From Crocinitomicaceae bacterium (lineage in GTDB: Bacteria > Bacteroidota > Bacteroidia > Flavobacteriales_D > Crocinitomicaceae): a stretch of 48,288 bases of DNA. Shown here one piece after another: positions 1 to 48,288 of the stretch. Under the pieces are notes generated by a model that worked only from the letters and a program-made list of their open reading frames with translations, had not been told where the DNA came from and made no database searches. The translations under genes were made by a program, and so were the position numbers. The stretch spans positions 1 through 48,288 of the forward strand of contig JAIOZF010000015.1 in assembly GCA_021740745.1 (NCBI GenBank), in the 5' to 3' direction. Position 1 is the first letter of the stretch. Each line of letters begins with the position of its first letter.

Positions 1-651
1 ACGACTCAAGGATTCCTTTTAACTGCAATTGATGAAGATGGTCACACAAGTCAAATTGAACTAAAAACGTCAAAAGATTTGACCATAACTGGTGAATCGA
101 TTGAAGAAAATATTGCTAAAAATTTAGCAAAGACCGGAAACACCCCTTTTACAGTTGACGAATTGAACATCAATTTCTCACAAGCTTGGTTCTTACCTAT
201 TTCCAAAATAAATGAAGTTCGACGTGAAGTTTTAGAGCAATTGATGGATATTCGAGTGAAAGAATATCACCGCGAGGAAATTCAAATCCTAAAGACAGAG
301 CATCCTTATCCTGAAGAAAACCTTGATTTCACTTACAATGTCTCCAATAAAATGGCGCGACAATTTTACCACCGCCATGGCGTGAAGGAGATTGAGAAAG
401 CATTTGAATTGCAATGGGATCCGGGCAAGTCGCGCGTTATGACCACTAAATATTGTGTGAAATACGAATTAGGTAAATGTCCAATTTACCAGCGTGACAC
501 AATGGGTGAAAAAGTCAAAGAGCCACTCGTTCTGAAGCAAGGTGAAATTGAATACAAACTAAAATTCAATTGTAAACCATGTGAAATGGAGATTTGGGAA
601 AAAGATGCTGAATTTGAAATTGAGGAAGAAGGTATTTGGGACGAACGATAA
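1..651 (+). CDS. U32 family peptidase (YdcP/RlhA-like), C-terminal part
   Basis: The frame is open to base 1, so the gene starts upstream of the window and only its last 216 codons are present. The motif VMTTKYCVKYELGKCP near the end, preceded by NKMARQFYHRHGVKEIEKAFEL, is characteristic of the C-terminal part of the larger U32 'collagenase-like' proteins related to E. coli RlhA (YdcP), which acts in hydroxylation of C2501 in 23S rRNA. The four cysteines in CVKYELGKCP and CKPCEME fit the Fe-S/metal cysteines of that group. Whether this protein is an RNA-modification factor or a true protease cannot be told from the fragment. Family assignment is firm, function is inferred. A TTG at base 79 is an internal codon, not a start. 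Confidence 0.8.
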   Translation, partial: TTQGFLLTAIDEDGHTSQIELKTSKDLTITGESIEENIAKNLAKTGNTPFTVDELNINFSQAWFLPISKINEVRREVLEQLMDIRVKEYHREEIQILKTEHPYPEENLDFTYNVSNKMARQFYHRHGVKEIEKAFELQWDPGKSRVMTTKYCVKYELGKCPIYQRDTMGEKVKEPLVLKQGEIEYKLKFNCKPCEMEIWEKDAEFEIEEEGIWDER

Positions 652-697
652 GCTTTATTAACAGTCCTTACAAACAGCTATTTCAAAAAATAGACCT

Positions 698-705
698 TAT
701 CTTTG
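698..705 (+). promoter_or_regulatory. -7 promoter element (TAnnTTTG) before DUF983 gene
   Basis: TATCTTTG matches the Bacteroidota -7 consensus and lies 4 bases before the ATG at 710. No convincing TTG -33 box is seen at the expected distance, so only half of the promoter is supported. If used, the transcript would be nearly leaderless. Confidence 0.35.
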
Positions 706-709
706 TTAA

Positions 710-1075
710 ATGTCAGATACACCAAAAAAACAAGCTTTTGTGCTTCGAGTTCTTCAAGAGAAGTGTCCTAAATGCGGAGAAGGTCATGTTTTTGTTCAAA
801 ACTCAAGTTTCTTCAGTTTACCGGTTATGAATGACCATTGTGAAAAATGCGCGTATCGTTTTGACCGAGAACCTGGCTACTTTTTAGGAGCAATGTATTT
901 GAGTTATGGCTTTGCTGTATTGCAAGGCATCATTACTTTTTTTCTTGCCTTGTTTTTATTTCCCGATCTACCCACTTTTTGGTCTATTTTTCTAGTTTTA
1001 ATCGTCATTTTAATCTTTGGCCGGAAGAATTACAAATTGTCGCGGGTGCTTTACATCCATATTTTCCCTTGGTAA
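710..1075 (+). CDS. DUF983 family membrane protein
   Basis: A 121-residue protein of the DUF983 family. The N-terminal half carries a probable zinc site made of two cysteine pairs (C19/C22 in CPKCGEG and C44/C47 in CEKC). Two hydrophobic segments follow, around residues 58-80 and 88-108, and the protein ends with the family's usual basic tail (GRKNYKLSRVLYIH). The biochemical function of the family is unknown to me; it is a small integral inner-membrane protein with a cytoplasmic zinc ribbon-like head. It lies 26 bp upstream of trmL on the same strand and could be co-transcribed with it. The length is usual for the family. Confidence 0.8.
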   Translation: MSDTPKKQAFVLRVLQEKCPKCGEGHVFVQNSSFFSLPVMNDHCEKCAYRFDREPGYFLGAMYLSYGFAVLQGIITFFLALFLFPDLPTFWSIFLVLIVILIFGRKNYKLSRVLYIHIFPW

Positions 1076-1101
1076 ATAAGGGCTAAAATAATTTATTCAA
1101 C

Positions 1102-1569
1102 ATGTCTTTCAATATTGTTTTAATCGAACCAGAGATACCTAATAATACAGGAAACATTGGTCGATTAACCTTAGCGTCTGGTTCAACCTTACACCTCGTA
1201 AAGCCTTACGGTTTTGAAATTACTGATGCACGATTAAAGCGAGCAGGCCTTGATTACTGGCAACATATTGAATTAATTGAATATGATTCTGTTGCAGAAT
1301 TCTTCGCAAAACACGCCGATAAAGAATTCGCTTTATTTTCAAGCCATGGCACAAAAAGCATTTGGGATATTCCTTATTCAGAAAATATGTTTCTAGTTTT
1401 TGGAAAAGAGTCAGTTGGACTAGCTACAGAAATTACGGATCTGTTTCCAGACAAACTATATAAAATTCCATTGTTCAGTGATAAAATCAGAAGTTTGAAT
1501 CTAGGTAATGCAGTCGGAATTGCTGTATATGAGGGATTGAGGCAATTGGAGGGTGGAGATAGAGGTTAG
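1102..1569 (+). CDS. trmL: tRNA (cytidine(34)-2'-O)-methyltransferase TrmL
   Basis: A SPOUT-class RNA 2'-O-methyltransferase of 155 residues, close to the length of E. coli TrmL (157). Family marks are PEIPNNTGNIGRL at the N-terminus, FGKESVGL in the middle and the knotted SAM-binding segment RSLNLGNAVGIAVYE near the end. TrmL methylates the ribose of the wobble base C34/cmnm5U34 in tRNA-Leu isoacceptors. The ATG at 1102 gives the expected MxFNIVLIEPEIPNNTGN start. The last residues (EGGDRG) are encoded by the beginning of a purine-rich direct repeat that runs past the stop codon, so the C-terminus may have been altered by repeat insertion. Confidence 0.9.
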   Translation: MSFNIVLIEPEIPNNTGNIGRLTLASGSTLHLVKPYGFEITDARLKRAGLDYWQHIELIEYDSVAEFFAKHADKEFALFSSHGTKSIWDIPYSENMFLVFGKESVGLATEITDLFPDKLYKIPLFSDKIRSLNLGNAVGIAVYEGLRQLEGGDRG

Positions 1570-1620
1570 ATGTTAGAGATAGAGGGTAGATGTTAGAGAT
1601 AGAGTCTAGAGATAGAGGCT
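1556..1620 (+). repeat. short tandem repeat at the 3' end of trmL
   Basis: A unit of about 20 bp (core TAGATGTTAGAGATAGAG) occurs at 1567-1586 and 1587-1606, with partial copies before (from 1556) and after (1607-1620). The trmL stop codon (1567-1569) is the first three bases of the first full copy. The rest of the gap to uvrA (to 1762) shows no gene and no clear terminator. Confidence 0.75.
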
Positions 1621-1762
1621 AGAAGAGGTTGGAGTAGAAAAAAAGGGCATCAATATCACTTGATCTTTAAAGGCCTAGTGGATCTATCAAATGGAACGAG
1701 GCATGTTTAAAAAATCAGATAAAATGTCCTTCGAATTGATTTTCCCGATCAAATACTGAGCA

Positions 1763-4570
1763 TCACATCTCTAATGCCAAGTACTTAGCTGTATAGGAAA
1801 TATCCTTTGCTTTTTTAACAACTTGCTCTGGAGTTCCTTGCGCAATTATCATTCCGCCACCTTTCCCCCCTTCTGGACCGACATCAATTAAGTAATCTGC
1901 TACTTTGACAATGTCTAAATTGTGTTCGATCACCAAAACGGTATTCCCTTCATCTGCCAAGCGTTGCAACACTTCTAATAACATTCGAATATCTTCAAAA
2001 TGCAAACCAGTTGATGGTTCATCCAAAATATAAAATGTATTTCCTGTGCTTTTCTTCGCTAATTCAGATGCTAATTTTATCCGCTGAGCCTCGCCACCAG
2101 AAAGCGTTGTCGACGGTTGACCCAATTTAACATACCCAAGTCCAACACTTAACAACGTTGCTAAAGGACGATGAATCTTTGGTATAGCCTCAAAGAAAGG
2201 AGTTGCAGCTTCAATGGTCATCTCTAAGACATCTGAAATTGATTTACCTTTAAATCGAACTTCAAGGGTTTCTCGGTTATATCGTTTTCCATTACAGGTC
2301 TCGCATTCAACATAGACATCAGGAAGAAAATTCATTTCAATCACCTTCATTCCTCCTCCACTGCATGTTTCACAGCGTCCACCTGATACGTTGAAAGAAA
2401 AACGACCTGCTTTATACCCACGAATTTGTGCCTCAGGCATTCCGGCAAATAAGGAACGTATTTCATCGAATACCTTTGTATAGGTGGCAGGATTAGAACG
2501 CGGTGTTCTTCCGATTGGACTTTGATCAATTTCTATTACTTTATCCAAATGCTCTAAACCATCAATTGACTTATAAGGTAAGGGTTTGCGAACACCATTA
2601 TAAATATGTGCTAATAGAATTGGGTAAAGTGTCTGATTTATCAACGATGACTTACCGCTACCTGAAACACCTGTAATACAGCAAAATGTGCCCAATGGTA
2701 TTTTTAAATCTACATTCTTTAAATTATGTCCCGTTGCGCCTTTCAAGGTCAAAAACTTCCCATTGCCTTTCCGACGCTTTTGTGGAATTTCAATTTTTAA
2801 TTCTCCTGTTAAATATTTGGTCGTAAGTGAATCAACCGTATTCAATTCGGAAATTGGTGCGGCATTAATGATTTGTCCACCATGAATTCCAGCGCCTGGA
2901 CCAATATCCACCACAAAATCAGCAGCTTCAATCATTTCCTTATCGTGTTCAACGACAATAACCGAATTCCCTGCATCTCTCAAACGCTTCAATGAATTGA
3001 TCAAACGCGTATTATCGCGCTGATGTAAACCAATTGAAGGTTCATCCAACACATACAATACATTCATTAATTCTGAACCAATTTGAGTCGCCAATCGAAT
3101 ACGCTGTGCTTCTCCACCCGAAAGGGTTTTAGCGGAACGATGTAAAGTCAAATAATCCAAGCCCACTTCTAAAATAAAATTTAGGCGCGTATTGATTTCC
3201 TTCAAAATCTCTGTACCAATTATGAGCTGATCATTCGACAATTTAGCCTCCAACTGCTTAAACCATCCGCCCAATTCGATTAAATCCATTTGCGCTAAAT
3301 CGCCGATATGCTTGTTGTCTAATTTAAAGAAATGGGCTTCTTTTTTTAAGCGCGTTCCTTCGCAACTTGGACAAATTTTCTTATTCATGAAACTTAAGGC
3401 CCAACGTTGAATCGCTGCTGAACTTTCTTCTGAGTGACGAGAAACAAAATTGATAATTCCTTCAAACGTAACCGTTGTGCTTTTGTTAGAACGTTCGATG
3501 TCCTCATTCCCATAAAGCAAAACATTCATTACTTCTTCAGGAATCTCCTCTAATGGAGTAGAAATTGAATAGCCTTCTTGTGTTAAAAAAGTATCCAATT
3601 TATCGAAAATCCAAGTACGCTTATAATCACCCAAAGGCGCTAACCCACCTTTCTTAATCGATAATTTTGGGTTCGGAATTATCTTGGTAATATCTGCTTC
3701 AGAAACCTCTCCTAAACCACTGCATGTTGGACAAGCACCATAAGGTGAGTTGAAGGAAAACAAACTAGGCTCTGGTTCTGGGTATGAAATTCCAGATGTT
3801 GGGCACATCAATGAACGGCTGAAATGGCGTACATTCTCAGTTTCAAAATCCATCACCATCATAGCTTTGTTACCATGTTTCATGGAAGTTATAACTGAAT
3901 CGTAAATACGCTTCCGATCATTTGAATTTATTTGAAGTCGGTCAATTACAATATCTATATCGTGAATTTTATAGCGATCCAGCTTCATGCCGTGTTCGAT
4001 ATCCTTGAGTTGACCGTCGACACGCACTTTGGTGAAACCCATCTTTTGGATTTGATCAAACAATTCACGGTAGTGACCTTTTCGGCCTTTAATCTTTGGT
4101 GCTAAAAAAACAACTTTTTTGTCCTTGTACTGTTCAATAATTAAGTCAACAATTTGATCATCCGAGTATTTCACCATTTCCTCGCCCGTTTCATACGAAT
4201 AAGCTACACTAACACGTGCATATAGTAATCTAAGGAAATCATACACTTCTGTAATTGTCCCAACAGTTGAACGCGGAGAGCGAGAAACCGTTTTTTGCTC
4301 AATGGAAATTACTGGACTCAAACCGTCTATTTTATCTACATCTGGACGTTCTAATCCTCCTAAAAATTGGCGTGCATAAGCTGAAAACGTTTCAATGTAA
4401 CGGCGCTGACCCTCCGCGAAAATGGTATCAAAGGCGAGTGAGGATTTACCGCTTCCACTCAAGCCAGTAAATACAACCAACTTGTTCCGCGGAATCTTTA
4501 AATCAATGTTCTTTAGATTGTGCTCACGAGCACCGTAAATTTCAATATAACCGTCTTCGTTTTCTATCAT
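1763..4570 (-). CDS. uvrA: Excinuclease ABC subunit UvrA
   Basis: The damage-recognition ATPase of nucleotide excision repair, which works with UvrB and UvrC. At 935 residues it is full length. The first ABC module has Walker A GLSGSGKS (residues 36-43), the second GVSGSGKS (634-641); both have LSGGEAQRI signatures followed by LDEPSIGLH and LDEPSTGLH Walker B regions. The C-terminal zinc module (CETCSGGG ... CETCNGKR) is intact. The N-terminal zinc module reads CPTSGISY ... ACPTCSGLG, so the second cysteine of the first pair is serine; related Bacteroidota proteins, from memory, also vary here. The start overlaps the end of the upstream transglycosylase gene by 4 bp, suggesting coupling to it. 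Confidence 0.97.
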
Positions 4571-5490
4571 TTTTGGTAGGAAGCATAAGGCTTCAAATTA
4601 ACGTGTTCTTTTGGCAGTAAAAGTGTATAATCTTTATTTTTAATTGTCAATTTATTGCCTAAAATCCATGGATTTAACTTTCGAACAATTTTGTAATTAA
4701 ATCCTTGAGCGATTGACCATTCAGCGAGGTTGGAGATAGATTCCGTTACAATAACATTTTTCGTATCAAATGGTTTATACAATTCTGCTTCTTTTACAAG
4801 ATAACCGTATTTTTCAGGATTTTCAAAAATTAATTTCACTGCCAAAATTCGGTAAACATATCTACCCGTCTCACTATTCATGTGTGTGTCGAAATAATTG
4901 GTGGTGTATTGCCAGCGCATATCGCTTCGAACTCCTCCAATTCCTCTATTATAAGATGCTGCAGCAAGCACCCAATCTTTTAATGTGTCATTTGCATATT
5001 TCAGATATTCACATGCAGCCTGCGTAGATTTTTCAATGTTTAATCGTTCATCCACTTCGGCATTCATAAGTAAATCATGTTCTTTTGCTGTGCCTGGCAT
5101 AAATTGCCAAAAACCTTGTGCACCAGCTGGACTAACCGCTTGAATCAAGCCACTTTCGATTACTGCTAAATATTTAAAATCATCTGGAATTCCATTTTTT
5201 TTCAAGATTCTTTCCATTTCAGGGAAGTAACGACTTGCGCGTTTCATGGATTGAATGGTTGCACTGTGATAATAGGCATTGACTAATAATTCTTTGTCAA
5301 GCCTTTCAATTATATCTTCATCTAGCAAATTGATTTTTTGTCCACAAAACGTCATTTCATCTGGCAAAGGAGGCAAAACAAACGGATCAGAAGGAAGCTC
5401 CTTGTTTTCTAGAGCAGCTTTCTGTTGACTTTCAGTGTTCCCGCATCCAGCAAAGAAGAAAAATAAAAGTAAAAAGGGAGTTATTTTCAT
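4567..5490 (-). CDS. MltD-like lytic transglycosylase lipoprotein
   Basis: A GH23/SLT-fold murein lytic transglycosylase, which cleaves the MurNAc-GlcNAc bond of peptidoglycan. The N-terminus is a lipoprotein signal with lipobox FAGC (Cys16). The catalytic domain covers about residues 85-235, with the catalytic Glu112 in AVIESGL, the GAQGFWQFM motif (123-131) and AAASYNRG. Residues about 258-300 resemble a single degenerate LysM module (SNLAEWSIAQGFNYKIVRKLNP), fewer than the LysM copies of E. coli MltD. At 307 residues it is shorter than E. coli MltD. It sits 47 bp after the WecA-like gene and overlaps uvrA by 4 bp, so it may be the tail of the polysaccharide operon or head its own unit. Confidence 0.88.
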   Translation of the reverse strand: MKITPFLLLFFFFAGCGNTESQQKAALENKELPSDPFVLPPLPDEMTFCGQKINLLDEDIIERLDKELLVNAYYHSATIQSMKRASRYFPEMERILKKNGIPDDFKYLAVIESGLIQAVSPAGAQGFWQFMPGTAKEHDLLMNAEVDERLNIEKSTQAACEYLKYANDTLKDWVLAAASYNRGIGGVRSDMRWQYTTNYFDTHMNSETGRYVYRILAVKLIFENPEKYGYLVKEAELYKPFDTKNVIVTESISNLAEWSIAQGFNYKIVRKLNPWILGNKLTIKNKDYTLLLPKEHVNLKPYASYQK

Positions 5491-5537
5491 TGGTACAATT
5501 CAGATGACGAATTTACCAATTTGCAGGAAGAAACTAC

Positions 5538-6626
5538 TTATTTCTTCTCTGGAAATTTAATTGTATTTCGATACAAATATCCAAAAACAAGAACAAAGTA
5601 AATCGCGAAAAGTGCAATAGGATAAATGATGGCAGACTTAACCATAAAAAGCATCACGATTACCAATAAAAACGCTGCCAATCCAATCGAAAGGAAAACA
5701 TACCAAACTTGAATGTCTTTAAAACCAGCATAAACTAAATGATGCGTAGTATGATCTTTTCCTCCCACCATCGGAGATTGACCTCTTTTCAGTCGATTAA
5801 TGACAACCGTGAGTGTGTCTGCCGCAGCTGGAGTCAATGCTACTAGTCCAATAACAATTCCAACCCATGAGTGATTTTCTGTATAAGGGCCAACATTCCA
5901 TAAAAACTTTACAGCAAAAAAGGCGACAAACAATCCTATAAATTGGCTGCCCGCATCCCCCATAAAAATTTTAGACGGATAAATATTATATTTTAAAAAT
6001 CCGAGCAGTCCTCCAATCATACTAATCAACAGAATTGTCCACAAAAACCATAATTCATCAAAACCAGCTTCTTTAAAAATACACGCACTTGCTAAGCAGG
6101 ACAATAGAACAAAAACAACTGTTGTAGCAGTAATCCCATCCATATTGTCGAGCATATTTAAGGAGTTCATAATTACAATGACCCAAACAACGGTAAGTAA
6201 AGCATCTACGTAAAAAACGTGAGTTAAATCAATGATAGTTCCTGTTAAGACAAACAATACACCACACGCTATTTGAATCCCTAATTTTATAAGTGGTTTC
6301 GTGTTATAAGCATCATCGGCTAAACCCATAAGAAAAGCCAGACAACCTGCACTGATTAGTCCAAGGTACTCATTATTGTGAAAAATATTTTGATCATTGA
6401 AAATAATTGAGAAAGCGATTGAAGAAAAAATAAAAACAATAAAAAAGCTAATCCCGCCTAGTGATGGTTTTGACTGATTACTCCAGCGAATAGTGATATC
6501 ATTTTTATTTCGTATTCCTAAAGAATGAGAAAAACTGAGTAATAGCTTATTACAGATTAAGGATACAATAATACCCCCAATCAAGAAACCTAACAATATA
6601 GAGAACACTAGTAGCAAACTAATCAA
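5538..6626 (-). CDS. WecA/TagO-like undecaprenyl-phosphate sugar-1-phosphate transferase
   Basis: A polytopic membrane enzyme of the MraY/WecA superfamily, which starts lipid-linked polysaccharide synthesis by moving a sugar-1-phosphate from a UDP-sugar to undecaprenyl phosphate. About ten hydrophobic segments are visible. The superfamily acidic motifs are present: D104-D105 (GLADDAY), D160/D163 (NMLDNMDG), D224 (FMGDAGSQ), and the late histidine motif KDHTTHH (H292, H295, H296). The HTTHH motif and the neighbours favour a WecA/TagO role over MraY, but the exact sugar cannot be read from sequence. It overlaps rfbC by 8 bp and closes the polysaccharide gene run. Length, 362 residues, is normal. 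Confidence 0.85.
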   Translation of the reverse strand: MISLLLVFSILLGFLIGGIIVSLICNKLLLSFSHSLGIRNKNDITIRWSNQSKPSLGGISFFIVFIFSSIAFSIIFNDQNIFHNNEYLGLISAGCLAFLMGLADDAYNTKPLIKLGIQIACGVLFVLTGTIIDLTHVFYVDALLTVVWVIVIMNSLNMLDNMDGITATTVVFVLLSCLASACIFKEAGFDELWFLWTILLISMIGGLLGFLKYNIYPSKIFMGDAGSQFIGLFVAFFAVKFLWNVGPYTENHSWVGIVIGLVALTPAAADTLTVVINRLKRGQSPMVGGKDHTTHHLVYAGFKDIQVWYVFLSIGLAAFLLVIVMLFMVKSAIIYPIALFAIYFVLVFGYLYRNTIKFPEKK

Positions 6627-7167
6627 ATGGTGATTTAAATCCGTCGAAAGGTAATCCTTTTTTATCTTTCTCAGATATTATCGGTTGAATTATTTTCCAA
6701 TCAATACCCAATTGTGGATCGTTCCATGAAATAGTTTCTTCATTTTCAGGCGAATAATAGGAAGTACACTTATATTGAAAAATGGTATTGTCTTCTAGAG
6801 TGGCAAAACCATGAGCAAAACCCTCAGGAATCCAAAATTGTCTTTTATTTGTTTCTGAGAGTTCAATGGTAAAGATTTTTCCGAAAGTTGGTGATTTTTT
6901 TCGCAAATCAACTGCCACATCTAACACAGAACCTTTTACAACCCTAACCAATTTACCTTGTGCAAAAGGAGGTTTTTGAAAATGAAGACCTCTAACTACA
7001 TTTTTACTGGAAAGAGATTCATTGTCCTGCACAAACGTAATTTTTTTACCGATAATTTCTGAAAATATATTCTCGTTAAATGATTCTAAAAAGTAACCTC
7101 GGTGATCTCCAAAAACTTTAGGTTCTAATATGAGAAGTCCTTCAATGTTCGTTTTAACAATTTGCAT
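6619..7167 (-). CDS. rfbC: dTDP-4-dehydrorhamnose 3,5-epimerase
   Basis: RmlC/RfbC converts dTDP-4-keto-6-deoxyglucose to dTDP-4-keto-L-rhamnose, the third step of dTDP-L-rhamnose synthesis. The 182-residue cupin-fold protein has the substrate-loop start GDHRGYFLESF, the catalytic-base region RGLHFQ (His62), the strand GSVLDVAVDLRKKSPTFG and FWIPEGFAHGF. The usual partner genes rmlA, rmlB and rmlD are not in this window. It is 4 bp from the upstream kinase gene and overlaps the WecA-like gene, so it is translated as part of the polysaccharide operon. Related epimerases for other dTDP-sugars are possible, but the motif set is typical of RmlC. Confidence 0.92.
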   Translation of the reverse strand: MQIVKTNIEGLLILEPKVFGDHRGYFLESFNENIFSEIIGKKITFVQDNESLSSKNVVRGLHFQKPPFAQGKLVRVVKGSVLDVAVDLRKKSPTFGKIFTIELSETNKRQFWIPEGFAHGFATLEDNTIFQYKCTSYYSPENEETISWNDPQLGIDWKIIQPIISEKDKKGLPFDGFKSPFD

Positions 7168-7171
7168 TATC

Positions 7172-9556
7172 CTATTTTCTTTTAAAGAACTTTAAAAATC
7201 CCGTTTTCAGCGAGCGTTTATTCTTCTCTGATTCTTCATAATAACCATTTCCATAGCCATAACCATAGCCATAACCATAATTCGAACGTCGATGACTATT
7301 TATTCCATTCAAAATGACATTTAACTTTGTTAGTTGATTCATGTCGAATAACTCTTTTACACGATGTGCAAAGATACGTTTTGAAAAATGCGATTTGAAT
7401 ACATAAATTGGAATATCTGCCTCTGTCAAAATTTTAATACCATCAGAAACTAAACCAATTGGTGGATTGTCCATTATGATTACATCGAATTGTGTTTTTA
7501 ACTCTTCAATAATATCTTTAAAACGATCACTCAAAAGCAATTCAGACGGATTGGGTGGAATTGGTCCGGCAGTAATAAAGTATAAATTCTCTATTTTGGA
7601 TAGTTTAATGCAATCCTTTAATTCAAATTGTTTAGAAATTAGGCTGCTCATTCCTGCTTCATTTGAGACGCCCAATCCTAAATGGATTTTTGGTTTTCGC
7701 AAGTCCAAATCAAGTAAAATTGTTTTTTTACCTGACATCGCGATGATACCAGCTAAATTCAAAGAAACAAACGTTTTTCCTTCTCCAGAAATAGAGGAAG
7801 TCACTGCAATAGTTTTATAATCTCGATGAATATAACTCAGGTTTGTTCGAATCTTTCGCATCGACTCAGACAGCATTGATTTAGGTGCATCACCTACAAC
7901 AAGTTGAGAAAATTCCATACCTGAATTGTATAAAGGAACGCCACCTAAAATACTAGCTTTAGATGGTAAAAGTTTGTCTAAATCCTCAATTAAATTTATC
8001 TCGTTAAAGGTCAGATATTTAATCAGCATTACCCCTAATCCTAGGATAGTTCCGAACATGATAAAAGTGACATAAATCAATTTCCTATTTGGTGAAACTG
8101 GAGTGCCATTAACAACAGGTCTAGTTAAAATTCGACTATTAGAGGAGTATCCAGCGTCAGAAATGGCATATAATACCTTTTTTTCTGTCAATAGTGTAAA
8201 ATACTTTTCGTTTAAGTCTTGAATGTTTTTAAGACGACTAAATTCCATTTTCTTCTCTGGAAGTTCGAAAAATTCAGATTCATAACCTGTAATTTTGTCA
8301 CGAATTGTCTTACTATTTACATATAGACGTTCTAAAATCGTTGAAATACTTTTTCGGATACTGCCAAGTTTCGTTTGAATACGACCATTTAGAACTTTAA
8401 TTTCAGCATTTTCATCAGTTACTTGAAATAATAAATCTTCCTTTTTCTCTAACAAATCGTATAATGTTGAAATTTGGGTCGAAAGCGATTGCTCATAACT
8501 TTTTCCAAGCATTTCAGGCAATAACCGATATACTTCTAATCTATTTGGTTCATTCTTCAATTTAGAATTAACTTGATTAAGGGAACGAATCTCATCTTCC
8601 AACACAAATAATTGTTCTTGATATTTTGTGATGTTTGATGAAATGTCATCACCAGCTGTTAGAGGATCTGGGATATTTGACTTTCGTTGGTAAATCATTA
8701 AACTATCTTTCGAACTTTTCAATTCTCCCGATAATGAATCCAGCTGTTGATCTATGAAATTCAAAATGTTCTCAGAACCTTTTCGCTTATTTTCCTCATC
8801 ATAGTTGACAAATGCTTCTGCAATTGCCAATGTTAAATCATGACATAATTGTGGATTGTTTCCTCTAAAAGTTACTTGTATTGTTTTGGCTATCGGATCA
8901 ATAGGAACCACTTGAAGATTGGGCAAATAACGTGACGCAAATGATTGCACACTGTTAAAAGTAAAATACAACTCATTTTGATTTGCATCGGATAACAACT
9001 CATTCACATTTGAAGATTTTACGACTAAATCAAAATGGTTATTTTCAAAATGGTCATCAAGTTTACCTTTGATTTCGTTTCTTTTTCCATTGTGGGTATA
9101 GAACAAAGTGACCAAGTTACCATCATATGTCACATAAATTGGTACTCCTATCAAAGTAGAGTCTTTCAACTCAAAAGGCAACACATTAAATGTACTTGAA
9201 TTATACTTTTCTTCAATTAACACTTGTCCCTTTGAATACAAACTAACATTGTAATTGATACGTTGGATAGCCTTCTCAAACATTAATTGAGACCTCATTA
9301 ATTCAACCTCAGATGAAATATCATTTTGTTTGCTATTAATGTTTTCTATGTCGATAATATCTCTTGCGTTATCCTCATTGTCGATTTGGATAACCATTGT
9401 CGATTCAAAAGTGGGTTTTGTATATCTCAAATAGAAATATGACATTGAAAGGAAAAATGCAACGAATAAAACTGGCCACCACCAATAGCGTTTAACTATT
9501 ATTTGCAGTATGAGTGGATCGTAATCCTTGTTAATAATAAAACCCTTTTTTTCCAC
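7172..9556 (-). CDS. Wzz/Wzc-like exopolysaccharide BY-kinase
   Basis: A fused polysaccharide co-polymerase and bacterial tyrosine kinase of 794 residues. The order is: a first membrane segment (about residues 24-45), a long periplasmic Wzz-type region with coiled-coil stretches (about 250-440), a second membrane segment (about 490-512) and a cytoplasmic P-loop kinase domain. The kinase has Walker A GEGKT (residues 591-595) and Walker A' ILLDLDLRKPK. The C-terminal tail carries seven tyrosines in a GY repeat (residues 760-773), the expected autophosphorylation cluster, followed by a basic end. Such proteins control chain length and export together with the Wza-like lipoprotein, whose gene ends 2 bp upstream. 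No cognate tyrosine phosphatase gene is present nearby. Confidence 0.92.
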   Translation of the reverse strand: MEKKGFIINKDYDPLILQIIVKRYWWWPVLFVAFFLSMSYFYLRYTKPTFESTMVIQIDNEDNARDIIDIENINSKQNDISSEVELMRSQLMFEKAIQRINYNVSLYSKGQVLIEEKYNSSTFNVLPFELKDSTLIGVPIYVTYDGNLVTLFYTHNGKRNEIKGKLDDHFENNHFDLVVKSSNVNELLSDANQNELYFTFNSVQSFASRYLPNLQVVPIDPIAKTIQVTFRGNNPQLCHDLTLAIAEAFVNYDEENKRKGSENILNFIDQQLDSLSGELKSSKDSLMIYQRKSNIPDPLTAGDDISSNITKYQEQLFVLEDEIRSLNQVNSKLKNEPNRLEVYRLLPEMLGKSYEQSLSTQISTLYDLLEKKEDLLFQVTDENAEIKVLNGRIQTKLGSIRKSISTILERLYVNSKTIRDKITGYESEFFELPEKKMEFSRLKNIQDLNEKYFTLLTEKKVLYAISDAGYSSNSRILTRPVVNGTPVSPNRKLIYVTFIMFGTILGLGVMLIKYLTFNEINLIEDLDKLLPSKASILGGVPLYNSGMEFSQLVVGDAPKSMLSESMRKIRTNLSYIHRDYKTIAVTSSISGEGKTFVSLNLAGIIAMSGKKTILLDLDLRKPKIHLGLGVSNEAGMSSLISKQFELKDCIKLSKIENLYFITAGPIPPNPSELLLSDRFKDIIEELKTQFDVIIMDNPPIGLVSDGIKILTEADIPIYVFKSHFSKRIFAHRVKELFDMNQLTKLNVILNGINSHRRSNYGYGYGYGYGNGYYEESEKNKRSLKTGFLKFFKRK
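7251..7283 (-). repeat. 12-bp tandem repeat encoding the kinase Tyr tail
   Basis: On the coding strand a GGTTATGGCTAT unit repeats in frame between 7283 and 7251 and encodes alternating Gly-Tyr. Because the unit is four codons long, gain or loss of copies would change the number of tyrosines without shifting the frame. Confidence 0.75.
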
Positions 9557-9558
9557 TT

Positions 9559-10323
9559 TTAAAAATTGCTAAAAACCGTGAATATCACCAAAGCACTAGA
9601 GAAAATTGAAATAATTGGTGCCACTTCCTTTAGTACACCTTTTGTTAACTCAGCATTCGGTTCTATGTAGATATAGTCATTGCCTTGAACAATTATATCA
9701 GCATATTTTAATCCTTCAATCGTTGAAAGGTCGATTGTATATACTTTTCGTTCATCTCCCTCTCTTCTCATTAATTTAATTGAACGCGCCTTACCTCTTT
9801 CTGTAATGCCACCTGCTTGAGCTATAGCCTCCATCAAAGTTGTATTATTATTGAGAAGCGGTACTACTTTGGCATCGCTTCCGTTACCTGGGAAAACAAT
9901 AACACGTTGATTCGTTACTTTTACTTGTACAAATGGTTCCTGGTATTGCTCTGCGAAACGTTTCTCTAAACTATCCTCGCATTGTGCAATTGTTAATCCT
10001 TCCACTAAGATTTCTCCAATAACGGGCAATTCAGCAGAACCTGTTTTACGCACTAAATATTCTTGACCAGAAGCAATTCCGCCTTTTGCATCTCCAACAC
10101 CACTTATGCCCTCAACGATTTTCTTGCCATTATTTGTGGAAAGTGTAAAAGAAATTTTGTCATCTACCGAAATTCTATAGTCCTCTTTGGGTGCCAATGG
10201 AATTGAATCTGCTGAGGCACTTTCACCTTTAGGAACCTTGAACATTAAATTACTATTAATTCCACAATTGGCTAAAGAAAACATTAGTCCAAGCGCAAAA
10301 ATCAAATTCCAAAAATGTCTCAT
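9559..10323 (-). CDS. Wza-like polysaccharide export lipoprotein
   Basis: An outer-membrane polysaccharide export protein of the Poly_export family. It has a lipoprotein signal ending in LANC, a Poly_export domain starting around residue 45 (EDYRISVDDKISFTL) with VKVTNQRVIVFPGNG, and one SLBB-like domain (TTLMEAIAQAGGITERGKA; DIIVQGNDYIYIEP). The last 20 or so residues (IISIFSSALVIFTVFSNF) form a hydrophobic segment that could be the outer-membrane helix seen in Wza. At 254 residues it is shorter than E. coli Wza, as usual in Bacteroidota. Its start overlaps the end of the upstream glycosyltransferase gene by 4 bp, and the BY-kinase follows after 2 bp, the typical export pairing. Confidence 0.9.
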   Translation of the reverse strand: MRHFWNLIFALGLMFSLANCGINSNLMFKVPKGESASADSIPLAPKEDYRISVDDKISFTLSTNNGKKIVEGISGVGDAKGGIASGQEYLVRKTGSAELPVIGEILVEGLTIAQCEDSLEKRFAEQYQEPFVQVKVTNQRVIVFPGNGSDAKVVPLLNNNTTLMEAIAQAGGITERGKARSIKLMRREGDERKVYTIDLSTIEGLKYADIIVQGNDYIYIEPNAELTKGVLKEVAPIISIFSSALVIFTVFSNF

Positions 10324-11519
10324 TTATTATATTTAACGTTTTTATTATGGAGTAAATCCCAATAGTAATTTTCCATATCTGTGACCAATCTTTGGTAATG
10401 GAATTTTTCTTCTACGAAAGACCAACCATTTTGTGACATTATTTTGCGTTTTTTTTCATTTTCTATTAAAATGAGCATTTTTTCAGTAAATAAATCAAGC
10501 TGATTCAACGGAACAATAAAGCCAGTTTGACCATCATTTACGACATCTCTTACCCCACCAACATCAGTTGTTACTAGGGGAATTCCAGCTGCTTGTGCTT
10601 CGATTAAACTTACAGGCGTGCCTTCATTTTTAGAAGTCAAACAAATAATATCCATACCTGCATTAAAATTGGCAATATCCTTAATCCAAGAGGTCATAGT
10701 AATCACTTCTTTAAATTGACGATTAATTTGCTTCACTCTATGCTCTATCATTTCTCTTTCGGAACCATCGCCAACGATGAAGAAATGAACTTTTTTGCTT
10801 GTTGAAACGAGTATTCGTTCTGCAACATCAAGAAAAAAACCATGATCCTTTATCGCGGCCAGTCGACCAACAATGGCAACTGCAATCGTGTCTTCGCTTA
10901 ATCCCAAACTTAATCTAACATCAACCCTAGTGTCATCGCTGGTTTGTCTAAACTTTGTAAGATCAAAGCCCAAGGGGATTACCTTAATTTTATCCCTTTT
11001 GGTAATTCGATGAATTTTCGACAATTCTTCTTGTTGAAGATTTGAAATTGCGATAATTCCACTCGATTTTCTTGCTAATCTTCTTTCTATTAATTTAAAA
11101 ATGCTTGTCTTTAATTTCCCAAAATAGGAATGGAACACATGTCCATGAAAAGTATGAACTACCACTGGAACGCGACAAGCAAATGCAGCTCGACGCCCTA
11201 ATGCTCCCGCTTTTGCTGCATGTGTATGTACAATATCTGGTTGAAACTCTTCAATAATTTGCTTGATTCTCTTATATGCTGCTCGATCGCTTTTGAAATT
11301 AGGCGTTCGTTTCATCTCAGGGATTAGAATCGGTTTCAACCCATATTCCTCCAAAATATGCAATGAATCGGACTCCTCTTCTTCGGGTAACCCACCGACT
11401 AATAGTGTCTCAAAGTCATCTGATATAAAACGTGTGAGAAAAGTTGCATTAAAGGTTGGACCGCCAATGTTAAAACGATTGATAATCCGTAAGACTTTAA
11501 TTTTTCTTTGACCGCTCAT
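10320..11519 (-). CDS. Glycosyltransferase family 4 protein
   Basis: A GT-B fold retaining glycosyltransferase of 399 residues. The N-terminal acceptor domain shows FNIGGPTFNATFL and DIVHTHAAKAGALGRRAA; the C-terminal donor domain shows VGRLAAIKDHGFFLD and the nucleotide-sugar binding E-x7-E region TSKNEGTPVSLIEAQAAGIPLVTTDVGG. It probably adds one sugar during assembly of the polysaccharide built by the genes downstream; donor and acceptor cannot be predicted. It is the first gene of the minus-strand run, with a good -7 element about 43 bp upstream. No signal peptide is present, consistent with action at the cytoplasmic face of the membrane. Confidence 0.88.
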   Translation of the reverse strand: MSGQRKIKVLRIINRFNIGGPTFNATFLTRFISDDFETLLVGGLPEEEESDSLHILEEYGLKPILIPEMKRTPNFKSDRAAYKRIKQIIEEFQPDIVHTHAAKAGALGRRAAFACRVPVVVHTFHGHVFHSYFGKLKTSIFKLIERRLARKSSGIIAISNLQQEELSKIHRITKRDKIKVIPLGFDLTKFRQTSDDTRVDVRLSLGLSEDTIAVAIVGRLAAIKDHGFFLDVAERILVSTSKKVHFFIVGDGSEREMIEHRVKQINRQFKEVITMTSWIKDIANFNAGMDIICLTSKNEGTPVSLIEAQAAGIPLVTTDVGGVRDVVNDGQTGFIVPLNQLDLFTEKMLILIENEKKRKIMSQNGWSFVEEKFHYQRLVTDMENYYWDLLHNKNVKYNK

Positions 11520-11561
11520 CGATAATTAGAAATAGTGGCTCTTTTTTTGTAAAACTGAATT

Positions 11562-11569
11562 CAAAGTTA
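11562..11569 (-). promoter_or_regulatory. -7 promoter element for the polysaccharide operon
   Basis: The minus strand reads TAACTTTG here, a full match to TAnnTTTG, 42 bases upstream of the glycosyltransferase start. No clear TTG -33 box was found, so support is partial. It lies in the 150-bp divergent gap shared with dacB. Confidence 0.4.
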
Positions 11570-11669
11570 ATCTTTAACATTTGTTTTACCATCATTTAAC
11601 TGTTTAAAAAAAGCGTAAACTAATGTTTGAGGAATAAAAAATAACTAGAATTTTACCTAAACTTATCTT

Positions 11670-13127
11670 ATGAAGTCCTTCTCTTTTGTTTTCTTCTTAC
11701 TTCTTGCAAGTTCACTTGTGGTTTCCCAAAATACGATTCAAAGTGCAATTGATCAATTTTCATCTTCTTCGGAACTTCAAAGCGCATCGATTTCATTTTT
11801 AGTTACTGAAACAAGCTCGGGAAAAGTTATTGCATCTAAAAATGCCTTAATGACACTTCCAACGGCATCTACAGCCAAACTTTTTGCAACCGCTGGTGCA
11901 ATTGAATTATTGGGAAAAGATTATAGACCAAGTACGCGTATTTATATCGATGGTCCGATTGTGAATGGTGTTTTAGATGGAAATATAGTTATACGAGGTG
12001 GAGGTGATGTCTCTCTTGGTAGTAAGTTTTTTAATGAAGAAGGTAAAGAAAATGCCTTTCTAAAACAATGGGTAGATACAATCAAAAAATTAGGAATTAC
12101 CTCAGTTACTGGGAAAATTATAGCTGATGGTTCCGAATTTGGATATAACGGCGTCCCAGATGGTTGGGCTTGGACCGACATGGGAAATTATTATGGTGCC
12201 GGACCTTCGGGGATTTGTATTTATGACAATACTCTAAAATATTATTTTAAAACTGGCTCAAACGCAGGACAATTGAGTGAACTGCTGTATACAGTGCCTA
12301 AAATTTCCGATTTGGTATTTCGCAATTATGTGACAGCTGAAAATGTATCGGGAGACAATTCTTACATTTTTGGTGCGCCATTTTCCAATGATCGATTTGC
12401 AACAGGCTCTTTACCTCTCAATAGCACTAAATTCGAAGTGAAAGGTAGTTTACCTGATCCTGAATACCTGCTTGCGTTGGAATTTTCATCCGCACTATTA
12501 AGTTCAGGTGTTTCAATAAAATTGTTAGCTACTGGAGTTCGGAATTTACCGAAGGATCAAAAACCTAAATACGATGTCAATTCAAAATTGATTTATACAC
12601 ATTATGGTGCAACGGTAGGTGAAATTGCCAAGTTAACAAATATGAAAAGTGTCAACTTATTTGCTGAAGGATTGGTATGTTTAGTAGGCTACAAAACAAC
12701 AAAAATGGGTACTACCGATGAAGGATTGCGCATAATTGAAACTCATTTTAAATCAAAAGCAACCCTGAATTCCCTTTTCTTAAATGATGGAAGTGGACTT
12801 TCACGTTCAAACGGCATCAGTGCGACTCATTTTTGTAATCTATTAAATTATATGGCGAGTTCAAGTAACTACACGACCTATTTTAACACACTTCCCACAG
12901 CTGGAAAAAGTGGAACAATTGCCTCCTTGTGCAGAGGAGAAGCCGGAGACGGGAGAGTTTTCGCAAAAAGCGGAACAATGAATAGGATTAAATCATACGC
13001 TGGATATGTCTATTCAAAATCAGGCAAAAAAATGACATTCTCTTTTACCGTAAATAATTTCAGTGGAAGTAGCTCTTCCATAACAGCCCAAATGGAAAAA
13101 GTATTAAATACAATTTCCTTATACTAA
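11670..13127 (+). CDS. dacB: D-alanyl-D-alanine carboxypeptidase/endopeptidase (PBP4, peptidase S13)
   Basis: A secreted penicillin-binding protein of the S13 family that trims or cuts D-Ala-D-Ala containing peptidoglycan peptides in the periplasm. A signal peptide ends near VVSQ (residue 20). The catalytic motif S-x-x-K is STAK (Ser67, Lys70), the second motif region is LNDGSGLSRSNGIS, and the third is AKSGT at Lys433, with serine where KTG has threonine. The typical S13 segment LPTAGKSGT followed by GRVFAKSGTMNRIKSYAGYV is intact. At 485 residues it is full length. It converges on ddl with a 9-bp tail overlap. Confidence 0.92.
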   Translation: MKSFSFVFFLLLASSLVVSQNTIQSAIDQFSSSSELQSASISFLVTETSSGKVIASKNALMTLPTASTAKLFATAGAIELLGKDYRPSTRIYIDGPIVNGVLDGNIVIRGGGDVSLGSKFFNEEGKENAFLKQWVDTIKKLGITSVTGKIIADGSEFGYNGVPDGWAWTDMGNYYGAGPSGICIYDNTLKYYFKTGSNAGQLSELLYTVPKISDLVFRNYVTAENVSGDNSYIFGAPFSNDRFATGSLPLNSTKFEVKGSLPDPEYLLALEFSSALLSSGVSIKLLATGVRNLPKDQKPKYDVNSKLIYTHYGATVGEIAKLTNMKSVNLFAEGLVCLVGYKTTKMGTTDEGLRIIETHFKSKATLNSLFLNDGSGLSRSNGISATHFCNLLNYMASSSNYTTYFNTLPTAGKSGTIASLCRGEAGDGRVFAKSGTMNRIKSYAGYVYSKSGKKMTFSFTVNNFSGSSSSITAQMEKVLNTISLY

Positions 13128-14081
13128 TTCAACGGCTAAAATGTCTGTCCAAAATTGCTGAATTGTTCCACCCTCACATTTTATCATTTGTGGGACAATA
13201 CTCGCAGGTGAAAAGCCAGGAGTTGTATTTACCTCAATAACATACGGTACGTTATTTACAATCATAAAATCAATCCGTGCAATACTTCTCAATTGCAATA
13301 AGTCATATACAAATTTTGCAGTTTCCTGCACTTTATCACGAATCGAATCTTCAACTCTTGCCGGGGTGATTTCTTGAGATTTCCCTTGATATTTTGCTTC
13401 GTAATCAAAAAATTCATTTTCAGTTGCAATTTCTGTTAAAGGCAATGCATGAATACCTTCTTTCTTTCTATAAACACCGCAAGTTACCTCTACCCCATCT
13501 AAGAAAGATTCAACTACTACTGTTCGACCTTCCTTAAATGCTAATTTTAGTGCTTCTGTTAATTCTGCTTCAGATTTCACTTTAGAAATCCCATAACTAG
13601 AACCAGAATCTGAAGGCTTAACAAATAATGGCAGACCTAACGTTTCAATTATTTCTTGATTAGAAAATTCAGCAGTTGAACGCAAGAATAATGATTTAGC
13701 AACAGGTATATTAAAACCTTTTAAAAATTGATTACAATACCATTTGTCAAACGAAAGGGAAGAGGCTAATGGTCCAGAGTTAACGTAAGGTATTTGCTGA
13801 ATTTCCAACAAGGCTTGAATTTTTCCATTTTCACCAGGATCTCCATGCACATAAACTATAGCGGCATCAATTTTTACAGTTTCATTCGCATTAAAAGACA
13901 TTGTACGAATATCAAAATCGTATTCCTCACCATGATAATTTGCCTTCCAACCAGATTCATTTAAAACAATCGAAAACACATCAAATCCATCTGGAAAATT
14001 ATCAATAATTGTTCGGGCACTCTTTAACGAAATCTCGTATTCAGATGAAAATCCCCCACAAATAATCCCTAGCCTTTTCAT
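13119..14081 (-). CDS. ddl: D-alanine--D-alanine ligase
   Basis: An ATP-grasp ligase that joins two D-alanines for peptidoglycan precursor synthesis in the cytoplasm. The 320-residue protein starts with the family N-terminus LGIICGGFSSEYEISLKSA and has VKPSDSGSSYGISKV, VVVESFLDGVEVTCGVYR, RIDFMIVNNVPYVIEVNTTPGFSPASIVPQM, covering ATP, metal and D-Ala sites. Because its 3' end overlaps that of dacB by 9 bp, neither gene has its own terminator, and read-through of either would be antisense to the other. A TAATTTTG -7 element lies just upstream. Confidence 0.95.
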   Translation of the reverse strand: MKRLGIICGGFSSEYEISLKSARTIIDNFPDGFDVFSIVLNESGWKANYHGEEYDFDIRTMSFNANETVKIDAAIVYVHGDPGENGKIQALLEIQQIPYVNSGPLASSLSFDKWYCNQFLKGFNIPVAKSLFLRSTAEFSNQEIIETLGLPLFVKPSDSGSSYGISKVKSEAELTEALKLAFKEGRTVVVESFLDGVEVTCGVYRKKEGIHALPLTEIATENEFFDYEAKYQGKSQEITPARVEDSIRDKVQETAKFVYDLLQLRSIARIDFMIVNNVPYVIEVNTTPGFSPASIVPQMIKCEGGTIQQFWTDILAVELV

Positions 14082-14097
14082 TTCAATAAATTTTAGT

Positions 14098-14105
14098 CAA
14101 AATTA
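14098..14105 (-). promoter_or_regulatory. -7 promoter element for ddl
   Basis: The minus strand reads TAATTTTG, matching TAnnTTTG, 16 bases before the ddl start codon. No clear -33 box was identified. Confidence 0.35.
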
Positions 14106-14220
14106 ATGGCAAAAAGCATGTTTCAGGTTTCAAAAACTAAAAGTTATTGCGAAAGCATTGTTAACTATTCAGGCACAGACAAATTCAATCTTTTTTGAGT
14201 CAATCAATATTTTAAAAATC

Positions 14221-14258
14221 GTTTTCAAAGTACTATATTTGTTCAATCTTTTGAAAAC
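14221..14258 (+). promoter_or_regulatory. -7 element inside an inverted repeat, before the HYR protein gene
   Basis: TATATTTG at 14234-14241 matches the -7 consensus. It is framed by GTTTTCAAA (14221-14229) and its exact reverse complement TTTGAAAAC (14250-14258), a 9+9 inverted repeat with a 20-bp spacer. The placement fits an operator around the promoter; the regulator is unknown. The ATG of the gene is 18 bases further on. Confidence 0.45.
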
Positions 14259-14276
14259 TAACATACATAGAAACTG

Positions 14277-17200
14277 ATGATAAGACTATTTCTATCACTT
14301 TCGATACTGTGCTTGATGTACGCATCAAGCTGGTCTCAAACCACAGTTATTTACAATAATGACTTTGAAAACGGGAGTAATCCTTTAACAACTTCGTTTG
14401 GAAGCGGGCCAAATCAATGGATACGATACTCATGCGCTGGAAATGGAGCATCTTCGCTTACTGGGTCAAATTCGCTTTACATAACTCCCGGTGGTGTAAT
14501 TAATGGTTGCGGTCCTGGAGGGAAAGAACAACATGCATATGTAAACAATATTTCTGGAATTAGTTTTGCACTTGCAGAAACAGTAATTGATGCTACTTGT
14601 GCCGGTAACTTAGTTGCGAATTTTGATTACAAAACTGAAGGTGTAGCTTTAGAGGATTACACTGAATTAGTATACTCTACTGACAATGGTGTTTCTTGGA
14701 TACCAATAACTGTATTATCAATTTCTTCAAATTGGACCGCTACTTCAATTCCTTTGCCGGCATTGCTTAATTTCTCTGTGTTCAATTTAGGAGTTCGTTT
14801 CACCTATAATGCCGCAACAGTTGTAGGTATTCCGCCAGCAATTGATAATATTAGTGTCACGGGTATTGATAATGTTGATCCAGTTATAACGACATGTATT
14901 CCAAATACTACATTGTATTTAGACAACAGTTGCAGTGTTTTTGCAGGCGATTATACCAGTCAAGTAATTGCATCAGACAATTGCAGTAGTGTTTCTGAGT
15001 TAACAATAACTCAATCACCTTTACCAACAGTGTTTGAATTTACATCACCTGGTCAGACACAACTTTTTACTATTACCGTTGCTGATGAAGCGTCGAATTC
15101 TTCTCAATGTACATTTACGATTACGGCTTTGGACACAACTAAACCAGTTGTTACATGTCCAACACTAAGTGGTTTTAGCTATAATGCTGCTTGTCAAGCA
15201 GCCATTCCAGATATTTCAAGTGGAATTATTTGGAGTGACAACTGTGTTTCTAATCCTGCATTGATGACATTCACACAATTGCCAGCAGCAGGAACAATAG
15301 TTACCACTTCAATGAATATCCTTTATACTGTTGAGGATCCATACGGGAACATTGGTACATGTGCAAGTATCTTCACTGTTGTTGACGATACTCCGCCAGT
15401 TTTAATTTGTCCTTCTGACGTAAATGCCAATTTAAATGCTGCATGTTTTGCTGTTCTAGATGATTTCATTCCAGCTGTCGTATCGACTGAAAATTGCTTT
15501 TTCCTTAATCCAGTTACTTTAACCCAATTACCCGTTCAAGGTTCATTGATAAATGTTCCTACCTTAATTACCATTACGGGAGAAGATGAGTCAGGAAATA
15601 TTGGAACTTGCACATTCACTGTAACTCCAATTGATGCAATTGCACCTACAATTACTTGTCCGAGTAACACTTCAGTTGCAGCTAACGCAGCATGTGCACA
15701 TGTAATCGGCGATTTATCAGGCACTATCGCATACAATGACAACTGCACATCAGTTGGATCAATTACTTTCAATCAGTCACCCGCATCTGGTTCTATTTTA
15801 CCAACTGGTATGACACCGATTGTTATCAACATTGAAGATGCATCTGGTAATACCGCAACTTGCACTTACCAATTGACAGTTGTAGATCAAGCGGGACCTT
15901 CAATTACTTGTCCAGGTAATGTGAACATCACAATGGATGCAACGTGCTCAGGTACGATTGCTGATTATACAAGTGGGGTAAGCGTTTCTGATAATTGTTC
16001 TTCTATTGGAAACATTACACTATCCCAAAGTCCGGCGTCGGGTGCAACAATTAGTACAAACACGCAAATTATTATAACTGCAACAGATGAATTAGGAAAC
16101 GCATCTAATTGTAATTTCTTCGCAATATCTATTGATGCCATTGATCCAACAATTACGTGCCCTAGTTCATTGAGCATGCCAATCAATTCAAGTTGTCAAT
16201 ATCCTGTTCCTGATTTGTTGTCACAAGTAAATATTTCTGATAACTGCACGAGTTTAGGTAATTTAACATTCACCCAAAACCCAACTGCAACCACAACTGG
16301 TAGTAGTTTAACTGCCGTTTTGTTAACTGTTCAAGATGAGCAAGGAAACCAATCTACGTGTGTCACATTGTTGATTCCAGATGATATAGAAGCTCCAATA
16401 GTTACATGCCCAAGCCCGGCAACCGTTAACAACGGAAGCAATTGCGACTATGTTTTACCAAACTATGGTACAACAACTTTAGTATTAGATAACTGTTCAA
16501 ACTTTACAATTACCCAAACACCGTCGCCTGGCTCAAGCGTTCAAGCTGGACCAACATTGATTGATATCGAAGTAGCAGACGTAGTTGGTAATATAGTTAC
16601 GTGTTCGTTTACATTGGACGTAAATGAAACAGTAAATCCAACGATTAACTGTCCTGCCAACATTGCAACGTGCGATCCAACTGTAACATATTCAAGTCCG
16701 GTTTTCAGTGATAATTGTTCAGCGACTGTAGCACAAACTGATTTGACAGGTTTGACGAGTGGTGATGATTTTCCTATAGGTATAACAACCCTTCAATATA
16801 CAGCAATTGATCTTTCAGGTAATACACAAACCTGTTCCTTTACAGTTGAAATTTATGATTTTCCTGCAATTGCGACAATTATTGAAGATTCAATTGGACT
16901 TTGTGAAAGCACAAGCGCAGTTTTAACAGCACAAGCTCACACAACAGGAACTGGTGAATGGACATTATTAAGTGGTCAGGGAAATTTCAATAATCAATTC
17001 ACAAATTCTACTGGAGTTAATAACTTGTCGTATGGTACGAATGTATTTGTTTATACCATCAGTACATTGAATTGCGGAACGACAAGCGATACGATTGTTG
17101 TTATTGCATCTCAACAGCCTTTACCAGCAAGTACACAAGATACCATTTTCGCTTGTGGTGATAACCTAGTTTCTTTATTGTCGAATACACCAATTTATGG

Positions 17201-17900
17201 TGTAGGTGCATGGACAACAAATGACCCATCAGCTTTAATTGGTTCAGTAAATTCATCGAATACAAGTGCAACGAATCTTTCCGAAGGTTGGTACAATTAT
17301 ATTTGGACAATTACGAATGGATCTTGTCCTAGTGAATCTGATACCTTAAAAGTTTACGTTTCAGTTTCGGCCAATATCATTCAAAATGATACAACCCTTT
17401 GTATTGAAAATGGCACAATGTCATTAACAGGAGCAGTTCCTTCTGCGGAGGAATCAGTATTCTGGAAGTTCATTCAAGGTGGAGGCGAAATTGAAAGTCC
17501 ACTTACGAATCAAACGAATGTTTCTAATTTGAATCTTGGTGTCAATACAATTGTATATACCATTACTCATCCTACATGTACTGCCACAACAGATACTATT
17601 GACATTATTTCAACACTTTGTGAAGGATTTGACCCGGTATTCCCAACTGTTATAACGCCAAATCTTGATGGAAAAAATGATTTGTTCGTAATCAACTATT
17701 TAGAGAAGGTATATCCAGACTGTCAAGTAGTGATTTTTAACCGATGGGGTTCAATAGTATATGAATCGATTGGTTATGTTGAACCTTGGGACGGGACATT
17801 TAATGGTGAAGACTTACCGATGGGAACTTATTTTTACAAAATTGAATTAAATGACCCAGAATCTACCGTTTATTCAGGTCCAATCAGTATTATTCGTTAA
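14277..17900 (+). CDS. HYR-repeat surface protein with T9SS type B sorting domain
   Basis: A 1207-residue secreted protein. After a signal peptide ending at SSWSQ comes a jelly-roll-like domain (about residues 22-198: NDFENG, NFDYKTEG, VYSTDNGVSW), then eight HYR (hyalin/Ig-like) repeats of roughly 85 residues (about 199-860), each opening with a PxITCPS-like motif and containing a DNC motif. Three Ig-like repeats with GxGEW/GVGAW-type motifs follow (about 865-1115). The end, from about 1118, is a CHU_C/type B C-terminal sorting domain: FPTVITPNLDGKNDLF, VVIFNRWGSIVYES, WDGTFNGEDLPMGTYFYKI. This domain directs export by the T9SS and gliding/SprB-type surface display. Paired cysteines recur in every HYR unit. 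It is followed after 10 bp by a PorP/SprF gene. A role in adhesion is inferred. Confidence 0.9.
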   Translation: MIRLFLSLSILCLMYASSWSQTTVIYNNDFENGSNPLTTSFGSGPNQWIRYSCAGNGASSLTGSNSLYITPGGVINGCGPGGKEQHAYVNNISGISFALAETVIDATCAGNLVANFDYKTEGVALEDYTELVYSTDNGVSWIPITVLSISSNWTATSIPLPALLNFSVFNLGVRFTYNAATVVGIPPAIDNISVTGIDNVDPVITTCIPNTTLYLDNSCSVFAGDYTSQVIASDNCSSVSELTITQSPLPTVFEFTSPGQTQLFTITVADEASNSSQCTFTITALDTTKPVVTCPTLSGFSYNAACQAAIPDISSGIIWSDNCVSNPALMTFTQLPAAGTIVTTSMNILYTVEDPYGNIGTCASIFTVVDDTPPVLICPSDVNANLNAACFAVLDDFIPAVVSTENCFFLNPVTLTQLPVQGSLINVPTLITITGEDESGNIGTCTFTVTPIDAIAPTITCPSNTSVAANAACAHVIGDLSGTIAYNDNCTSVGSITFNQSPASGSILPTGMTPIVINIEDASGNTATCTYQLTVVDQAGPSITCPGNVNITMDATCSGTIADYTSGVSVSDNCSSIGNITLSQSPASGATISTNTQIIITATDELGNASNCNFFAISIDAIDPTITCPSSLSMPINSSCQYPVPDLLSQVNISDNCTSLGNLTFTQNPTATTTGSSLTAVLLTVQDEQGNQSTCVTLLIPDDIEAPIVTCPSPATVNNGSNCDYVLPNYGTTTLVLDNCSNFTITQTPSPGSSVQAGPTLIDIEVADVVGNIVTCSFTLDVNETVNPTINCPANIATCDPTVTYSSPVFSDNCSATVAQTDLTGLTSGDDFPIGITTLQYTAIDLSGNTQTCSFTVEIYDFPAIATIIEDSIGLCESTSAVLTAQAHTTGTGEWTLLSGQGNFNNQFTNSTGVNNLSYGTNVFVYTISTLNCGTTSDTIVVIASQQPLPASTQDTIFACGDNLVSLLSNTPIYGVGAWTTNDPSALIGSVNSSNTSATNLSEGWYNYIWTITNGSCPSESDTLKVYVSVSANIIQNDTTLCIENGTMSLTGAVPSAEESVFWKFIQGGGEIESPLTNQTNVSNLNLGVNTIVYTITHPTCTATTDTIDIISTLCEGFDPVFPTVITPNLDGKNDLFVINYLEKVYPDCQVVIFNRWGSIVYESIGYVEPWDGTFNGEDLPMGTYFYKIELNDPESTVYSGPISIIR

Positions 17901-17910
17901 TTGAAGAGTT

Positions 17911-18942
17911 ATGAAAAATCAATTTTTATATAGCATTGTAATGGGATCAATTTTATTGATTTCATCAACGTCAATTGCACAACAAGAGTATCAATTCTCG
18001 AATACTGCAAACAATCCTTATCTTCTAAATCCAGCGGCTGGTGGAATGTATGACGTTATGCAGTTTGAAGCATCATCCCGCATGCAATGGGTTGGATATG
18101 GCGGTGGACCAACAACAATTATGTTGAGTGGACACAGTCAAATAAAATTTGGTGGTGGAGAAGATAAAGTCATAGGTGAATTCAATATTCGTGACGAAAA
18201 GATGTTTAAAAACCCAAAATATACGATTGGAAAAAGTAAACATGTTGTTGGTGGAAAAGTTTGGAATGATGCAATTGGACCTTTTTCTAAAACGTCTATT
18301 CAAGGAAGTTATGCTTACCACTTACCCCTTTCTAAAAAATTAAATTTTGGTGCCGGTATTGGATTAGGATATAGCAATTTCAGACTGAATGAATCACGTG
18401 TCACACTTTATCAACAAGACGATAATACCTATTCCCAATTCTTAGGCAATACTTCATCTCAAAGCATGGGTGATGCACAAATAGGATTCGTTGTTTATGG
18501 TGAAAAATTCTACTTTGGAATCAGTGGTACACAATTATTAAAAAACAAAGTTGAATTATATCAAGTTGTCACACAGAGCAACATGAATCGTCACGCTTTT
18601 TTAGTTACTAAATATAGAATTGAAACTGATGGAAATATTGATATTGAGCCTTCGGCAATTCTAAAAACAACGTTAAATAGTCCAATGTCTGTTGATCTTG
18701 GGGCCCGCATAATCTATAAATCGAGTTCATGGGGTGGAATTCAGTTCAGAACAAATAACACTTTGGTTTTCCAAGTGGGAACAAACCTTGTTAAGAATTT
18801 GTATGTTAATTACAGTTATGACCAGGCAATTGGAAAAATTCGAAGTGCAGGAAGTGGAACGCATGAAATACAATTAGGATATTACTTAGGTCGTAACCGA
18901 AATGTTGACAAAGAATTGAAAGAAAATGAAGACGAATTATAA
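17911..18942 (+). CDS. PorP/SprF family T9SS outer-membrane protein
   Basis: A 343-residue protein of the PorP/SprF family. It begins with a signal peptide (to about residue 24, SIAQQ), then the family motif FSNTANNPYLLNPAAGG, and continues with amphipathic strands and glycine/aromatic patterns typical of a beta-barrel (GAGIGLGYSNFRL, GDAQIGFVVYGEKFYFGISGTQLL). In Flavobacterium, SprF is needed for surface delivery of SprB, and type B sorting-domain proteins are generally encoded next to such a protein. Here it lies 10 bp after the HYR protein, so it is very likely its dedicated export or anchoring partner. The C-terminal tail is charged (KELKENEDEL) and has no sorting domain. Confidence 0.88.
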   Translation: MKNQFLYSIVMGSILLISSTSIAQQEYQFSNTANNPYLLNPAAGGMYDVMQFEASSRMQWVGYGGGPTTIMLSGHSQIKFGGGEDKVIGEFNIRDEKMFKNPKYTIGKSKHVVGGKVWNDAIGPFSKTSIQGSYAYHLPLSKKLNFGAGIGLGYSNFRLNESRVTLYQQDDNTYSQFLGNTSSQSMGDAQIGFVVYGEKFYFGISGTQLLKNKVELYQVVTQSNMNRHAFLVTKYRIETDGNIDIEPSAILKTTLNSPMSVDLGARIIYKSSSWGGIQFRTNNTLVFQVGTNLVKNLYVNYSYDQAIGKIRSAGSGTHEIQLGYYLGRNRNVDKELKENEDEL

Positions 18943-18960
18943 TATAGGTCAATCAACTCA

Positions 18961-20280
18961 ATGCGTTTAATTTATTTTATTCTCTATTTTTCTTTACCAT
19001 ACGCACTCCGTATTTTTTACAGACAAGTAAGAACTGTTAACTCTCCAAAAGAGTTTCTAGGTAGCACGATCTATGTGAGTAACCATCCGGCTTCTTTTAT
19101 GGATCCACTGGTAATTGCAGCACTTCGCAATCCTATTGTGTTTTTCATGACCCGTTCAGATGTATTCACACCAATTTCAAGACCCTTGCTTTGGGCATCT
19201 CATATGTTGCCGATTTACCGCCAGCACGATGGTGTCGACACAAAGGATAAGAACATGGAAACTTTTGATAAGTGTAAAGCGGTTTTAAAAGGAGGTCGAA
19301 ATTTATTGATTTTTGGAGAAGGCTTTACCGATGACACCCCTATCAGAAGATTAAAACCTGTCAAAAAAGGTGCAGCTCGCATTGGTTTTACGACTTTAGA
19401 ATCGTTGAATTGGTCGAAAAAAATCTATATGGCGGCAGTGGGCAACAATTATACGGAACCCAATCTTATGAGAAGTGACGTACTCATTTCAACTTCGGAT
19501 AAAATTTGTTTAAACGATTATAAAGAGTTGTATTTAAGCAATCCAAACAAAGCTATTAACGATGTGACTAAGTTGATAGAAAAACTGATGAAGGATCAAA
19601 TTACACATGTAGAAGATGTTAATTTGACGACTTTTCATGAGCAAATCATGATGATCTCTCGCAAAGGAATGAATGCACGAAGTTATGATCCTTCAATTTC
19701 ATTAAAAAGCCGATGGGAATTCTCTCGCAAACTTGCCCTTTGGCTGAATGACCAAGAAACACTAAATGAAGGATTGGTAGCATTGAAAAATGAATTGGAT
19801 GCTTATTTCAAATTGATAAAAAAATTTAAAATAGCTGATCATTATATTTATGAAAAAAGCGAAAAGAATTCTGTTCATCGCTCTGTTGATTTATTGAAAA
19901 TCATTTTACTATTCCCTCTTGCGCTTTTAGGCTTTTTACACTGTGGACTTATCTATTACGGTGTCAAACGATTCGTTGAGAAATCTTTTAAACGAAAAGT
20001 CTTTTGGGGCTCCACTAAATTAATCCTTGGTGTAGTCTTATTTGGATTGCTGAATATTCCGACAATTTTCTTGTTCGAAGCTTATATTTATCCAAGTTAC
20101 TTGCTCGGACTAGTCTATTATGCTTTCATAGGTATCTATGGATTTGCTGCCTACCAATGGGTGTTGTCCATAAAAAGATTAAAGGAAAAAGGAGTAATTA
20201 ATAAAGTTGATTTATCTAAATTCATTTCCAAACGAAAGGACCTTGAGAATAAAGTGTCTGAATTACTGAAGGAAATTTAA
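18961..20280 (+). CDS. PlsC-like lysophospholipid/glycerol-phosphate acyltransferase
   Basis: A 439-residue membrane acyltransferase. The catalytic block is NHPASFMDP (N41, H42, D48), with one residue more between His and Asp than the classic NHx4D; the NHPNxxxD form is common in Bacteroidota. Later blocks are MLPIYRQHDG and IFGEGFTDD, the latter standing for the FPEGTRS block. The C-terminal third has about three membrane segments (residues about 310-400). It likely acylates a glycerol-phosphate or a related lipid headgroup in the inner membrane; the substrate is uncertain. It is 18 bp after the SprF-like gene, so it may share the transcript without a functional link. Its stop codon overlaps that of the convergent crcB gene. 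Confidence 0.82.
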   Translation: MRLIYFILYFSLPYALRIFYRQVRTVNSPKEFLGSTIYVSNHPASFMDPLVIAALRNPIVFFMTRSDVFTPISRPLLWASHMLPIYRQHDGVDTKDKNMETFDKCKAVLKGGRNLLIFGEGFTDDTPIRRLKPVKKGAARIGFTTLESLNWSKKIYMAAVGNNYTEPNLMRSDVLISTSDKICLNDYKELYLSNPNKAINDVTKLIEKLMKDQITHVEDVNLTTFHEQIMMISRKGMNARSYDPSISLKSRWEFSRKLALWLNDQETLNEGLVALKNELDAYFKLIKKFKIADHYIYEKSEKNSVHRSVDLLKIILLFPLALLGFLHCGLIYYGVKRFVEKSFKRKVFWGSTKLILGVVLFGLLNIPTIFLFEAYIYPSYLLGLVYYAFIGIYGFAAYQWVLSIKRLKEKGVINKVDLSKFISKRKDLENKVSELLKEI

Positions 20281-20642
20281 TTCGTCTTTGCTGATGCAAC
20301 AGCATAAATAATCCCCATTCCGACCATTAGAGAAATCAGAATATTGAGCATACTCATTTGCCAATTCCCTTGCTGAATTAATTGCATATTCTCATTACTA
20401 AAGGTGCTAAATGTGCTGAATCCACCACAAAAACCAATGATTAATAAATGGTTTAACCAGTCAGCTTTAGGTTCCTTTTGCACACCGTAAACAATAATTG
20501 CGAGCAGTAAACAAGCCAATGTATTTGAAATAAACGTAGCTAGTGGGAAGCTTGTTTTAATGAACATTGGAGTCGTTAATCCAATTGCATAGCGTAAAAC
20601 ACTTCCAAGTCCTCCTCCAATAAATACATAAAGCCAATTCAT
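20277..20642 (-). CDS. crcB: Fluoride ion channel FluC/CrcB
   Basis: A four-helix dual-topology fluoride channel that exports toxic F-. Family motifs are GGGLGSVLRY at the start, the FISNTLACLLL helix with the conserved Asn, and GFCGGFSTFSTFSNE, whose Phe and Ser/Thr residues line the pore. I choose the ATG at 20642, giving MNWLYVFIGGG as in related proteins; an in-frame ATG at 20663 would add seven residues and overlap the PAP2 gene. It is the last gene of the obg-PAP2-crcB group. No fluoride riboswitch is visible, and its place inside a housekeeping operon makes fluoride-specific regulation unlikely. Confidence 0.9.
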   Translation of the reverse strand: MNWLYVFIGGGLGSVLRYAIGLTTPMFIKTSFPLATFISNTLACLLLAIIVYGVQKEPKADWLNHLLIIGFCGGFSTFSTFSNENMQLIQQGNWQMSMLNILISLMVGMGIIYAVASAKTN

Positions 20643-20644
20643 AC

Positions 20645-21229
20645 TTAACCCTTGTTTATCCATTTCAAATATACAAAACGATAAAGAATAAAGGCGATTG
20701 AAATACCGAGTAAGGCACCTGCAAACAAATCGCTTGCATAATGCACGCCTTGGTACAAACGACTGAACGAAACTAAAAAAGCTATACTAAATAAGAACCA
20801 CTTTAGTTTTGGGTATACTGCATTTAAGCTTAAACTAACAAAAGTAGCTAGTGCAAAAAAATTCGCTGCATGAGATGATACAAAACCATACATTCCACCT
20901 TTATAGAATTCACCATTAGCCTTCAAGTAAAAATGGAGTCGTTCTGTAAGGTCTGCATGATGAGATGGACGATAACGTAAAAACACATTTTTAAATAAAT
21001 GTACAGACACTAAGTCAGCCAAAGCAACACACAGTATAGTGAGTATGACAAAAATTACCAATTGCTTTTTAGGTAAGGTTTTCCATGCGAAAAAAGCAAT
21101 TAAAATATAAAGTGGAATCCAAGTGATACGCTGAGAGATAAACCAAAAGAAAGCATCCAAAAATGAATTACTCCAACCATTAACGGTCAGTACAATCATT
21201 CGATCAATACCTTCTAAATAATCAATCAT
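20645..21229 (-). CDS. PAP2-superfamily membrane phosphatase
   Basis: A 194-residue integral membrane phosphatase with about five or six membrane segments. All three PAP2 signature blocks are present: [11 protein letters not shown] (K80, R87-P88), GFVSSHAAN (S119, H120) and [12 protein letters not shown] (R157, H163, D167). Members dephosphorylate undecaprenyl pyrophosphate, phosphatidylglycerol phosphate or lipid A; which one cannot be decided here. It overlaps the end of obg by 8 bp and is followed at once by crcB. Confidence 0.87.
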
Positions 21230-22214
21230 TGTTCAAACGCTCCCAGATTATATCTTTTAATTCTGTCAGTCCTTTCTGTGCAACAGAAGATATAAAGATG
21301 TATGGAATTTTAGGTAAATCTTTTTTCATTGCAGCGATTAATTCATCATCTAACATATCAGACTTCGTAATTGCTAAAATTCGCTCTTTATGCAACAATT
21401 CTGGATTATATTGTTTCAATTCATTTAATAGTATTTTGTATTCTTTGTGAATATCTTCACTATCCGCTGGAATCATGAACAACAACAATGAATTTCTTTC
21501 AATATGACGCAAGAAACGCAGTCCAAGGCCTTTTCCTTTATGAGCACCTTCAATAATTCCCGGAATATCCGCCATGATAAATGAACGGTAATCACGGTAT
21601 TTCACGATCCCTAAATTTGGACGTAGCGTTGTAAATGGATAATTCGCGATTTCAGGTTTAGCAGAACTTAAAACCGATAATAAAGTACTTTTTCCAGCAT
21701 TTGGAAATCCTACCAAACCAACATCTGCTAAAACTTTCAATTCTAAAATTTTCCAGCTTTCTTGTCCAGATTCACCTGGTTGCGCAAAACGTGGAGTTTG
21801 ATTTGTTGGTGATTTGAAATGATTATTTCCTAATCCTCCTCTACCACCTGGTTGAATAATAACTTCCTCTCCTTCATCTGTGATTTCAAAAAGCACATCA
21901 CCAGTTTCTCCATCTTTCACAACAGTACCTAATGGCACTTCCATATACACATCCTCACCTTGAGCACCTGTTTTTAGTCCACCAGAACCATGTGATCCAT
22001 GTCCAGCTTTAATGTGTTTCTTGAATTTTAGGTGCAATAATGTCCATAATTGTTTGTTTCCACGCAAAATTACGTGTCCACCGCGTCCACCATCACCACC
22101 ATCTGGCCCACCTTTCGGTATGTATTTTTCACGTCTTAGGTGCGTTGATCCACCACCTCCATTACCGGAAGTACAATGAATTTTTACGTAATCGACGAAA
22201 TTATCTGAAGCCAT
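21222..22214 (-). CDS. obg: GTPase Obg/CgtA
   Basis: The essential Obg GTPase, which acts in late 50S ribosomal subunit assembly and stress control. The glycine-rich Obg fold occupies about residues 1-158 ([30 protein letters not shown]). The G domain follows with [31 protein letters not shown] and SSVAQKG. At 330 residues it ends after the G domain and lacks the extra C-terminal OCT domain of some lineages, as is usual in Bacteroidota. It leads the obg-PAP2-crcB group and has its own TACCTTTG -7 element. Confidence 0.96.
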
Positions 22215-22235
22215 ATAAGGAATTGTTTCTGCCTA

Positions 22236-22243
22236 CAAAGGTA
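22236..22243 (-). promoter_or_regulatory. -7 promoter element for obg
   Basis: The minus strand reads TACCTTTG, a full TAnnTTTG match, 21 bases before the obg start. It sits inside a short palindrome, CCTACCTTTGTAGG (22233-22246). No clear -33 box was found at the standard spacing. Confidence 0.4.
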
Positions 22244-22268
22244 GGGTTTAAAGTTGAATAGAAAGAAA

Positions 22269-22296
22269 AAGCCAATCCCAAACGAGATCGGCCTTT
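22269..22296 (-). terminator. Rho-independent terminator after adk
   Basis: Read on the minus strand, GGCCGATC and GATTGGCT form a stem with a loop of about 8 bases, followed by a T-run (TTTTTC, ending near 22262) and preceded by AAA. It lies 17 bases past the adk stop and separates hpt-adk from obg. Confidence 0.75.
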
Positions 22297-22312
22297 CCAA
22301 GTATGTAAAATA

Positions 22313-22885
22313 TTAGATATTATTGATTGCCGCGAAAAGGCGTTCAGTGATGTCATTAATGGATCCTATACCGTCAATTCCAACAAATTTGTTTTGTTCT
22401 TGGTAATAATTTTTAACTGGTGATGTTTCTTGATTGTAAACACGAATTCGGTTTTCAATCACTTCAGGATTTGCATCATCTATTCTTCCACTCACCTCTG
22501 CACGTTTTTTCAGACGCACCTTTAACTCATTTTCTTCCACTTCAAGCGCCAACATAACACTAATTGAAGTATTTAAATTCTCCAACAATTCATCTAAAGC
22601 CTTCGCTTGCGCATTTGTACGAGGAAATCCATCAAAAATAAATCCTTTTGGAGAATCATGTTTTTCCACTTCTGATCGCAACATGTTAATTGTTACCTGA
22701 TCTGGCACCAACTGGCCTTTATCCATAAAACTTTTCGCCAAAACACCTAATTCTGTTTCACCTTTAATGTTGGCTCTAAAAATATCGCCAGTAGACAAAT
22801 GGATTAAACCGTACTTGTCTATCAGTCGCTCGGACTGCGTTCCTTTTCCTGCTCCCGGAGGGCCGAATAAAACAATGTTCAACAT
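22313..22885 (-). CDS. adk: Adenylate kinase
   Basis: Interconverts ATP + AMP and 2 ADP. The 190-residue protein has the P-loop GPPGAGKGT (residues 8-16), the AMP-binding segment LIHLSTGDIFRANI, GFIFDGFPRTNAQA and the arginine-bearing SGRIDDANPEVIENRIRVY. This is the short form, without the longer zinc-type LID. It lies 3 bp after hpt, so the two purine-nucleotide genes share a transcript that ends at the hairpin near 22280. Confidence 0.96.
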   Translation of the reverse strand: MLNIVLFGPPGAGKGTQSERLIDKYGLIHLSTGDIFRANIKGETELGVLAKSFMDKGQLVPDQVTINMLRSEVEKHDSPKGFIFDGFPRTNAQAKALDELLENLNTSISVMLALEVEENELKVRLKKRAEVSGRIDDANPEVIENRIRVYNQETSPVKNYYQEQNKFVGIDGIGSINDITERLFAAINNI

Positions 22886-22888
22886 AAG

Positions 22889-23425
22889 TTATTCTTCCTT
22901 TTTCAGTTGATAAATGGCATTCAAATTTCTACCTAAATCATTGTAGTCGAGTCCATATCCAACAACAAACGCATTGGGTATAGAAAATCCAACATAATCA
23001 GGTTTATTTACTCCTTTAAAAGCCTCGGGTTTATATAGCAATGTACAAACCTTTACAGATAATGGATTTTCTTTTTCTAGGGAAACAAGCAATTTATCAA
23101 TTGTATTACCTGTATCGACAATGTCTTCAATCAAAACAACATGTTTTCCTTGAATATTTGTGTTCAATCCTATTAATTCTTTAATTTCTTCTGAATTTGT
23201 CAAACCAGTATAAGAACTTACTTTAACAAAAGAAATTTCTGCGGGAATACTAACATTTTTAAGGAGATCCGATGCAAACATAAAAGCACCATTTAAGACA
23301 GCAATAAAAACTAATTCTTTACCAGCATAATCAGCAGACAATTGCATTCCAAGTGAAGCTGTCTCTTGCAAGAGTTCCTCATCTGTTATAAAAATTTCAA
23401 ATGTTAAATCACCTATCGTAACCAC
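22889..23425 (-). CDS. hpt: Hypoxanthine phosphoribosyltransferase
   Basis: A purine salvage enzyme that makes IMP (and probably GMP) from the free base and PRPP. The 178-residue type I phosphoribosyltransferase has the PRPP motif VVLIEDIVDTGNT with Glu100-Asp101, the early LNGAFMFASDLL segment, the flexible-loop sequence VSSYTGL and the base-binding PDYVGFSIPNAFVVGYGLDYN. The start codon is GTG at 23425; it fits the usual N-terminus of Bacteroidota homologues and there is no better ATG. It leads the hpt-adk pair and is divergent from purK, with a -7 element on each side. Confidence 0.94.
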   Translation of the reverse strand: MVTIGDLTFEIFITDEELLQETASLGMQLSADYAGKELVFIAVLNGAFMFASDLLKNVSIPAEISFVKVSSYTGLTNSEEIKELIGLNTNIQGKHVVLIEDIVDTGNTIDKLLVSLEKENPLSVKVCTLLYKPEAFKGVNKPDYVGFSIPNAFVVGYGLDYNDLGRNLNAIYQLKKEE

Positions 23426-23446
23426 TGTTCTGCTAAATTAGAGGCG

Positions 23447-23454
23447 CAAAGTTA
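23447..23454 (-). promoter_or_regulatory. -7 promoter element for hpt-adk
   Basis: The minus strand reads TAACTTTG, a full match to TAnnTTTG, 21 bases before the GTG start of hpt. The -33 box is not clear. Confidence 0.4.
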
Positions 23455-23537
23455 CTACTTTTAGCTGGAAAATAAAATTGACATAGGCTCTACTTCGTCC
23501 AATTAATAAAAAATAAAGATGAAAGATGCTTTCTACC

Positions 23538-23568
23538 TTGGGCATTTTAAATAACAAGTTTATCTTTG
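23538..23568 (+). promoter_or_regulatory. purK promoter (TTG-N20-TATCTTTG)
   Basis: A TTG at 23538-23540 and TATCTTTG at 23561-23568 are separated by 20 bases, which fits the Bacteroidota sigma-A promoter architecture well. The purK ATG starts 4 bases after the -7 box, so the transcript would have almost no leader. This is the best-matched promoter in the window. Confidence 0.6.
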
Positions 23569-23572
23569 TTCA

Positions 23573-24721
23573 ATGCAAAAGAACTGGTACGGAAAATCAA
23601 ATCGCCTAGGTATTTTAGGTGGTGGGCAATTGGGGCGCATGTTTATACAAGAAGCTATTAACTTGGATGTTGATGTGCATATTTTGGATCCAGATGAGAA
23701 CGCACCTTGTAAAGACATAGCGACAAGTTTTACAAAAGGCTCTTTGCTCGATTTTGATACCGTTTATAGCTTCGGTAAAGACAAGGATATTCTTACAGTA
23801 GAAATAGAAAATGTTAACACTGACGCATTAGAAAAATTAGAAAAAGAAGGAAAGAAAGTATTTCCCCAGCCTCATTTGCTCCGATTAGTACAAGATAAAG
23901 GTTTGCAGAAAGAATTTTACAAAGAGCATAATTTACCGACTGCTTCTTTTCATTTGATTGACAATAAAGCTGCAATTGATCCATTCATCCCAACCTTCCC
24001 TATTGTACAAAAGCTAAGAAAAGGCGGTTATGATGGAAAAGGAGTTCAAGTATTGAGAACGATTGAAAATTTAAATTTAGCTTTCGATGCTCCTTCTATT
24101 TTAGAAGAAATGGTTCCATTCAAAAAAGAACTTTCAGTAATAGTTGCAAGAAATGAAAACGGCGAAGTAGTTACCTTTCCTACCGTAGAATGTGAATTTA
24201 ATCCAGAAGCAAATCTAGTAGAGTTACTCTTTTCTCCCGCTTCGATCTCTGAAAACATTGAAGAAGAGGCGCAAAGTTTAGCAAAAGCTTTGATCGAAAA
24301 ATTAAATTTGGTTGGTATCTTGGCAGTTGAATTATTCTTGACAGAAGACGATAAATTGCTTATAAACGAAATTGCTCCGCGTCCGCACAATAGTGGTCAT
24401 CACACAATAGAGTGCAATGTGACCTCACAATTTGAACAGCATTTAAGAGCCATTTTAAATTTACCACTTGGCAATACCCGTGCTTTTCAAGCTGGAGCGA
24501 TGATAAATTTACTCGGTGCTAAAGGATATGAAGGAGCAGTTTATTATAAAGGACTTGAAGCAATTCTTGCGATACCAGGCGTTCAACCGCACATTTACGG
24601 AAAATCAATAACGAAACCATTTAGAAAAATGGGTCACATTACCATTTCTGGAGATTGTCTTGAAGATGTTATTCCGCTAGCAAAAAAAGTATTGTCAGAA
24701 ATTCAAGTGATTTCAAAATAG
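23573..24721 (+). CDS. purK: 5-(carboxyamino)imidazole ribonucleotide synthase
   Basis: An ATP-grasp enzyme of de novo purine synthesis: AIR + ATP + bicarbonate to N5-CAIR, used together with PurE. The 382-residue protein has the N-terminal LGILGGGQLGRMF, the ATP-binding PIVQKLRKGGYDGKGVQVL, LEEMVPFKKELSVIVARNENGE and the late metal/substrate motif INEIAPRPHNSGHHTIECNVTSQFEQHLRAI. It stands alone here, divergent from the salvage gene hpt; purE is not in the window. Confidence 0.95.
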   Translation: MQKNWYGKSNRLGILGGGQLGRMFIQEAINLDVDVHILDPDENAPCKDIATSFTKGSLLDFDTVYSFGKDKDILTVEIENVNTDALEKLEKEGKKVFPQPHLLRLVQDKGLQKEFYKEHNLPTASFHLIDNKAAIDPFIPTFPIVQKLRKGGYDGKGVQVLRTIENLNLAFDAPSILEEMVPFKKELSVIVARNENGEVVTFPTVECEFNPEANLVELLFSPASISENIEEEAQSLAKALIEKLNLVGILAVELFLTEDDKLLINEIAPRPHNSGHHTIECNVTSQFEQHLRAILNLPLGNTRAFQAGAMINLLGAKGYEGAVYYKGLEAILAIPGVQPHIYGKSITKPFRKMGHITISGDCLEDVIPLAKKVLSEIQVISK

Positions 24722-24827
24722 ATACTAAAATATTTTCCTAAATCTATTTTTAGAAACCTAACATGTTTGAAAGGTTAACTAAGGATGTTGAATCTTAAGA
24801 TCACATTACCCATTTGAATACTCATAG

Positions 24828-25092
24828 TCAATTGGTAGTTCTCGCAACTATAAACTAAACGAATTTTCTTTGATTTCAAGTGCATCAGTCAATCACGCCT
24901 CATCTGAAATGAAAGTTTGGACTGGAAAGGATCATGAAGTTCTCATTCGTTTCAACGGGAAGGATTTAAATGACCACAAGCTTATTCTTACATTATAATT
25001 ACTGCCAATGAAGCGTAAAAGTTCGTCATCCAAGATTAGTGGATCAGTTCGAACAAACTGATGATATTATACCTTTCACTGAAGTAATTTAA
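24828..25092 (+). pseudogene. possible decayed gene remnant, unrecognised
   Basis: One frame is open from 24828 (after a TAG at 24825) to a TAA at 24996-24998 and reads like real protein (... NHASSEMKVWTGKDHEVLI ...). A second short open segment in another frame, ending with a TAA at 25090-25092, includes RHPRLVDQFEQTDDIIPF. Neither has a convincing start with a leader. Together they look like the 3' end of a frameshifted gene, but I do not recognise the family and chance open frames cannot be excluded. Confidence 0.3.
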
Positions 25093-25106
25093 GAACTAAT
25101 TACTTC
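25081..25106. other. perfect 9-bp inverted repeat (hairpin)
   Basis: GAAGTAATT (25081-25089) and AATTACTTC (25098-25106) are exact reverse complements with an 8-base loop. A pyrimidine-rich stretch follows (TCTTCTT). It overlaps the end of the remnant and could be a weak terminator or an old one. Confidence 0.45.
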
Positions 25107-25139
25107 TCTTCTTAAAATTTTATTGATTTCATTTTCCAC

Positions 25140-25268
25140 GTTAAACCTAGCGCAGAGTGGGTTTTCCCAAATTTTCAAAATTATTATTTTGTCTGAAAAC
25201 ATTTTGTTTAACTTTTTTTTGTTTTTGTTAAACATAATTTGTTTAACTTTACAACTCAAACGTTAAAC
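25140..25268 (+). promoter_or_regulatory. array of GTTTAAC/GTTAAAC operator-like sites before the ECF sigma gene
   Basis: GTTTAAC occurs at 25206-25212 and 25241-25247; its reverse complement GTTAAAC occurs at 25140-25146, 25227-25233 and 25262-25268. The last four form two identical units, GTTTAAC-N14-GTTAAAC, offset by 35 bp, and both left arms lie in the same 13-mer TTTGTTTAACTTT (25203-25215, 25238-25250). The left arms overlap TAACTTT, one base short of a -7 box (TAACTTTA at 25244-25251), with a TTTG at 25218-25221. This looks like a repressor or activator site on the operon promoter. The cognate regulator is not in the window. Confidence 0.55.
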
Positions 25269-25277
25269 AAAAGTAAG

Positions 25278-25790
25278 ATGTCTACAATAGAATTCAATGA
25301 AGCGCTAATTGGTATGGAAAATAACCTCCATTCATTTGCAATGAGTTTTACGCGTAATAAAGAAGATGCGCAAGATTTAACGCAAGAAACAATGATGAAG
25401 GCAATCACCTACAGAAACTACTACACACCTCAAACAAACTTTAAGGCGTGGGTATTTACGATTATGAGAAATATCTTCATCAATCAATACAGAAGAAAAG
25501 TTAAGTCTGGTCAAATATTCGACCATTCAAAAGAGTTATATTTGTTAAATAATTCGGGTGATACTAAATTTTCACCGATGAATGAGATTTCTCAGAACGA
25601 GATTAACAAACAAATTGCTAATTTAGAGGATGATTATAAGACTCCTTTTATTTTACACTTTGAAGGATTCAAATACAAAGAGATAGCAGACCGTCTGAGT
25701 ATTCCTATCGGAACAGTGAAAAGTAGAATTTTTATTGCCCGTAAAAAACTTATGGATTGTCTGCCGGATTATAACTATTCAGTAAATTAA
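25278..25790 (+). CDS. ECF-type RNA polymerase sigma factor of the carotenoid operon
   Basis: A 170-residue sigma-70 family ECF factor. Region 2 is visible in LHSFAMSFTRNKEDAQDLTQETMMKAI and FKAWVFTIMRNIFINQYRR; region 4 in YKTPFILHFEGFKYKEIADRLSIPIGTVKSRIFIARKKL with its helix-turn-helix. I choose the ATG at 25278; an in-frame TTG at 25239 would put 13 extra residues across the operator-like repeats and is unlikely. No anti-sigma factor gene is adjacent. The stop overlaps the crtI ATG by one base (TAATG), so it is translationally coupled to carotenoid synthesis and probably directs transcription of this or related stress genes. Light or oxidative control is inferred from the neighbours. Confidence 0.9.
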   Translation: MSTIEFNEALIGMENNLHSFAMSFTRNKEDAQDLTQETMMKAITYRNYYTPQTNFKAWVFTIMRNIFINQYRRKVKSGQIFDHSKELYLLNNSGDTKFSPMNEISQNEINKQIANLEDDYKTPFILHFEGFKYKEIADRLSIPIGTVKSRIFIARKKLMDCLPDYNYSVN

Positions 25791-27268
25791 TGAGTAAAAA
25801 AGTCACCATATTGGGAGCTGGAATATCAGGTCTTTCTTCGGCTAGTTTTTTAGCTAAAGCCGGATACGATGTGACCATTTTAGAAAAAAATTCATCTATC
25901 GGTGGACGAGCGCGTCAATTTGAAGTGGATGGTTTTGTTTTCGATATGGGACCTAGCTGGTACTGGATGCCTGATATTTTTGAACGGTTCTATAATCAGT
26001 TTGGACATACTACGAATGACTTTTATGATTTAATACGACTTGATCCTTCTTATCAAGTATTTTGGGAGGATAAAACACATACGAATATTCCCGCGAATGC
26101 TGAAGAGCTTTACGCATGGTTTGAGAAAATGGAACCGGGAAGTGCTGAAAAACTGAAATCATTTTTAAAGGACGCAGAATACAAATATTCGGTAGGAATG
26201 CAGGATTTAGTTTTCAAACCTGGATTGAAACTAACCGAATTCGCAGACATGCGTGTCATTAAAGGTTTGTTTAAAATGCATTTGGTGACTTCATTTTCCA
26301 AATATATCAGACGTTATTTTAAGAATGAGAAGATACTATCTCTTCTTGAATTCCCTGTATTATTTCTTGGCGCCACACCAGAAGAAACGCCTGCACTTTA
26401 TTCATTAATGAATTATGCTGATATTTCTCTTGGCACCTGGTATCCAATGGGCGGTATGTTTAAATTTGTTGAGGCCTTCGAAAAAATTGCACTTGAACAA
26501 GGTGTGAAAATCGTTACAAACCAAGAAGTAATTGGTTTTGAATACAATGGAAAGAACATTACACATGCTGTTACCAAAGACCAAAAATGGGAAACAGATA
26601 TTTTGATTTCTGGCGCTGACTATCAGCACACTGATAAAAAATTACTTAAAAGCAATTCAAATTACACAGATAAATACTGGGAAAGTCGAACTATTGCGCC
26701 TTCTAGTCTTCTGTTTTACCTTGGAATTGATAAGAAAATTGATGGTCTTCAGCACCACAATTTATTCTTTGACGAATCGTTCGCAAAACACGCTCAAGAA
26801 ATTTACAAAGATCCTAAATGGCCAAGCGCTCCCTTATTTTATACATGCGTACCTTCTAAAACTGATCCAACTGTCGCTCCAGAAGGAAAAGAAAATGTAT
26901 TTTTACTTATTCCAATTGCCCCAGACTTAAAGGATGATTCGGAAGAAACAAGGGATATTTACTTCAATATGTTAATGGATCGTTTAGAAGAACACTGCGG
27001 CACAACTATTCGTGAACACATAATTTATAAGAAAAGTTATTGTATCACGGATTTTAAAAATGATTATCATGCCTTCAAAGGAAATGCTTATGGTTTGGCA
27101 AATACGCTTCGTCAAACAGCTTTGCTTAAGCCTTCTTTGATGAATAAAAAATTGAACAACATGTTCTATACTGGTCAGTTAACAGTGCCAGGTCCGGGCG
27201 TCCCACCTTCGATTATTTCGGGAGAAGTAGTAGCAAAAGAAGTCATGAAACGATTTAAATTAAATTAA
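25790..27268 (+). CDS. crtI: Phytoene desaturase (CrtI family)
   Basis: A 492-residue FAD-dependent desaturase/isomerase that turns phytoene into neurosporene or lycopene. The N-terminal dinucleotide-binding fold is ILGAGISGLSSASFLAKAGYDVTILEKN (Gly9, Gly11, Gly14), followed by GGRARQFEVDGFVFDMGPSWYWMPD. The C-terminal carotenoid-dehydrogenase signature is MFYTGQLTVPGPGVPPSIISGEVVA. Paralogues such as CrtD or CrtNc exist in Bacteroidota, but its place directly before crtB favours CrtI. No lycopene cyclase or hydroxylase gene follows. Confidence 0.93.
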   Translation: MSKKVTILGAGISGLSSASFLAKAGYDVTILEKNSSIGGRARQFEVDGFVFDMGPSWYWMPDIFERFYNQFGHTTNDFYDLIRLDPSYQVFWEDKTHTNIPANAEELYAWFEKMEPGSAEKLKSFLKDAEYKYSVGMQDLVFKPGLKLTEFADMRVIKGLFKMHLVTSFSKYIRRYFKNEKILSLLEFPVLFLGATPEETPALYSLMNYADISLGTWYPMGGMFKFVEAFEKIALEQGVKIVTNQEVIGFEYNGKNITHAVTKDQKWETDILISGADYQHTDKKLLKSNSNYTDKYWESRTIAPSSLLFYLGIDKKIDGLQHHNLFFDESFAKHAQEIYKDPKWPSAPLFYTCVPSKTDPTVAPEGKENVFLLIPIAPDLKDDSEETRDIYFNMLMDRLEEHCGTTIREHIIYKKSYCITDFKNDYHAFKGNAYGLANTLRQTALLKPSLMNKKLNNMFYTGQLTVPGPGVPPSIISGEVVAKEVMKRFKLN

Positions 27269-27302
27269 TCGAAACCTTTGCGCTATTTGTTTGTAAAAAA
27301 AT

Positions 27303-27312
27303 TAAACGTTTA
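27303..27312. promoter_or_regulatory. TAAACGTTTA palindrome before crtB
   Basis: A perfect 10-bp palindrome in the 48-bp gap between crtI and crtB, 4 bases before the crtB ATG. It shares the AAAC/GTTT core with the upstream array. It may be a weak additional operator or chance in AT-rich DNA. Confidence 0.2.
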
Positions 27313-27316
27313 TTGA

Positions 27317-28153
27317 ATGAAACAACTATTTGACGATATATCACATGAAATGAGCGAACTTACCACCAAAAGGTACAGTACTTCTTTCTCGTTAGGTATT
27401 TCATTTTTGCATAAATCATTGCATAAACCTATCTATGCGATTTATGGATTCGTAAGATTTGCAGACGAAATTGTTGATTCATTTCACAACTTTCCAAAAG
27501 CAGATTTACTCGAAGATTTCAAGCGCCAAACGTATCTTGCTATTGAACAAGGCGTTTCACTGAATCCTATACTTAATAGTTTTCAATGGGCTGTTAATAA
27601 GTATTCTATTCCATTAGATCTAATCGAAACTTTTCTTCAAAGCATGGAGATGGATTTAGATAAAACGAATTATGATCCTGCAAAATACGAACAATATATT
27701 TTAGGTTCCGCTGAAGTTGTAGGTCTAATGTGTCTTAAGATTTTCGTTAAGGGAAATGATGAGGAATACGAGCGATTAAAGCCTGCAGCAATGAAACTTG
27801 GATCTGCTTTCCAGAAAATCAATTTCCTTCGTGATTTGAAAGCTGACTACCACGAACTAGGCAGAACTTATTTCCCAGGTATAGATTTGAATGAATTCAA
27901 TTCAACTGTTAAAAATGAGATCGAAGCCGATATTGAAAAAGATTTCAAAGCGGGATATGAAGGTATCAAGCAGCTACCAAAAAATTCGCGATTTGGCGTT
28001 TATATGGCTTATGTTTATTACTATAAATTGTTTTCAAAGATAAAAACAACATCAGCGAATACAATATTGAACGAGCGCATCCGTATTCCTAATAATAAAA
28101 AATACCGTCTTTTTGTCACTTCCTATGTTCGACACAACCTTAATTTAATTTAG
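27317..28153 (+). CDS. crtB: Phytoene synthase
   Basis: A squalene/phytoene synthase family enzyme of 278 residues that condenses two GGPP to phytoene. Both aspartate-rich motifs are present: D50-E-I-V-D54 (FADEIVD) and D173-L-K-A-D177 (NFLRDLKAD), which bind the diphosphates through magnesium. YSTSFSLGISFL near the start and GLMCLKIF are also family marks. It follows crtI and is directly followed by idi, whose GTG comes right after the crtB stop codon. Confidence 0.94.
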   Translation: MKQLFDDISHEMSELTTKRYSTSFSLGISFLHKSLHKPIYAIYGFVRFADEIVDSFHNFPKADLLEDFKRQTYLAIEQGVSLNPILNSFQWAVNKYSIPLDLIETFLQSMEMDLDKTNYDPAKYEQYILGSAEVVGLMCLKIFVKGNDEEYERLKPAAMKLGSAFQKINFLRDLKADYHELGRTYFPGIDLNEFNSTVKNEIEADIEKDFKAGYEGIKQLPKNSRFGVYMAYVYYYKLFSKIKTTSANTILNERIRIPNNKKYRLFVTSYVRHNLNLI

Positions 28154-28717
28154 GTGGAAACGAATAATTTTTCTGAAGTTATTCTCGTCGATGTTCAGGA
28201 TAACGAAATTGGTAAAATGGAAAAACTCGAAGCGCATGTTAAAGGTGAACTTCATAGAGCTTTTTCAGTTTTCATTTTCAATAATCAGAATGAACTCTTG
28301 CTTCAAAGAAGAGCTTTTGGTAAATACCATTCAGAAGGATTATGGACAAATACGTGTTGCAGTCATCCATTACCTGGAGAAACTGTATTGCAAGCGGCAA
28401 ACCGTCGGTTGATGGAAGAAATGGAACTAGAATGTCAACTTGAAAATTCTTTTTCATTTATTTACAAAGCAGCACTAGAGAATAATTTAATTGAATACGA
28501 ATTAGACCATGTTATAATTGGTTTTAGTGATGAAACACCTCACATTAACCCTTCCGAAGCAATCGCCTTTAAATGGTTAAGTTTGGAGACTATTGTTGAA
28601 GACATTAAAAAACATCCAGAACATTACACCGCTTGGTTCAAAATAATTTTGACAGATCATTTATCCATTTTAACATCCCATCTATCACATGAAAGTTTGT
28701 CGAAGAATAACATTTAA
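28154..28717 (+). CDS. idi: Isopentenyl-diphosphate delta-isomerase (type I)
   Basis: A Nudix-fold enzyme of 187 residues that interconverts IPP and DMAPP, the entry units for carotenoids and other isoprenoids. The catalytic cysteine is Cys68 in TNTCCSHP and the catalytic glutamate Glu116 in EYELDHV; LHRAFSVFIFNNQNELLLQRR and LWTNTCC are typical. The start is GTG at 28154, immediately after the crtB stop; homologues begin with a similar EVILVDxxDNEIG stretch, so later ATGs are too short. The 3' end overlaps the next gene by 29 bp, and the last residues (ILTSHLSHESLSKNNI) may be an extension. Confidence 0.93.
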   Translation: METNNFSEVILVDVQDNEIGKMEKLEAHVKGELHRAFSVFIFNNQNELLLQRRAFGKYHSEGLWTNTCCSHPLPGETVLQAANRRLMEEMELECQLENSFSFIYKAALENNLIEYELDHVIIGFSDETPHINPSEAIAFKWLSLETIVEDIKKHPEHYTAWFKIILTDHLSILTSHLSHESLSKNNI

Positions 28718-29093
28718 TTCAGCTCACCGTCTTTTTAATTCTCATTGGTCTGATGAAAAGAACCTTGAAGTATTTGGTAAATGCAGCAACCCAAATTTCC
28801 ATGGACATAATTATGTTTTAGAAACATGGATTGACGGACCAATTGATCAAGAAACTGGTTATGTAATTGACTTGAAAAAGTTGAAAGATATTCTGAACGA
28901 CGAAATTTCAGAGCGTTTTGATCACCGTAATTTAAACTTAGATTGTCCCGAATTTGCTGAGTTGAAACCTTCTGCTGAGAACATAGCTGTAGTCATTTGG
29001 AACATTCTACGTTCTAAATTAGAAACTAAATTTAGCTTGAGCGTTAAATTATGGGAAACCGAAAACAACGTAGTTGAATACAACGGTATATGA
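28689..29093 (+). CDS. 6-pyruvoyl-tetrahydropterin synthase / QueD family
   Basis: A 134-residue PTPS/6-carboxytetrahydropterin synthase family protein. The zinc-binding histidines are His13 (NSAHRL), His38 and His40 (NFHGHNY); the probable catalytic cysteine is Cys32 (GKCSNPN). LKPSAENIAVVIW and LWETENN complete the family pattern. Members act on 7,8-dihydroneopterin triphosphate, leading to queuosine precursor, biopterin or folate-type pterins. No other queuosine gene is near; instead it overlaps idi by 29 bp and the photolyase gene by 4 bp, so a pterin supply for photolyase or light response is a reasonable inference, unproven. Confidence 0.87.
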   Translation: MKVCRRITFNSAHRLFNSHWSDEKNLEVFGKCSNPNFHGHNYVLETWIDGPIDQETGYVIDLKKLKDILNDEISERFDHRNLNLDCPEFAELKPSAENIAVVIWNILRSKLETKFSLSVKLWETENNVVEYNGI

Positions 29094-30388
29094 CAACTCT
29101 ATTTTGGCACAGAAGAGACCTTAGAATTGAAGACAATGCTGGACTTTACAAAGCACTGAAAACAGAAGGATCGGTTCAACCAATATTTATTTTTGACAAA
29201 ACAATTTTAGATAAACTTCCGAAGAATGATCAGCGCATTTTGTTTATTCACAATGAGATCAAGCTATTAAAGGACGCCTACAGGGAATTTGGCGCAGATT
29301 TAATGGTCTTTTACGGTGAACCGTTATCTGTTTTCAAGGAGTTGATTACTAAACAAGATGTCAAAAAGGTAATTATCAATCGTGATTACGAACCTTATGC
29401 CTTAGAGCGTGATAAATCAATTTTTGAATTTCTCCAAGGCAATAACATCGAATTTTCTGGTTCAAAAGATCATGTTATTTTCGAGAAAAATGAAGTTCTT
29501 AAATTAGATGGTACACCTTATACTGTTTTCACACCGTATTCTCGCAAGTGGAAAGAAAAACTGAGTGATTATTTCCTTTCCTCTTATCCAACAGAAAAAT
29601 ATACACATAATCTGTCAAAAGCTAGTCCTACGCCTATACCTAGTTTAGATGAAATGGGCTTCGAAACTGAACAAATAGTTGATTTTCCAAGTAAAACTTT
29701 ACCGACAAAAATTATTTCCACCTATAATGAAACCAGAGATATACCCTCTGTTTTAGGTACTAGTCGTCTGAGTTTACACTTGCGTTTTGGAACCATCAGT
29801 GTTCGTGCAATTGCTCGTGAAGCAAGTAAACTGAACGAAACTTATTTGAATGAACTCATTTGGCGTGACTTCTATCAAATGATCATTTTTCATTTCCCAC
29901 ATTCAGCACGAAATTCATTTAAGAAACAATACGATTTGATTGAATGGGAACACAACGAAGTTCACTTTAAAGCATGGTGCGAGGGCAAAACTGGCTATCC
30001 ACTTGTTGATGCCGGAATGCGCGAATTAAATGCGACAGGCTTCATGCATAATCGAGTGCGAATGGTTGTTGCAAGTTTCTTAACGAAACATTTACTTATT
30101 GATTGGCGATTAGGCGAAACCTATTTTGCCGAAAAATTGCTTGATTTTGAACTAGCAAGTAATACCGGTGGTTGGCAATGGGCAGCCGGTTGTGGATGCG
30201 ATGCAGCTCCATATTTCAGGGTGTTTAACCCCACAAGTCAACAAGAGAAATTTGACAAACAATTCACCTATATTAAAAAATGGGTTCCCGAATTTGGTAC
30301 AGAAAGTTATATTTCGCCGATAATTGATCACAAATTTGCGCGAGAACGCGTATTAGAACGATACAAACAAGCACTAAAACCAGCATAA
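29090..30388 (+). CDS. phrB: Deoxyribodipyrimidine photolyase (cryptochrome/photolyase family, class I)
   Basis: A 432-residue flavoprotein that repairs UV-made pyrimidine dimers using blue light. The N-terminal Rossmann-like antenna domain begins LFWHRRDLRIEDNAGL. The C-terminal FAD domain has ELIWRDFYQMIIFHFP, GYPLVDAGMRELNATGFMHNRVRM and GGWQWAAGCGCDAAPYFRVFNP, the last typical of class I CPD photolyases. The antenna pigment is likely a folate/pterin, which makes the adjoining PTPS gene notable. The start ATG overlaps the PTPS stop (ATGA). A cryptochrome role cannot be excluded by sequence alone. Confidence 0.93.
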   Translation: MTTLFWHRRDLRIEDNAGLYKALKTEGSVQPIFIFDKTILDKLPKNDQRILFIHNEIKLLKDAYREFGADLMVFYGEPLSVFKELITKQDVKKVIINRDYEPYALERDKSIFEFLQGNNIEFSGSKDHVIFEKNEVLKLDGTPYTVFTPYSRKWKEKLSDYFLSSYPTEKYTHNLSKASPTPIPSLDEMGFETEQIVDFPSKTLPTKIISTYNETRDIPSVLGTSRLSLHLRFGTISVRAIAREASKLNETYLNELIWRDFYQMIIFHFPHSARNSFKKQYDLIEWEHNEVHFKAWCEGKTGYPLVDAGMRELNATGFMHNRVRMVVASFLTKHLLIDWRLGETYFAEKLLDFELASNTGGWQWAAGCGCDAAPYFRVFNPTSQQEKFDKQFTYIKKWVPEFGTESYISPIIDHKFARERVLERYKQALKPA

Positions 30389-30846
30389 TGTCAAAAAAAA
30401 TAGGAGATCTTTGCCCGAAATTCAGCTTGTATGATCAAGAAGGCGAATTAATTAACATCGAAGATCGTATTGGAACAAAAAATTGTGTCATCTATTTTTA
30501 TCCAAAAGACGATACTCCGGGTTGCACAAAAGAAGCATGCACTTTTCAAAGTAATCTGCACTCTTTCGACGATTTAAATTGTGAGGTCTTCGGAATTTCA
30601 ACCGACAGCGTTGCTTCACACAAAGAATTTGCTAATAAATATCAGCTGAAATTTAAATTACTTTCTGATCCAAATAAAGCGGTTAGAAATGCTTTTGGTG
30701 TTCCTGGAAATCTATTCGGATTAATCCCTGGAAGAGTTACCTATATTATTGACAAAAAGGGTGTGATTCGCGGTATTTATAACTCTCAAACTGATCCAGT
30801 TGGACATATCAATAAATCAATTGAGACACTTAAAACGTTAGATTAA
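30388..30846 (+). CDS. bcp: Thioredoxin-dependent peroxiredoxin, Bcp/PrxQ type
   Basis: A 152-residue peroxiredoxin that reduces hydrogen and lipid peroxides in the cytoplasm. The peroxidatic cysteine is Cys46 in DDTPGCTKEAC with the resolving cysteine five residues later (Cys51), as in PrxQ/Bcp. FYPKDDTPGCT, FGISTDSVASHKEFANKY and LLSDPNKAV are family marks. Its ATG overlaps the photolyase stop by one base, placing it in the carotenoid/photolyase operon, in line with defence against photo-oxidative stress. Confidence 0.94.
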   Translation: MSKKIGDLCPKFSLYDQEGELINIEDRIGTKNCVIYFYPKDDTPGCTKEACTFQSNLHSFDDLNCEVFGISTDSVASHKEFANKYQLKFKLLSDPNKAVRNAFGVPGNLFGLIPGRVTYIIDKKGVIRGIYNSQTDPVGHINKSIETLKTLD

Positions 30847-30912
30847 CGAAACCTGATATTAATTCTATTTTTCAATTTCATTAAAACTTACCTTACAAGA
30901 AAATAGGAAAGG

Positions 30913-31314
30913 ATGATGAAAAGATTTAACATTGGAATTGAAAAAGCGACTATTGAAAACGACAATCTCCGGAAAGTGCTGTATACTTCAAAACACAGCC
31001 AATTAGTATTAATGAGTTTACTTCCAAAGGAAGAAATTGGATTAGAAACACACCCTTATAATGATCAATTCTTTCGTTTCGAAGCGGGAGTTGGAGAGGT
31101 ACATATTGACGCTGAAGTCTATACAATTAAAGATGGCGATGCAGTTGTAGTTCCAGCCGGATCGAAACATAACATTATTAACACATCAAGCACACTTCCT
31201 TTAAAAATGTACACGATTTATTCTCCTCCTCATCATAAGGATGGAATAATCAGAGCAACAAAACAAGATGCTATTGATATTGAAGAAGAATATGAAGGTG
31301 TAACTACTGAATAA
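30913..31314 (+). CDS. Cupin domain protein
   Basis: A 133-residue single-domain cupin. Motif 1 is in GLETHPYNDQFFRFEAGVGEVHI, with His and Glu as likely metal ligands; motif 2 is GDAVVVPAGSKHNIIN, ending in the conserved His. The reaction is unknown; members include mannose-6-phosphate isomerase-like and regulatory cupins. It follows bcp by 66 bp on the same strand and may be read from the carotenoid operon, but the gap allows a separate promoter. Two adjacent ATG codons (30913 and 30916) are both possible starts. Confidence 0.8.
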   Translation: MMKRFNIGIEKATIENDNLRKVLYTSKHSQLVLMSLLPKEEIGLETHPYNDQFFRFEAGVGEVHIDAEVYTIKDGDAVVVPAGSKHNIINTSSTLPLKMYTIYSPPHHKDGIIRATKQDAIDIEEEYEGVTTE

Positions 31315-31319
31315 TAATT

Positions 31320-31356
31320 AGTTGAAGAAATGTTTTATCCAAACATTTCTTCAACT
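31320..31356. terminator. bidirectional hairpin between convergent cupin and SRPBCC genes
   Basis: A perfect 16-bp stem (31320-31335 with 31341-31356) and a 5-base loop. It covers the stop codon and the last seven or so codons of the SRPBCC gene. On the plus strand GTTTT follows, on the minus strand AATTATTATT, so it could end transcripts from both sides. Confidence 0.65.
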
Positions 31357-31784
31357 GTTTTAAATCGGTACACAAAAATTTCTTCCAATTTTTTCTTCAC
31401 GACAATTGGATGGACCATTCGTCCTAGAAAACCTAAAGGCAATTCATAGGAAACAATATCTGTCATCTCAATTCCGCCATCGACTTGTTTGAAATGGTGT
31501 TCATGGTGCCAAATTTTATACGGTCCCTTACGCTGTTCATCCACAAAAAACTCATGTTCTTTCACATGCGTAATTTCTGTAATCCACTTCATTGGCAGAT
31601 TCATTAAGGGACGCACAGTGTATTCAATCATAAGACCTTCATACATTTTATCAGGAATTTCCATTAACACATCAAATCCCATGTAATCTGGCGTGATTTT
31701 CTTTAAATTCTTTGGTGATGAAAAGAAATCCCAACAGGTTTGCATATCCGTTTTTACTAATTGTGTTCTTTTGAGTTGGTACAT
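31335..31784 (-). CDS. SRPBCC family protein (START/Bet v1-like fold)
   Basis: A 149-residue protein of the SRPBCC/polyketide cyclase-dehydrase-like group, small hydrophobic-ligand binding folds. Marks are the N-terminal CWDFFSSPKNLKKITPDYMGFDV, the middle strand MKWITEITHVKEHEFFVDEQRKGPYKIWHHEHHF and the long C-terminal helix VVKKKLEEIFVYRFKTVEEMF. The ligand and role are unknown. It has no signal peptide and stands alone on the minus strand. A histidine-rich WHHEHH stretch is visible. Its 3' coding end is part of the terminator stem. Confidence 0.78.
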   Translation of the reverse strand: MYQLKRTQLVKTDMQTCWDFFSSPKNLKKITPDYMGFDVLMEIPDKMYEGLMIEYTVRPLMNLPMKWITEITHVKEHEFFVDEQRKGPYKIWHHEHHFKQVDGGIEMTDIVSYELPLGFLGRMVHPIVVKKKLEEIFVYRFKTVEEMFG

Positions 31785-31861
31785 TTCGACTGTTTTCTAT
31801 AGAACACGCTTCAAGTTAAATTTGTTCAAACGAACCGATTGTTTTTTCTACTTTTATATTC

Positions 31862-32461
31862 ATGAATGAAAGAGTGGCAAAAGAACAATTAATTGATTAT
31901 TTCAGTAATCGTATTGATTTATCAGAAAGCGAAAAGGAGCGCATTGCCACTGCCTATTCCTTAATAAAACTAGACAAGAAGAAATACCTTTTTGAACAAG
32001 GGAAAAGATGTGTTACTGAAGGCTTTGTTGTAGGTGGAACGCTTCGAGTTTACTACATTGATCAAAAAGGTCTTGAACACGTTTTATACTTTGCACTGAA
32101 AGACTGGTGGGTTGGTGATATAGCCTCCTTTTTTAGTGGTGAACCCTCAGCATTGAATGCTCAAGCTTTAGAGGACAGTTGGGTTTTAGTTATTGATCCA
32201 GAAAGCAAGGACAATTTATTCAAAGAAGTTCCTGCCATCGAACGCATGTTTCGTATAATCAGTCAAAAGCATTTAACTGTCTTGCAAAAACGTTTTTTAT
32301 TAACCGTTAGTGCAAATGCTGCAGAACGTTTTCAAGAATTAATTCAACGTTCACCGGGAATTGAACAACTTGTTCCACAACATCAAATTGCATCCTACTT
32401 AGGAATTCTTCCAGAATCGTTGAGCAGAATGAAAAAACAAATGAATAAAAATCAACTATAA
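31862..32461 (+). CDS. Crp/Fnr family transcriptional regulator
   Basis: A 199-residue regulator with an N-terminal cyclic-nucleotide-binding-like beta roll (LDKKKYLFEQGKRCVTEGFVVGGTLRVYYID, WWVGDIASFFSGEPSALNAQALEDS) and a C-terminal winged-helix HTH (VPQHQIASYLGILPESLSRM, about residues 172-191). It lacks the cysteine set of Fnr and a clear cAMP phosphate-binding cassette, so the ligand is unknown; this form is common in Bacteroidota. It is encoded 37 bp before the MBOAT gene, with a TTTGTGATCACAAA palindrome in the gap, which makes local or auto-regulation possible. Confidence 0.87.
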   Translation: MNERVAKEQLIDYFSNRIDLSESEKERIATAYSLIKLDKKKYLFEQGKRCVTEGFVVGGTLRVYYIDQKGLEHVLYFALKDWWVGDIASFFSGEPSALNAQALEDSWVLVIDPESKDNLFKEVPAIERMFRIISQKHLTVLQKRFLLTVSANAAERFQELIQRSPGIEQLVPQHQIASYLGILPESLSRMKKQMNKNQL

Positions 32462-32471
32462 ATTAAGATCT

Positions 32472-32489
32472 TACTTTTGTGATCACAAA
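32472..32489 (+). promoter_or_regulatory. -7 element overlapping a 14-bp palindrome before the MBOAT gene
   Basis: TACTTTTG (32472-32479) matches TAnnTTTG, and TTTGTGATCACAAA (32476-32489) is a perfect palindrome that overlaps it and ends 9 bases before the MBOAT ATG. TGTGA/TCACA half-sites are the kind recognised by many Crp-family proteins, though classic Crp sites have a 6-bp spacer. The adjacent Crp/Fnr gene is the obvious candidate regulator. Confidence 0.5.
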
Positions 32490-32498
32490 GAAATAAGC

Positions 32499-33914
32499 AT
32501 GTTATTCAATTCATTAGAATTTTTACTTTTTTTCCCGATTGTAACACTCTTGTTTTACTTATTGCCTCATCAATTTAGATGGGTTCACTTGCTCATTGCT
32601 AGTTGTGTTTTTTACACCTTTTTTATTCCGCAATACATCTTTATTCTATTCATAACAATTGTTATAGACTACATCGCCGGAATTTGGATCGAAAGATCAA
32701 GTGCACGAAAGAAAAAAATCATATTAGTTGTAAGTATCGTTTCCACGTGTCTAGTGCTTTTTATCTTCAAATATTTTGACTTTTTCAATCAAAACATGCT
32801 GGAATTAAGCCATCAATTGGGATTCTACTACCCGGAAAAAACAATATCATTCTTAATGCCTATTGGACTTTCATTCCACACATTCCAAAGTTTAAGTTAT
32901 GTAATTGAGGTCTACAGAGGTAAACAAAAAGCGGAGAAACATTTTGGAATTTACTCCTTGTATGTCATGTTCTATCCTCAACTTGTAACTGGACCAATTG
33001 AACGACCACAGAATCTTTTAGTGCAATTGCGTGAAAAAATCAACTTCAATTACGATAATTTGATCCAAGGTTTAAGACTTATCCTATTTGGACTTTTTAT
33101 TAAAATGGTTGTCGCTGATAATATCGCTGTTTATGTGGATCAAATCTATAAACAACCTTCAGAATACAATTCATTTAGTATTTTAACTGGTTTGTTTTTC
33201 TATTCATTTCAAATCTATGGCGATTTCCTGGGATATTCAACTATTGCTGTTGGATGTGCAAAATCCATGGGTTACAACCTTATGGATAATTTCAATAATC
33301 CATACTTATCAAAAAGCATCGGTGAATTCTGGCAACGTTGGCATATTTCATTATCCACCTGGTTCCGTGATTATGTTTATTTTCCTTTAGGCGGTAACAA
33401 GGTAAAAGTCAAACGATGGATGCTCAACATCCTCGTTGTATTTATCTTGAGTGGATTTTGGCATGGCGCTAACTGGACCTTCATTTTGTGGGGATTAACG
33501 CATGGACTGGTTTACATTATTGAAAGTCTATTGACACGCATTTTAAAACTGAAAAAATCAGAAAATACTGCTCTTCAACAACTAGGTACTATTTTCAAAA
33601 CGATTAAAACCTTTGTTATCGTTACATTTATTTGGGTGCTTTTCAGAGCAACTGATTTGGGTCAAGTCAAAGCAATTTTCAGTTCTTTAACCAACAATTT
33701 TTCGAAACAGGACAAATTCAGCGTCGAACCAAAAATCTGGTTCTTTCTAGCTCTATTTATTGCCTTAGACTTCCTTCTTTTCAATAAACGTTTTGACAGT
33801 TGGTGTGGAACACAAAAAGCAGTTATTCGTTGGAGTTTCTATTCCATCTTTGTGTTTTTGATCATTGTTTTCTCTAGCGTAAACAATTTCCCTTTTATTT
33901 ACTTTCAGTTTTAA
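32499..33914 (+). CDS. MBOAT family O-acyltransferase (AlgI/DltB-like)
   Basis: A polytopic membrane O-acyltransferase of 471 residues. AlgI-type motifs are MLFNSLEFLLFFPIV at the start, PIGLSFHTFQSLSYVIEVYRG, FYPQLVTGPIERP, FWQRWHISLSTWFRDYVYFPLGG and the catalytic histidine region SGFWHGANWTF (His322). Such enzymes move an acyl group across the membrane to decorate an extracellular polymer, e.g. acetyl on alginate or cellulose or D-Ala on teichoic acids. The target here is unknown. Only 4 bp separate it from the next gene, an SGNH-like membrane protein of the kind that completes transfer outside. Confidence 0.92.
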   Translation: MLFNSLEFLLFFPIVTLLFYLLPHQFRWVHLLIASCVFYTFFIPQYIFILFITIVIDYIAGIWIERSSARKKKIILVVSIVSTCLVLFIFKYFDFFNQNMLELSHQLGFYYPEKTISFLMPIGLSFHTFQSLSYVIEVYRGKQKAEKHFGIYSLYVMFYPQLVTGPIERPQNLLVQLREKINFNYDNLIQGLRLILFGLFIKMVVADNIAVYVDQIYKQPSEYNSFSILTGLFFYSFQIYGDFLGYSTIAVGCAKSMGYNLMDNFNNPYLSKSIGEFWQRWHISLSTWFRDYVYFPLGGNKVKVKRWMLNILVVFILSGFWHGANWTFILWGLTHGLVYIIESLLTRILKLKKSENTALQQLGTIFKTIKTFVIVTFIWVLFRATDLGQVKAIFSSLTNNFSKQDKFSVEPKIWFFLALFIALDFLLFNKRFDSWCGTQKAVIRWSFYSIFVFLIIVFSSVNNFPFIYFQF

Positions 33915-33918
33915 GCAT

Positions 33919-35409
33919 ATGAGCAGTTTAAAGCCACTTCTATACAAATTTGTTCTGCTTTTGCTGATACTAGTAGGTGTCAACTACATTTATAAATACT
34001 TTTTCTTTGAAGTCGATATTCAACAACATTCTCCAATTATTAATTTAGTTCGAAATGTAGTAAACGAAGAATGTACGGTCATTTATCTTGGTGAATCTTC
34101 CAATATTACCACAAGAGAAAACGATTTAGATAAACGGCCAATAAGCGATTTTATAAGTGATTATTATCCTACCATCAAATTTGGAACGATAACGAAGGAA
34201 GCTAGCCATGCAGGAATTTACTATGAATTATTACGCAACATTCCCGAAAATGCAAAAGTAAAAACCGTAATTGTTACTATGAACATGCGTTCCTTTAATG
34301 CAAACTGGATGTACTCCGATCTCGAAACACCGTTGCAAAAAAGTTTGGTATTACTGAAAAAATATCCACCGCTTGTGAATCGATTGTTGCTTTCCTTTAG
34401 AGGTTACGACATTAAAACAGCCAAGGAACGAAAGGAACAATATCAACATCGATGGAAAAATGATCCATTAAACATGTCAAAACAATTTCCATATAAAAAT
34501 GTCATAGAATGGGATCATGGAATGGCAGCAAAAGGAATACGAAATTCAGAAGGTAAAATCGATGAGAGACTAACAGCACTAGCATGCAATTATATCAAAA
34601 CGTATGCATTTCAAATAGATGTAGCAACAAATCAACGGATCAGCGATTTTGATAAAATTGTTGCCTTGGCGAAAGAACGAAATTGGAAGTTAGTATTCAA
34701 TTTAATGTCCGAAAATGTTGAACGCGCGCAAGAATTGGTTGGCGATGATTTAGTGCATTTAATGAAACAAAACAGGTATTTACTTGTCAATCGTTACCAT
34801 AAAAATGGTGTTCTTGTTGTTGACAATTTAGAAAAAGTACCTGATGAAGAATACATTGATAGAAATTGGACAACCGAACATTATGCTGAAAATGGAAGAA
34901 GAATCATTGCAAAGAATGTCGCCGTATCAATGAAATCCAGCATGCCCAAAGGATCTTTCACGCAAGCTAGAAAAACAGAATTCAAGAATGACTGTGAAGG
35001 TGAAATAAAATGGAATCAAATGCCATCGTTGAGTTTGGAAAAGTCTTTTGAAGGAAAACAATCTTCTAAAATTCTCAGTGGTCAAACTTACAGTGTTACT
35101 TTCGAGTACCCGATTAAAAATCTTCCTGATTCAGTTAATAACGTCGAAATCGAATTTCAACTTTTGCAATCAAATTTGGAACATGATGCTAAAATAAACA
35201 TTGAAATTTATGGAGAACAATTTCCAACTATGGTTAATGGTGAGCACCTAATTAATTTATCACAAACTTTAAATAAATGGTCAAAAGTTCACTATCAATA
35301 TGAACTTCCCAACAATTTTAAAAAGGGAGATTATATTAAGGTTTATGTTTTCAATGCTTCTAAGACACCAATTTACATTGATGATATCCTTATTCGTTTC
35401 AATGAATAG
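33919..35409 (+). CDS. membrane-anchored SGNH-like protein, probable MBOAT partner
   Basis: A 496-residue protein with one N-terminal membrane anchor (about residues 8-28) and a large extracytoplasmic part. IYLGESSN (Gly58-Glu-Ser60) resembles the nucleophile block of SGNH/GDSL-like acyl transferases such as AlgJ/AlgX and DltD, VTMNMRSFN could be the Asn block, and DRNWTTEHYAENGRRIIA (Asp314, His321) could supply the acid and base. The last 120 residues (from about 375) look like a jelly-roll/carbohydrate-binding beta sandwich (SYSVTFEYPI-like strands, KVHYQYELP, IYIDDILIRF). Encoded 4 bp after the MBOAT gene. Family assignment is by motif and context only; I did not recognise a named family. 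Confidence 0.6.
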   Translation: MSSLKPLLYKFVLLLLILVGVNYIYKYFFFEVDIQQHSPIINLVRNVVNEECTVIYLGESSNITTRENDLDKRPISDFISDYYPTIKFGTITKEASHAGIYYELLRNIPENAKVKTVIVTMNMRSFNANWMYSDLETPLQKSLVLLKKYPPLVNRLLLSFRGYDIKTAKERKEQYQHRWKNDPLNMSKQFPYKNVIEWDHGMAAKGIRNSEGKIDERLTALACNYIKTYAFQIDVATNQRISDFDKIVALAKERNWKLVFNLMSENVERAQELVGDDLVHLMKQNRYLLVNRYHKNGVLVVDNLEKVPDEEYIDRNWTTEHYAENGRRIIAKNVAVSMKSSMPKGSFTQARKTEFKNDCEGEIKWNQMPSLSLEKSFEGKQSSKILSGQTYSVTFEYPIKNLPDSVNNVEIEFQLLQSNLEHDAKINIEIYGEQFPTMVNGEHLINLSQTLNKWSKVHYQYELPNNFKKGDYIKVYVFNASKTPIYIDDILIRFNE

Positions 35410-35464
35410 AAAGCATTCTCTCGAATGCAAACCTCATCTTCGAAATCTCTTAACCTACATCAAC

Positions 35465-35494
35465 GTTTTCAGCTTTGATGTCGACTTACCTTTG
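35465..35494 (+). promoter_or_regulatory. possible yceI promoter
   Basis: TACCTTTG at 35487-35494 matches the -7 consensus; a TTTT at 35465-35468 is 18 bases upstream in the -33 position but lacks the G. The ATG of the gene is 28 bases downstream. Confidence 0.4.
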
Positions 35495-35522
35495 TTTCAA
35501 CAAAAAACAAAAAGAAAATAAC

Positions 35523-36050
35523 ATGGAAACAAATTGGTCAGTAGACAACATGCACAGCGAAATCGGTTTTAAGGTAAAACACATGATGATCACAAACGTT
35601 AGCGGGACTTTTGGTGAGTTCACTGCAAAAGCGACAACACATGGAGATGATTTCTCAACAGCAAAATTCGACTTCTCAGCAGCAATCAACTCAATCAACA
35701 CAGGTGTAGCTGATCGCGACGGACACTTAAAGTCAGATGATTTCTTCAATGCTGATTCTTTTCCTAACCTAACATTTGTTAGCACTGGAATAACAAAAAA
35801 AGATGATGAAAACTATATTATTGCAGGCGATTTAACTATTCGTGATACAACTAAACATGTTGAATTGGCGGCAGATTTTGGTGGTATCGTTGTTGATCCT
35901 TACGGACAAACAAAAGCAGGTTTAAGTATTACTGGTAAAATCAAACGAAGTGAGTTTGGTTTAAAGTGGAGTGCAATTACAGAAGCTGGCAGCATCGTTG
36001 TAAGTGACGAAATAAAATTAAACGCAGAAATACAATTAATAAAACAATAA
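35523..36050 (+). CDS. YceI family protein
   Basis: A 175-residue lipocalin-like protein of the YceI family, whose members bind polyisoprenoid or similar lipids. It starts METNWSVDNMHSEIGFKVKHMMITNVSGTFGEF and has NSINTGVADRDGHLKSDDFFNADSFPNLTFVS and GDLTIRDTTKHVELAADFGG. I choose the ATG at 35523, after a -7 box; an in-frame ATG at 35475 would add 16 residues without homology. It has no signal peptide, unlike E. coli YceI, so it is probably cytoplasmic. A strong terminator follows. Confidence 0.92.
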   Translation: METNWSVDNMHSEIGFKVKHMMITNVSGTFGEFTAKATTHGDDFSTAKFDFSAAINSINTGVADRDGHLKSDDFFNADSFPNLTFVSTGITKKDDENYIIAGDLTIRDTTKHVELAADFGGIVVDPYGQTKAGLSITGKIKRSEFGLKWSAITEAGSIVVSDEIKLNAEIQLIKQ

Positions 36051-36099
36051 TTAAGTTCTGTTGTTTTAGAGAATAGTAGTAGTGGTTTAGGTTAGTTTA

Positions 36100-36137
36100 A
36101 AAAAAGGGCGACAGATTTTATTCAGTTGCCCTTTTTT
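36100..36137. terminator. bidirectional Rho-independent terminator
   Basis: An A-run plus GGGC (to 36109) pairs with GCCC plus a T-run (36128-36137), with a few extra pairs inside (GAC/GTT). Both strands show a GC stem followed by a T-run, serving the convergent yceI and GH51 genes. Confidence 0.85.
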
Positions 36138-36144
36138 CATTTCA

Positions 36145-37692
36145 TTATTTCTGAATTTCGAACTCATAAAAATTAATCGAGGCAGCAGGAACTTCCAAAA
36201 CAATCTTCTTTTTCACATCAACCATTTTAGTATTCTTAGTTTCAATCACCACATTTTTATTCATCGTGCTGACTGCCTCCAGCGAAGTTGATGTATAATT
36301 CCTTTGCTCTATTAATTGAATCTTCTTTCCATTTCCTAAATTGTCAAAATTAAATTCTATTGAATTGCTTTCCTTTTCAGAAACATTGATGATTGCCACT
36401 ACAATCTGACTGCCACCATCTGAAATAGTTGCCGTCACATCGAGGCATTTTGGTGCTTCTTTTGATTCGGTAGAGATTGCTTCGATGGGTAAATAATTCC
36501 CTTTTGATAAATGGCGATACGCGTGTAAAGGAGTGTAAATCGTTTGCTTGTACGAGCCTTCTGGAGTTGACATAATTGGCGCCAACACATTCACTGTTTG
36601 TGCCCACGTAGCAAAACCAATGATATCTGCATTTCGTTGAAACATATTTAAAAATTTTGCTACAACCAACGCATGCGCCCAATTGTAGTCGTATTCCATT
36701 TGATAGTCTCCCTTTCCTTTATTCGATTTCATGTCCCAAATACTCCACTCATCAATTGCAAGTGTTAATTTGTCTTGTCGCGAAGGGAAACGATACCAAC
36801 GTGAAAAATCAGTCACTTCTGCTGGAGCAGCAGCTAAAACAACGCGTAATGAATCCAAACTTTTAGCGTACATATCGACACTTTTAAGTAAGGTTTTATA
36901 GCTATCATCCCAAGGCATTGAGAAGAAATGAACTGATAAAAAATCAATTGCTGGATGCATTTCTTTGACGACCTCCCTGCTCCATGACAAATCTTCCGCG
37001 CTTCCAACTACTGCAATTTTGATGGTCGTATCCTGCAATTTCATTAATTTCAGAAAATGCCAACTGTCCTTGATATAATCATCCACATTTTGATGAATAC
37101 CTGCATCTGGTTCGGCATATTCTTCATTTCCTAATCCCCAATATTTCACATTAAAAGGTTCCTCATAACCATGTGAACGGCGCAAATTAGCCCAATACGT
37201 ATCTTCCGTACTATTGCAATATTCAACCCATTCAGCAGCTGACATTGGCGAATCAGTGGCCATATTTACCACTAAAAATGGCTCTGCACCAATCAACCGA
37301 CAGTATTTTATGAATTCAGCTGTTCCAAAATGATTGTCTATTGTGCCTCCCCAAATTAAGTTTTTACGCGTTGGACGTGTTGCCGTATCCCCAATTCCAT
37401 CCTTCCAATTGTAAATTTTTGTAACTGTACCTCCTGGGAAGCGCATAATCGGAATATCCAATGCCTTCACACTTTCGAGTACATCTTTGCGAAAACCGTT
37501 TTCATCCGACAAAGGAGATCCTTCTTCGTATACTCCACCGTCAATGCATCGACCCAAATACTCGATGAACTGACCATACATCATGGGCGAAATTGCCGTC
37601 TTTTCTTGCGCTAAGTTGATGGTAATCGAAGACTCTTTCTGACTAAAAAGCTGAAACGAGGCAAAGACACATACTAACAATTTGTAATTCAT
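36145..37692 (-). CDS. GH51-type alpha-L-arabinofuranosidase
   Basis: A 515-residue secreted glycoside hydrolase. A signal peptide (to about FSQ, residue 17) is followed by the catalytic (beta/alpha)8 domain, with the general acid/base Glu190 in WGLGNEEYAEP and the nucleophile Glu315 in LAIDEWSIWD, as in GH51. PIMRFPGGTVTKIYNWKDGIG and the N-terminal MMYGQFIEYLGRCIDGGVYEE are typical. The C-terminal beta sandwich covers about residues 400-515. It would release arabinofuranose from arabinan or arabinoxylan. It has no T9SS sorting domain and no SusC/SusD or other polysaccharide-degradation genes beside it, so it appears as a lone gene. Likely periplasmic. Confidence 0.9.
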   Translation of the reverse strand: MNYKLLVCVFASFQLFSQKESSITINLAQEKTAISPMMYGQFIEYLGRCIDGGVYEEGSPLSDENGFRKDVLESVKALDIPIMRFPGGTVTKIYNWKDGIGDTATRPTRKNLIWGGTIDNHFGTAEFIKYCRLIGAEPFLVVNMATDSPMSAAEWVEYCNSTEDTYWANLRRSHGYEEPFNVKYWGLGNEEYAEPDAGIHQNVDDYIKDSWHFLKLMKLQDTTIKIAVVGSAEDLSWSREVVKEMHPAIDFLSVHFFSMPWDDSYKTLLKSVDMYAKSLDSLRVVLAAAPAEVTDFSRWYRFPSRQDKLTLAIDEWSIWDMKSNKGKGDYQMEYDYNWAHALVVAKFLNMFQRNADIIGFATWAQTVNVLAPIMSTPEGSYKQTIYTPLHAYRHLSKGNYLPIEAISTESKEAPKCLDVTATISDGGSQIVVAIINVSEKESNSIEFNFDNLGNGKKIQLIEQRNYTSTSLEAVSTMNKNVVIETKNTKMVDVKKKIVLEVPAASINFYEFEIQK

Positions 37693-37724
37693 GGTTTGGG
37701 TTTTGGAATTAATTTATAATTTTT

Positions 37725-37920
37725 ACCACAGAAACACTGAGTGCACGGAGGCTTTTTTAAAACATAGGTACATAGAAAAAGTAATCGGTCCAAGATTAAA
37801 TGAGTTCACATAGACACCTGTGGTGTTGTATTTCTTAATTCATTCCCTAGGCTCATTGAATCCTTCGGATTTCATAATTCTGCATTCATCCTTCGGCAAG
37901 CTCAGGAGCCTTAATTCATA
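37725..37920. repeat. mosaic of non-coding repeat fragments
   Basis: The 230-bp gap between the GH51 and zinc-ribbon genes has no ORF. It contains ACCACAGAAACACTGAGTGC (37727-37746), ACATAGGTACATAG (37763-37776), CACATAGACACCTGTGGTGT (37808-37827), a CCTTCGGCAAGCTCAGG core (37891-37907) and several near-copies of TTCATAATTC. From memory, sequences close to the first and the CTCAGG core are widespread intergenic repeats in bacterial genomes. Copy number in this genome cannot be seen from the window. Confidence 0.5.
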
Positions 37921-37922
37921 AT

Positions 37923-38285
37923 TCATTTAACGTAGTCCTGTTTCAATACCAACATATATTGATCATTATCTAACTTGATATAACCTTGTTCGTAACAGAA
38001 ATAATAGTTTGAACCTTTTTGGGTGGTGTAAATATTCGTGAAGTAATGAAAATTAAAGCCCTCTTCTGCCAAACGAATTCCATCGACAGTTATTTTACCT
38101 TTCGGGTTCAGTTGTTCTAAAATTCTTCGATTCTTTCGTAATATATTATTGATTCGACGCACATAATTATTAGCATCTTCATGCAAACGATTATTGTGTG
38201 TGTTTCGACAGTAATCAGAGCAAAACTTCTGATCTTTTCGACCTTTTAAACTGTCTCCACATTCTTTGCAAACTCTCTTTTCCAT
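37923..38285 (-). CDS. small zinc-ribbon protein, function unknown
   Basis: A 120-residue protein that opens with a zinc ribbon, Cys6-x2-Cys9 ... Cys22-x3-Cys26 (CKECGDSLKGRKDQKFCSDYCRNTHNN), similar to MYND/DUF2116-like fingers. A basic helical segment follows (YVRRINNILRKNRRILEQL) and a C-terminal beta-rich part (FHYFTNIYTTQKGSNYYFCYEQGYIKL). Related short proteins occur in Bacteroidota, to my memory, without known function. Nucleic-acid binding is plausible given the finger and the basic helix, but not shown. It is divergent from the moxR-bat operon (108-bp gap). Confidence 0.7.
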   Translation of the reverse strand: MEKRVCKECGDSLKGRKDQKFCSDYCRNTHNNRLHEDANNYVRRINNILRKNRRILEQLNPKGKITVDGIRLAEEGFNFHYFTNIYTTQKGSNYYFCYEQGYIKLDNDQYMLVLKQDYVK

Positions 38286-38393
38286 CCTTGAAAATCAAAT
38301 GAATAGTACAAAGCAATGTTAACAATATTTAACAGCAAAATCAAGTGTTCACGGGCAAACTTTAACAACTTTGTATATTCATCGCTTATCATC

Positions 38394-39416
38394 ATGACAG
38401 AAGAAACAAATCAACCGAGCAATCCAGCGGAAGCATTGCGCATATTGAGTGAAAAAATTCAGCTCGAAACAGTTATCATTGGCCAACTTCGTGAAGAAAT
38501 TGGAAAAATAATCGTGGGTCAAACCTACATGGTTGATCGCTTGTTAATTGCTTTACTTGCCGATGGCCACGTTTTACTGGAAGGTGTTCCAGGTTTAGCA
38601 AAAACACTCGCTATCAAAACACTTGCTCAAGCAATTGATGTTGACTTTAGTCGTGTTCAGTTTACCCCAGATTTATTACCAGCTGATGTCACAGGAACCC
38701 TGATTTACAATCAAAAATCAGAACAATTTTCAATTAAGAAAGGTCCGATTTTCGCCAATTTCATTTTGGCAGATGAGATCAATCGTGCCCCAGCTAAGGT
38801 TCAAAGTGCTTTGTTAGAAGCGATGCAGGAGCGCCAGGTTACAATTGGTGATGAAACGTATAGTTTACCTGCACCTTTTCTTGTTTTAGCTACACAAAAT
38901 CCGATAGAACAAGAGGGTACTTATCCGCTACCGGAAGCGCAGGTTGACCGTTTCATGTTGAAGGTTTTCCTTGGATACCCTCCAAAAGAGGAAGAAAAGA
39001 TGATTATTCGAACGAATATTCGTCAAGGTGGCTTACCCGCTTGTAAAAAAGTGATGTCATCAACTGATATTTTGAGAGCTCGTGACTTAGTTCGCCAGAT
39101 TTATTTAGATGAAAAAATTGAACAATATATCGTGGATCTTGTCTATGCGACAAGAACGCCAGAGCCTTACGGATTAGGTTTTTTAACTCCAATGATAAGT
39201 TATGGTTGTTCTCCGCGAGCAAGCATCAACCTTGCCTTAGCAGCGAAAGCCTATGCTTATTTGCAAGGAAGAGCGTTTGTGGTTCCTGAAGATGTTCGCG
39301 CAATTGCACCAGATGTGATGCGTCACCGTTTAGGTCTGACCTACGAAGCGGAAGCAGAAAATATTACTGCGGCTGATGTCGTAAATAAAATTATTCAACG
39401 AGTAGAAGTGCCTTAA
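38394..39416 (+). CDS. MoxR family AAA+ ATPase
   Basis: A 340-residue AAA+ ATPase that typically acts as a chaperone with VWA-domain partners. Walker A is GVPGLAKT (residues 64-71), Walker B ILADE (124-128) followed by INRAPAKVQSALLEAMQERQVT, then sensor 1 LATQNPIEQEGTYPLPEAQVDRFM. I choose the ATG at 38394 (MTEETNQPSN); an in-frame ATG at 38316 would add 26 residues that look non-coding. It heads the eight-gene aerotolerance-type operon; the DUF58 gene begins 10 bp after its stop. Confidence 0.94.
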   Translation: MTEETNQPSNPAEALRILSEKIQLETVIIGQLREEIGKIIVGQTYMVDRLLIALLADGHVLLEGVPGLAKTLAIKTLAQAIDVDFSRVQFTPDLLPADVTGTLIYNQKSEQFSIKKGPIFANFILADEINRAPAKVQSALLEAMQERQVTIGDETYSLPAPFLVLATQNPIEQEGTYPLPEAQVDRFMLKVFLGYPPKEEEKMIIRTNIRQGGLPACKKVMSSTDILRARDLVRQIYLDEKIEQYIVDLVYATRTPEPYGLGFLTPMISYGCSPRASINLALAAKAYAYLQGRAFVVPEDVRAIAPDVMRHRLGLTYEAEAENITAADVVNKIIQRVEVP

Positions 39417-39426
39417 TTCTCACCTT

Positions 39427-40296
39427 TTGGAGACAAGCGAATTACTAAAGAAAATCCGTCGTTTGGAGATTAAGACGAAAGGTCTTACCAAACACATCTT
39501 TTCAGGCGAATACCATTCAGCCTTTAAAGGAAGAGGTATGGCCTTTAGTGAAGTGCGCGATTATACGATTGGCGATGAAGTACGTACCATCGATTGGAAT
39601 GTTACCGCTCGCTATTCATCTCCTTATGTAAAAGTGTTCGAAGAAGAACGTGAATTGACTGTCATGTTGATTATCGACGTTTCAGGTTCTTCCGCTTTTG
39701 GTTCAGAAGACAGAAGTAAAAAAGATGTTGCCTTGGAAGTTGCTGCTGTTTTGGCTTTTTCAGCCATCGCAAACAATGATAAGGTTGGTGCTCTCTTTAT
39801 TTCAGATAAGGTAGAGCGTTATATCACCCCTGAAAAAGGAAAGCAACATGCCTTGGTTATTTTGAGAGAATTGATTGAATTTAAGCCTACAAGTCAAGCA
39901 ACCAACTTAACAGAAGGATTAAAGTTTTTCCGAAATACACAGAAAAAACGAACGATTAGTTTTGTGATTTCTGATTTCATCGATGAGAACAATTTTATGG
40001 ATGCGTTGCGATTGACACGAAAGCGTCACGATTTGATTGCCATAAAAATTACCGATGATGCGGAAAAAGAGCTTCCCAACGCAGGATTTATGAGGCTTTT
40101 CAACGCTGAAACGGGTGAAACTTCTTGGGTAAATTCAGGATCTGAAGAAGTGAGAAATCATTTCGAAGCCATTTTTAATGAACGCGAGAAAACCATTACA
40201 ACGAACTTCAAGCGCTCAGGAATTGATTGCGTTTCTTTGACAACTCATTCTGATTTCATTCCACCTCTTGTCCAATTATTCAAACGTCGTTCATGA
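39427..40296 (+). CDS. DUF58 domain protein
   Basis: A 289-residue protein with the DUF58 signature GDEVRTIDWNVTAR (residues 49-62) and a VWA-like fold with the DxSxS motif DVSGSS (Asp84, Ser86, Ser88). No membrane segment is seen, so it is probably cytoplasmic and works with the MoxR ATPase upstream. The start codon is TTG at 39427: METSELLKKIRRLEIKTKGL is the expected N-terminus of Bacteroidota homologues and no ATG is available. It overlaps the next gene by 4 bp. Confidence 0.92.
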   Translation: METSELLKKIRRLEIKTKGLTKHIFSGEYHSAFKGRGMAFSEVRDYTIGDEVRTIDWNVTARYSSPYVKVFEEERELTVMLIIDVSGSSAFGSEDRSKKDVALEVAAVLAFSAIANNDKVGALFISDKVERYITPEKGKQHALVILRELIEFKPTSQATNLTEGLKFFRNTQKKRTISFVISDFIDENNFMDALRLTRKRHDLIAIKITDDAEKELPNAGFMRLFNAETGETSWVNSGSEEVRNHFEAIFNEREKTITTNFKRSGIDCVSLTTHSDFIPPLVQLFKRRS

Positions 40297-41255
40297 GGTT
40301 CATAATACTAAATAGCACGTTCCTACTCTTTGCTTTGTTATCTTTTGGTCAACAAACTAAAATAGAATTGTCGAAAGCTAACATCAAAATTGGGGAAGTT
40401 TCGACCTTGCAATTAACAGTTGAAATGCCGGCAAGCGCGAGTTTCCTATTTACTCCATTGAAAGTCATAATTCCTTCTCGAATAAAAGCTGCTAATGGAA
40501 CACTTGCAACAGAAGTTTCCAATGAGGTTGAAATTTTAGAAGATTTCAAGGATACCGTCCTTTTAAAAGGGAAAACGAAGATTTGGAAAGGAACATACGA
40601 CATAACTGCCTGGAGCGAAGGTGTTTTTGTTCTTTCGGGCAATAAAATTGTCATCGACGATTCAACTTATGAATTTCAAACACGTGAATTACTTGTTGAG
40701 TTAGAGGCAGCGAATAAAGACAAAGACATTTACGATATCCGCGAATCGTTTGCTGAAATTCCAGATGAACCATTCCATTTGGATGTTTGGTTAAAAAAAT
40801 ACTGGTGGATTGTTGCTCTTATTGGACTTATTGGAATCTATTTTCTATATAAATTCTTGCAAAAACGAAAAGATTATGTTCCTGTATTACCCAAAATACC
40901 TTCATTGAAAGAGCGTTCTTTGATGGCAATTGATGCACTCGAGAAAGAACGATTATGGGAAAAAGACAAACTTAAAGAACATTACATTGAGTTATCGTAT
41001 ATTTTACGTTCTTACCTATCCGCACGATATGAACTGAATTTATTAGAAAACACCACTTTTAGTGCGCAACAACTGCTCAAACAAAAAGGATTACACTTCG
41101 AAACGATTAAAACAATTGGCACCGTATTGAATCAATCTGACATGGTGAAATTCGCACAATCAGAACCAGAAGAACTCATCGTTCTAAAAGTTTCACAACA
41201 AGTGCGTCAAATAATTGCAGAAACAAGTCCCCTAGAATTCGACAATGCTGAGTAA
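40293..41255 (+). CDS. membrane protein of the Bat operon, function unknown
   Basis: A 320-residue protein between the DUF58 and batA genes. It has a signal peptide (to about SFGQQ, residue 21), an exported beta-rich domain of about 140 residues, a single membrane segment (about 170-190, WWIVALIGLIGIYFLYKF) and a cytoplasmic helical part (KERSLMAIDALEKERLWEKDKLKEHYIELSYILRSYL). The second half resembles the cytoplasmic part of DUF4381-type proteins found in moxR operons of Proteobacteria. The role is not known; its place suggests a scaffold linking periplasmic and cytoplasmic parts of the Bat complex. It overlaps batA by 11 bp. Confidence 0.75.
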   Translation: MRFIILNSTFLLFALLSFGQQTKIELSKANIKIGEVSTLQLTVEMPASASFLFTPLKVIIPSRIKAANGTLATEVSNEVEILEDFKDTVLLKGKTKIWKGTYDITAWSEGVFVLSGNKIVIDDSTYEFQTRELLVELEAANKDKDIYDIRESFAEIPDEPFHLDVWLKKYWWIVALIGLIGIYFLYKFLQKRKDYVPVLPKIPSLKERSLMAIDALEKERLWEKDKLKEHYIELSYILRSYLSARYELNLLENTTFSAQQLLKQKGLHFETIKTIGTVLNQSDMVKFAQSEPEELIVLKVSQQVRQIIAETSPLEFDNAE

Positions 41256-42276
41256 CTGGAACATACGAATTTGGGAATATGATTTCCTGCATCCATTTTG
41301 GTTATGGTTGCTCTTGCTCGTTCCTATTTATTTGTTCATCGCTATCCGAAAGGAACGCAAGCAAGCTGGTCAATGGAAATTTACGGGAAGTAGCACAGAT
41401 CAAAAATCGCTTGGATCTAAATGGATTATTTTTATTCGACAAGGAATCATTTTGCTCAATGCAGGTGTCCTTTCACTTGTGTTGTTGGCAATGGCGAAAC
41501 CCTTTCATTGGTCTGGATTTGAAGATATTGATGAAAATTACAAAAATGGAATTGATATCATTTTAGCAATGGACGTTTCAATGTCGATGCTTGCAATGGA
41601 CTTTGAACCCAATCGTTTGGAGGCATCTAAACGAGTAGCAAAGGAATTTGTGGATGGTCGTCGCGGAGATCGCATCGGATTAGTTGTTTATGCTGGTGAA
41701 GCATACACTGCTTGTCCCGCAACCTTAGATTATACCATTTTAAAAAAACAAATAGATCAAGTAAATGGTGAAAATATTGAACCAGGCACCGCAATCGGCA
41801 CAGGACTAGGAACCGCAGTAACAAGACTTAGAAGCGACAGTATTGCCTCCAAAGTGATTATTCTTTTGACGGATGGAAGTAACAACTTTGGAGAATTAGA
41901 TCCATTGACAGCAGCTGAGTTAGCACGTGCCAAGAACATAAGAGTGTATACAATCGGCGTTGGAAGCAACGGTCAAGCACCAACTCCTGTAATTACACCT
42001 TTTGGGGTGCGCTATGAAAACATGGAAGTTGAAATTGATGAAATGACCTTAATGAAAATTGCAGAAATTACGGAGGGTAAGTTCTTCCGTGCTACTGATG
42101 AGAAGAGTTTATCTGAAATCTATAAGGAAATTGATGTGCTCGAGAAACGAAAAATGCTCGATCAGCAATACAAAACAGAGCCACCAGCCAATCCAACAGC
42201 ATTTATAAATTGGGCTATATTATTGGCGTTTTTGTCTTGGGGAACAAAACGTGCTTTATTCAAATGGGATGAATAA
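41245..42276 (+). CDS. batA: BatA, VWA domain membrane protein
   Basis: A 343-residue protein with N-terminal membrane segments (about residues 16-34 and 62-83), a VWA domain and a short C-terminal membrane segment (about 318-335). The MIDAS motif is DVSMS (Asp110, Ser112, Ser114), with the later LLTDGSNN. Bat proteins (Bacteroides aerotolerance) affect oxygen tolerance and envelope homeostasis; their exact biochemistry is open. The gene overlaps its upstream and downstream neighbours. Confidence 0.92.
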   Translation: MLSNWNIRIWEYDFLHPFWLWLLLLVPIYLFIAIRKERKQAGQWKFTGSSTDQKSLGSKWIIFIRQGIILLNAGVLSLVLLAMAKPFHWSGFEDIDENYKNGIDIILAMDVSMSMLAMDFEPNRLEASKRVAKEFVDGRRGDRIGLVVYAGEAYTACPATLDYTILKKQIDQVNGENIEPGTAIGTGLGTAVTRLRSDSIASKVIILLTDGSNNFGELDPLTAAELARAKNIRVYTIGVGSNGQAPTPVITPFGVRYENMEVEIDEMTLMKIAEITEGKFFRATDEKSLSEIYKEIDVLEKRKMLDQQYKTEPPANPTAFINWAILLAFLSWGTKRALFKWDE

Positions 42277-43417
42277 AACAGAATTCACATATCGCATTAA
42301 ATCGATCCTCATTGGAATCATTGTATGGGAACTCATTTTCTGGATTCTCACTGGATTTCTATTCTTCTTGCTGGGAATAATAGGTTCAACTGGTGCGCAA
42401 AAGATTGGTTTTAGTCAACCAGAAAATCTTTATTTATTGCTTTTATTATTGCCTGTTGTTGGATTCTATTTCTACAATCTTCTGACTTCAAACCGATTAA
42501 CTAAAGGAACATCCTCTAGAATACAGCAATTAGTTTTTCAGCCAGTCAGCTCATTCGAAAGCTTTTTACGGTTTTTCTTTTACAGAAATGCCTTCGTATT
42601 AATGATTTTCGCGCTTGCGCAGCCAGTTTATGGCACACGGAAAGCAGCGGGAACCATCGAAAGTTTAGAATTAGTCATTTGTTTGGATGTGTCGAATTCC
42701 ATGAACACAAAAGATATATCGCCAGAATTTTCTAGGCTTCAAATTGCCAAAAGAGCTTTAAATCAGTTCATCAATAACTTACACGGCGAGAAAATCGGCG
42801 TTTGTATTTTTGCCGGGGGCGCTTTTGTCCAGTTGCCATTGACAAGCGATTATAGCGCTGCAAAATTATTCGTGAATGATATTGAAACAGAAATGGTTTC
42901 TAATCAAGGAACAAACATTGACGCGGCTTTAATGACCTCTATGGATATGTTTTCGAAAGACAAAACTTCGAAAGGAATCATTATGGTAACCGATGGCGAA
43001 AATCATGAGGAAAATCCAAGTGCTGTATTAGCCCAGTTGAAGGAAAAAGGTATCAAATTAAGTGTTTTAGGAATTGGAACAACGAATGGCGGACCTGTTC
43101 CTGTGAACCCTTATCGTCCTGAGTTGGGATACAAGACCAATGCAGTTGGATCAACAGTCGTTTCTCGTATTAATCCTTCATTTATACGTTCGATTGCTAC
43201 CAAAGGAGGAGGAAGTGCGCTTATTAGTTCTGATGAATTTCCAGATTTATCGCAACTCTTAACACAAATTAACCAAATGAAACGAACTAAAGTCCGAGAT
43301 TTGCAATTCGATATGAAAGAGAACAGGTATCAGTATCCATTATTTTTAGGTTTACTGTTTTGGCTGCTCTATTTGTCGATGAATAGTTGGAATTTTAAAT
43401 TTTCAAAAAAAGCATAA
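42269..43417 (+). CDS. batB: BatB, VWA domain membrane protein
   Basis: A 382-residue paralogue of BatA with three N-terminal membrane segments (about residues 13-40, 52-72, 104-120), a VWA domain whose MIDAS motif is DVSNS (Asp140, Ser142, Ser144) and MVTDGENHEE, and a C-terminal membrane helix (YPLFLGLLFWLLYLSM). I choose the ATG at 42269, inside the end of batA (8-bp overlap); a GTG at 42251 would add six residues. It is expected to form a complex with BatA and the TPR proteins that follow. Confidence 0.92.
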   Translation: MNKTEFTYRIKSILIGIIVWELIFWILTGFLFFLLGIIGSTGAQKIGFSQPENLYLLLLLLPVVGFYFYNLLTSNRLTKGTSSRIQQLVFQPVSSFESFLRFFFYRNAFVLMIFALAQPVYGTRKAAGTIESLELVICLDVSNSMNTKDISPEFSRLQIAKRALNQFINNLHGEKIGVCIFAGGAFVQLPLTSDYSAAKLFVNDIETEMVSNQGTNIDAALMTSMDMFSKDKTSKGIIMVTDGENHEENPSAVLAQLKEKGIKLSVLGIGTTNGGPVPVNPYRPELGYKTNAVGSTVVSRINPSFIRSIATKGGGSALISSDEFPDLSQLLTQINQMKRTKVRDLQFDMKENRYQYPLFLGLLFWLLYLSMNSWNFKFSKKA

Positions 43418-43418
43418 A

Positions 43419-44171
43419 ATGAAAACTTGTTTGTTTTTACTCTTAGCCTTTATCACCTTTGGAGCAAATGCTCAGGAGTGGAGAGATTCGCTATCGGTTG
43501 CACGCAAGTCTTATCAAAACAAGGAATACAGCAAAGCATTTCGTTATTACCAATCCGCTCAAAAGAAGGCTCCCAAATCTGTAAATTTGTCAGATGAAAT
43601 GGCCCAGTCGGCCTACAAAGCAAGAGATTTTAAGTCTGCTGAATCCATCTACAGACAAAGTGCATCTGAAAAGAAATCACCAAATGATCGTTCGAAATCG
43701 TATCATAATTTGGGTAATTCTCAAATGAAAAACAAGGATTATCAAGGAGCTATTGATTCCTATAAACAGGCGTTGAGAAACAATCCAAGTGACAATCAAA
43801 CGAGATACAATTTATCGGAAGCCATTCGTCGTTTGAAAGATGAGCAGAAAAAACAAGAGGAAAATAAAGATAAAGATCAACAGGATAAACAAGACCAACA
43901 AGATCAGCAAGATCAAAAGGATCAGCAGAATAAACAAAATCAAAATGGTCAACCAAAGGACCAGAAAGGCAAAAATGATCAAAAAAACTCAGGTGATTCA
44001 AAGAATAATCAGTCCCAAAACAACGGGAAACCTAGCAATCCATCGAAGCTACCCAATAAATCAGTTGATCGCATGCTCGACAATTTGATGAAACAGGAAT
44101 CTGCGACCAAACGAAAAATTGGCGGAAATAAGGGCAGCAACGCAACAACAAATTCCGGAAAAGATTGGTAA
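43419..44171 (+). CDS. batC: BatC, TPR protein with Gln/Lys/Asp-rich tail
   Basis: A 250-residue exported protein: signal peptide to about GANAQ (residue 19), two or three TPR motifs (residues about 22-140, e.g. SYHNLGNSQMKNKDYQGAIDSYKQALRNNPSDNQTRYNLSEAIRRL), then a low-complexity tail of Gln, Asp, Lys and Asn (about 143-215). The TPR part probably binds other Bat proteins in the periplasm. The start is 1 bp after batB, and the stop shares a base with the batD ATG. Confidence 0.88.
   Translation: MKTCLFLLLAFITFGANAQEWRDSLSVARKSYQNKEYSKAFRYYQSAQKKAPKSVNLSDEMAQSAYKARDFKSAESIYRQSASEKKSPNDRSKSYHNLGNSQMKNKDYQGAIDSYKQALRNNPSDNQTRYNLSEAIRRLKDEQKKQEENKDKDQQDKQDQQDQQDQKDQQNKQNQNGQPKDQKGKNDQKNSGDSKNNQSQNNGKPSNPSKLPNKSVDRMLDNLMKQESATKRKIGGNKGSNATTNSGKDW
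43859..43990 (+). repeat. coding low-complexity repeat in batC
   Basis: Degenerate 9-15-bp units based on GATCAACAG/GATCAGCAA encode the DQQDKQ-type tail of BatC. Units are multiples of three, so copy changes stay in frame. Confidence 0.6.
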
Positions 44172-45886
44172 TGAAATTAGTTGCTTTGCATATCACCCTT
44201 TTACTTTCGGCACTTACATGTTTGTGTCAGAAGCCAATGGTTTTACTTGATGTAAGTCCCAAAGACGGTGAGGTAGGAGAAATCCTGACAATCACTATTA
44301 AATCCAACGTTCAAGGAGAATTAAATGTCGAAATGCCTTCAGGTTTCGTGCATGGTTACAATGTGTTGAATGGAATGGAGCAGGAAATGGATTACAATAC
44401 AGGGAAATTAGTCACTTATTATTACATGTCACAAACTGGCGCTATGAACAAAGAAGGAAGTTTCTCCTTTGGTCCAGCATACATTAAAAAAGGAAATAAA
44501 GTCTATCGTTCCAATAAAGTAACGGTAAATATCAAAAAGGAACAACAAGAAAATCATACAGGCACAAACATTTCAGCAAAACAATTACGTCAACCTGCAT
44601 TCGGTGTGATTGAGACATCTAAGTCTTCAATTTATGAAGGGGAACCCTTAATTGTAAATGCAAAGATCTATTCGCGTTTCCGTCCTACTGAATTGGAAAA
44701 CTATGAAAGTTATTCACTCAATGGAGTGGTTGATAAGCATGATATTGGCAATGCACAACGCATTTTTTACGAAGAAATCAAAATAAAAGGTATCACGCTG
44801 AATACCTTCACACATGATAAAAAGGTGGTTTTTCCGACAGGGACAGGTAAGACAGATATTGAACCATTTAAATTGATTTTACGCCGGAATTTTGAGAGTA
44901 TTCCTTTGACATCCGCTGAAACAACCTTCGAAATCAAACCCTTGCCTGGAAATGCGCCAAAAGATTTTACGGGTGGTGTGGGAACGTACTCTATTTCAAG
45001 AAAACTTGGTCAAGCTAATCTGAAACAAGGTGATGTTTTCACCTTAGTAGTTGAGGTAACGGGAATTGGAAATTTGCATAATATTCATGAACCAAAATTA
45101 AACCTGCCGAAAGGATTTATTCTCTATGGAGATCCTATTGTTAAAGAAGACTTCGTTTTTGGCGCTCGAGGTGCAGAAGGGAAAATCACTTATGAATTCA
45201 ATGTACAAGTGACCAAATTTGGCGAATTAAATTTGACAGGTACTTCAATGTCCTACTTTGACCCTACAAAAGAACGCTACGTTACCATTCGAACAGGTGA
45301 TGACAAAATAGAAGTTGAAAAGAATGATAAATTCAATCTGACTGTTTCATCGGAAAACGAAAGTGACGAAAATCAAGCGAAGGAGGAAATCATTTCACTT
45401 CGTCCAAATGAAAATACGAAAACACCTCAATCAATGTATGGAACGAAAGCCTTCTGGATTGCCTTTGGCTCACCGCTTTGTTTAGCTTTTCTATTTGGTA
45501 TTTGGTTCAAACAAAAGAAAGAAAAGCAAGTAATTGAAGGTGCTGTTAAAAAGGCAAAATCAAGCCAGAAAGAAATTGAAGCTATTTTTGACCAGGCAAG
45601 TATATCAGCGAAATCAGGTGATCATTCAAACAGTTACCGTTTGGTTGAAAAAGGTTTACAACAAGCTATTTCAGTCTTTCTTCAATCAGAGCATTTGGTT
45701 CTCACCAACCGCAATGAATTGACACAGCAACTATCTTCCCGTAACATTGCATCAGAAAATATAAACGTACTCTTTCAATTATTAGATCGTTGTGAATATG
45801 TCCGATTTGGCTTTGGTGAAACAGCTGATAGCTCCACAACAATAGATCAAGCGAAAAATTGGGTTTCACAAAATTTACGCGGATGA
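44171..45886 (+). CDS. batD: BatD (oxygen tolerance protein)
   Basis: A 571-residue protein of the BatD family. After a signal peptide (to about TCLCQ, residue 19) comes a large periplasmic part of several Ig-like beta domains (about 25-395: ISRKLGQANLKQGDVFTLVVEVTGIGNLHNI; SMSYFDPTKERYVTI), one membrane helix (about 428-446, FWIAFGSPLCLAFLFGIWF) and a cytoplasmic helical end (ASISAKSGDHSNSYRLVEKGLQQAI). The start is the ATG at 44171, overlapping the batC stop (TAATG); an upstream TTG at 44165 is less likely. Confidence 0.9.
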   Translation: MKLVALHITLLLSALTCLCQKPMVLLDVSPKDGEVGEILTITIKSNVQGELNVEMPSGFVHGYNVLNGMEQEMDYNTGKLVTYYYMSQTGAMNKEGSFSFGPAYIKKGNKVYRSNKVTVNIKKEQQENHTGTNISAKQLRQPAFGVIETSKSSIYEGEPLIVNAKIYSRFRPTELENYESYSLNGVVDKHDIGNAQRIFYEEIKIKGITLNTFTHDKKVVFPTGTGKTDIEPFKLILRRNFESIPLTSAETTFEIKPLPGNAPKDFTGGVGTYSISRKLGQANLKQGDVFTLVVEVTGIGNLHNIHEPKLNLPKGFILYGDPIVKEDFVFGARGAEGKITYEFNVQVTKFGELNLTGTSMSYFDPTKERYVTIRTGDDKIEVEKNDKFNLTVSSENESDENQAKEEIISLRPNENTKTPQSMYGTKAFWIAFGSPLCLAFLFGIWFKQKKEKQVIEGAVKKAKSSQKEIEAIFDQASISAKSGDHSNSYRLVEKGLQQAISVFLQSEHLVLTNRNELTQQLSSRNIASENINVLFQLLDRCEYVRFGFGETADSSTTIDQAKNWVSQNLRG

Positions 45887-46608
45887 TTCGGTTTACAATT
45901 GTCTTATTCTTCGCGTTTTCATGCTTCACAAGTCTGTTGGCACAAGATTCATTCGAAAAAGGATTATACCTCGCTCAAGCAAAAAAATATACGCTTGCCA
46001 TTCGTGAATTCAAGTCCGTTTTAGAAACAAATCCAGCCAATGAATCTGCCATTTATAATCTCGGCAATTGTTATTTGCACAACAAAGAAAACGGAAAGGC
46101 AATCCTTTATTTGGAAAAATACTTAAAACTGAATCCGTCTGATGAGGAGGCAATGACCAAAATTGATCAGGCTTATTTACAATTAGGTTTAAACAAAACG
46201 TGGAAATCTCCCTATTCAACAACAGAAATACTAATTTTCCAAGTTGGACCAAATACTTGGGTTATTCTCTCTATACTGTTGAGTATTATCATGTCATGGT
46301 TGATTTTTCTTTCTTTCAAAGAAGCAAGAAAAAACACCTTAGCACTCATCCTACTCTTGTTTTTCTTAACAATTTCTTGTCTTTATAGTGCTTTCGCTGC
46401 TAAGCAATACATTGCAGACGAACGATTTGCCATTGTGACCGAAAAATCAATTCCAATTTTTGCCAATGACTTGGGTGAACTCACGCAAAACACATTAAGT
46501 GAAGGTACAAGAGTTGAATTCATTTCTATGACAAAAACCAACATCAAGGTTCGATTAGAAGGCGGAAAAACTGCCTTGATAAAATCTGCTTCAGTTGAAT
46601 TTATCTAA
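45883..46608 (+). CDS. batE: BatE, TPR and SH3-like protein
   Basis: A 241-residue protein: signal peptide (to about SLLAQ, residue 21), two TPR units (FEKGLYLAQAKKYTLAIREFKSVLETNPANESAIYNLGNCYL...), two membrane segments (about 115-170) and a C-terminal SH3-like domain (FAIVTEKSIPIFANDLGELTQNTLSEGTRVEFIS...). The start is the ATG at 45883, overlapping the batD stop (ATGA). It is the last gene of the moxR-bat operon; 51 bp separate it from rlmN. Confidence 0.88.
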   Translation: MIRFTIVLFFAFSCFTSLLAQDSFEKGLYLAQAKKYTLAIREFKSVLETNPANESAIYNLGNCYLHNKENGKAILYLEKYLKLNPSDEEAMTKIDQAYLQLGLNKTWKSPYSTTEILIFQVGPNTWVILSILLSIIMSWLIFLSFKEARKNTLALILLLFFLTISCLYSAFAAKQYIADERFAIVTEKSIPIFANDLGELTQNTLSEGTRVEFISMTKTNIKVRLEGGKTALIKSASVEFI

Positions 46609-46646
46609 GGAGGTGCATAAATCCTATCATTCTCCTTTGTTTTCCT

Positions 46647-46654
46647 TAATTTTG
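46647..46654 (+). promoter_or_regulatory. -7 promoter element before rlmN
   Basis: TAATTTTG matches TAnnTTTG and lies 5 bases before the rlmN ATG. No clear -33 box is present, so rlmN may also be read from the bat operon. Confidence 0.35.
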
Positions 46655-46659
46655 CAACA

Positions 46660-47733
46660 ATGACTGACAAGAAGGTAAATATTCGCAACCTCACTTTAAG
46701 TGAAATCAAACATCATTTGGAAGAAATGGGAGAAAAAGGCTTCCGTGCAAAACAAGTGTATGAATGGTTATGGAAGAAAGATGCTACCAATTTCGAAGAG
46801 ATGTCCAGTCTTGGGAAAGATTTACGCCAAAAATTGGATGAAATCTTTTTTATTGATCACATACAATTAGATGATCAACAAATCAGCTCGGACAAGACCA
46901 TAAAATGTGCCTTTTCAGTTGGTGAAAACAAGGTGGTTGAAGGAGTATTAATCCCAACAACATCTCGCACAACAGCTTGTATATCATCACAAGTTGGATG
47001 TAGTTTGTCGTGCACATTTTGTGCAACTGGACGCTTAAAACTAATGCGTAATTTAACGGCAGGTGAAATTGTTGACCAGGTTGTTTATTTGAAAAATCAA
47101 GCAGAAGGTCGTTACAATACCCCATTGACCAATATTGTTTATATGGGAATGGGTGAGCCTTTGTTGAATTACAAAAATGTACTTCGTTCTGTTGAATTAA
47201 TCACTTCAGAAGAAGGCTTGGGTATGTCGCCTAAAAGAATTACTGTTTCAACTGCTGGAATTGCCAAAATGATTCGCAAGTTAGGAGACGATGAGGTAAA
47301 ATTCAACTTAGCTCTTTCTTTACATGCTGCGAATGATAAAAAACGCAGTCACATTATGGAAATCAACGATTCAAATAATCTAGCTGAATTGGCGGATGCC
47401 CTGCGTTATTTCCACCAAAAGACCGATTCACGCGTTACGTTTGAGTACATTATTTTCAAGGATTTCAACGATAAAATTGAGGATGCACGAGAATTGGCAG
47501 ACTTTGCGAAATGTGTTCCATGTAAAATCAATATTATTGAGTACAACCCAATCGACGATAGTGAATTTCAACAAGCGGATAAAAATAAAGTTGATGCTTT
47601 TGCCGCCTATATTGAATCCAAAAACTTAGTAGTTAATGTCCGCAGAAGTCGCGGTAAAGACATTGATGCTGCCTGTGGACAATTGGCGAATAAAAACAAA
47701 GCTATTCAAAAAGAAATGAGGGTTTTGAAGTAA
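46660..47733 (+). CDS. rlmN: Dual-specificity RNA methyltransferase RlmN
   Basis: A radical-SAM enzyme that methylates C2 of A2503 in 23S rRNA and A37 in some tRNAs. The 4Fe-4S motif is C114-x3-C118-x2-C121 in CSLSCTFCATG. The catalytic cysteine that becomes methylated is Cys339 in DIDAACGQL. VYMGMGEPLLNY, PKRITVSTAG and ALSLHAANDKKR are further family marks. The 357-residue length is normal. It is a housekeeping gene following the bat operon. Confidence 0.95.
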   Translation: MTDKKVNIRNLTLSEIKHHLEEMGEKGFRAKQVYEWLWKKDATNFEEMSSLGKDLRQKLDEIFFIDHIQLDDQQISSDKTIKCAFSVGENKVVEGVLIPTTSRTTACISSQVGCSLSCTFCATGRLKLMRNLTAGEIVDQVVYLKNQAEGRYNTPLTNIVYMGMGEPLLNYKNVLRSVELITSEEGLGMSPKRITVSTAGIAKMIRKLGDDEVKFNLALSLHAANDKKRSHIMEINDSNNLAELADALRYFHQKTDSRVTFEYIIFKDFNDKIEDARELADFAKCVPCKINIIEYNPIDDSEFQQADKNKVDAFAAYIESKNLVVNVRRSRGKDIDAACGQLANKNKAIQKEMRVLK

Positions 47734-47823
47734 AATTTTAGCCGTTCAAATACCTATTTCCACCCTTCTGTCAAAAATTGTAAACATTGCCTCTTTTTTC
47801 TTTCTGAAGCCTGAGCAATCTTG

Positions 47824-47831
47824 TATATTTG
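47824..47831 (+). promoter_or_regulatory. -7 promoter element before the polyprenyl synthase gene
   Basis: TATATTTG matches TAnnTTTG and lies 4 bases before the ATG at 47836, as for purK. The -33 box is not evident. Confidence 0.4.
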
Positions 47832-47835
47832 TATT

Positions 47836-48288
47836 ATGTTGACCGTAAAAGAAATGATGAAGCCAATTGAACCGGAAATTGCCGAGTTTGAAATACGTTT
47901 TCGTCAAAGTATGAAGTCAAAAGTGGCCCTTTTGGATAAAGTAACGCATTACATTATCCGCAGAAAAGGCAAGCAAATGCGTCCAATGTTCATTTTCTTA
48001 ACAGCCAAAATGCTTGGTAAGGTTAGTGATCAAACATATGACGCTGCTTCACTCGTTGAACTTTTGCACACCGCAACTCTTGTTCATGATGATGTAGTTG
48101 ACGATGCCAATGAACGACGAGGATTTTTCTCTATCAACGCCCTTTGGAAAAACAAGGTGGCAGTACTAGTAGGCGATTACATGTTGTCGCGCGTACTTTT
48201 GCTTTCCATCGAAAAGAACAATGTGCGTATGTTGGAAATTATCGCACGTGCTGTTCGGGAAATGAGTGAAGGTGAATTGCTTCAAATT
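47836..48288 (+). CDS. Polyprenyl diphosphate synthase, N-terminal part (IspB-like)
   Basis: The gene starts at the ATG at 47836 and runs off the window end after 151 codons. The first aspartate-rich motif is D85-D-V-V-D89 in LLHTATLVHDDVVDDANERRG; the KGKQMRP motif (residues 44-50) binds diphosphate. The residues before the motif (A80, T81) are small and the HTATLVHDDVVD context matches long-chain synthases such as IspB, so the product is likely a C30-C45 side chain for menaquinone rather than GGPP for carotenoids. This is inferred from motif similarity. Confidence 0.88.
   Translation, partial: MLTVKEMMKPIEPEIAEFEIRFRQSMKSKVALLDKVTHYIIRRKGKQMRPMFIFLTAKMLGKVSDQTYDAASLVELLHTATLVHDDVVDDANERRGFFSINALWKNKVAVLVGDYMLSRVLLLSIEKNNVRMLEIIARAVREMSEGELLQI

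Follow-up and report, generated by a model that had tools for sequence, protein, structure and literature searches.

Upstream of a carotenoid (crt) operon in a member of the Crocinitomicaceae, two palindromic units lie directly before the gene for an ECF-type sigma factor, and we consider it likely that they are the operator of an unlinked CarH/LitR-type MerR protein (encoded at C40:16838-17707) that would repress the operon in the dark and release it in the light. With less confidence, we also lean towards a broader reading in which one CarH-type B12 photoreceptor in the class Bacteroidia would run, via inverted TTTGTTTAAC-N14-GTTAAACAAA, a light regulon of rhodopsin phototrophy, carotenoids, photolyase, pterin/folate and isoprenoid supply, and secreted fasciclin proteins.

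A double palindrome before the carotenoid operon

The source genome (3.03 Mb in 137 contigs) carries the operon on contig C92, which is the window, i.e., the whole stretch of 48,288 nucleotides analysed here. The operon lies on the plus strand and begins with the ECF-type sigma factor gene (25278-25790; Pfam Sigma70_r2, r4_2 and Sigma70_ECF), followed by a phytoene desaturase-type amine oxidoreductase gene that we call crtI from its context (25790-27268; Amino_oxidase, NAD_binding_8), the phytoene synthase gene crtB (27317-28153; SQS_PSY), a NUDIX protein gene whose context makes it probably the isopentenyl-diphosphate isomerase gene idi (28154-28717; NUDIX), a gene of the 6-pyruvoyl tetrahydropterin synthase family (PTPS; 28689-29093; Pfam PTPS), one of the DNA photolyase/cryptochrome family (29090-30388; FAD_binding_7, DNA_photolyase) and an AhpC/TSA peroxiredoxin gene (ahpC, 30388-30846; AhpC-TSA) that, judging from the coordinates, is probably the last overlapping gene of the operon. 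The photolyase and PTPS genes of this genome are thus carried inside the crt operon.

The initial annotation had claimed five exact copies of one 7-mer ahead of the sigma gene, and all five are where it placed them. Four are the core arms of two exact GTTTAAC-N14-GTTAAAC units, which are the sole exact ones within the window and have the equal N14 spacing and the 35 bp from start to start that had been claimed: the first (25206-25233) is made of 25206-25212 on the plus and 25227-25233 on the minus strand, the second (25241-25268) of 25241-25247 on the plus and 25262-25268 on the minus strand. The 13-mer said to be common to both left arms was also found (TTTGTTTAACTTT), and the array does end just before the sigma gene, with a gap of 9 bp between position 25268 and the ATG at 25278. 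The corresponding candidate operator units extend over 25203-25236 (TTTGTTTAAC-N14-GTTAAACATA; E 2.2e-4 with the trained model R1 described below) and 25238-25271 (TTTGTTTAAC-N14-GTTAAACAAA; R1 E 3.8e-6). The fifth copy, a GTTAAAC arm at 25140-25146 on the minus strand, is isolated: it has no partner at 21 bp and is missing from the other genus rows that we compared. We therefore rejected it as a member of the array and judged it to lie outside the operator, so that of the five-copy array that had been proposed, a feature of four arms in two units at 25203-25271 stands. A lone arm is also present in L053 (G045), ~125 bp before its sigma gene and in a different sequence context.

The idea that the copies exceed chance holds for their clustering and not for the 7-mer itself, which is unenriched across the window (9 observed vs 9.4 expected). 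Across 5000 spacers simulated with an order-2 Markov model of this spacer (24721-25278; 29.9% G+C vs 36.0% in the window), a count of 3 per 129 bp was never exceeded and no N14 unit arose. When we scanned the own genome for the exact unit, the two units of the window were the only matches (reversed control 1). With model R1, for which 150 of 5056 first-look candidates were scored in this genome, the only strong sites were likewise the units of the crt operon, followed by a next-best place at E 0.067. Within the scope of these scored candidates, the crt operon alone stands out as a target in the own genome, and the motif is not scattered at random as the initial annotation had considered possible.

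The spacer between a purK-like gene and the array (24722-25139, ~420 bp) has stops in every frame of a six-frame translation and nothing in that translation that is recognisable by eye. Because a merR gene occupies the equivalent position in many other genera, this spacer may be the scar of a departed merR.

Conservation of the palindrome and overlap with the probable promoter

A search of 60 genomes (own included, and many of them incomplete) with the sigma protein found an ortholog, defined by E below 1e-35, in 44 of them; the upstream region of L051 (G020), where the contig ends, was left out. The palindrome is present in all 43 remaining distinct upstream regions, with a best unit of at least 22.8 bits. 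Since the matrix had been trained on these same 43 regions, we repeated the count with plain words: the arms of exact TGTTTA...TAAACA pairs are separated by N18 in 57 cases, by N19 in 14 and by N29 in one, and all others are N52-54 apart, a distance that spans two units. The motif is thus kept upstream of orthologous crt operons in 43/43 testable sigma-led cases. The consensus of the unit is TTTGTTTAAC-N14-GTTAAACAAA, with about equally conserved arms around a two-fold axis, a symmetry that is partly built in because the sites were picked with a symmetric matrix. Two units are present in many of the 43 regions. Their starts are 34 or 35 bp apart in G047 and the window's genus and 42, 44, 52, 53, 55 or 64 bp apart elsewhere, with outliers at 111 and 133 and some weak second units. 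We set aside a fixed phase between the units, given this variation from 42 to 133 beyond the genus and G047. In most genomes, a scan that allowed three mismatches to the extended consensus yielded fewer forward matches than the reversed control or about as many; unlike this loose scan, the trained model could tell signal and background apart.

For the housekeeping -7 box of flavobacteria, PMC3587595 gives, in its available text, the consensus TAnnTTTG. A probable -7 box of the operon, TAACTTTA at 25244-25251 on the plus strand, is one letter off this consensus and begins in the left arm of unit 2, in agreement with the overlap with -7-like sequence noted earlier; a candidate -33 element (TTG at 25219-25221, plus strand) lies ahead of it with a spacer of 22. 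Exact TAnnTTTG between -60 and -20 is found in 19/24 genus-level upstream regions, always starting four bases into the TGTTTA of unit 2 and 14 times as TAACTTTG; the window is one of the five regions of the genus where the exact box is absent from this interval. In other families, the position of the box varies: it lies within a unit, on the edge of one or as much as ~20 bp ahead; no TAnnTTTG box was found in L068 and L070, and the sole box of L063 is at -95. Since the operator has no fixed place between -33 and -7, classic MerR activation is less likely, and a polymerase-blocking repressor is a better fit than a MerR activator for an operator that in most rows overlaps the box or borders on it at a variable position.

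A CarH-like MerR protein encoded elsewhere in the genome

The initial annotation had pointed to MerR/LitR/CarH-type light regulators and to a protein acting from outside the window, and both suggestions agree with what the genome contains. Two of its proteins match MerR_1 at E up to 0.001, and one of them (C40:16838-17707, 290 aa) also has a B12-binding_2 and a weak B12-binding domain. Its MerR_1 match (Pfam, E 6.7e-14) includes a RxWERRY-like HTH recognition helix (TIRIWEKRYGF). The best PDB sequence matches are 3whp and 5c8d, CarH of T. thermophilus (E 1e-18), and CarH is also the top fold match (5c8e, E 6e-16, probability 1.00, TMq about 0.62) of its AlphaFold model (pLDDT 90.5), with a TMt of up to 0.87 for cobalamin-domain chains. 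The protein has the Wx9EH feature of the four-helix bundle (WLVGSINTAQEH), which in the CarH/LitR family caps the adenosyl group, and the GG of the B12 motif (D/ExHx2G/P...SxT/V...GG). In an alignment of 54 homologs of at least 230 aa, to which a few genomes contributed two, Wx9EH and ExH (with the axial His) are all kept in 47, own included; the exceptions are L073, L095, L096, L097, L137, L145 and L149. Among genus members, Tyr replaces the Trp of Wx9EH in L095 (G040), L096 (G016) and L097 (G005), a natural change at the residue described as distinguishing CarH from CarA. The axial His of the B12 motif is kept in 53/54 homologs, and the G/P position of this motif is occupied by S in 29 (the own protein among them), by G in 24 and by P in one. 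With S at this position, B12 binding by the own protein is plausible, not assured. Of the two Pfam B12 domains, the second is a weak match in the own protein and did not reach E 0.001 in any of four other MerR homologs scanned. Judged by sequence, predicted fold and cofactor residues, the C40 protein thus appears CarH/LitR-like.

A homolog of this protein is encoded in 56/60 genomes, and in 21/60 the gene order is MerR/B12-domain gene, palindrome, then sigma gene or crtI. The sigma gene follows in 17 of these (in G043 with a merR fragment only on the contig), and crtI, with no sigma gene between, in the other four (G037, G039, G050 and G052). At five loci (L057, L069, L076, L140, L307), the palindrome precedes merR itself. 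In four genomes (G031, G053, G055, G059), merR adjoins crtI, yet no unit scored above 18 bits. Both the merR and the sigma gene are present in 25 genomes of the window's genus, on separate contigs in 24 and 17 kb apart on one contig in G004, and this unlinked position of merR explains why no regulator was found within the window; contig ends intervene in G020. The MerR proteins of the genus members G004 (C15:4506), G021 (C32:9) and G023 (C111:16592) are only 38-44% identical to the own one, vs 55-65% for most others, and the gene in G023 adjoins crtB with the sigma gene on another contig. These three look like replacements by transfer in which the palindromes were retained.

Motif and regulator also occur together. 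Model R1 is sequence-only and was built from 37 of 56 crt-upstream sites; the scan of the 60 genomes used strict filters, with 117 candidates scored in nearly all genomes. An R1 site at E up to 0.05 was found in 53/60 genomes, namely in 53/56 with MerR vs 0/4 without (Fisher 7e-5), a contrast that rests on four MerR-less genomes (G028, G029, G035, G049) and on a threshold at which ~3/60 chance matches are expected. MerR is present yet no R1 site was found at E up to 0.05 in G020, G031 and G059, and the weakest positives (G019, G046, G053, G055, G058) have nothing better than E 0.013. MerR and an R1 site are present without a crtB match in G012 and G056, and G035 has crtB with both MerR and the motif absent; the assemblies of G012 (85%), G020 (71%) and G035 (78%) are incomplete. 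G022 is also without a crtB match, but its operon, with the sigma gene near, runs into a contig end; crtB may be missing merely from the assembly, and we therefore excluded G022 from the crtB-less list.

Genes beyond the carotenoid operon

R1 was trained solely on crt sites, so its other places are independent of the training. The matches listed (down to E about 0.0023) comprise 92 R1 places, 58 at crt/merR and 34 elsewhere. Among the latter, 15 precede fasciclin-domain proteins (14 Pfam-scanned; L205 of G001 counted by length and likeness to L204), seven precede rhodopsins, two folE or PTPS-folE, two DUF4397 proteins and one DXS. Four are near photolyase, short-chain dehydrogenase or DUF2805 genes, two of them at a distance from the start codon of ~420 bp (L206) and ~640 bp (L071 at 8460); one lies between SpoIIE and a PF04240 carotenoid protein, and the remaining two of the 34 are at a GEVED-domain protein and in a PNPase/sigma-70 gap. 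G041 (L113) has a separate unit upstream of photolyase. Beyond the orthologous operons, related genomes therefore have the motif before photolyase, carotenoid, rhodopsin and merR genes, as the initial annotation had envisaged in part. All 22 units above 17 bits in twenty stretches lie outside retained ATG frames (at least 60 aa).

Apart from crt, the motif is found most often at genes for fasciclin-domain proteins. The gap from unit to start codon is 3-10 bp, as at crt, in L198, L199, L203, L204, L205, L211, L212 and L214, and 40-73 bp in L200, L202 and L217; the proteins of L198, L199, L203, L204, L212, L214 and L217 have a Por secretion tail. The gap between the PNPase gene and a sigma-70 gene (regions 1.2 to 4) in L138 (G052:C49) contains a double palindrome at 3843-3924, a sign that G052 may control a sigma factor of non-ECF type in the same way. 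L071 (G037) has the motif at 3752, at an operon of CIA30, an unknown gene, TspO and photolyase, and at 8460, in the stretch before SDR-flavin reductase genes; these sites are close to the merR-crt operon and form a compact light island. DUF2805 genes with the motif upstream stand beside a dehydrogenase or photolyase-like gene in L206 (G023) and L210 (G037), and DUF2805 may be a light-response protein.

In a sample of 148 genomes across the phylum (own included), R1 sites at E up to 0.005 occur in 21, all of the window's class. In families of other orders, the motif lies between merR and crtI (L307, L308), before sigma genes (L306, L310, L311, L314-L316), before fasciclin proteins (L298, L302, L304, L319, L322) or near a dehydrogenase with photolyase beyond (L305, L312); at L299, L301, L303, L309, L320 and L323, there was no match to the query proteins.

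Rhodopsin genes

The own genome has no rhodopsin above the cut-off. Sixteen of the 60 genomes do, one of them without upstream DNA, and a unit of at least 20 bits lies within 300 bp upstream of the gene in 8/15. The units of G052 and G059 are weaker (13.4 and 7.4 bits) and exceed every one of 300 shuffles; in G042, the two arms are exact and spaced by N15, with an N14 matrix score below zero. No unit was found in the 300 bp upstream of the rhodopsins of G005, G013, G031 and G055.

We compiled a second set, taken from named assemblies, from the best 80 of 581 rhodopsin loci, close relatives of one rhodopsin and nearly all from Bacteroidota MAGs; 79 of these 80 have at least 150 bp upstream, and N14 or N15 was allowed. 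Sites of at least 15 bits are present in 28/79 and of at least 20 bits in 23/79, and 15 bits were ever reached in 2/79 regions with 50 shuffles per region and in 0/1160 background 300-bp windows from the same loci. Fisher's test of rhodopsin upstream regions against this background gives 2e-36, which overstates independence because the loci are mutually related. L218, L219 and L296 repeat genomes of the first set (25/76 without them), and L221 and L234 have an identical site sequence. Many sites among these best 80 of 581 loci are 102-107 bp from the start codon. The other 51/79 regions are without a site of this kind, and the control is thus not a universal one.

As far as the available text of PMC3587595 goes, the housekeeping consensus precedes the proteorhodopsin gene in one Dokdonia strain and is absent in two, and that genome study asked for further work. 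Open-licence PMC papers that mention both proteorhodopsin and CarH are, by their titles, reviews or off-topic, and the available text of PMC12627116, one of them, does not link the two; a literal search of open-licence PMC papers for the arm letters gave no lead among the matches listed.

Comparison with known light regulators

CarH, the AdoCbl photoreceptor-repressor of Thermus thermophilus and Bacillus megaterium, targets a carotenoid promoter in Thermus. The putative system described here resembles it in the MerR DNA-binding domain, the Wx9EH four-helix bundle and the axial His of the Rossmann domain, and also in the TnnACA half-site core (here TAAACA/TGTTTA), the promoter-overlapping operator and the carotenoid promoter as target; it differs in the S for G/P in the B12 motif of the own protein. 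The operators also differ: those of CarH, as described in the accessible part of PMC9304148, consist of 11-bp direct repeats (nnnnTnnACAn), three or four of them in tandem, whereas here one or two inverted TGTTTA-N18-TAAACA units are found, with arms N18/N19 apart and no third conserved TnnACA in the inner columns 11-24 of the unit. With inverted arms 18 bp apart, unlike the tandem repeats of CarH, the DNA-bound geometry would have to differ. As read from these sites, the putative operator has a new layout of inverted TnnACA half-sites 18 bp apart instead of 11-bp direct repeats.

Inverted-repeat sites are shared with class II LitR proteins (PplR1 of Pseudomonas putida, PmlR2 of P. mendocina), for which the text available from PMC9758184 gives T(G/A)TACA-N12-TGTA(C/T)A. 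The spacing differs, with N12 there and here 57 pairs at N18, 14 at N19 and none at N12. PmlR2 has two sites at one promoter, of which the first covers -35 and the other is located between start site and ATG; the second B12 domain is missing from class II LitR proteins, and PmlR2 works with a LOV partner (PMC9758184). The cofactor His is in contrast kept here. The light-induced photolyase, folE and nearby short-chain dehydrogenase genes of class II LitR match motif targets here, and rhodopsin, DXS and fasciclin proteins go beyond the targets that the same portion of PMC9758184 lists. Among myxobacterial CarA/CarH proteins, CarA of Myxococcus xanthus is described in PMC9304148 as two dimers that bind cooperatively at the crt promoter in dark repression, which resembles our proposal; according to the same text, it is without the Trp of Wx9EH and is released by the antirepressor CarS. 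Within the same phylum (Bacteroidota), Chryseobacterium lacus YLOS41 has a light-induced crt cluster: in the part of PMC7064467 available, the crt genes are up in light, carotenoid is absent in the dark, and the light-regulated mechanism is called an unknown pattern.

Proposed mechanism and alternatives

The reading that we prefer draws on the motif and its conservation, the near-fixed spacing, the link to merR and the co-occurrence with it, the fold and cofactor residues shared with CarH, and the overlap with the -7-like box. Because the operator overlaps this box and the protein is related to CarH, we infer dark repression with release by light. In the dark, the AdoCbl-bound C40 protein would bind both palindromes with one dimer per unit, probably with cooperation between the two dimers, cover the -7 box and start region, and keep the sigma-crtI-crtB-idi-PTPS-photolyase-ahpC operon off. 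Light would break the cobalamin-carbon bond and make the oligomer disassemble, after which housekeeping RNA polymerase could transcribe the operon. Binding by the C40 protein, dimers and their cooperation, repression over activation, B12 dependence and the response to light are all predictions of this model.

An unlikely variant, which we nevertheless take seriously, has the same CarH/LitR-type protein on the palindrome without B12 light sensing, with a partner that supplies a light or singlet-oxygen signal as for CarA or class II LitR, or has it activate in the fashion of MerR. Pointing this way are the S for G/P in the B12 motif of 29/54 homologs, the second Pfam B12 domain that is weak in the own protein and below threshold in four homologs, and the inverted TGTACA-N12-TGTACA of class II LitR, which is nearer to our unit than the direct repeats of CarH (PMC9758184, as far as available). 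Against a loss of B12 sensing, Wx9EH and the ExH axial His are found together in 47/54 homologs, and its Trp is the very residue that the accessible text of PMC9304148 describes as absent from CarA; against activation, the place of the -7-like box with respect to the units differs from family to family.

It is improbable that a different dimeric regulator owns the palindrome and that MerR is tied to crt for another reason. The four genomes with merR beside crtI and no strong motif would suit such a regulator; the motif in the merR-crt gap, sometimes before merR itself, its presence in 0/4 MerR-less genomes, and a half-site core TnnACA that is that of CarH (PMC9304148, in the part available) speak for MerR instead.

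The initial annotation had also offered that the ECF factor recognises its own promoter, with the repeats as its -35/-10 elements. We regard this as very improbable, in spite of units directly before the sigma gene in 43/43 testable sigma-led cases and of arms that contain AAC, a common ECF -35 core. The motif persists before crtI with the sigma gene absent (G037, G039, G050, G052) and precedes unrelated genes (rhodopsin, fasciclin, folE and photolyase), its arms are two-fold symmetric where a promoter would be asymmetric (with the caveat that a symmetric matrix picked the sites), and it overlaps a housekeeping-type -7 box in most of the genus. An origin of the cluster by chance, in a spacer rich in A+T, has next to no probability and is refuted by conservation, since the chance frequency of the 7-mer alone in the window stands against 0/5000 simulated spacers, 43/43 regions and strict spacing.

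Significance

If binding of the C40 protein and its homologs to these palindromes holds, the CarH family, which is in use as an optogenetic tool, would have another DNA-binding layout. A short and strict operator together with a named regulator would make light regulons readable from genomes. If the broader reading is also true, a CarH-type regulon would supply the missing control for many rhodopsin genes of the Bacteroidia.
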